Shown here: piece after piece, positions 1 to 32,558 of the stretch
Position numbering within the stretch: position 1 is the stretch's first letter
How the letters are laid out: every line of letters starts with the position of its first letter
NCBI GenBank assembly: GCA_905182585.1
Contig: CAJJCC010000048.1
Span: 1 to 32,558 of the forward strand
Direction of reading: 5' to 3'
Origin: an uncultured Flavobacteriales bacterium
GTDB lineage: Bacteria; Bacteroidota; Bacteroidia; Flavobacteriales_C; GCA-002722245
Length of the DNA: 32,558 nucleotides
Notes under the pieces: generated by a model
The model's input: the letters and a program-made list of their open reading frames with translations, nothing else
The model's database searches: none
Told to the model about the DNA's origin: nothing
Program-made: the position numbers and the translations under genes

Positions 1-443
1 AGAAATTGTGAAACGTCTCCATTATTTCTCAATATATCACGAACGATTACGCTATTTATTGCCAAGAACTCAGTATTGGTCATGAAAAATATAGTCTCAA
101 CAGATTCTTCAACCTTGTTATTCATGATGGCAATACTCTTTTCGTATTCAAAGTCCTTTACATCTCTTAAACCTCTTACAATGAAATTAGAGTTGTTCTC
201 TTTACAGAAGTTGACCGTCAAACCTTCGAAGCTCACTACTTTAATTTTAGGTTGATCACCAAAAACTGCTTTGATGTGATTGATTCTTTCCTCTAATGTG
301 AAAAAATATTTTTTATCAGAATTTCTTCCAATTGCAATGATTATTTCATCGAATAAGGGAAGAGCTTTTTGTACAATCGCCTCATGACCTTTTGTAAAAG
401 GGTCGAATGATCCAGGAAAAACAGCTGTTCTTTTTTGATCCAT
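1..443 (-). CDS. coaD: Phosphopantetheine adenylyltransferase, 3' end cut by window edge
   Basis: This enzyme transfers AMP from ATP to 4'-phosphopantetheine, giving dephospho-CoA, the fourth step of CoA synthesis in the cytoplasm. I translated 147 residues from the ATG at 441-443 without a stop; the reading frame runs out of the window. The N-terminus carries the nucleotidyltransferase signature PGSFDPFTKGH (residues 10-20), with the T/HxGH-type motif that binds ATP. Further on are the family-like stretches FIVRGLRDVKDFEYE and NTEFLAINSVIVRD. Bacterial CoaD is about 150-165 residues, so only a short C-terminus is missing. It is the last visible gene of a minus-strand series after DUF3822 and rsmD, an order common in Bacteroidota. 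An AT-rich palindrome lies 15 bases upstream of the start. Confidence 0.95.
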   Translation of the reverse strand, partial: MDQKRTAVFPGSFDPFTKGHEAIVQKALPLFDEIIIAIGRNSDKKYFFTLEERINHIKAVFGDQPKIKVVSFEGLTVNFCKENNSNFIVRGLRDVKDFEYEKSIAIMNNKVEESVETIFFMTNTEFLAINSVIVRDILRNNGDVSQF

Positions 444-457
444 AAAACCAAAATAAA

Positions 458-480
458 TTATTTAAGGTCAACTTAAATAA
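458..480. repeat. Perfect AT-rich inverted repeat upstream of coaD
   Basis: TTATTTAAG and CTTAAATAA form a 9-bp perfect stem around a 5-base loop (GTCAA), in the 80-base rsmD-coaD spacer and 14 bases before the coaD start. The stem has one G-C pair, so it would be a weak terminator. It could instead be a protein-binding dyad. Its role is unknown. Confidence 0.5.
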
Positions 481-523
481 CTAATTCAAATCTTTGTGAG
501 CAATCAGGTGTTGAAATAAGAAT

Positions 524-1054
524 TTAATAACTAAAAATTGAGAAACTAACATTCCCATATCTTCGTGTTTCGATGTAATTGGAATGTCGGAAGGTTGTCT
601 TTTTTGAATGTTCTACAATAAGCCATCCATCTTCCGTTAGTAGTTTGTTTTTAAAAACTATTTCAGGTATTTCAGAAATCTTGTCCATCTCATATGGAGG
701 ATCACAAAAGATAATGTCAAATCGTTTTTGAATGGAACTTAATGCCTTAAAAACATCTTGTCTTGCAGGACTGAAGTTCTCCAATCCTAACTCTGCCTTG
801 ATTTTATTTTGGTAAGCGATACAGTTTGCATCTGCATCAAATGCGGTAACATGACCAACACCCCTTGATAAGAATTCATAAGAAATATTACCTGTTCCAC
901 TAAAGCAATCTAAAATTTGTAAACCCTCAAAATAGTAGTTGTTGTTGATGATATTAAACAGACTTTCTTTTGCGTAATCTGTTGTTGGCCTAACCGGTAA
1001 ATTATCAGGAGCAACGAATCTTCTACCTTTAAGTTTTCCGCTAATTATCCGCAT
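524..1054 (-). CDS. rsmD: 16S rRNA (guanine(966)-N(2))-methyltransferase RsmD
   Basis: RsmD uses S-adenosylmethionine to methylate N2 of G966 in 16S rRNA of the 30S subunit. The 176-residue protein has the usual family length. The family N-terminus MRIISGKLKGRRF is present. It is followed by RPTTDYAKESLFN (22-34), the SAM-binding motif I DCFSGTGN (49-56), an acidic motif at FDAD (72-75), and the catalytic motif IV DPPY (118-121) typical of amino-group methyltransferases. The start overlaps the end of the DUF3822 gene by 10 bases, so the two are co-transcribed and probably translationally coupled. coaD follows 80 bases downstream. Confidence 0.96.
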   Translation of the reverse strand: MRIISGKLKGRRFVAPDNLPVRPTTDYAKESLFNIINNNYYFEGLQILDCFSGTGNISYEFLSRGVGHVTAFDADANCIAYQNKIKAELGLENFSPARQDVFKALSSIQKRFDIIFCDPPYEMDKISEIPEIVFKNKLLTEDGWLIVEHSKKTTFRHSNYIETRRYGNVSFSIFSY

Positions 1055-1893
1055 AAGTGCTGATTAAAGATGGTGTAGAAGTAGTGCTTTGGAATTTCAT
1101 TTAAACCTGCGGCAAGTTTAATGTTCTTATTTCGATTGCCAAAATGTAAATTTTTGATGTATTGAAAAAGTAACTGATGCGTTTCTGAACCTGTCTTGAT
1201 TTCTCCTAATAAGTAAGTCTCAATTGCTAACGGATTAATTTCTAATTGTTCAGCAGTGAACAATACAAAATAAAGAAAATCTTCTTTTTCGCTGTAGGAG
1301 AATGAGTTAACGAAATTAAGTTTGCCGTTTTTTAGGTAAATGAAATCAAAATAATTTTTGTGGACATTTAAAATAACTTTCTCCTCAGAAACAGAATGAA
1401 AGTCTCTAATGATGGATTGTAATCCAACTGCTAGTTCATGTGATATGGTAGCTTTAGGAAAAACTTTTTTAGTCCAATCATTTAATTCTTTTGGAATAGC
1501 ATAGCAGATAACGATGCCTTCTTTCTCTAAAACTTTACTCTTATAAACAAAGCTTTCAGGAACCTTAGTGTTAAGGTTTATGTATGCTTTTATTTGTGAT
1601 GCGTCAAATAATGCTTTTGGAATAACAGCGAAGTGGGTGTTTGCAACACTAATAAATACCTCATTGTATTTCTTGGATATTTTGACAGGGGATTTTTTTA
1701 ACGTTTCAATAAAAGCGTTAATTTTAAACTCTTCCTTTAGTCCATTTTGAAACTCATGTTCAGCAATAGCTATGTGCGTAGAAGATTTTGTTTTTAATGC
1801 ATTCGCAATAAAAAAATTGTCTCCAACTTTTAAGCTCAAACTATAATTAGTTAGGTTATTTACATCAAATGATTTATCGATAAAGACATCCAT
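1045..1893 (-). CDS. DUF3822 family protein
   Basis: This 282-residue protein matches what I know of the Bacteroidota-restricted family DUF3822. The clearest part is the C-terminal half, with a block around residues 190-230 (FDFIYLKNGKLNFVNSFSY, then EDFLYFVLFTAEQLEINP) and a following LLGEI motif. There is no signal peptide or membrane segment, so it is probably cytoplasmic. The alternating hydrophobic pattern suggests a mixed alpha/beta fold; an actin-like ATPase fold has been suggested for such proteins, but I cannot show it here. No function is established. The gene sits one base after the upstream membrane-protein gene and overlaps rsmD, a conserved neighbourhood in this phylum. Confidence 0.82.
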   Translation of the reverse strand: MDVFIDKSFDVNNLTNYSLSLKVGDNFFIANALKTKSSTHIAIAEHEFQNGLKEEFKINAFIETLKKSPVKISKKYNEVFISVANTHFAVIPKALFDASQIKAYINLNTKVPESFVYKSKVLEKEGIVICYAIPKELNDWTKKVFPKATISHELAVGLQSIIRDFHSVSEEKVILNVHKNYFDFIYLKNGKLNFVNSFSYSEKEDFLYFVLFTAEQLEINPLAIETYLLGEIKTGSETHQLLFQYIKNLHFGNRNKNIKLAAGLNEIPKHYFYTIFNQHLCG

Positions 1894-1894
1894 G

Positions 1895-3142
1895 TTATTG
1901 CCAATTTCCTTCTGTTGTGGGGTTCGTTAAACTTCCAATTTTAATAAGAGCTTCTTCGTCGAAATTTTCAGGATAAATCCTCAAACCTTCAACGAAGGTT
2001 TTCTTTAATGTTTGAACTTCTAAAAAGAAAACATATCGACCGTTATTATTCCTGGTTTTCTTTGTTACCAATTCGAATTTTTGTGAAGAATAAGGTACTA
2101 ATGGAAGTGAGTCAATTTGTACTATATGCTTTTCTCCAAATACTTTTTCTTCTATGGAGACATAAGTAGTATCCTTAATTGGACGATTATTTCTTATAGC
2201 ATCGTTTACAGCTATGGTATCATTTTTATCCACTAGGTATTTAATTACGGCGATTGAATCAGACTGGATGAATTTCATCAAAGAATCCCATTCATTACAA
2301 TATTCGCCTTTCGAAGCTAGATATTCAACCTGTACATCTCTAATGGTAAGTAGCTTTTCTCGAATTTCTATTTCCCTTTTTTCAAAAACATCTTTGAATT
2401 CAATATCGTCAGCCAAGCTGTAATATGAGGCTATCCCTAGCGCGATTGTAACTATTGAGAAAGCAGAAAACATAGAGTATTTAACAATTGTATCGTGCAG
2501 CGGGATTAATTGCAGCTCTAAAGCAATAAAAAATATTAGAATCCCAATAATACAGAGTCCAAAGATTATGAATCCATTTTTATCTTGTAGATTAACTTTT
2601 TGGATATTGATGTCTTTCGCTTTAACTTTTGAAATTGTATTTAAGTCATTTGGATTCCTAATTTGATTCGCAACAATTAATACATATTTATCTAAGGTTA
2701 ATGTGTCTTTTGTTTTTTTCACCAAGCGATCTAGTTCATCTTTAGGCAATAAACCTATATCAAATTTACCTTCAATTTCTTCCACCTTTTCAAGTAGGTC
2801 GTTTTGGAATTTATTAATAAAAACTTGAACTTCTTTTGCTTTGATTTTGTCCCTTCCAAGCTCTGTTTTACTTTGAATAATAGCTAATGAATCGGCAATA
2901 GGTTTTGCATCTGCATAAAGCGCGTCTTTTTCAGATTGCGCTTTAGAAAGTGCGCCTATTTGAACTAAACTTTCGATATGGGGTATATACTGTGCTTCAA
3001 TCGAATCACACATTGAGATGTAATAATCTTCTCCAACAAAGTAAGCTGTTTTATAACTCACTAGGGGTGTTATTATCGTGCCTAACCCTATTAGGAAAAG
3101 TAAACCGTAAATAATAGGCTTAAATATGCTGTCCAAATTCAT
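1895..3142 (-). CDS. Membrane protein of unknown function, 415 aa
   Basis: I do not recognise a named family. Three hydrophobic segments are visible at about residues 9-29, 190-210 and 222-242. The region between the first two (40-185) is charged and predicted helical or coiled-coil. After the third segment comes a soluble C-terminal domain (245-415). Its pattern GEYCNEWDSLMKFIQSDSI, DTTYVSIEEKVFG and IDSLPLVPYS recalls a recurring unnamed Bacteroidota domain in which a pseudopilin-like module carries a TTYVS motif; this recollection is weak. It is the first gene of the minus-strand set leading to DUF3822, rsmD and coaD, with a one-base gap to DUF3822. It faces the helicase gene divergently across 158 bases. 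Confidence 0.7.
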   Translation of the reverse strand: MNLDSIFKPIIYGLLFLIGLGTIITPLVSYKTAYFVGEDYYISMCDSIEAQYIPHIESLVQIGALSKAQSEKDALYADAKPIADSLAIIQSKTELGRDKIKAKEVQVFINKFQNDLLEKVEEIEGKFDIGLLPKDELDRLVKKTKDTLTLDKYVLIVANQIRNPNDLNTISKVKAKDINIQKVNLQDKNGFIIFGLCIIGILIFFIALELQLIPLHDTIVKYSMFSAFSIVTIALGIASYYSLADDIEFKDVFEKREIEIREKLLTIRDVQVEYLASKGEYCNEWDSLMKFIQSDSIAVIKYLVDKNDTIAVNDAIRNNRPIKDTTYVSIEEKVFGEKHIVQIDSLPLVPYSSQKFELVTKKTRNNNGRYVFFLEVQTLKKTFVEGLRIYPENFDEEALIKIGSLTNPTTEGNWQ

Positions 3143-3288
3143 AATCTTAATTTGTTGTTGCGATTAACGATACTAAATTACGATTATTTCATGTTAGAGT
3201 TTAATTTTCCAAAAGATAAATATCTAGTAACATATTCTTAAAACTTCAGCTTTCCATATTTTTGGAGAACAATTCATAATTAGAGTAG

Positions 3289-3296
3289 TACCTTTA
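3289..3296 (+). promoter_or_regulatory. Possible -7 element abutting the helicase start
   Basis: TACCTTTA matches the Bacteroidota -7 consensus TAnnTTTG at seven of eight positions and ends four bases before the GTG start. I find no TTG at the expected N19 spacing; the nearest is about 24 bases upstream. If functional, the transcript would be nearly leaderless. Confidence 0.3.
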
Positions 3297-3300
3297 TTGG

Positions 3301-4716
3301 GTGCAGAAAAATCTGAGCCAATTATTCCCTTTTGAACCCACTAGTTTTCAGTCTCTTGCGTTGATAAAGTTGGAGAAGTTTACTTATTATAATGAGCGGA
3401 AGGCTCTGTTCGTTTTGAAAGGGTATGCTGGTACGGGTAAAACTACATTGATTTCAACTTATATTAATTGGGTTCCTCAAGTTGGATTAAAAACAGTTTT
3501 AGTAGCACCAACTGGTCGGGCGGCAAAAGTATTATCGAATTATTCCAATAAGTCTGCCTTTACAATACATAAACAAATTTACTACCAGGCTCATCAAGAC
3601 GGTAATATTGTATTCACTGTGCAAAAAAACAAGTACACAAATACTATTTTTATTGTTGATGAGGCTTCTATGATTAGTAACGTAGGAACGATGGGAGGTT
3701 CCTTTATTTCTAAGGGAAGAACGCTTTTAGATGATTTGTTGGACTACGTTTATTCAGGTATAAACTGTCGATTGGTTATGGTTGGAGATACGGCTCAGTT
3801 ACCTCCAGTTGGAAGCAATGAAAGCCCCGCATTGGATAGTATATACTTATCTACTCGATACCCAATTCAAGTTGGTGAGATTGAATTAAGTGAGGTGACA
3901 AGACAATCACAAGATTCAGGGATTTTGCATAATGCAACTATAATTCGAAATTTACTCAAAAACGACATTGATTTTTTCCCCAGATTTGAGGTCGATAATT
4001 TCGATGATATTCGAAAGTTAGGTGGCTATGAAATAGAAGAAGAGGTTTCTACTTGTTACAGTAATTCAGGAATTGAAAACACAGTAATCATTTGCCGGTC
4101 GAATAAACAAGCAAATAATTTTAACAAATACATTAAATACAGTGTTTTATATCAGGAAGATGAATTGAACGCTGGTGATTTATTAATGGTTGTTCGAAAC
4201 AACTATTTTTGGTTGAGGTTAGAAACGGATATTGATTTCATTGCCAATGGTGATATGGCAGAAGTACTTAGAGTTATAAGTTATGAGGAGAAATTTGGTT
4301 TTCGATTTGCAAATGTTTCGATTCGTTTACTTGATTTTAAGAGAGAAGTAGAGTTTGAAATAAAATTACTCTTAGATACATTAATGGCTGAGACACCTTC
4401 GTTGGCTAAAGATGACGGTCGAAGATTGTATGAAGAGGTGTGGAATAGTTATCCTGACATAAGAGATAAAAGAAAACGACAAAAAGCAGTTAAGGATGAT
4501 CCTTACTTTAATGCTTTGCAAGTTAAGTTTGGCTATGCAATCACATGTCATAAGTCTCAAGGAGGGCAATGGGAGAACGTTTTTGTTGATCAAGGCTATC
4601 TAACAGATGAAATGATCGATCGGGAATACATTCGTTGGTTATACACTGCAATAACAAGAGCAACTGAGAAGTTATATTTAACAAACTTTCACGACAAGTT
4701 CTTTAGTGCCGATTAA
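3301..4716 (+). CDS. RecD/Pif1-type superfamily 1B DNA helicase
   Basis: This 471-residue cytoplasmic protein is an SF1 helicase of the kind annotated as an AAA-family ATPase or ATP-dependent RecD-like helicase. Walker A is GYAGTGKTT (41-49) and Walker B is VDEASM (119-124). Motif III is VGDTAQLPPVG (161-171). The C-terminal UvrD_C_2-type half contains TCHKSQGGQ (415-423) and motif VI YTAITRA (448-454). It lacks the long N-terminal domains of RecD2, so it resembles the short stand-alone Dda/Pif1-like form seen in Bacteroidota. The likely role is 5'-to-3' unwinding in repair or replication. The start is GTG, with no good ATG nearby. The stop overlaps the stop of the convergent MepA-like gene by four bases, leaving no room for a separate terminator. 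Confidence 0.9.
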   Translation: MQKNLSQLFPFEPTSFQSLALIKLEKFTYYNERKALFVLKGYAGTGKTTLISTYINWVPQVGLKTVLVAPTGRAAKVLSNYSNKSAFTIHKQIYYQAHQDGNIVFTVQKNKYTNTIFIVDEASMISNVGTMGGSFISKGRTLLDDLLDYVYSGINCRLVMVGDTAQLPPVGSNESPALDSIYLSTRYPIQVGEIELSEVTRQSQDSGILHNATIIRNLLKNDIDFFPRFEVDNFDDIRKLGGYEIEEEVSTCYSNSGIENTVIICRSNKQANNFNKYIKYSVLYQEDELNAGDLLMVVRNNYFWLRLETDIDFIANGDMAEVLRVISYEEKFGFRFANVSIRLLDFKREVEFEIKLLLDTLMAETPSLAKDDGRRLYEEVWNSYPDIRDKRKRQKAVKDDPYFNALQVKFGYAITCHKSQGGQWENVFVDQGYLTDEMIDREYIRWLYTAITRATEKLYLTNFHDKFFSAD

Positions 4717-5417
4717 TTTTTGATAAAGCCAAAATCAATGTGGTAATGATCATCATGCATGTTATCGATCATTGGCTGAAGGTATTTTGCGAAATAGATA
4801 TTACTTTTCTTAAGAAGTTTCCCTGATTTGGTTTTAAATAAATCATCTTTTAAGTTAATCTTTAGCAATACCTTCTTAACAAACATATTTCTTTTTCGAG
4901 CAGCAACTTCCAAGGCTAGAATATGTTGAGCCATAATTTCAAAATCTATTTCTATTTTTTTATTTCGTAATAATCTGCCATTTGTATCAAACTTCATAGC
5001 ATAATGCCGCAATCCGTAACTGTGATCTCTAGTAAATGGCCGTTTGTTTTTTAGTAGCGGGGAACCAAAATCAATAGAAGTTCCATTTTGATGTGTTCTA
5101 TGTGGCCACATTTCACCGCCTTTTTTATTAGAACATTCCATAATTAAGAATTTTCTTTTGGGATGTTTTACTTCGCACTCCTTGTAAGCATCAAGAGTTA
5201 TATCAAGTACTTTAGAATGTACCCAAGCCCTATTGAATAAAATATAGCTTAAAAATGAGAAGTATTTATAATTGTCTTTTTTTCTTGAAAATCGTCTTCC
5301 GTTAACCAGTTTTCCTTTTTTAACGGAACCTTCCGATTTGCTTTTTCCATTCCCTTTTGGTGTAGAAGAGCATGCGGTGGTGACACTTATTAAAAGAATT
5401 AAAACGAGTTTTCTCAA
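4713..5417 (-). CDS. MepA-like murein endopeptidase (LAS metallopeptidase), putative lipoprotein
   Basis: The 234-residue protein has the zinc-site signatures of LAS-fold peptidases such as MepA, which cut D-Ala-meso-DAP cross-links in peptidoglycan. These are THQNGTSID (108-116; ligands probably H109 and D116) and HDDHYHIDFG (221-230; H224 and H226, one binding zinc and one catalytic). The N-terminus is a short lipoprotein-like signal ending in SVTTAC, with a candidate lipidated Cys at 16. The lipobox is imperfect, so ordinary cleavage is possible. A Lys/Ser-rich linker (18-48) follows. It is the last gene of a three-gene operon, 12 bases after the CAP-domain gene. The enzyme is clearly diverged from MepA; the peptidase fold is well supported, the bond cut is inferred. 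Confidence 0.8.
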   Translation of the reverse strand: MRKLVLILLISVTTACSSTPKGNGKSKSEGSVKKGKLVNGRRFSRKKDNYKYFSFLSYILFNRAWVHSKVLDITLDAYKECEVKHPKRKFLIMECSNKKGGEMWPHRTHQNGTSIDFGSPLLKNKRPFTRDHSYGLRHYAMKFDTNGRLLRNKKIEIDFEIMAQHILALEVAARKRNMFVKKVLLKINLKDDLFKTKSGKLLKKSNIYFAKYLQPMIDNMHDDHYHIDFGFIKN

Positions 5418-5429
5418 TGAAAAAGGGTT

Positions 5430-6038
5430 TTAGTTTAACTTACCTCCAAATTCTATAACGCAGTTCTGGCGGTGTTTTTTGTGCGGTTGAATGGAAGTTG
5501 ATGCGTATATGAATGTGCTACTTAGAATGTTTTTTCTGTGACCAACATCTTTGATTCCATCATCAATCAAAAGATCGATTACAATTTCTTTAGCATCAGG
5601 AGACCCGTAATGAATGTTCTCACCTACATAGGAGTATATTTTAATTAGCTTCTTTGTCCTTTTTGTGTAGTTTTTAAAACCAACAGATTGATGACCTACT
5701 TTTCCTGCTTTACCTGTAGTTTTGCTGTGATGTTTAGCAAAAAGGTGTAAGTCCTGTTGATGATTTAAGGGTAGGAGAGGTGTTTGCTTTGTAAGGTCTC
5801 TTTTGAGACTTTTAATGTATTTTTTACTGTAAGATGTATGCTTCTTTAAATAGGGACTTAATGTGGTTTTTAGAAATTTTTGAGGATTTATTCGTACAAG
5901 GTTAATATAGTAAATCACGTCTTTTTCAGTTTGAGTTAACCCCGATTCCTTTAGGTTAACAAGTGCTGTTTTCTTTTCTTCGTCAGTCCAATTTGTTGCC
6001 GAAAACAGGAAAATGGAAATTAGTAAAACCTTTAGCAT
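5430..6038 (-). CDS. Exported CAP-domain (SCP/PR-1-like) protein
   Basis: This 202-residue protein shows the CAP superfamily pattern: a helix with INLVRINPQKF (45-55), GHQS (115-118), the signature GENIHYGS (139-146), and GHRKNIL (166-172), close to the family motif GHRxNIL. The His residues in GHQ and GHR line the CAP cleft. The first 15 or so residues form a short hydrophobic segment consistent with a signal peptide, so the protein probably acts in the periplasm or on the surface. Bacterial CAP proteins lack one defined activity; lipid, metal and peptide binding have been reported. The gene lies 14 bases after the polytopic membrane-protein gene and 12 before the MepA-like peptidase, and is probably co-transcribed with both. 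The Lys-rich stretch at 65-85 is unusually basic. Confidence 0.88.
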   Translation of the reverse strand: MLKVLLISIFLFSATNWTDEEKKTALVNLKESGLTQTEKDVIYYINLVRINPQKFLKTTLSPYLKKHTSYSKKYIKSLKRDLTKQTPLLPLNHQQDLHLFAKHHSKTTGKAGKVGHQSVGFKNYTKRTKKLIKIYSYVGENIHYGSPDAKEIVIDLLIDDGIKDVGHRKNILSSTFIYASTSIQPHKKHRQNCVIEFGGKLN

Positions 6039-6052
6039 GTTAGGAGAACGAA

Positions 6053-7357
6053 TTATCTTTTCTTTTTATTGAGTAGAAGCAGTGTTTTTTTTGCTTTTTC
6101 TTTATTTAAGAATAATAAAAAGAACATAAGAAGGAAAGGAATAGCAGGGATTTTGTATCGAACTAAACTTCCCATTATTGGAGTTACCATTCCTATTATG
6201 GTTAATAAACCAAATGCAAACATGATGAAAAAGTATCCAATTTTGTTAAAGTTTTTTTTCTGACCATACCAAATGCAAAAACCTATAAATGCAAAAACCA
6301 TTATGTTTTCGATCGCATTTGGCAATATAACAATAGAGTAAACCTCCCAAGGAAACGGTCTGCTAACTGCATTAAAAAATCCAAGCATGAAATACTTTAA
6401 AAAACTAATAGGAGTTTCTTCTAATTGTCCTGTTCCAATTAAACTTTTTGCTTTCACTTTTTCTGCAAGTCCTAAAAAGGCAGACCTTTTCCACTTGAGT
6501 ACCGAGAAGAAACTCCATCTAAAACTATGTTCATGTTTAAGTACTGCAGCTAGAAAGTAAACACCAAAATTGATAATCATTTTTATAATTGGATGAGGCC
6601 CTTTGTTGTGTAATATCCAAAGGTATCCAGTTATTGCCGGAATAAGTGTTAAACCTACGTAGAACTTTATGTGAAATAAGCACAGAAAACAAAAGCCAAG
6701 TAATAAGTAATGCTGCCAGTAGGCTCTTTTTGTAAATATCTTATTAAGGATATTTAATGTAATTCCGAAAAAAAATAACAACGGACCTTCTTTAAGTATT
6801 GCGCTACTCCAAAAAACTAACGATGGTAAAAAGAATAATATCAGTCCCAGCCAAATCTTTTTACCCGAAAAGTAACGGTGAAATGCTTTATATATAAATG
6901 TGATTCCGTAAAAAGAAGCAAAAGAAAAGAATAATAAATGAACGTAATAGTTACCGAAAGAAATCCACCTGAGTAAGGCGTTAATTCTGATTACAGTTCG
7001 GTTGTCATTATAGAAGGTGTTTCGTTCTTCCGGAAACCAATTATTCATGGCATCTAAATATGGCAGCAAATCTTTGCCGCCATCGATACCGAAGAGTATT
7101 CGGAAGTATTTAATTGGACTCTCAAAAAATACACGGTGAAGATGATAACTATCATCAAAGTAGCGATATGTATCGGCTTCTTGTCGAACATCGTAATAAT
7201 AAGTATACACGAAAGTTAGCGCTAAGCCTGCAATGATTTTTAGTACAAAAGCACTAAGTAGAAATTTCCGAGATAAACCTTGAAGGTTGAAGAAATTCCA
7301 TTTATAAACCCCCCAAGAGAAATATAGAAATAAAAATATGGGAAGTACTGCAAACAT
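6053..7357 (-). CDS. Polytopic inner-membrane protein of unknown function, 434 aa
   Basis: About ten hydrophobic segments run along the protein, from MFAVLPIFLFLYFSWGVY to a C-terminal helix with PFLLMFFLLFL before a basic tail ending in KKKR. The first long loop (about 58-115) is polar and holds acidic and aromatic residues (QEADTYRYFDDSYH). This is a general layout of polysaccharide polymerases and GT-C glycosyltransferases, where an acidic first loop is common, but no family motif is clear and I assign no function. A well-spaced promoter lies directly upstream and the -7 element ends five bases before the ATG, so the message may be almost leaderless. It heads the operon with the CAP and MepA-like genes, which suggests an envelope role. 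Confidence 0.75.
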   Translation of the reverse strand: MFAVLPIFLFLYFSWGVYKWNFFNLQGLSRKFLLSAFVLKIIAGLALTFVYTYYYDVRQEADTYRYFDDSYHLHRVFFESPIKYFRILFGIDGGKDLLPYLDAMNNWFPEERNTFYNDNRTVIRINALLRWISFGNYYVHLLFFSFASFYGITFIYKAFHRYFSGKKIWLGLILFFLPSLVFWSSAILKEGPLLFFFGITLNILNKIFTKRAYWQHYLLLGFCFLCLFHIKFYVGLTLIPAITGYLWILHNKGPHPIIKMIINFGVYFLAAVLKHEHSFRWSFFSVLKWKRSAFLGLAEKVKAKSLIGTGQLEETPISFLKYFMLGFFNAVSRPFPWEVYSIVILPNAIENIMVFAFIGFCIWYGQKKNFNKIGYFFIMFAFGLLTIIGMVTPIMGSLVRYKIPAIPFLLMFFLLFLNKEKAKKTLLLLNKKKR

Positions 7358-7362
7358 GACCT

Positions 7363-7392
7363 TAAAGGTAATAATAAGAATTTATGAAGCAA
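7363..7392 (-). promoter_or_regulatory. Bacteroidota-type promoter of the envelope operon
   Basis: On the minus strand a -33 TTG (7390-7392) is followed, after exactly 19 bases, by TACCTTTA (7363-7370), a seven-of-eight match to TAnnTTTG. The element sits in the T-tract of the rplS terminator and ends five bases before the ATG, which predicts a leaderless or near-leaderless transcript. Confidence 0.6.
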
Positions 7393-7427
7393 CAAAAAAA
7401 GGTCATATGCAAAAAGCAAATGACCTT
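7393..7427 (-). terminator. Intrinsic terminator of rplS
   Basis: Read on the minus strand, AAGGTCAT (7420-7427) pairs with ATGACCTT (7399-7406). One mismatch and a short inner GCA/TGC extension lead to an A/T loop, and seven T residues follow the stem. It begins 22 bases after the rplS stop. Confidence 0.85.
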
Positions 7428-7448
7428 CAAATATCTAATGCCTTCAAA

Positions 7449-7805
7449 TTATTTCTTGAAAGTCATTTTTTCCTTAATTCTAGCAGATTTACCAGTTCTA
7501 TCACGTAAATAGAAAATTCTAGCTCTTCTTACTTTACCTCTTTTGTTTACCTCAATCTTATTTAAGAATGGAGAACCTAAAGGGAAAATTCTTTCAACAC
7601 CTACACCTCCACTTACTTTTCTAATAGTAAAAGTTTCTGTAGCTCCTGAACCTCTTCTCTGTAAAACAGTACCTTGGAAGAACTGTGTTCTTTCCTTTTC
7701 ACCTTCTTTAATGGTGTAATATACTGTTATTGTGTCTCCAGCTCCGAATTCTGGCCACTCTTTCAAGTCAACTAATTCGTTTGATATAGTTTTTAATAAA
7801 TCCAT
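7449..7805 (-). CDS. rplS: 50S ribosomal protein L19
   Basis: L19 lies at the interface of the 30S and 50S subunits. I place the start at the ATG of MDLLKTI, giving 118 residues, the usual length. The frame stays open 16 codons further upstream, but that stretch covers the leader and promoter and is not conserved in L19. Diagnostic stretches are [54 protein letters not shown], and the basic C-terminus with [13 protein letters not shown]. The gene is monocistronic here: its own promoter, a short leader with a hairpin, and a strong terminator immediately downstream. Confidence 0.97.
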
Positions 7806-7833
7806 TGTCAATCTTTCTTGGTGATAAACTATT

Positions 7834-7847
7834 TCCCAAAAATGGGA
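7834..7847 (-). promoter_or_regulatory. Hairpin in the rplS leader
   Basis: TCCCA and TGGGA form a perfect five-pair stem with a four-base A/T loop at or near the predicted 5' end of the rplS mRNA. It could stabilise the 5' end or be an L19 autoregulatory site. It does not obviously match the Firmicutes L19 leader, and only the base pairing is seen. Confidence 0.4.
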
Positions 7848-7850
7848 GTG

Positions 7851-7880
7851 CAATATTACAAAAAAAAATTAATGAAACAC
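7851..7880 (-). promoter_or_regulatory. rplS promoter
   Basis: On the minus strand TAATATTG (7851-7858) matches the -7 consensus TAnnTTTG at seven of eight positions. A GTG (7878-7880) lies 19 bases upstream, at the -33 position where TTG is usual. The predicted leader to the L19 ATG is about 40 bases. Confidence 0.55.
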
Positions 7881-8003
7881 GAATGAATTTAATAAATCTT
7901 AAAAGATGATAAAACTTTTATGATATTCTTTCGTAAAACGATTGTCTTCTTTACTATTGTATTGAAGTTAGTGATTTATTTATATGGGTAGAAAGATACT
8001 TTA

Positions 8004-11000
8004 GTGCGCAAAATAAGTTTAAAATATTTTGTAATTTTTATTTTTTGCTTGTCGGCATCTTTGTCGTCGAGCAATTTGCATGCTCAAAAGTCTGACCCAA
8101 ATTTAAAAGCCCAAATTAAAGCAAGAAAGGAAGAATTAAAAGCGAAACGAAAAGCTAAAGATATTGAGCGTAAGAGAGATGACTTAGAGTATCGTAAACT
8201 ACTTCAGCAAAAAGAAAAGGCAAAGAAATATCGACAACAGCAACTTAAGAAAGAAGCCGACTTAGCAAAGAAGTATCGAGAAGAACAAGAGGCAAAAAGG
8301 CAAAGAGACCTTTTAAATCAAAAAAAGGAAGAGCGTTCCAAGCAACAAAAGATAGCAGAGGAACAAGCAGAGGAACAAAAACGACTGGCTGAAGAAGCTA
8401 AAGAAGTTTTGCGCGAGAAAGCAAAAGAGCAAAAGCGGCTTGAAAATGAGATCAATGCCCAAAAGGAATTAAATGCTTTAGAGAAGAGGTTTAAAGATGA
8501 GCAGGAGAAAGCAGATGAAATTGCTATTCAAAAGAAAAAAGCACTACAGGAAAAAGAAAAGGCAATTCAAAAAGAACAAGATGATTTAGAAAAGAAAGCC
8601 ACATTAGCTAAAAAGAAAATTGAGCAATACGATAAAACTAAAAATAATGCTCAAGTAGAAGTTGACGAAATAGACTTAAAAAATAGTAAGGAAAAATCAA
8701 CTAATGAAGCTCAAACAGAAGCTCAAAAGAAAATAAAGAAAATTAAAGAGCAACGTGCTTCCGCTAAGGTTAAGGTGGAAATGCGCACTAAAAAGGAGTT
8801 GCAAAAGAAACAACTTTTAGATTTAAGAAAAAGAACAGAGCAAGCAATTCAAAATAGAAAGAGGTTAAAGGATGCAGCGAACAAACGAAAAAAATATGAT
8901 CGAGAACGATTTAAAAAGGAGTTAGTAAAGATTAAAAGAGAAATAGAGAATAGGAGAGATATAGATGGTTTTAAAAGGAAAGCGCTATCTAAGGAGCAAG
9001 AATTAAAACAAAAGTATCAGGATAAAATAAACAAAAAGAATGCAGACCAAAACTCCATTTTAACAGCTAAAGAACAAGCTGCGGCTTCCATAAAAGCAAA
9101 AGTGGATGAGGCTGCTCGTAAAAGAGCTGAAATTCAGAACAAATTAGAAACGGAAAGAAATAGTGAATTAGTAAAAGAAGCTAAAAAGCTCGCTAATGCT
9201 GAGCGTTTATTGGCTGAAGAACAGAAAAAAGATTCTGATCGTCAGCGAAAAGAAGATGAAGCTTTGATAAAGAAGCTCAACAAATTTAAAAATATTGAGA
9301 CCGCAAAAAAAGTAAAATCTCAAGAAAAGAAAAATGCTAAATTGGCAAAACAAGCCGAAATAGCAAAGGAAAAAGCTGCAGAGGCCAAGAAAAAAGCTGC
9401 TTTTGAGGAGGCCCAAAAGATTGCTTTTCAAAAGCGAGAAGAAGAAAAGAAAAAACAAGCTCAGGAAAGAGCTGTAATTGCTTCGGAAAAAGCAAGGAAA
9501 GATGCTGAGTTTGCGGATAGAATGAAAAAACGTGCTGAGAAAGTTGAAGGGCTAAAAGCGGAAGCTGATAAATTAAAACGTGCGATAAAGAAGAAAAAAG
9601 CAGAAGGAAAAGCCAATAGAGATAAGTTAAATAAAGAGTTCTCATTAGGGAAAGATTCTTTAAACATCGCGAAAAAACAAGAAGTATCAAAAGATCAAAT
9701 TGACGAAAGAGAAAGGAAGGAAGGGAGCGAGTTTTTAACAAGAGAGCAAAAGAAAAAACTTGAGCAAGAAGAATTAGTGCGTAAAAACAAAAAGTTAGAA
9801 CGTGAGAAGGCATTAGAAATTCAAAAACTTGCGAATAAAGAAATTCAAAAACATCAAAAAGAATTAGAGAAAAAGGAAAGTGCTTATGCCGATTATCAGC
9901 TGAAGATGGAAGAGAAAGTAAATGCTTCTAAAGAAAACTTAAAGTTGGTTAAGGAAGCGGAAGCAAAGGCGGAGAAGTTGGAAAAAGAAAAGTTAACCGA
10001 AAAGAGAAAGCAATTATTAGAAAAAGAAAGTGAAGCGCAGAGGCGGAAAGCAGTTATAGACAAAAGAATTGCTGATAAACTAAAATTTAAAGATGAGTTA
10101 GCCAATAAGAAGGAGACTTTAAGGCTAAAAGTTCAAGCTGAAAACGATTCTTTAGATCAGGTTGATTTCCTGAATAAACAACAAAAGGATTCTTTATTTG
10201 CCGTAAATAAATTGGAAAAAGCAAAGGAATTGGCTAGGAAACTTGAAGAAAAGGCAAAGATTAAAGCGTTGCTTATCGAGGAAAAGCGTAAAATAATCAA
10301 GGAGAAAGAAGCTCAGATAGAGGAAATAGCCAAAATTAATAGTCCGTTAGAGGAGAAGAAAAAGGCTTTGAAAGAGTTGTCCAGTAAGGATAAAGAGAAG
10401 AAAAGAGCAGAAAAGGTGATAGCTGTTAATATTGCTGAAAAATCTGAGAAGGAAAAACGTATTGGAGGGGCTGAAGTTAAAACATTGGATGTTGCTGTCT
10501 CGGAACCTGAAAAAGCGAAAACGGCTTTAGAATTGGAAAAGCAAAAAATAGCAAAAAGGGAAATAAAACGAAAGAAAGAGCAAGGGGAAATACTAAAGCA
10601 AGCGGAAATCAAAAAAGATAAAGGATTAGATCTAGCTCAAATAGATCAGTTGAAACGGCTTGCCAACAAAAGAGCTGAAGAAAAAAAAGAAGCTCAAAAG
10701 GCAAAGCGGAAAGCGCTTAAAAATCAACAAAAAGAATTAAAAAGAGGAGCTAAGAAGAGAGATGCTCAAATGATTGCCGATGCGAATAAAAGTAATGATG
10801 AAAGGGTAGATAATGTAAAAGAAAAGGTAGTTAAAGCGGCTGTTAGTGATCAGGTGAAAAAAGAAGATCGAGTTGCTGAAAAAAAAGAATCTAAGTATGA
10901 TGAGTTTACTTCCGAATTAGCAAAGAATAATGCTCAGATTGAGGAGAAAGAAAATAAAAAAACAGCAAAAGAGGCTCAAAAACTAAAGAGTCTTCAAGAA

Positions 11001-14000
11001 AAGGATGCGATTCGTAGAGCAAAATTAAAAGCGCGATTAAAGTTAAATGAAAATATACCGGAGAATGAGACTTTCAAAGCAAAGGTGATTCGTGAATTTA
11101 ATGAGGGGAAAGCCATAACGGGACGAAAGAAAAAGCAAAAAGAATTCCTTATTAAGGAGTACCAAAAAGAGGTTAAAAAGAAATTACAAGAACAGGTTAA
11201 GTTGGCTGAAAAGAAGCTGGCTGAGGCAGAGGAAAATGCTGCAATTCAAAAGAAGAACGTAAAAGGTTCTACTTCTTCTAGGAACCAAATGTATTTATAT
11301 TCTAAAAAGATTAAAGAATTAGAAGCTCAGTTGAAAGTTGAGCAGGAGTCTAAGGCTTTAGTTGAAGGTGGGTTAAATGAACTAAACGAATCTGGATTAA
11401 CGGGGAATAATGTTGAGGTAGAACGGAATGAAAAAGAGACGACAATTAAAGCCCGTGAGCTTAAAATAAAAGAGATTAATGAAGAGCTAGATCGATTACG
11501 AGGGTTACATAAAAGAGCGAAAAATAAATATTACGCAAGTAAGGCTAAGCAGAAAGCTAAAAAAGATGAGGATTTAGAAAACGTAAAAGAAAAGCTAGAA
11601 GCGGCTAAGCTTCAGCGTGATTTTGCTAAGTTGGAAACACCAGAACAACGAAATATCAGACTTAAAATTGAAGGTAAAAAACGAAAGCTATTAGCCAAAA
11701 AGCGAAAGCAAAGGTTAAAATTAGAACGTAAGAAAGCAAAATTAGAAGCGCAAAAAAGGGAGTTTAAAATAGCAGAGAAAGAAGCTATTATTAGTAAAAA
11801 AGTCGAGTTAATCAGAAAAACACAAAGAAGACAAGACTTAATTTTAAAAGATAAAGCTCAAGCGGAATTAAAAGCAGAAAATGAAACGGCAGCTTTTAGA
11901 AAAGACAGTATTCGTAATGTAAATAAACTTTTGGTAGATAAGTTAAAGCGTGAAAAGGCTCAGAAGCAAAGAATTGACGAGTTAATAAAACTAGAGGATA
12001 GAGCTAGAATTGATGCTAAATTATCGAGTGAAGCTTTATCTAAAGATGTGAAAAATAAATTACTCAAAGAACGTGAAAGGCTAAGTGGAGAACTCGATAA
12101 AATTGAAATGGAAAGGAATGCTGAATTAAAGAAAAAAAATAGAGCGAAAATAAAGAAAAAAACACGAACTGGTAAGGGGGATAAGGCAAGCATTGCTAGA
12201 GATTCATTAAAACGTATTTTAAACAAAAAGTCAGAAGTTGAATGGCAAAAAATCGCAAATAAAGAAAAGGAGTTAGCTGCAAAAAATAAAGCTAAAAAAC
12301 AAGCCTTAAAGCAAGTAAAGCAAGCTATTACTGATAAGCAAAAAGTAAAGGAAGAGGTGACAGAAGACGAGAAATTAAAACTCGAAAAGCAAAAATATCT
12401 TAAGGAGAAAAAGAGGTTAGAAGAAACTTTAAACGCTGAAAACAAGAAGCTAGATACTAAAGATAAAATGTTAGATGTTACCTACGCATTAAAAATGAAA
12501 GACCTTAAAAAGAAAGCAAAGCTTAAGGGAATTCGAGCGAAAGCTAAAAAGCATGAAAAAGAAGAGAAGCTTAAGAGTAATGCCTTAAATAGTAAAAAGT
12601 TAAGTAAGGATGAAATAAGAATCATGGAATTACGGGAGGAGATTAAGCTACTTGGGAAAGATATTGGAAGTACACGAGACGGTCTGGACGGTGCTAAAAA
12701 TGAACTAAAAGCCATAAAGGAAAAAGGTGATGTTGGAGATGCAATTAAAGAGAACGTCTTGAATAGAAGAGTCTCTAAATATTCAGCTGAGGTGAAGACA
12801 TTGTTAGAAGATTTAAAGCGTAAACAAGAAGAGTTAGATAAATTAATTGGAGGAAAGAATAACAAAGGAGCTGTTGCCAGTAAAGAAAAAACCGAAGATC
12901 TATTAAGAAAATTTCAGGCGTCTGAAAAGCGCAAGGAACTGCTTGAGAAGCGAAAGCAAAGAGTGAAAAACGCAGCTTTAAAAGCAACAGCAGCTAAAGT
13001 TCAAACTGAACAAGTTAGAAATGATCGTGAAGATAGATTAGATAGAATAGCAAAGGCGCAAGAGGATGAGTTAAGAGATGAAATAAAGGCGGCAAAAGAG
13101 GCGCGTAAAAAGAAGAGAAAAGAATTTTTAAAACAGCAAGAAAGAATAGAAGCTGAATTGAATGCATTGGCTGATAAAGAGGCATTGGAAGAAGGTTTAG
13201 AAAGAGAAGTACAAGGTAGAAAAGAAGATCTTGAGCGTATTCAATCTAAACTTTTAAAGAAATTAAATAAGATAGATCAAAAAGAAAAAGATGATAAGGA
13301 ATTTGAAGCTTTAGTTTTTGAAGAATTAAATGAAAAGAAGGAAACCGATGAGAAAAGAAGAAGGGAGCAACGTTATTTAGAAAAGAAAAAAATAGAGAAC
13401 CAGGAGAAAGCTAAAATTGTAAAGAATAAAAAGAAGAATACTGATGATGAAGTCTATTTTAATGCTGAAGCTCAGAAAAGAAAAACTTACACGGACAGTA
13501 TTCGTAAAATAAATGCTGTATCACTGGATGAGTGGACTCGTTTATCATTAGATGCTCGTGAAAAGAAAGAGAATAAGAAAAAAGATAAGAAAAAGGATGA
13601 ATTAGCAAAAGAGTTGAGGCGACGCGAGTTGAAAGATCAGCGTAAAGTTGATGCGTTAAAAAGAAAAGAATTAGATGCAGCTAATATTGAATTAGCTGTG
13701 GAGTTAAAGCGAAAAGCTGCATTGGATAGAAAAATAAATGCAGCAAAAAGAACAGTAGAAGCATTAGCTATACGAAAGGAAGCTAAAGCGTTATTAGAGG
13801 CTAAATTATCTGGTCAAAGAAACTTTGAAGAACGCTTAAGGGATTCTTTAAAGTTTGAAGCTCAAAAATTAGCTGAAAGATTAGTGCCTATTAAAGCTGG
13901 GATTGAAACGATAGAGCGTAGTAAAATTGACTTAGAGGGTGATGTTTTGGACTTAAAGAGTAAGGAACTTCCGATTTTACAACAATACCTTATAACCAAT

Positions 14001-14726
14001 CAAAAAGCAAAAAGTTTAAAGTATCAGAGTGAGCAATTAACACATATTGATAAAATAGAAATAAGAGCAAAAGGCACTAAGGTTGAAAAAGAAGCTTTAG
14101 AAATTAAGTTAAAAGTTAAGCAAAACTATCTGCTAAGATTAGATAAAGAGCGCCAATTGAATATTTATCGTCAAAAATTAGCAGTATTACAAAAGCGATT
14201 AGAAAACCTAGACACTACAAAGGTTGATGACAAGGAAGTAAATAAAGTATTGTTAATTCAATATGGTCAAATTGAAAAAGCTATGGCTTCTGTGAAAATA
14301 GAGATGGAGGGTATTTCTAGTGAGATCATTACAAAAGAAAATGCATACAATGCCGATATTCAATTAGCTCAAAATGAAAGAATAAAATTTGGAGAAGAGG
14401 AGAATAAAAAAAATGGAAGCAAATTAAAAGCGACAGAGTTGGCCGTTGAAATTGAAAAATTAAAAGCACTTTATAAAAATTCTAACACAGGAAGTAAGCA
14501 AGCAGATATTTTAAAGGAAATAGAAGCTTTTCAACGTCAATTACCTGAAGGGATTCACGAAGAGATTTTATACGAAAATAATAGGACGATTAAGAAGTAC
14601 ATCGTGAGTAAAGATGGGAATGTTGATATCTTCAAAATGGTAATGTACAGTTGGGGAACAACTTATTACTTTAAAAATAAAGTAGCGATTACTAAAATGA
14701 GGTTTGATATTGAAACAAAGTATTGA
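8004..14726 (+). CDS. Giant exported coiled-coil protein, 2240 aa
   Basis: I do not recognise a characterised homologue. The GTG start is forced: an in-frame TAG lies 13 bases upstream and the signal peptide begins at once (MRKISLKYFVIFIF, cleavage probably after HAQ near residue 28). Residues 30 to about 2165 are an almost unbroken Lys/Glu/Ala/Arg/Leu/Gln-rich helix with heptad-like spacing. It has only about eight prolines and no cysteine after the signal peptide, so a very long coiled coil or single alpha-helix rod is expected. A short motif Asp-Ser-[Leu/Ile] recurs at residues 551, 715, 729, 1301, 1400, 1831 and 1947. From about 2180 the sequence becomes a compact, probably beta-rich cap with NRTIKKYIV, MYSWGTTYYFKNK and MRFDIETKY. 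A structural or tethering role in the periplasm or at the surface is inferred. The gene is monocistronic, convergent with the MORN-repeat gene, and extremely purine-rich on its coding strand. Confidence 0.9.
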   Translation: MRKISLKYFVIFIFCLSASLSSSNLHAQKSDPNLKAQIKARKEELKAKRKAKDIERKRDDLEYRKLLQQKEKAKKYRQQQLKKEADLAKKYREEQEAKRQRDLLNQKKEERSKQQKIAEEQAEEQKRLAEEAKEVLREKAKEQKRLENEINAQKELNALEKRFKDEQEKADEIAIQKKKALQEKEKAIQKEQDDLEKKATLAKKKIEQYDKTKNNAQVEVDEIDLKNSKEKSTNEAQTEAQKKIKKIKEQRASAKVKVEMRTKKELQKKQLLDLRKRTEQAIQNRKRLKDAANKRKKYDRERFKKELVKIKREIENRRDIDGFKRKALSKEQELKQKYQDKINKKNADQNSILTAKEQAAASIKAKVDEAARKRAEIQNKLETERNSELVKEAKKLANAERLLAEEQKKDSDRQRKEDEALIKKLNKFKNIETAKKVKSQEKKNAKLAKQAEIAKEKAAEAKKKAAFEEAQKIAFQKREEEKKKQAQERAVIASEKARKDAEFADRMKKRAEKVEGLKAEADKLKRAIKKKKAEGKANRDKLNKEFSLGKDSLNIAKKQEVSKDQIDERERKEGSEFLTREQKKKLEQEELVRKNKKLEREKALEIQKLANKEIQKHQKELEKKESAYADYQLKMEEKVNASKENLKLVKEAEAKAEKLEKEKLTEKRKQLLEKESEAQRRKAVIDKRIADKLKFKDELANKKETLRLKVQAENDSLDQVDFLNKQQKDSLFAVNKLEKAKELARKLEEKAKIKALLIEEKRKIIKEKEAQIEEIAKINSPLEEKKKALKELSSKDKEKKRAEKVIAVNIAEKSEKEKRIGGAEVKTLDVAVSEPEKAKTALELEKQKIAKREIKRKKEQGEILKQAEIKKDKGLDLAQIDQLKRLANKRAEEKKEAQKAKRKALKNQQKELKRGAKKRDAQMIADANKSNDERVDNVKEKVVKAAVSDQVKKEDRVAEKKESKYDEFTSELAKNNAQIEEKENKKTAKEAQKLKSLQEKDAIRRAKLKARLKLNENIPENETFKAKVIREFNEGKAITGRKKKQKEFLIKEYQKEVKKKLQEQVKLAEKKLAEAEENAAIQKKNVKGSTSSRNQMYLYSKKIKELEAQLKVEQESKALVEGGLNELNESGLTGNNVEVERNEKETTIKARELKIKEINEELDRLRGLHKRAKNKYYASKAKQKAKKDEDLENVKEKLEAAKLQRDFAKLETPEQRNIRLKIEGKKRKLLAKKRKQRLKLERKKAKLEAQKREFKIAEKEAIISKKVELIRKTQRRQDLILKDKAQAELKAENETAAFRKDSIRNVNKLLVDKLKREKAQKQRIDELIKLEDRARIDAKLSSEALSKDVKNKLLKERERLSGELDKIEMERNAELKKKNRAKIKKKTRTGKGDKASIARDSLKRILNKKSEVEWQKIANKEKELAAKNKAKKQALKQVKQAITDKQKVKEEVTEDEKLKLEKQKYLKEKKRLEETLNAENKKLDTKDKMLDVTYALKMKDLKKKAKLKGIRAKAKKHEKEEKLKSNALNSKKLSKDEIRIMELREEIKLLGKDIGSTRDGLDGAKNELKAIKEKGDVGDAIKENVLNRRVSKYSAEVKTLLEDLKRKQEELDKLIGGKNNKGAVASKEKTEDLLRKFQASEKRKELLEKRKQRVKNAALKATAAKVQTEQVRNDREDRLDRIAKAQEDELRDEIKAAKEARKKKRKEFLKQQERIEAELNALADKEALEEGLEREVQGRKEDLERIQSKLLKKLNKIDQKEKDDKEFEALVFEELNEKKETDEKRRREQRYLEKKKIENQEKAKIVKNKKKNTDDEVYFNAEAQKRKTYTDSIRKINAVSLDEWTRLSLDAREKKENKKKDKKKDELAKELRRRELKDQRKVDALKRKELDAANIELAVELKRKAALDRKINAAKRTVEALAIRKEAKALLEAKLSGQRNFEERLRDSLKFEAQKLAERLVPIKAGIETIERSKIDLEGDVLDLKSKELPILQQYLITNQKAKSLKYQSEQLTHIDKIEIRAKGTKVEKEALEIKLKVKQNYLLRLDKERQLNIYRQKLAVLQKRLENLDTTKVDDKEVNKVLLIQYGQIEKAMASVKIEMEGISSEIITKENAYNADIQLAQNERIKFGEEENKKNGSKLKATELAVEIEKLKALYKNSNTGSKQADILKEIEAFQRQLPEGIHEEILYENNRTIKKYIVSKDGNVDIFKMVMYSWGTTYYFKNKVAITKMRFDIETKY

Positions 14727-15033
14727 TTTACGTCGTGCTATATGATTTGTATAGGAATCGATCTAAAGTAAGATCTATGAAAAATCGAGTCATATTTATC
14801 ATTAATTGTTTTTGCATTTACCTCTTACGAATAAGCCAACACTTATAAAATCGAGCGAATAGAGTGTTTTTTAGACATTTTCTAAAATCGAATTAAATTT
14901 TCGTTAGAATTTTTTTATCAATCAAGGTTCAGTAATCGAAATAAGAATTGTGGTAAGTTATAATATCTCTGTTGTCGATTATAAAATTAATATAAACGGA
15001 GGCGAAGATGTTGTTTTACAAAAAAAAACTATT
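14727..15033. other. Intergenic region between convergent genes
   Basis: These 307 bases separate the giant coiled-coil gene from the MORN-repeat gene. I see a candidate plus-strand terminator near the middle, a short GATCT/AGATC dyad just after the giant gene's stop, and a T-tract on the minus strand right after the MORN gene's stop. No convincing gene or RNA is visible. Confidence 0.6.
14838..14872 (+). terminator. Candidate terminator of the giant coiled-coil gene
   Basis: AACACTTAT pairs with ATA-G-AGTGTT (one bulged G) around an 11-12-base loop, followed by T residues. It lies about 110 bases after the stop codon. Confidence 0.5.
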
Positions 15034-16764
15034 TCACTTAACCTTGTTGTCCAATTTATATTTTACTTTCTTAACAAGCTTTCCATTCTTGTCATAAAAC
15101 TTAGAATAACCTTCCTTTCTACCATTTTGGTAATTGATTTTACTCTGTACATTTCCATTGCTATAAAAAGTAGTGAAAAGTCCAGATAGCCTCCCGTTTG
15201 AGTAATTTATTTTTTGAAAAGGTATGTCTGTCCCATCAAAATAAACAGTCCATAAACCATTCTTTACCGATTTCTTTAACTCTTGTCTAAACTCTCTTAA
15301 GGCGTCTCTTTTGAACCGAACTGTATCTTGTTCAGTCTTCACAAGCTTGTATTGCCCTTTTTCCCTAATGAATAATCCTTGATCATGATAAACTTCATAA
15401 GAACCATCTAAAAGCCCATTGTTATAAGTGCTTTTAATTCCAGATCTTCCGTTTGTATAAAACTTAGTGTAAGTACCATGTTTAATACCAAGGCTATAGT
15501 TTGCTATGAATTTCTGGTTTCCGTTGTCATAAAACCCTTCCCATTTTTCATCCATAACACCCATAGAGAAACGACCTTTTTCATTCACTTTTCCACTTGA
15601 GTACCATGAAGTCCAAATTCCATTTTCTTTGTCGTCTTTGAATTTACCTTCATGATCCTTTTGTCCACTTTCAAAATAAATAGACCATAAACCATTTCTT
15701 TTGTCTTTTTTAAAATGTGCAATCCTTAACTTTTCCCCTGATTTATATAAGTATTTCCATTTCCCATCTTTAAGCCCTTTTTTGTAAAAAGCGGTATGCT
15801 CAGTTTTTTCAGTTCCAGGAAAATTATACTTCCACTTCCCCTCCCTTAAGCCATTCTTGAAGTTTCCTTTAATTCTAATTTGTCCTTTATTGTACCAAAT
15901 CCAAGTACTATCTTCTGTACCCATTTTGAAATGTCCTTCACTTTCTTTAGTACCATCTAGATTGTAAGCAAACCATTTCCCATTTTCAATTCCATCTATG
16001 TATTGAGTACTGTCCTTAATTTGACCGTTGGTATAGAATACACGATGTTTTCCACTTTTCTTACCTTGATTAAATTCACTTTTATACCAAAGGTTTCCGT
16101 TTTCATACCATTTTGTTATTTCGCCATGCACTTTTCCGTTTAAGTAGATCAATTTACCTTTTGGTGCGCCATTGTCATAAAACTCCATTAATTCCCCTTT
16201 TCCTTCAGATACTGTTTGATAACCTTTTTTATCCCAAGCGTTTAATACGCTATCATATCCATTCGTGAAATATGCTTCTTTGAATTTTTCACCGGTCACA
16301 TACCAGTAAGTAAATGAGCTGTCTTTTTTTTCTTTTTTATAAAATCCTTCCCATTCTTTTATCCCGTTTTCGAAGTAAGATATCCATTTACCTGTTCTTA
16401 AATCGCTACTGTAATCACCTTGTAATTTTATGTTTTTATTAGAGTACCAACTGGCGTATTTTCCATTTCTTTTTCCAGCTTTAAATATTCCTTCATCTTT
16501 TTTGTCTCCATTTTTATAATAATAAGATACAACACCGTGCAATCGTCCAACATTGTAATTCGCAACTTGTTTTAGATTTCCGTTTTGGTACCAGAAAGTC
16601 CATTTGCCATGTTCTTTCCCATTAATGTACTTTCCTTCCGCTTCTTTTTTTCCATTAGGGTACTTGTTTATAATATACTCTGTTGCAGATTGCTCGTTAG
16701 TTTGGGATTGTCCAAAAAGAGAAAAGCTTAAAATTGAAAAGGTGATTAAGTATATAAGTTTCAT
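15034..16764 (-). CDS. Exported protein of about twenty MORN_2/YwqK-type repeats
   Basis: Starting at the ATG of MKLIYLI, the protein has 576 residues; a TTG three codons upstream is also open but less likely. A signal peptide (about 1-19, cleavage after FGQ) is followed by about twenty repeats of 22-24 residues of the form FYxNGxxxxxGxYxxGxxxGxW, for example WYQNGNLKQVANYNVGRLHG and FYSNGNVQSKINYQNGRKEG. These match the MORN_2 (YwqK) repeat, which folds as a stacked beta-hairpin sheet. One break in the array (about residues 455-485) is Arg/Lys/Gln-rich and helical. Such proteins are often auto-named YwqK antitoxins, but nothing here supports a toxin-antitoxin role. The signal peptide places it in the periplasm or beyond. 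It probably serves as a binding scaffold; partners are unknown. Confidence 0.9.
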   Translation of the reverse strand: MKLIYLITFSILSFSLFGQSQTNEQSATEYIINKYPNGKKEAEGKYINGKEHGKWTFWYQNGNLKQVANYNVGRLHGVVSYYYKNGDKKDEGIFKAGKRNGKYASWYSNKNIKLQGDYSSDLRTGKWISYFENGIKEWEGFYKKEKKDSSFTYWYVTGEKFKEAYFTNGYDSVLNAWDKKGYQTVSEGKGELMEFYDNGAPKGKLIYLNGKVHGEITKWYENGNLWYKSEFNQGKKSGKHRVFYTNGQIKDSTQYIDGIENGKWFAYNLDGTKESEGHFKMGTEDSTWIWYNKGQIRIKGNFKNGLREGKWKYNFPGTEKTEHTAFYKKGLKDGKWKYLYKSGEKLRIAHFKKDKRNGLWSIYFESGQKDHEGKFKDDKENGIWTSWYSSGKVNEKGRFSMGVMDEKWEGFYDNGNQKFIANYSLGIKHGTYTKFYTNGRSGIKSTYNNGLLDGSYEVYHDQGLFIREKGQYKLVKTEQDTVRFKRDALREFRQELKKSVKNGLWTVYFDGTDIPFQKINYSNGRLSGLFTTFYSNGNVQSKINYQNGRKEGYSKFYDKNGKLVKKVKYKLDNKVK

Positions 16765-16870
16765 AGAATTCAAGTTATGGTACCAAAATAACTCGAATTA
16801 TCCTGAATAGTCACTTTGTATTCGTTAAATTTTTAACAGTTTAAATTGGATAGAGCTGCAGAAGCTGTAA

Positions 16871-16892
16871 AAACCTGATATTTATCAGGTTT
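16871..16892. repeat. Perfect 9-bp hairpin
   Basis: AAACCTGAT and ATCAGGTTT flank a four-base loop ATTT. Read on the minus strand it is followed by TTTTT and resembles a terminator, but no minus-strand gene ends here. It may be part of a dispersed element or the remnant of a lost gene. Confidence 0.6.
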
Positions 16893-16934
16893 GATCGTAA
16901 ACTATCTCCTTTGTTTTTTATTGATTTACGTTAA

Positions 16935-17042
16935 AGCGCAGCGTGGGATCTTTAAGTATTTACTTACAGTTTCCTCAGTCCTACCTCCTTCTGAATGACG
17001 TGCGTTGTTTTTTTAATTTCCGTAATCCAGAGCGCAGCGTGG
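16935..17042. repeat. Degenerate dispersed repeat pair with GC-rich 12-mer
   Basis: AGCGCAGCGTGG occurs at 16935-16946 and again at 17031-17042, in otherwise AT-rich DNA. Between them lies CCTCAGTC...CTTCTGAATGACG, whose reverse complement starts CGTCATTCAGAAG. The second copy is preceded by CGTAATCCAG. Both resemble a family of intergenic repeats in some Bacteroidota of the general form GTCATYCTGAGCGCAGCGAAG, here probably two decayed copies in opposite orientation. Confidence 0.5.
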
Positions 17043-17048
17043 TTTTTT

Positions 17049-17077
17049 TTGTTACGAAACAGATGTGTTTACTTATG
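17049..17077 (+). promoter_or_regulatory. Candidate gldN promoter
   Basis: A -33 TTG (17049-17051) is followed after 18 bases by TACTTATG (17070-17077), a seven-of-eight match to TAnnTTTG. It lies 12 bases before the chosen ATG, so the leader would be very short. Confidence 0.4.
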
Positions 17078-17089
17078 ATAATAAAAATC

Positions 17090-17920
17090 ATGAGGAACTT
17101 ATACTGTATATTGTTAATTTTTATTTCCGGTTGCATTTCCGCTCAAACCGTTTCGCCAACTCTTTTAGACGGTGTTTATATTCGAGAGAATAATTTCCAA
17201 AAAAAGCCTATGGCTTACAATTTTGAAAGTGAAGCTAAGCTTATGTGGAGTAAAAGGGTTTGGAGAGTATTGGATTTAAGAGAAAAGATTAATCATCCAT
17301 TTTATTACCCAATACAACCCACTCGAAGTATGCGGAATTTAGTAACCGTGATTCGCGAAAGTTTGTGTGCTAGAGAATTATCTGCATATGATGTAATGAG
17401 TGATGAGTTTTTGTATTTACAAAATTCGGGAGAAGCATGTAAATTGGGCGAAAAAGTAGACACAATTTTTCAGCCCGATGAAAATGGAAACCTAGTGCCA
17501 ATTCCTATAAATGATCCTTTTCCAACCGAAAACGTTCGTCGATTTAGAATAAAAGAAGATTGGTTTTTTGATAACTCAAGAGGAGTGATGGAAGCTCGAG
17601 TGATTGGGATTTGTCCAATAGAAGAAGCTTTTGATGAGTTAGGGGAATATAAAGGAGAGCGTCCTTTGTACTGGATTTACATGCCAGAGTTAAGACATAT
17701 AATAGCTAATGCTCCTGCACCTAATCCACATAATGATGCAGAAAGAAGAACGTATGATGATTTGTTTAATAAAAGACATTTTAGTAGTTATATATATCAG
17801 GAATCGAATGTTTACGGACGAAAAATATCTGATTATAAACAAGATTTAGCCTTGTTATTAGAAGGGAAAAAGATAGAACATGAAATATTTACCTTTGAGC
17901 AGGATTTGTGGGAATATTAA
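17090..17920 (+). CDS. gldN: GldN/PorN family gliding and type IX secretion protein
   Basis: GldN is a periplasmic protein of the T9SS core complex, which with GldK forms rings beneath the outer membrane and contacts the GldLM motor. The frame is open to 16943, but only the ATG of MRNLYCILL gives a signal peptide; this makes 276 residues. Family hallmarks are LLDGVYIRENN, LMWSKRVWRVLDLREKINHP, IKEDWFFDNSRGVMEARVIG, and WIYMPELRHIIAN followed by a DDLFNKRHFSSYIYQESN block. The signal peptide ends CISAQ, suiting ordinary cleavage. ISGC at 12-15 also fits a lipobox, which is unusual for GldN. In most T9SS genomes gldN follows gldKLM; here it stands alone, so it may be a second copy (GldO-like) or a dispersed system. 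Confidence 0.92.
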   Translation: MRNLYCILLIFISGCISAQTVSPTLLDGVYIRENNFQKKPMAYNFESEAKLMWSKRVWRVLDLREKINHPFYYPIQPTRSMRNLVTVIRESLCARELSAYDVMSDEFLYLQNSGEACKLGEKVDTIFQPDENGNLVPIPINDPFPTENVRRFRIKEDWFFDNSRGVMEARVIGICPIEEAFDELGEYKGERPLYWIYMPELRHIIANAPAPNPHNDAERRTYDDLFNKRHFSSYIYQESNVYGRKISDYKQDLALLLEGKKIEHEIFTFEQDLWEY

Positions 17921-17968
17921 AGAATTAAGGTTCTTCGTGATTATGACACAAGCTTTCATTACTAATAT

Positions 17969-17990
17969 TTGTAAAATATAGTTTTTACAA
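17969..17990. repeat. Inverted repeat between gldN and ppa
   Basis: TTGTAAAA and TTTTACAA form a perfect 8-bp stem with a six-base loop, 48 bases after the gldN stop. No T-tract follows on the plus strand, so termination is doubtful; a regulatory dyad for ppa is possible. Confidence 0.4.
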
Positions 17991-18060
17991 GGGGTTAGGC
18001 ATTGAAAAATTTCTTCAATTCAAAAAATATAGGCATATTTGCAACCTAATTTTTAAGAAT

Positions 18061-18678
18061 ATGGCGAAGAAATTAATTTCAAAACCACATCCGTGGCACG
18101 GGATTCCAATTGGAAAAGACGCACCTAATAAAGTAACTGCATTTATTGAGATGGTACCGTCCGATACTTGTAAGTACGAAATAGATAAAGAAACTGGATA
18201 TTTGATGATTGATCGTCCTCAAAAATTCTCTAATATAATTCCTGCGTTATATGGATTTGTTCCAAAAACTTATTGTGGTCCAAAAACAGCAAAGTTTTGT
18301 AGCGAAAAAATTAACAGAGAAGTTGCAGGTGATTGTGATCCATTAGACATTTGTGTTTTTACTGAAAGAGAAATTACGCACGGAAATATTTTAGTTGAAG
18401 CCAAAGTTATTGGAGGAATGAGAATGATTGATGGTGGTGAGGCAGATGATAAAATTATCGCAGTTTTAGCTCAGGATGAGGTTTATGACTTTGATGATAT
18501 AAAAGATGCTCCATTAAGATTAATTAATAGATTAAAGCATTACTTTTTAACATACAAGCAGATTCCAGGTGAAGAAGCTCCTAAATGTGAGATTACACAT
18601 GTTTATGGTGCTGAAGAGGCTAAGAAAGTTATTGAGTTAAGTGTTGAAGATTATAAGGATTTATATCCAGACGACTAA
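18061..18678 (+). CDS. ppa: Family I soluble inorganic pyrophosphatase
   Basis: The enzyme hydrolyses pyrophosphate to two phosphates in the cytoplasm, which pulls DNA, RNA and protein synthesis forward. The 205-residue protein contains the metal-binding signature DCDPLD (91-96) with the three conserved aspartates. The signature has Cys at its second position, where Ser, Gly, Asp or Asn is usual in the textbook pattern; I believe this is common in Bacteroidota enzymes. Other conserved elements are the substrate-binding KYEIDKETG (38-46), ALYGFVPKTYCG (62-73) and a C-terminal RLKHYFLTYK. A sequence ATATTTGCA about 20 bases upstream of the ATG looks like a -7 promoter element. A strong terminator follows, so the gene is probably transcribed alone. 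Confidence 0.96.
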   Translation: MAKKLISKPHPWHGIPIGKDAPNKVTAFIEMVPSDTCKYEIDKETGYLMIDRPQKFSNIIPALYGFVPKTYCGPKTAKFCSEKINREVAGDCDPLDICVFTEREITHGNILVEAKVIGGMRMIDGGEADDKIIAVLAQDEVYDFDDIKDAPLRLINRLKHYFLTYKQIPGEEAPKCEITHVYGAEEAKKVIELSVEDYKDLYPDD

Positions 18679-18696
18679 TTCATTCAATAATATTAT

Positions 18697-18729
18697 AACC
18701 GCTTAGAGAAATCTAAGCGGTTTTTTTTT
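18697..18729 (+). terminator. Intrinsic terminator of ppa
   Basis: AACCGCTTAGA and TCTAAGCGGTT form a perfect 11-bp stem closed by a GAAA loop and followed by nine T residues. It starts 18 bases after the ppa stop. Confidence 0.95.
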
Positions 18730-18887
18730 GTTTTTTTAAGATAGATCTGAAAACTATATAAAGCTATAGTTTACGAATGGAAGTGTAATCTGACGTTGGA
18801 ATATAGGATTCATTAAAGGAGGTGAGAAATCGTTTAAATAGTAATTAAAAGAGGGTACGTTTAATAAAAACACTCTCCTTCTATTGA

Positions 18888-19922
18888 TTAATTAGATTTC
18901 TTTTTGATGTTCTCAGATCGTCCTTTTCTAAATACTTTATTACTTACATGTTCACCTTTACGAAGTTTTTTTTGTTCTTCTTCAGATAGTTGGACAACTG
19001 ATTTACATTCTTCAGAACAAGTGTTAAGCATTTCTTTTTTACAGGAGTCACATTGAATAAAAAGTAAGTGGCAACCCTTATTTAAACAGTTTTCATGCGT
19101 GTCGGCTGGTTGGCCACATTGATGACACTTAGAAACCACATCTTCAGAAATTCTTTCCGCTCTTCTTTCATCAAAAACAAAGTTTTTACCTAAGAACTTG
19201 TTCTCCAATTTATCTTCCTTAACTTGACGAGTGTACTCAATAATTCCACCTTCTAATTGATAAACATTTTTAAAACCCTTGTGCTTGTAATAAGCACTCG
19301 CTTTTTCACAACGAATACCACCAGTACAATACATTACTAAGTTTTTATCTTCTTTGTGTTCTTTTAAGTCCTCTTCAATAACGTCCAGAGAATCTCTAAA
19401 TGTATCAACGTCAGGTGTGACTGCGTTCTTAAAATGGCCAATTTCACTTTCGTAATGATTTCTCATATCCACTAAAACAGTGTTTTCGTCTTCTAGGATG
19501 TCATTAAAATCTTTTGCCTTTAAATGCACACCAATATCTGTAACATCAAATGAATTGTCTTCCAATCCATCAGCTACAATCTTATCTCTTACTTTAATTT
19601 TATTTTTCAGGAACGAAAATGAATCTTGCTCAATAGCAACATTTAATCTTATTCCATTCATAAAATCATAAGTATATAAATGCGCTCTAAATGCCTCGAA
19701 TTTTTTAGCAGGAAGTGAGAGTTGGGCATTAATCCCTTCGGTAGCTACATAAGTTCTGCCTAAAACGTCATGTTTATCCCACTCAATAAATAATTCATCT
19801 CTAAAAGTTTGAGGGTCTTTAAGGTGCGCATATTGATAAAAAGAAAGTGTTAACCGGTCCTCTCCGGCATCGGTAATTAATTTCCTTCTTTCTTCAGCGC
19901 TTAAGGTATTGTACAGTTGCAT
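18888..19922 (-). CDS. trhO: tRNA uridine(34) hydroxylase TrhO (YceA-type rhodanese)
   Basis: TrhO catalyses oxygen-dependent 5-hydroxylation of wobble uridine 34 in a set of tRNAs, the first step to 5-oxyacetyl or methoxy uridine. The 344-residue protein has the family's three parts. The N-terminal acylphosphatase-like domain contains YVATEGINAQLS (58-69). The rhodanese domain has VDMRNHYESEIGHFKNA (151-167) and the active-site loop YCTGGIRCEKAS (198-209), catalytic Cys 199. The Cys-rich C-terminus has CHQCGQPADTHENC and CDSCKKEM, a likely zinc-binding region. The tail is basic (KKKSN). It is a single gene, divergent from the ABC operon across 159 bases. A minus-strand TATCTTTA about 27 bases upstream may be its -7 element. 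A weak hairpin (18851-18877) may end its transcript. Confidence 0.93.
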   Translation of the reverse strand: MQLYNTLSAEERRKLITDAGEDRLTLSFYQYAHLKDPQTFRDELFIEWDKHDVLGRTYVATEGINAQLSLPAKKFEAFRAHLYTYDFMNGIRLNVAIEQDSFSFLKNKIKVRDKIVADGLEDNSFDVTDIGVHLKAKDFNDILEDENTVLVDMRNHYESEIGHFKNAVTPDVDTFRDSLDVIEEDLKEHKEDKNLVMYCTGGIRCEKASAYYKHKGFKNVYQLEGGIIEYTRQVKEDKLENKFLGKNFVFDERRAERISEDVVSKCHQCGQPADTHENCLNKGCHLLFIQCDSCKKEMLNTCSEECKSVVQLSEEEQKKLRKGEHVSNKVFRKGRSENIKKKSN

Positions 19923-20081
19923 GCTATATCAATTTTAAGTTCGAACGTTAAAGATACACGATTTTGATAAATGCGTTTTTAAAAAACACCATTTCTAATG
20001 GTTTTACTGCCATTTATCATTTTAATTTAAACTTTAAACTATTTTCTTTGTAATCGAACATTAAATTCTTTTCCTTTAGGT

Positions 20082-21293
20082 ATGCTTTTAAGATTAGCTT
20101 GGAGAAATATATGGCGTAATAAAAGGCGAACATTGATTACGCTAGGTATGATACAGTTTGCTGTTGTACTAGCAACTTTAATGGCAACCATCCGCGATGG
20201 AATAATGGATATTCAAGTGGAGAATGTAGTTGGTGGTTATCAAGGATATGCCGCAATTAATGATACGGGGTATGTTGAAGAACCCTCAATAGATTATATA
20301 GTTCCTTATAATGATTCTGTTCAATCGTTTTTAAAAAGTCAAAACCTTATAAAGTCTTACTCTCCCCGGATTATAGGTGGAGGGATAATTACACGCGGTG
20401 AAAAATTTAAAATAGGCAGAATTGTTGGTGTAAATCCCGCTTTAGAAGATAGTTTAACTCATTTTTCTAAGAATTTAGTAAAAGGAAGAATGCACCATTC
20501 AATTGGAGAAGTTGTTTTGGGATTAGGACTTGCCGAAAGGTTAAAAGCAGATCTTGATAGTGTTGTTTTTATAACCGGAATGGGATATCAAGGAAATACC
20601 GCTAACTTAATGCTAAAGGTCGTTGGGATAATTAAATTATCCAACATTCAGGAAAATAAACGATTGGCGTTTGTAACACTTGAGGAAGCGAGAGAAGGCT
20701 TCGCATTATACGAAGGTGTTAATCAAATTGTACTAGGCTTAAGAGATAATACGAAAGCAAAACAATCGGTTAAAAAATTAAAAAAGCAATTTACGGATCC
20801 TGTTCAAATTTATTCTTGGAATGAATTAAACGTGCCACTTTATATGCTCGTAGAAGTAAATGATGCCGTAAATATTATTGTTTCAGCGATGTTATACTTC
20901 ATTATTTCTTTTGGATTATTTGGAACTATTTTAATGATGTTAGCTGAACGAAAAAGAGAATTTGGGATGTTGATTGCTATTGGAATGAAAAAATCTAAAC
21001 TATCCTATATTACCTATCTGGAAAATACATTTATGGCCATTTTTGGAACTGCCTTAGGATTTGTGATAGCGATTCCTGTGGTATATTATTTAAACCAAAA
21101 CCCAGTTACACTTACTGGACGAAATGCTGAAGATATTGCTAAGTTTGGTTTTGAGCCTTTGGTGAGGACTTCCATGAACTTTAATATATTTATGTGGCAG
21201 GCGATTTCTGTTTTAGGAATCTCATTGTTTTTTAGTTTGTATCCAATTTTAAAAATTCGTTCAATGAACGAGAATAAAGCCATGAAAGGATGA
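20082..21293 (+). CDS. ABC transporter permease, FtsX/MacB-LolC type
   Basis: The 403-residue protein begins with MLLRLAWRNIWRNKRRTLIT, a typical cytoplasmic start for FtsX-type permeases. The first membrane helix (about 16-37) is followed by a periplasmic MacB_PCD-like domain (about 40-250). The three-helix FtsX domain follows (about 265-395), with AERKREFGMLIAIGMKK between the first two helices, the coupling helix that touches the ATPase. The protein is a type VII (mechanotransmission) ABC permease; these do not move substrate across the inner membrane but work on periplasmic substrates such as lipoproteins or peptides. The gene overlaps the next permease gene by four bases (ATGA). Confidence 0.92.
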   Translation: MLLRLAWRNIWRNKRRTLITLGMIQFAVVLATLMATIRDGIMDIQVENVVGGYQGYAAINDTGYVEEPSIDYIVPYNDSVQSFLKSQNLIKSYSPRIIGGGIITRGEKFKIGRIVGVNPALEDSLTHFSKNLVKGRMHHSIGEVVLGLGLAERLKADLDSVVFITGMGYQGNTANLMLKVVGIIKLSNIQENKRLAFVTLEEAREGFALYEGVNQIVLGLRDNTKAKQSVKKLKKQFTDPVQIYSWNELNVPLYMLVEVNDAVNIIVSAMLYFIISFGLFGTILMMLAERKREFGMLIAIGMKKSKLSYITYLENTFMAIFGTALGFVIAIPVVYYLNQNPVTLTGRNAEDIAKFGFEPLVRTSMNFNIFMWQAISVLGISLFFSLYPILKIRSMNENKAMKG

Positions 21294-22501
21294 TAGCAAA
21301 AATTGGTTGGAACAATATTTGGCGAAAAAAGGGACGTAGTTTCCTTGTTATTTTATCTGTTGCTTTTGGGATTTGGGTAGGCTTGTTTTTTGGTGCATTT
21401 CAATGGGGAACTTTTGTTCAAAAATTGGATGATATCGTAAATCGTGAACTAGGACATGTTCAAATTCACCACCCCGAATTTGTGGATGAAGAGTATGATT
21501 ATAATTTCCCAATTCAAAACCCTGATAAGGTTAGAGATGTTTTAAAAAACGATACTTCAGTAAGCGTTTTTGTTGAACGATCAATTTTTTCGGCGATGTT
21601 ACAAACGCCTAGAAATCAAAGCCCAGTTCTTGTTTATGGAGTGGATACAACAGCTGAACAGCAGTTGTATTCAATTACTTCCATGATTACTCAAGGTGAA
21701 ATGATTGCAGGTAGGCGCGCGCCTTCTTTATTGGTAGGAGAATCGTTGGCTAATAAATTGAATATTACATTAGGAAGTAAGGTTATCGTTCAAGGGGGAA
21801 TGTTACACGGCGTTAAATCTTTTGTTGGAAGGGTTCGTGGATTTTATGAATCACCGAATAAAATGAAGGATAAAATAGTGATTTATGTACATAAATCAGA
21901 TCTTGACACGAAGCTTGGTGATGGGTTTACACACGAGTATTCAGTGTTGTTTAACGATTTAGATCTTCTTCAATCAAACAAAAAAAGGTTACAATCGCAA
22001 TTACCTGTGAATCAGGTTTTAACCTGGGGAGAAATAATGCCAGAGATTGAAAACGGTATTGAAATGACAGATCAGGTAATGTTTATTTTCATGTTAATTA
22101 TTTGGTTTGCGCTGGCCTTGGGAATTGTAAATACTATGTTGATGAGTATTTTAGAGCGAACACGAGAATTAGGAATGTTAATGGCTATTGGGATGGGGAG
22201 ATGGAAAATTGTTCAAATGATTTTTTTTGAAACTACTATTCTTACTGCTATTGGTGTTCCAATAGGGTTGTTTTTAAATTATATAACTGTTGGTTATTTT
22301 GGAGAAGTTGGTTTGGATCTATCTGTTGCAAATGCTGCAATTGAAGGGTTTGGATACTCAACAATGATTTATCCAGCAATGAAAGAAAGTTTTTATTATC
22401 AAGTTATCTTTCAAGTTGTTTTGGTGAGTTTAATATCTACAGTATTTCCGGCGATGCGGGCCTTAAAATTAAAACCAATTGAAGCAATTCATAAAAATTA
22501 A
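21290..22501 (+). CDS. ABC transporter permease, FtsX/MacB-LolE type
   Basis: This is the partner of the preceding permease and by chance exactly as long (403 residues). It starts MIAKIGWNNIWRKKGRSFLV, then has one membrane helix, a periplasmic domain (about 45-255), and a C-terminal FtsX domain. The coupling-helix segment is ERTRELGMLMAIGMGR, and the end is PAMRALKLKPIEAIHKN, matching the usual P-x-x-A-x-x-x-x-P-x-x-A-L motif. Two different permeases with one ATPase is the LolCDE arrangement. The periplasmic domains of the two are dissimilar, as in LolC and LolE. The ATPase start follows four bases after the stop. Confidence 0.92.
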   Translation: MIAKIGWNNIWRKKGRSFLVILSVAFGIWVGLFFGAFQWGTFVQKLDDIVNRELGHVQIHHPEFVDEEYDYNFPIQNPDKVRDVLKNDTSVSVFVERSIFSAMLQTPRNQSPVLVYGVDTTAEQQLYSITSMITQGEMIAGRRAPSLLVGESLANKLNITLGSKVIVQGGMLHGVKSFVGRVRGFYESPNKMKDKIVIYVHKSDLDTKLGDGFTHEYSVLFNDLDLLQSNKKRLQSQLPVNQVLTWGEIMPEIENGIEMTDQVMFIFMLIIWFALALGIVNTMLMSILERTRELGMLMAIGMGRWKIVQMIFFETTILTAIGVPIGLFLNYITVGYFGEVGLDLSVANAAIEGFGYSTMIYPAMKESFYYQVIFQVVLVSLISTVFPAMRALKLKPIEAIHKN

Positions 22502-22505
22502 TACT

Positions 22506-23195
22506 ATGAATGTAGTTGAGACTCAAAATTTAGAAAAACTATTTATTGACGCAGGAACTGAAGTAAGAGCGGTTGATGGTGTTTCGATAAATGTAGAAGA
22601 AGGTGAATTTACAGCAATTGTTGGTCCTTCAGGATCAGGTAAAACCACATTGTTAAATATGATTGGTGGTTTGGATAACCCTACAAAAGGGAAAGTTCAG
22701 GTTGACAAAGTTGAATTAACGGAACTTTCCAAAAATGAATTAATTGATTTTCGGCTGAAAAACATAGGATTCGTTTTTCAGAGTTATAACCTAATCCCGG
22801 TATTAACGGCTTACGAGAACGTTGAGTTTGTAATGTTACTTCAAGGAAGAGATCCAAAAGAAAGGAAAGCAAGAGTGAATGAATTATTGGTGGCTGTTGG
22901 TATTGCCGATAAAGCTAAAAATAGGCCATCAAAATTAAGTGGTGGTCAGCAACAAAGAGTTGCAGTTGCTAGAGCACTGGCGCCAAAGCCAAAGTTTATT
23001 ATTGCAGATGAGCCTACAGCTAATTTGGATTCAAAATCCGCTTCAACCTTACTAGATATTATGCAACAATTAAACGAAAAAGAAGGAATAACCTTTTTGT
23101 TTTCAACGCATGATCAAAGAGTAATTGATAGAGCAAGAAGAGTCGTTACTTTAACAGATGGGAAAATAACAGAAGATAAAATTGTTGATGTCTAA
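22506..23195 (+). CDS. ABC transporter ATP-binding protein, LolD/MacB type
   Basis: I start at the ATG of MNVVETQNLEK (229 residues), since the nine codons before it overlap the permease and are not conserved. It is a complete ATPase: Walker A GPSGSGKTT (40-48), Q-loop in VFQSYNLIPVLTAYENV, signature LSGGQQQRVAVARALA, Walker B FIIADEPTANLDS, and the switch His in STHDQRV. The LTAYENV and DEPTANLD wording is characteristic of the MacB/LolD subfamily. It drives the two FtsX-type permeases upstream. The last eight bases overlap the start of the outer-membrane protein gene, so the four genes form one operon. Confidence 0.95.
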   Translation: MNVVETQNLEKLFIDAGTEVRAVDGVSINVEEGEFTAIVGPSGSGKTTLLNMIGGLDNPTKGKVQVDKVELTELSKNELIDFRLKNIGFVFQSYNLIPVLTAYENVEFVMLLQGRDPKERKARVNELLVAVGIADKAKNRPSKLSGGQQQRVAVARALAPKPKFIIADEPTANLDSKSASTLLDIMQQLNEKEGITFLFSTHDQRVIDRARRVVTLTDGKITEDKIVDV

Positions 23196-24381
23196 ACGTC
23201 AAAGATTTATATCAAGACGCTTAATTGTACTGAGTGCAGTTTTTATGTTAATTGGCTATAATCTTACAGCTCAATCTGATTCTGCATCTTATTGGAAAAA
23301 GCATTTTGACGTAAATGGTTACGTGAAATTTATGCAAACTTTCTCAGGTGATATGGAGGGAGAGATTTACGATCAATCCTTGTGGCATAATCGATTTAAC
23401 CTGAAGTTTAATTCACAGACAAAAAACGGAGGGACAGAGCTTTACCTTGAGTCCAGAAACAGAATGTTTTACGGGGAAGCGGTTCAAATAAATTCATTTA
23501 TGAAAGACACTTTAGCAAAAGACGCAGGTTTTTTAGATCTGTCCTTTTCTGCAGGAGATGAACGTAGTTTTTTATACGGAGGTACCTTTGATCGACTATG
23601 GTACAAGGGATATTATAAAAGTTGGGAATGGAGCCTAGGACGTCAAAGAATCAACTGGGGAATAAATAGCTATTGGAATGCAAACGATTTGTTCAACGCT
23701 TTTACGTTTACCGATTTTGATTATGAAGAACGACCAGGATCAGATGCGTTAAGAATTCAAAAAATATTCAAAAATGGTGCTAATCTAGAGGTTGCTAGTT
23801 CTATTGGTGCAGATTCATCAACTGTTGGAGCGGCTAAGTTGGGTTGGAATATATGGAATTATGACTTCCAAATAATTGCTGGGAAATATTACGGAGATTA
23901 TGTGATAGGAGGCGGCTGGGCTGGCGGTATTAAAGATTGGGGTTTCAAAGGAGAGACGACATATTTTATCGATTCAGAAGATTCTAATAAATCAGCCGTT
24001 AGTTTATCTGTTTCAGGAGAATATATTTTAAAAGGTAATAAGTTTTTGGGATTAGGCGCACTTTATACTTCAAACGGATTGTCTGGGTCAGCAGATGTTT
24101 CTACAAGTTTATTAGCCTTTCAAGCATCTCCAAAATCGTTAATGCCAACAAGATGGTCAGCTATGGCTTCTTACGGAGGAGAATTTGGAGGGTTGTCGAG
24201 TTATGCATTGGTGTTTGTTTATTTGCCTGGAACTAAATTTGGTTTGTTAATGCCATCGATTACGAGGTCAGTTGCTCAAAATTTTGATTTGTCTTTCCAC
24301 ATGATCAACGTTGGGGGGAGTATGAATAATGAGCCGGTATTTTTAGCAAATGGATTTGTGCGTGCAAAATGGAGTTTTTAA
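23188..24381 (+). CDS. Predicted outer-membrane beta-barrel protein of the ABC operon
   Basis: Starting at the ATG of MSKRQRFISRR gives 397 residues. The signal peptide is residues 1-29, cleaved after TAQ. The mature part is rich in alternating hydrophobic and aromatic residues and Gly, with many short turns, for example YKSWEWSLGRQRINWGIN and FQIIAGKYYGDYVIGGGWAGG. It ends in GFVRAKWSF, where the terminal Phe is the classical barrel-assembly signal. The segment GRQRINWG...NDLFN resembles one seen in some porin-like and DUF1302-type barrels, but I assign no family. Eight bases overlap the ATPase gene, so the barrel is probably part of the same export or lipoprotein-trafficking function. No LolA- or LolB-like protein is encoded next to it. 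Confidence 0.8.
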   Translation: MSKRQRFISRRLIVLSAVFMLIGYNLTAQSDSASYWKKHFDVNGYVKFMQTFSGDMEGEIYDQSLWHNRFNLKFNSQTKNGGTELYLESRNRMFYGEAVQINSFMKDTLAKDAGFLDLSFSAGDERSFLYGGTFDRLWYKGYYKSWEWSLGRQRINWGINSYWNANDLFNAFTFTDFDYEERPGSDALRIQKIFKNGANLEVASSIGADSSTVGAAKLGWNIWNYDFQIIAGKYYGDYVIGGGWAGGIKDWGFKGETTYFIDSEDSNKSAVSLSVSGEYILKGNKFLGLGALYTSNGLSGSADVSTSLLAFQASPKSLMPTRWSAMASYGGEFGGLSSYALVFVYLPGTKFGLLMPSITRSVAQNFDLSFHMINVGGSMNNEPVFLANGFVRAKWSF

Positions 24382-24470
24382 CAAGTTTTATTTTTGTATT
24401 AAAGGGCAGAACTTAATTTCATCAAATTCCATATTAACCCTATCTTTAAAAAGAATAAGAAAAGTAATAT

Positions 24471-25556
24471 ATGTCAAAGTCTCTATTGAATAAAACATCG
24501 AAGAAATTTCTTGAAAAATATTTAAATAACGCATCACCAACTGGATTCGAGTCCGAAGGTCAAAAGATCTGGTTAGATTACGTGACTCCATTTGTTGACG
24601 AATATACTGTAGACAACTATGGTTCGGTAGCAGGTATAATTAACCCTAAAGCTAAATACAAGGTTGTAATTGAGGCTCATGCTGATGAAATTAGCTGGTT
24701 TGTACATTATATCACGGGTGATGGATTTATTTATTTAAGAAGGAATGGTGGTTCAGATCATCAAATCGCTCCGTCAAAAAGAGTTAATATTCACACAGAG
24801 ACTGGAATTGTTGAAGCTGTTTTTGGTTGGCCAGCAATTCATACAAGACATGGAGGTAAAGAAGAAGGACCTTCGCTTAAAAACATTTGTTTAGATGTTG
24901 GAGCAAAAGATAAAGAAGAAGTTTTAGGAATGGGAATTCAAATTGGTGATGTAATTACTTATCAAGATGAATTAACCATGTTAAATAATAGATGGTATGT
25001 AGGTAGAGCTTTGGATAATAGAATCGGTGGTTTTATCATTGCTGAAGTAGCGCGCTTATTACATAAGAACAAAGTAGAATTGCCATTTGGATTATACATC
25101 GTAAATGCTGTGCAAGAAGAGGTTGGTTTAAGAGGTGCTCAAATGATTGCCGATAGTATTAAACCAAACGTTGCAATTGTAACGGATGTTTGTCATGATA
25201 CGAGTACTCCAAAAATTGATAAAATTGCACAAGGTGATATTAAAGGTGGTGAAGGACCATGTTTGCCTACTGGTCCAGCGGTTCAAAATAATTTGTTAAA
25301 GCTTATTAAAAAGGCCGCTAAGGATAATAAGATTCCTTTTCAAAACGCAGCTGTTTCAAGGGCAACAGGAACTGATACTGATGCGTTTGCTTACAGTAAC
25401 GGTGGAGTTCCGTCAGCTTTAATTTCCTTACCATTAAGGTATATGCACACAACTGTAGAAGCAGCACATAAGGATGACGTTGAAAACGTAATTAAATTGA
25501 TTTACGAAGCGTTATTGAAAATTGAAAACAACCACGATTTTAGATATTTTAAATAA
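24471..25556 (+). CDS. M42 family metallo-aminopeptidase
   Basis: The 361-residue cytoplasmic enzyme belongs to the M42 glutamyl aminopeptidase/TET family, which forms large tetrahedral dodecamers and removes N-terminal residues from peptides. The two-metal site is complete: H70 in EAHADE, D182 in ALDNRIGG, the catalytic pair E216/E217 in QEEVG, D239 in TDVCHD, and H326 in MHTTVE. The substrate-site motif ATGTDTDA (298-305) is also present. The start ATG lies 89 bases after the barrel gene. A TATCTTTA sequence 22 bases upstream may be its own -7 element, so it may not belong to the ABC operon. A strong terminator follows. Confidence 0.94.
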   Translation: MSKSLLNKTSKKFLEKYLNNASPTGFESEGQKIWLDYVTPFVDEYTVDNYGSVAGIINPKAKYKVVIEAHADEISWFVHYITGDGFIYLRRNGGSDHQIAPSKRVNIHTETGIVEAVFGWPAIHTRHGGKEEGPSLKNICLDVGAKDKEEVLGMGIQIGDVITYQDELTMLNNRWYVGRALDNRIGGFIIAEVARLLHKNKVELPFGLYIVNAVQEEVGLRGAQMIADSIKPNVAIVTDVCHDTSTPKIDKIAQGDIKGGEGPCLPTGPAVQNNLLKLIKKAAKDNKIPFQNAAVSRATGTDTDAFAYSNGGVPSALISLPLRYMHTTVEAAHKDDVENVIKLIYEALLKIENNHDFRYFK

Positions 25557-25573
25557 GCTTAAAAATATATTAG

Positions 25574-25603
25574 AAGCCTTAGTGAAAACTAAGGCTTTTT
25601 TTT
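25574..25603 (+). terminator. Intrinsic terminator of the M42 peptidase gene
   Basis: AAGCCTTAGT and ACTAAGGCTT form a perfect 10-bp stem with a GAAA loop, followed by a T-tract. Being nearly symmetric, it may also stop the convergent minus-strand operon that ends 20 bases away. Confidence 0.93.
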
Positions 25604-25622
25604 GTGCTTTACTTTGGAGTTG

Positions 25623-27206
25623 TTAAAGTAGGAATTTAATGCTCTTTCTGCCGATTTGAAGAATGTAAATCCCTTTCGAATAAGCATTCAAATTAATTGA
25701 GTTATCACGGATTTCAGTTTGAATCAAAAGCTTCCCATCAATGGAGAAAATATTTATTGGCTGTTTAATAAGCAGATTATTCACTCTAAGGAATCCTTGA
25801 TTTAAAAGATTGTAATCGAGCTCTGGATTCCAACTGTCATCGTTAATTCCATTTTCACATGAATCATCTAAAAAGCCCCTTTTACAAAGTAACCAATTAA
25901 TTAATCCTGAATTTTCATGATTGTTTAAAAGAGTATCTGCCTGAAGAATTAATCGACTTGCATCTCTAAACGTCATTTGAGGAAACCAACTATACATTGA
26001 TTGAATGATTAACTGATCTGCAGTAGTGTCTTCTATGTGATTTCTGATTTCCATTAATACAGAGGCGAACAAGTCTCCGTCTGAATAAAGTTGATTTACC
26101 ATAGCTTCTGGGTAGTGCCCGTTTTGATCGATGGATCTGCCAGACCAAAACTCATTGTGTCCATCCCAAGTAAAGATTTTTTTGTAGTTGAAATCTGAAA
26201 ACCTCTTTGAATATACCGCTGCGAAATAATCTCCTATTCCTTCTTCTTGCGCACGCCTTTCCGCTCCTGATAATGTATTTGGAGCTGCCGAATTGGATAT
26301 TGCATGACTGTATTCATGTATTAAAACATCGGCATCTTCCGCATCGTCAACGTTGCCTTGTCCAAAGTTTAATCTGGGAGGTGAAGTGGTGCTTAAAAAT
26401 TCAGACTGATCGGCACCGTTCTTAGCATATACATCTACCGGTATTTGATAGTTTACAATTGAGGTGAAATGTAATGTATCCTTAACATAGGAAGCAAAAT
26501 TAGTTATGTGGTAAAACGCATTTACTTCTTCGAAACCTTGCAATGATCGATCAAACTTAAAAATGGAATCTACCCTTTGAATTGGATCAATATTAGGTAA
26601 ACTTTGATCGGTTATTTTAAGGTGTTTGTTCGCTAAAACAAAATAGCCATTCTCATATTGGGCAGGGATTAAAACTTTAAATAATTCGTCATCTAAACTT
26701 GAATTGGTTTGATCGCCATTATCAACATATTCCCCACCGTAAACATTTAGGCTACTTGTAAGAGGATCCGGTTTAAAAACTGTTCCAACTATGGTGGTGT
26801 CAAAAGCATGTAAGTTATGAGCTTGATAATGGGTGCATTCATTTTGTGAATCGAAGAAAAAAGTAAAGCTTAAACCATCAGGTGTGAGAATTGTTTGTTT
26901 TTTGATTTCAATAAATTGACCTTCAATTTGAAAAAAGCCAACTGATGAATTTAGTATTTCAAAGTCTCTTGGTAAATCAAAGTCAGGACGGTCAAATTTG
27001 GTAAGCGATGTGTTGAATTGAGTACTTGAATGTTTGAAGTGATTTTGCTTAATGAAATGATTAAAAATAGGCAAGCCTTTCTCTAATGGGTGAAATAACA
27101 AATGCGATCCTATAGGACTATTTGATTCACCAATTAACAATCCTCGTTGAGTTAAAGCGCTAAATGATATAAAAACAAGGAATACGCACGTTAAATTCGT
27201 TTTCAT
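25623..27206 (-). CDS. Secreted zinc metallopeptidase with type IX sorting domain
   Basis: The 527-residue protein starts with a signal peptide (about 1-19, cleavage after LTQ). A propeptide-like region (20-245) precedes a gluzincin catalytic centre: HEYSH (297-301) supplies two His ligands and the catalytic Glu. EEGIGDYFA (321-329) supplies the third ligand, probably E322, and the conserved Asp. This is the layout of fungalysin-like (M36) peptidases, but the match is to motifs only. The last 70 residues form a T9SS type A sorting domain (INIFSIDGKLLIQTEI, SKGIYILQI, ending KSIKFLL). The protein is thus predicted to cross the outer membrane by T9SS. It is the last gene of the phoH-ribD operon, its ATG overlapping the YigZ-type stop by four bases. 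Confidence 0.9.
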   Translation of the reverse strand: MKTNLTCVFLVFISFSALTQRGLLIGESNSPIGSHLLFHPLEKGLPIFNHFIKQNHFKHSSTQFNTSLTKFDRPDFDLPRDFEILNSSVGFFQIEGQFIEIKKQTILTPDGLSFTFFFDSQNECTHYQAHNLHAFDTTIVGTVFKPDPLTSSLNVYGGEYVDNGDQTNSSLDDELFKVLIPAQYENGYFVLANKHLKITDQSLPNIDPIQRVDSIFKFDRSLQGFEEVNAFYHITNFASYVKDTLHFTSIVNYQIPVDVYAKNGADQSEFLSTTSPPRLNFGQGNVDDAEDADVLIHEYSHAISNSAAPNTLSGAERRAQEEGIGDYFAAVYSKRFSDFNYKKIFTWDGHNEFWSGRSIDQNGHYPEAMVNQLYSDGDLFASVLMEIRNHIEDTTADQLIIQSMYSWFPQMTFRDASRLILQADTLLNNHENSGLINWLLCKRGFLDDSCENGINDDSWNPELDYNLLNQGFLRVNNLLIKQPINIFSIDGKLLIQTEIRDNSINLNAYSKGIYILQIGRKSIKFLL

Positions 27207-27805
27207 AATTGATATAGAAATTCAGATTCAACGCCTCTTGGTAATGAATCCATTTTGTGATTGCTTTCGGAAATTGGTAAGCTGAAAGAAACCTTACACC
27301 TTAAGTCAAAGTCTTGGGAATCAAAATGCACCTTTTGCTGTTTAGACCATTTCATAACTAAGGGCATTTCATCGTAGGTAAAGCTTAATTCGTAATAATT
27401 AGATACAAATGACTCTATAATTTCAGACTCATTGATAGCAGCGATAGTTGCTTCTTTGTAGGCCGTTATTAAACCCGACGTACCTAGTTTAGTTCCTCCA
27501 AAGTACCGAATAACAACAACAATAACATTTGTTATTTCATTGGACAACAATTGATTTAAGATTGGTTTTCCGGCTGTTCCTGATGGTTCTCCATCATCGT
27601 AAGACCTGAAATTTTTGCCTTCACTGCCAATTCGATAAGCATAACAATGATGCCGGGCAGAAGGTTGATTTTCTTTGTAGAATTCTACTTTATCAAGGGC
27701 TTCTTTTACAGACGTAACAGGGGAGATATAAGCCAGGAATTTACTTCCTTTTTCTTTGTAAATCCCTTCCTTTGCTTCTGATATTGTTTTGTAATTACTG
27801 TTCAT
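27203..27805 (-). CDS. IMPACT/YigZ family protein
   Basis: The 200-residue protein is a member of the IMPACT (YigZ, UPF0029) family. Residues 1-115 contain the conserved core: GSKFLAYISPV, ARHHCYAYRIG, and RSYDDGEPSGTAGKPILNQL, followed by VIVVVIRYFGGTKLGTSGL. The C-terminal 70 residues form the second, ferredoxin-like domain typical of the bacterial type. YigZ proteins are soluble and bind nucleic acid in some reports; eukaryotic IMPACT regulates the GCN2 kinase. The bacterial role is not settled. The ATG overlaps the EamA-gene stop by one base (TAATG), and the stop overlaps the protease start by four bases. Confidence 0.93.
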   Translation of the reverse strand: MNSNYKTISEAKEGIYKEKGSKFLAYISPVTSVKEALDKVEFYKENQPSARHHCYAYRIGSEGKNFRSYDDGEPSGTAGKPILNQLLSNEITNVIVVVIRYFGGTKLGTSGLITAYKEATIAAINESEIIESFVSNYYELSFTYDEMPLVMKWSKQQKVHFDSQDFDLRCKVSFSLPISESNHKMDSLPRGVESEFLYQL

Positions 27806-28674
27806 TAAAGGAGTGAATCGTAAAAGGAAATTAAAACAATCGCTAATATTGAGCAGACAAGAGCAATGCCTTTTTTTAAGGATATTTTTTCTTGAAATAA
27901 GATGACGCTTAAAATTGTTGAGCCTAGTATTACGCCCATGTTTGCAATAGGAAATGCGCTAGAAGAAGGAATGTATTTTAAGCTTTCCAATAATAACCAC
28001 ATCGAAAAGTAGTTTGGTATTCCTAATATAATTCCCCAAATAATATCTTTTTTAGTTGGAAATGGATGTCTTTCTCGATGCTTTAAAAGCATGAAAAGTA
28101 GTCCGAATAAACAGGCAAAAGAGAATAAATAACCAAAAAATATACTCACGTCACCGGGAGCTATTAATTCCTTACTTGAGTAATTTAACAACGATTCCAA
28201 TACTCCCCCTCCAAAAAATAATAAGGCAATTAATAAGTAGCTGTTGCCACTGGGTAATTGGACTTTTTTTTCTGCGCTTAAAAAAATGGAAAGTATGGCA
28301 ATTAGAAAACCTGCTATTTTGATGTAGTTCCAATCTTCATTAAAGAGTAGGATTCCCAATAATGTTGGAAAGATAAACGTTATTTTATTAGCGATAGTAG
28401 TTGTAGCTATTCCTATCTGATGACTTGCATAAGCCATCACTTGAAAAAGTATTATGAATAGAAATCCTAAAAGAATTGTAAAGGGAAACCAGGGTTGTTG
28501 AATTGCGTATTCAAACGATTTAGTTTCTTCGGGAAGAATAAATGATAAGCTTGCTGCAATGACATAATTTATTACAATTGCGTTTAAAATAACAACGTTG
28601 TACTTTTTAAAGTATTTGAAAATACTAAAGAGTAGGGAGGCTGAAATTATAGATAAGAATAAACTTAAATTCAT
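27805..28674 (-). CDS. EamA/DMT-superfamily transporter
   Basis: The 289-residue protein has about ten hydrophobic helices in two similar halves, as in drug/metabolite transporters. Features include PWFPFTILLGFLFIILFQ, GIATTTIANKITFIFPTLLGILLF with a conserved helix 4 pattern, and near the C-terminus SSSAFPIANMGVILGSTILSVILFQEK, which repeats the Pro-containing helix and 'F-x-E' end of the EamA repeat. The substrate cannot be read from the sequence. The start overlaps the ribD stop by four bases (ATGA). Its position directly after ribD suggests, but does not show, a link with riboflavin or a pathway intermediate. Confidence 0.87.
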   Translation of the reverse strand: MNLSLFLSIISASLLFSIFKYFKKYNVVILNAIVINYVIAASLSFILPEETKSFEYAIQQPWFPFTILLGFLFIILFQVMAYASHQIGIATTTIANKITFIFPTLLGILLFNEDWNYIKIAGFLIAILSIFLSAEKKVQLPSGNSYLLIALLFFGGGVLESLLNYSSKELIAPGDVSIFFGYLFSFACLFGLLFMLLKHRERHPFPTKKDIIWGIILGIPNYFSMWLLLESLKYIPSSSAFPIANMGVILGSTILSVILFQEKISLKKGIALVCSILAIVLISFYDSLL

Positions 28675-29702
28675 AATTTTTTGAATATTCTTAATAAATC
28701 ATTCTCTATTTTTTTTTCACTAAAAGGGAGGGCTTTTATTTTGGGCGCTTTAATTCCATTTAAGAATTCTTTATCTCCAATAAAATTATAGGCTTCATCC
28801 CAAATTTTTTGATCTAAAAATTGATTAATTAACTGGGTTCCTCCTTCAACGATTACAGATTGGATGTTCCTTTTGTATAGCTCATTTAAAACTTCAATAA
28901 GATTACCTGAAAACTTAATCCATTCTTTTAATCCAACAGTTTGATCTATTTCTGTATTGAAAATTAAGGTAGGTGAATCGTCTTTTAAAATTTTTAAATT
29001 TTCATTTAAAAGTGGTTTATGACAAACGATAACTCGAAGTGGAGACTTTCCCTCCACAAGCCTTGTTGTTAACTCAGGATTGTCAATTAAAGCTGTTGTT
29101 TTACCTATAATAATGGCTTGTTCCACTGCTCTTTGTTCATGTACTGCTTTTTTAGATACTGAATTGGTAATCCAATTATCTTCACCATTCTTAATAGAGG
29201 TTAATCCGCGAGAAACAAATCCATCTTTTGTTTCCGCCCATTTTAAAATAACGAATGGACGCTTCGAATTGTGAAATTTATAAAATCGTCGATTCAAAGA
29301 AAGGCATTCTTTTTTTAAGATATTAACCTCAACTTTAACACCTGCTTTTTCAAGTTTTTGAACTCCTTTTCCTGCAACCTTTTCATGATCATCAATGGCT
29401 CCTATAACAACATGAGGGATTTTATATTGAATAATTAAATCTGAGCATGGAGGTGTTTTTCCAAAGTGAGCACACGGTTCTAAATTAACGTAAATCGTAC
29501 TTGCTGTCAATAGAGATTTATCGTGTACTGCATTAATAGCATTCACTTCTGCATGCTCTCTTCCGAACTCTTTGTGATATCCTTCTCCAATTATTTTATC
29601 TTGATATACAACCACCGCCCCAACCATTGGGTTAGGCGCTACATTTCCTTGGCCTTTTTGAGCGAGTTCTAAGCAGCGATTCATGTAAAGTTCGTGGTTC
29701 AT
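28671..29702 (-). CDS. ribD: Bifunctional riboflavin deaminase/reductase RibD
   Basis: RibD carries out the second and third steps of riboflavin synthesis: deamination of the pyrimidine ring and NADPH-dependent reduction of the ribosyl side chain. The N-terminal deaminase domain has NPMVGAVVV (24-32), the zinc and catalytic site HAEVNAI (50-56), and EPCAHFGKTPPC (75-86) with zinc ligands C77 and C86. The reductase domain begins near 145 (RPFVILKWAETKDGFVS), and VIVEGGTQLINQFL is its NADPH-site motif. At 343 residues it is of usual length. No other rib gene is present; ribD alone lies between an AEC and an EamA transporter gene, with one-base and four-base overlaps. Confidence 0.96.
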   Translation of the reverse strand: MNHELYMNRCLELAQKGQGNVAPNPMVGAVVVYQDKIIGEGYHKEFGREHAEVNAINAVHDKSLLTASTIYVNLEPCAHFGKTPPCSDLIIQYKIPHVVIGAIDDHEKVAGKGVQKLEKAGVKVEVNILKKECLSLNRRFYKFHNSKRPFVILKWAETKDGFVSRGLTSIKNGEDNWITNSVSKKAVHEQRAVEQAIIIGKTTALIDNPELTTRLVEGKSPLRVIVCHKPLLNENLKILKDDSPTLIFNTEIDQTVGLKEWIKFSGNLIEVLNELYKRNIQSVIVEGGTQLINQFLDQKIWDEAYNFIGDKEFLNGIKAPKIKALPFSEKKIENDLLRIFKKL

Positions 29703-30622
29703 TATCCTATAAAGTTAATAAGGTAAATAACTAACGGCAACGAAAAAAGACTAATAATTGTAGATAGTATGATACTGTTACAAATAAATTCTAAATCCAA
29801 CTTATACCTTTCAGCCATTGCAAATGGTGTAATTGCAGCAGGCATTGCGAATTGTGTTAGCTGACTAAAGCTATTTTCTATCTTAAAATAGTTGAAACAT
29901 AGAATTCCTAATACCGGAAAAATAAGCAGTTTTAATAAACTAAATATTGCTGCTGATTTTAATTCTGTGACTGATTCCGGTGGGTTGAGCGCTATGAAAA
30001 TCCCAATAAGTAACATAATCATAGGGGAAACCGTTTGGCTTAGCATATGAAGTGGTTGGTTGATTACTTTAGGTATAGGTATTTGTAAGTAATTAAACCC
30101 AAGGCCGAATATTACCGATAGGAGTAAAGGGTTTTTAAAGAGGTTAATGGTTATTTGTTTGATTTGAGGTTTATTTAACGTTAAATATTCAACGATAATT
30201 AAGCCTAAAGAGAAAACCCAGAAAAGCATTATCGCAGCGTTTACGGATGCTATCTTAGTAAGTTCGGGCGCAAGTGTTGTAATGATAGGTATTCCTAAAA
30301 AAGCGGCGTTGCCGAAAAGAAAGCAGATGATATAAGTAGCTTTTTTATTTTGCGAAGATTTAAAGAATTTTAGTCCGATTAAAATTAGTATTAACATTCC
30401 TAATAAAAGAAAAGATACTAATTGAAAACTATGAGATACTAAATTAAAGTCTAATGTGTTATTAGTAAGGTTGGCAAAAATAAGTGCTGGGAAGCCAATG
30501 TATAAAGCAAAATCACTTATTGGTTTTAGCCAGTTTTGATTAGCAATTTTAATTTTAACAAAAAACCAACCGATGGCAATAATAATAAATAGGGGTAGTA
30601 TTTGAAGAAAAATTGCACCCAA
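29702..30622 (-). CDS. AEC-family (auxin efflux carrier-like) transporter
   Basis: The 306-residue protein is almost wholly hydrophobic, with eight to ten predicted membrane helices. It starts with the characteristic LPLFIIIAIGWFFVK, then a segment DFALYIGFPALIFANL, where Pro-Ala-Leu in the second helix is an AEC feature. A C-terminal region FAMPAAITPFAMAERYKLD resembles the family motif before the last helix. AEC members move small organic anions such as malate; the substrate here is unknown. It follows the small barrel-candidate gene by five bases, and its TAA shares one base with the ribD ATG. Confidence 0.88.
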   Translation of the reverse strand: MGAIFLQILPLFIIIAIGWFFVKIKIANQNWLKPISDFALYIGFPALIFANLTNNTLDFNLVSHSFQLVSFLLLGMLILILIGLKFFKSSQNKKATYIICFLFGNAAFLGIPIITTLAPELTKIASVNAAIMLFWVFSLGLIIVEYLTLNKPQIKQITINLFKNPLLLSVIFGLGFNYLQIPIPKVINQPLHMLSQTVSPMIMLLIGIFIALNPPESVTELKSAAIFSLLKLLIFPVLGILCFNYFKIENSFSQLTQFAMPAAITPFAMAERYKLDLEFICNSIILSTIISLFSLPLVIYLINFIG

Positions 30623-30627
30623 TTATA

Positions 30628-31260
30628 TTATCCTTTATTGGAGTTTGATTTACCTTTGCTTCCTTTGCTTCCTTTGCTTCTGGTTTTCCACCAAGTATTC
30701 GAGTTCTTTCCTTTTTTTTGTAAATACATTCTTCGATATAACGAACTTTCGAAAAAGAGTAGAGTCATTCCCATTCCAACATGATTACTATATATTTGAG
30801 GCATATACATGTAATCGGCAAAAAAACGTATTCCTTTGTAATTATAGTTTAGTAGTGCTCCGAACATAACGCTTTCTTGAGTCTTCCAGTTTTCACCAAG
30901 TGTAGTTCCGACTGGACTGAAGTTTCTTCTCCAAGTTCCATAATCAAAACCTGTTTGAAGCGAAACGTAAAACTTTTCAAATCGATAAGGAATAATTTCA
31001 ATATTATATTTAGCTCTTAATTCATCAAAATTGTCTTCAGAATTTTGCATTTGAGAAGGGAATATTGTTCCTTGAAGTACAAAGTTTACACCAGGACCTA
31101 ATGGGAAGTTTACTTTTCCGTTTAACCCAGTGTATTGGTCTTCGATTGAATATAAGAAGTTGCCTGATATACTTATCCATTCGTAGTCCACGGCTTTTAA
31201 TTGTGCCTTAGAACTCAGAAAAACACTGCATAGAAAGATGGAGAATAAAAATCGTTTCAT
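30628..31260 (-). CDS. Putative outer-membrane beta-barrel protein with SKG tail
   Basis: I do not recognise a named family. The 210-residue protein starts with a signal peptide (1-19, cleavage after SKAQ). The core (about 25-175) alternates polar and aromatic or hydrophobic residues in short strands, for example WISISGNFLYSI, FYVSLQTGFDYG and GIRFFADYMYMPQ. This fits a small eight-strand barrel. Unusually, it does not end at the last strand but continues with a basic, low-complexity tail, KTRSKGSKGSKGKSNSNKG, partly encoded by a 9-base tandem repeat. The ATG directly follows the phoH stop (TAAATG), and the AEC gene begins five bases downstream. Confidence 0.7.
   Translation of the reverse strand: MKRFLFSIFLCSVFLSSKAQLKAVDYEWISISGNFLYSIEDQYTGLNGKVNFPLGPGVNFVLQGTIFPSQMQNSEDNFDELRAKYNIEIIPYRFEKFYVSLQTGFDYGTWRRNFSPVGTTLGENWKTQESVMFGALLNYNYKGIRFFADYMYMPQIYSNHVGMGMTLLFFESSLYRRMYLQKKGKNSNTWWKTRSKGSKGSKGKSNSNKG
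30653..30679. repeat. 9-base tandem repeat, three copies
   Basis: CCTTTGCTT is repeated three times head to tail on the plus strand, encoding successive Ser-Lys-Gly units in the minus-strand barrel gene. Because the unit is a multiple of three, slippage would alter tail length without breaking the frame. Confidence 0.9.
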
Positions 31261-32202
31261 TTAATTATCTTCTTTTTCGTAAGCTTCAATAATCTTTTTG
31301 ACTAGTTTATGGCGGATTACATCTTTTCCATCCAATTTAACAAAGGATATTCCTTTTATATTTTCAAGTACTTTGATACTGTTTAATAAACCAGAGGCTT
31401 GTTTTTTAGGTAAATCAATTTGGGTTGCATCTCCAGTGATTATGAATTTTGCAGACTTACCCATTCTGGTGAGAAACATTCTTAATTGTCCTTCGGTTGC
31501 ATTTTGGGCTTCATCCATAATACAATAAGCTTTATCCAAAGTTCTACCGCGCATAAATGCTAATGGAGCAACTTCAATGATACCTGTTTCAATAAATTCT
31601 GCTAATTTTTCATGCGGAATCATATCTCTTAATGCATCATATAAGGGTTGCATGTAAGGATCTAATTTCTCTTTTAAGTCTCCGGGAAGAAATCCTAAGT
31701 TTTCTCCAGCTTCAACTGCTGGTCTTGTTAGGATAATTCTTTTGACTTGTCTGTTTTTTAACGCTTGAACAGCAAGTGCAACAGCTGTATAGGTTTTTCC
31801 TGTTCCAGCTGGGCCAATAGCAAAAAGGAGATCGTTATTTTTCATCGCAACAACCATTTTTCTTTGGTTAGCTGTGATTGCTTTAATTGCTTTTCCTCCT
31901 ACTCCAAAAAGAATAGTTTCATCACCCGAAGAATCTTTTACGATTTCTTCGCCGTCTTCCCCCATTAAACGTTCCAATTGGTTTTCGGTAAGCGCTCCAT
32001 ACCTTAAAATATGTGCAACAAAAATATCAAGCTTATTTCTAAACTTATTAACCTCTTCCTCGTTTCCATTGATTTTTAATTCGTCTCCACGAACTACAAT
32101 CTTAAGCTTTGGGAAAAGATTAATGATTTCTTTAATTCTTTGATTGTTAGCACCAAATAGTAATATTGGCTCTACATCTTTAACTGAATAACTATCTTCC
32201 AA
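31261..32202 (-). CDS. phoH: PhoH family ATPase
   Basis: PhoH-like (YbeZ type) proteins are cytoplasmic ATPases linked to RNA metabolism and phosphate stress. The 313-residue protein has an N-terminal KH-like part (about 10-60). The P-loop domain follows: Walker A GPAGTGKTY (130-138), LTRPAVEAGENLGFLPGDL, the acidic motif MDEAQNAT, and ITGDATQIDLP. The start is TTG; an in-frame TGA lies six codons upstream and there is no ATG between. The first internal ATG is at residue 80, inside the conserved protein. The TTG is therefore well supported. A perfect -7 element precedes it. It heads the seven-gene operon that ends with the T9SS protease. The common partner ybeY is not in this window. Confidence 0.95.
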   Translation of the reverse strand: MEDSYSVKDVEPILLFGANNQRIKEIINLFPKLKIVVRGDELKINGNEEEVNKFRNKLDIFVAHILRYGALTENQLERLMGEDGEEIVKDSSGDETILFGVGGKAIKAITANQRKMVVAMKNNDLLFAIGPAGTGKTYTAVALAVQALKNRQVKRIILTRPAVEAGENLGFLPGDLKEKLDPYMQPLYDALRDMIPHEKLAEFIETGIIEVAPLAFMRGRTLDKAYCIMDEAQNATEGQLRMFLTRMGKSAKFIITGDATQIDLPKKQASGLLNSIKVLENIKGISFVKLDGKDVIRHKLVKKIIEAYEKEDN

Positions 32203-32222
32203 ATAAAATAACTTTGCTCAAT

Positions 32223-32230
32223 CAAATATA
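32223..32230 (-). promoter_or_regulatory. phoH operon promoter, -7 element
   Basis: On the minus strand TATATTTG matches TAnnTTTG exactly and ends about 20 bases before the TTG start. The -33 region (ATT instead of TTG) is poor and overlaps the right part of an inverted repeat, a place where a regulator could act. Confidence 0.55.
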
Positions 32231-32236
32231 AGGAAT

Positions 32237-32260
32237 TTTAAGGTTAAGAATTACCTTAAA
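32237..32260. repeat. 8-bp inverted repeat upstream of phoH
   Basis: TTTAAGGT and ACCTTAAA are perfect inverse copies around an 8-base spacer. The dyad starts two bases after the stop of the small membrane-protein gene and covers the likely -33 region of the phoH promoter. It may be an operator or a weak terminator. Confidence 0.5.
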
Positions 32261-32262
32261 GT

Positions 32263-32558
32263 CTACAAGAAAAACAATATTAGCCCAGCAATAAATGAGA
32301 GCATCGAATAAATGATAACTCGTTTTGAAAGGATTAGTGTATTAAGTGTTTTTTGGTCTTTTAATTTATCGAAAGGAATACTAGTGTCGAATATTGCGGC
32401 AGCGTTTATAGAAGAACCTTGTGAGCCATTTGGACGCTTACAGGCTTCTTTGAAGAGTTTAGGGTTTTGGCTTCTTACCAATCTACTAAATTTTGAAATC
32501 GTAATAAATTGAAAGAGGAATAGGGGAATAGTCGTTGTCATTCCATAAAAGTAAACGG
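32263..32558 (-). CDS. Small membrane protein with UspB-like topology, 5' end uncertain
   Basis: From the ATG at 32539-32541 the protein has 92 residues, but the frame is still open to the window edge and the extra codons (VYFYG) continue the first hydrophobic segment, so the true start may lie outside. The layout is one N-terminal helix (IPLFLFQFITI), a polar middle with LVRSQNPKLFKEACKRP, and a C-terminal helix (RVIIYSMLSFIAGLILFFL). This is reminiscent of the two-helix UspB proteins, though without clear sequence identity. The coding strand is that of phoH, 60 bases upstream of it. I cannot name a function. Confidence 0.55.
   Translation of the reverse strand, partial: VYFYGMTTTIPLFLFQFITISKFSRLVRSQNPKLFKEACKRPNGSQGSSINAAAIFDTSIPFDKLKDQKTLNTLILSKRVIIYSMLSFIAGLILFFL

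What the first reader, a model, noticed from the sequence alone, without database searches (positions are those of the whole stretch)
8004..14726. A 6.7-kb gene encodes an exported, almost proline-free 2240-residue helical rod
The protein has one signal peptide, over 2100 residues of uninterrupted Lys/Glu/Ala/Arg-rich helix, about eight prolines, no cysteine after the signal peptide, and only three tryptophans, one of them in the C-terminal cap. If it forms a straight coiled coil or single helix, simple geometry (0.15 nm per residue) gives roughly 0.3 micrometres, long enough to span the periplasm lengthwise or to project far from the cell. I know of no described protein that matches. The exciting possibility is a structural filament, cell-surface bristle or envelope scaffold.
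Basis: partly seen in the sequence, partly recalled or inferred. Interest (0 to 1): 0.8.

Follow-up and report, generated by a model that had tools for sequence, protein, structure and literature searches.

The report
Giant exported helical stalk protein
An uncultured Flavobacteriales bacterium makes an exported, 2240-residue, highly charged helical protein that is not one unbroken rod but a chain of helical segments ending in a small folded cap, and that cap is an uncatalogued domain shared by a large family of exported stalk proteins in its bacterial class.

Summary
The ORF is real: 2240 codons, GTG start, signal peptide, 8 Pro, 3 Trp, no Cys after the signal peptide, dN/dS 0.15. Equal-length orthologues exist in the genus (2240-2246 aa, 46-88% identity), and ~1900-aa ones lie beside rplS in a sister genus. 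The claim of an uninterrupted 2100-residue helix does not hold. AlphaFold models of two stretches show long helices broken by low-confidence linkers (814-840, 937-965), a helical node with tight turns (1043-1207), a helical hairpin (2014-2135) and a C-terminal beta-meander cap (2183-2240). Orthologue indels and relaxed constraint concentrate at 789-1100. Hydrophobic heptads are patchy, so much of the length looks like charged single helix rather than continuous coiled coil.

The main finding is the cap. It has no match in Pfam, NCBIfam or the PDB, sits at the extreme C-terminus of 53 proteins examined, and occurs in 146 of 295 sampled genomes of the class. Most carriers have a signal peptide, a carboxypeptidase-regulatory-like sandwich and a charged-helix or TPR-like stalk. 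Giant rods are rare: nine genomes of one family, plus a 3124-aa version in another, beside a SprB-type adhesin. Most likely an envelope spacer or tether docked through the cap; the partner is unknown.

The parts
8004..14726 (+). Complete gene of the 2240-aa helical protein (GTG start, also GTG in the genus orthologues)
   Evidence: orthologues; dN/dS 0.145
8004..8087 (+). Signal peptide, residues 1-28 (VRKISLKYFVIFIFCLSASLSSSNLHAQ), no lipobox
   Evidence: Read from the translation; orthologues keep a signal peptide ending in AQ or SQ; judged by eye, no predictor was available
8088..10442 (+). Helical segment 1, residues 29-813; no indels among genus orthologues up to ~residue 788 at 46% identity
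   Evidence: AF2 covers residues 742-813 only
10443..11129 (+). Flexible region, residues 814-1042: low-confidence linkers 814-840 and 937-965 around helices 841-936 and 966-1014; orthologue indels; dN/dS 0.295 (segment 789-1100)
11130..11624 (+). Conserved helical node 1, residues 1043-1207: helices 1043-1085, 1091-1129, 1135-1207 with tight turns
   Evidence: AF2 pLDDT mostly 83-96 over the helices; conservation peak 1081-1160
11625..13790 (+). Helical segment 2, residues 1208-1929, with an indel-prone spot at ~1815-1880
   Evidence: not modelled beyond residue 1240
13791..14399 (+). Conserved helical node 2, residues 1930-2135 (approximately): long helix, then hairpin 2014-2067 / 2081-2135; shared with the 3124-aa rod of another family
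   Evidence: AF2; blastp E 6e-24 over residues 1977-2237; profile search
14529..14723 (+). C-terminal cap, residues 2176-2240: three-strand beta-meander (2183-2191, 2194-2203, 2206-2215), short strands 2220-2224 and 2227-2229, final helix 2231-2238; motif YxWGxxYYFKNxxxITxxxFxxET
   Evidence: AF2; A4 profile finds it in 146 of 295 class genomes; always C-terminal; no Pfam, NCBIfam or PDB match

Best explanation
The gene encodes a soluble envelope protein exported by a cleaved signal peptide. It is built as a long chain of highly charged alpha-helical segments joined by flexible linkers and by two conserved helical nodes, and it ends in a ~60-residue beta-meander cap. The cap is the defining module of a large, uncatalogued family of exported Bacteroidia proteins that put different N-terminal modules and different stalks in front of the same C-terminal cap. 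The most likely way it works, which is inferred, is as a periplasmic spacer or tether: the cap docks on a fixed envelope partner, and the charged helical segments bridge or lie along the envelope. The giant rod would be a lineage-specific member in which the stalk has become almost the whole protein. Shown here: gene, conservation, segment anatomy of two modelled stretches, cap distribution and position. Inferred: signal-peptide cleavage, location, docking role, partner.
For: Orthologues of nearly constant length: 2240, 2240, 2246 and 2244 aa within the genus, and 1901-1927 aa in 4 of 5 sister-genus genomes, all next to rplS. Purifying selection, strongest in the cap. Helix-type charge pairing: E/D to K/R at i+3 z=4.4, K/R to E/D at i+4 z=4.1. 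AF2 helices and cap fold. Cap at most 13 residues from the C-terminus in all 53 distinct proteins read; it occurs in 146 of 295 class genomes and 66 of 156 genera. Most carriers have a signal peptide, a CarboxypepD_reg-like sandwich, and a charged-helix or TPR-like stalk; one has MORN repeats instead. No lipobox; no known type IX sorting domain by Pfam or NCBIfam.
Against: No experiment or predictor places it in the periplasm rather than on the surface. No partner gene recurs beside it: the sister genus has housekeeping neighbours (CinA, TerC), and neighbours of other cap genes vary. Fully extended stalks of many cap proteins (60-300 nm) are far longer than the periplasm is wide, so they cannot simply span it. 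The indel rate is no lower than in ordinary neighbouring proteins, so a ruler-like length constraint is not proven.
Confidence: 0.45

Rival explanations
1. Gliding or type IX secretion accessory: the rod is a scaffold or connector associated with the Gld track or with SprB-type adhesins.
For: A GldN paralogue lies 2.2 kb downstream (16943-17920; TIGR03523 over cut-off), also in two genus relatives. In G055 the 3124-aa rod lies 136 bp downstream, on the same strand, of an adhesin with SprB repeat and CHU_C domain. Published work describes parallel periplasmic filamentous structures in F. johnsoniae whose relation to the rails is unknown (PMC9870892).
Against: GldN is in 278 of 295 class genomes, so co-occurrence says little. 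No GldN gene was found beside the rod in two other genus relatives, and no type IX gene lies beside it in the sister genus. The published track is modelled as GldJ, GldK and GldN, with no such rod (PMC12635249). Most sampled Bacteroidia, nearly all with GldN, lack the rod.
Confidence: 0.2
2. Cell-surface bristle: the cap is a new kind of C-terminal sorting domain recognised by the type IX system, and the rod projects outward.
For: The cap is always at the extreme C-terminus, as sorting domains are. Almost all sampled genomes carry GldN. One rod gene neighbours a type IX cargo.
Against: No Pfam or NCBIfam type IX signal matches the cap. The AF2 cap is a short meander plus helix, not the seven-strand Ig-like sandwich reported for known CTDs (PMC11285876 abstract). 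Only 1-8 cap proteins per genome, and their other modules are all stalk-like rather than diverse enzymes.
Confidence: 0.17
3. Polycationic binder: the strongly positive rod coats an anionic polymer (LPS phosphates, extracellular DNA or polysaccharide), and length is incidental.
For: Net charge +194 to +215 in the genus, spread along the rod.
Against: Charge is not conserved in the family: +49 to +100 in the sister genus and +7 in the 3124-aa rod; other cap proteins range from -62 to +22.
Confidence: 0.08

Closest known systems
TolA (and TonB) periplasmic force transducers
   Same: Long Ala/Lys/Glu helical stalk with a small C-terminal domain; one cap relative (L030) hits the TolA model through its stalk, below cut-off
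   Different: Apparent cleavable signal peptide instead of an inner-membrane anchor; the cap has no TolA or TonB C-terminal domain match; about five times longer than TolA (from memory)
SprB-type gliding adhesins and other type IX cargoes
   Same: Exported giant Bacteroidia proteins; one rod gene sits directly after such an adhesin
   Different: No SprB repeats, no PKD or Ig domains, no CHU_C or Por_Secre_tail domain in the rod
Single alpha-helix (charged SAH / ER-K) domains
   Same: 47% charged residues, i+3/i+4 opposite-charge pairing above shuffled sequence, few hydrophobics (23%)
   Different: Contains heptad patches, proline/glycine linkers and folded nodes; net charge far from neutral in this genus
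Bacterial coiled-coil cytoskeletal proteins such as crescentin or FilP (recalled, not searched)
   Same: Long helical, structural-looking protein
   Different: Exported; continuous heptads not found; ends in a beta cap
Uncatalogued Bacteroidia cap-stalk family (defined here)
   Same: Signal peptide, long stalk, same C-terminal cap
   Different: The giant rods lack the N-terminal beta-sandwich and FDYD motif carried by most members

Membership tests
Cap-stalk family (defined here) | Cap domain at the extreme C-terminus | tested here: met
   Profile A4 (built with this sequence), E 7.5e-31 at window 14532-14723, end gap 0; single-sequence search also finds the distant members
Cap-stalk family (defined here) | Signal peptide and a long stalk before the cap | tested here: met
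   Translation and composition; signal peptide judged by eye
Cap-stalk family (defined here) | N-terminal CarboxypepD_reg-like sandwich (most members) | tested here: not met
   Absent in the rods; the helix starts right after the signal peptide
Type IX secretion cargo | Known C-terminal sorting domain (Por_Secre_tail or CHU_C) | tested here: not met
   No Pfam or NCBIfam match in the whole protein or the cap
TolA / TonB | N-terminal inner-membrane anchor that is not cleaved | tested here: inconclusive
   Hydrophobic N-terminus ends in a signal-peptidase-I-like site by eye; no predictor available
TolA / TonB | C-terminal TolA III or TonB_C domain | tested here: not met
   No Pfam, NCBIfam or PDB match of that kind to the cap
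Outer-membrane lipoprotein | Lipobox with Cys at +1 | tested here: not met
   Only Cys is residue 15 in FVIFIFC, not a lipobox and not conserved in aligned orthologues
Continuous two-stranded coiled coil | Sustained hydrophobic heptad along the rod | tested here: not met
   Helical-period power dominant in 29% of 56-residue windows; lag-7 hydrophobic ratio 1.07
Continuous two-stranded coiled coil | COILS-type score high over the whole length, weighted and unweighted alike | tested here: inconclusive
Single alpha-helix domain | Opposite charges at i+3/i+4 above chance with few hydrophobics | tested here: met
   z 4.4 and 4.1 against shuffles of residues 33-1990
Single alpha-helix domain | Monomeric and helical in solution | not testable with these tools
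   Needs circular dichroism and sedimentation

The most novel reading that the evidence does not exclude
The cap defines an unrecognised envelope docking system of Bacteroidia, to which many species attach stalks of chosen length and type. In two families a stalk has grown into a giant exported filament-forming protein, possibly related to the unassigned periplasmic filaments seen in gliding relatives.
Probability: 0.12. Interest if true: 0.85.

Novelty: new variant of a known kind. Interest (0 to 1): 0.52.

Why it matters
The cap is present in about half of the genomes sampled across the class, often several times, yet is absent from Pfam, NCBIfam and the PDB. Finding its partner would show how a whole class of exported stalk proteins is held in the envelope. 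The giant rod is the extreme case and a good handle, because its cap is under the strongest constraint and the rest of the protein is simple. The result also corrects the picture of a single straight 0.3-micrometre helix.

Tried and rejected
1) Whole-protein family searches: Pfam and NCBIfam gave nothing. PDB sequence searches with the cap and pre-cap profiles gave only chance-level hits. Foldseek on the C-terminal model gave no match with E <= 0.001; its short SMC-head and methyltransferase overlaps look like generic meanders. 2) Alignment A2 was too diverse for a collection scan; the tighter A3 was used. 3) Length as a molecular ruler: indels per 100 substitutions in the rod (0.67-0.75) lie within the range of neighbouring ordinary proteins (0-2.6), though below two pairs of other stalk proteins (2.9, 3.7), so I do not claim special length selection. 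4) Link to type IX secretion through GldN co-occurrence: rejected as evidence because GldN is nearly universal in the sample. 5) SMC as an in-genome coiled-coil yardstick: no hit over the cut-off in these genomes. 6) Plasmid records: no cap. 7) RNA families in the window: none. 9) My beta-sandwich profile also flagged the 3124-aa rod, probably through the helical part of the profile; by eye that protein has no sandwich.

Full report
OBSERVATION. The reading frame 8004-14726 (+) is open for 2240 codons from GTG. G+C of the gene equals that of the window (33.5% and 33.4%). The gene is under purifying selection against an 88%-identical orthologue: dN/dS 0.145 overall, 0.10 for residues 29-788, 0.295 for 789-1100, 0.04 for the cap. 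It is therefore a real protein, not a composition artefact.

ORTHOLOGUES. The four other genomes of the genus have it (three full length, 2240-2246 aa, 88-46% identity; one frame-broken in the assembly). Four of five sister-genus genomes have a 1901-1927-aa version, always beside rplS. In the fifth, G007, neither the rod nor L19 was found, so an assembly gap is possible. The named records behind them are uncultured Flavobacteriales or Bacteroidetes MAGs.

IS IT ONE ROD? Not as described. I modelled two stretches with AlphaFold2. Residues 741-1240 (pLDDT 74) give helices 742-813, 841-936, 966-1014, 1043-1085, 1091-1129, 1135-1207 and 1213 onward, separated by low-confidence coil at 814-840 and 937-965 and by loops and tight turns. 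Residues 1930-2240 (pLDDT 82) give helices 1931-2011, 2014-2067, 2081-2135, 2143-2159 and 2163-2178 and then the cap. Independent evidence agrees: orthologue indels within the genus cluster at 789-1100, 1815-1880 and ~2141, and none lie in the first ~788 residues; prolines 781, 835 and 1019 fall in or next to the flexible region; constraint is weakest at 789-1100. Residues 29-740 and 1241-1929 were not modelled. The alignments were shallow (8-9 sequences), and monomer models of charged helices say nothing about oligomers.

COILED COIL OR SINGLE HELIX? Opposite-charge pairs at i+3 and i+4 exceed shuffled sequence (z 4.4, 4.1), as expected of a helix. Hydrophobic heptads are weak: lag-7 ratio 1.07; the helical period dominates in 29% of windows, in patches such as 113-225, 477-560, 589-670 and 1401-1480. 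My COILS-like score (matrix from memory, approximate) drops from 79% to 61% when the core positions are weighted, a usual sign that charge inflates the score. I read most of the length as charged single-helix-like sequence with local coiled-coil patches.

THE CAP. The last ~65 residues have relatives at the C-terminus of many exported proteins. A 19-sequence profile finds the cap in 146 of 295 genomes sampled across the class, 66 of 156 genera, up to 8 per genome, but in only 3 of 248 of a phylum draw restricted to near-complete genomes, whose listed members belong mostly to other families. The distribution is therefore patchy and I do not give a phylum-wide frequency. In all 53 distinct proteins read, the cap ends at most 13 residues from the C-terminus. 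Architectures: about 37 with a CarboxypepD_reg-like sandwich and FDYD-type motif, followed by either a charged helix or TPR-like YPxxKI repeats; one with MORN repeats; ten giant rods; the rest fragments or short. No Pfam, NCBIfam or PDB match.

THE GIANT RODS. A profile of the pre-cap node finds only family f1 (9 of 10 genomes), G055 (family f47), and one marginal hit. G055 carries a 3124-aa rod; blastp aligns window residues 1977-2237 with its residues 2864-3116 (E 6e-24) and nothing upstream. The shared, homologous part is thus node 2 plus cap; the long helical parts of the two are not demonstrably homologous.

SURROUNDINGS. In the window: L19, then the rod, then an exported MORN_2 protein on the other strand, then a GldN paralogue, pyrophosphatase, and mostly housekeeping genes. 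The GldN paralogue is present beside the rod in two genus relatives and was not found there in two others. In G055 the rod follows an adhesin with SprB repeat, PKD, Ig and CHU_C domains by 136 bp on the same strand. In the sister genus the neighbours are CinA and TerC. GldN is in 278 of 295 class genomes, so these links to type IX secretion are suggestive only.

MECHANISM. Shown: exported-type N-terminus (by eye), conserved segmented helical protein, uncatalogued C-terminal cap shared with other stalk proteins. Inferred: location in the periplasm, the cap as docking module, the helical chain as spacer or tether. Rivals are a gliding or type IX scaffold, a surface bristle with a new sorting domain, and a polycation coat; the last is weakened because the net charge is not conserved (+194 to +215 in the genus, +49 to +100 in the sister genus, +7 in G055).

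LITERATURE. F. johnsoniae shows periplasmic parallel filamentous structures of unknown relation to its GldJ-containing rails (PMC9870892); the published mobile track is modelled as GldJ, GldK and GldN (PMC12635249). I found no paper describing this protein or cap in the searches made, which cover open-licence papers only.

Noticed in passing
16943-17920 (+): A GldN (type IX ring subunit) gene with no gldK, gldL or gldM beside it and a pyrophosphatase downstream; the incomplete genome has a second, partial GldN match on another contig.
   Followed up: partly
15034-16773 (-): Exported 579-aa protein made of MORN_2 repeats, partly like the LIC20035 adhesin model (below cut-off); conserved beside the rod in the genus. 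MORN repeats also form the N-terminus of one cap protein (L032).
   Followed up: partly
L063:2021-11395 (-) and 11532-14000 (-): 3124-aa rod of another family, directly downstream of an adhesin with SprB repeat and CHU_C domain.
   Followed up: partly
L034, L075, L077, L078, L079, L080, L081: Beta-sandwich cap genes repeatedly lie beside an FAD-dependent oxidoreductase-like gene (GIVGL and GASTKNAGFACFGSPTE motifs, judged by eye).
   Followed up: no
L048:6523-7881 (-) and L049:6138-7499 (-): A second exported ~450-aa Lys/Glu-rich helical protein without a cap in two genus relatives, similar to the rod's N-terminal part (E 1e-4 to 4e-10, possibly composition).
   Followed up: no
L024:6247-12994 (-): The G001 copy of the rod is split by a frameshift; sequencing error and real decay cannot be told apart.
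   Followed up: no
30653-30680: Three copies of the 9-base unit CCTTTGCTT inside an unassigned 210-aa reading frame.
   Followed up: no
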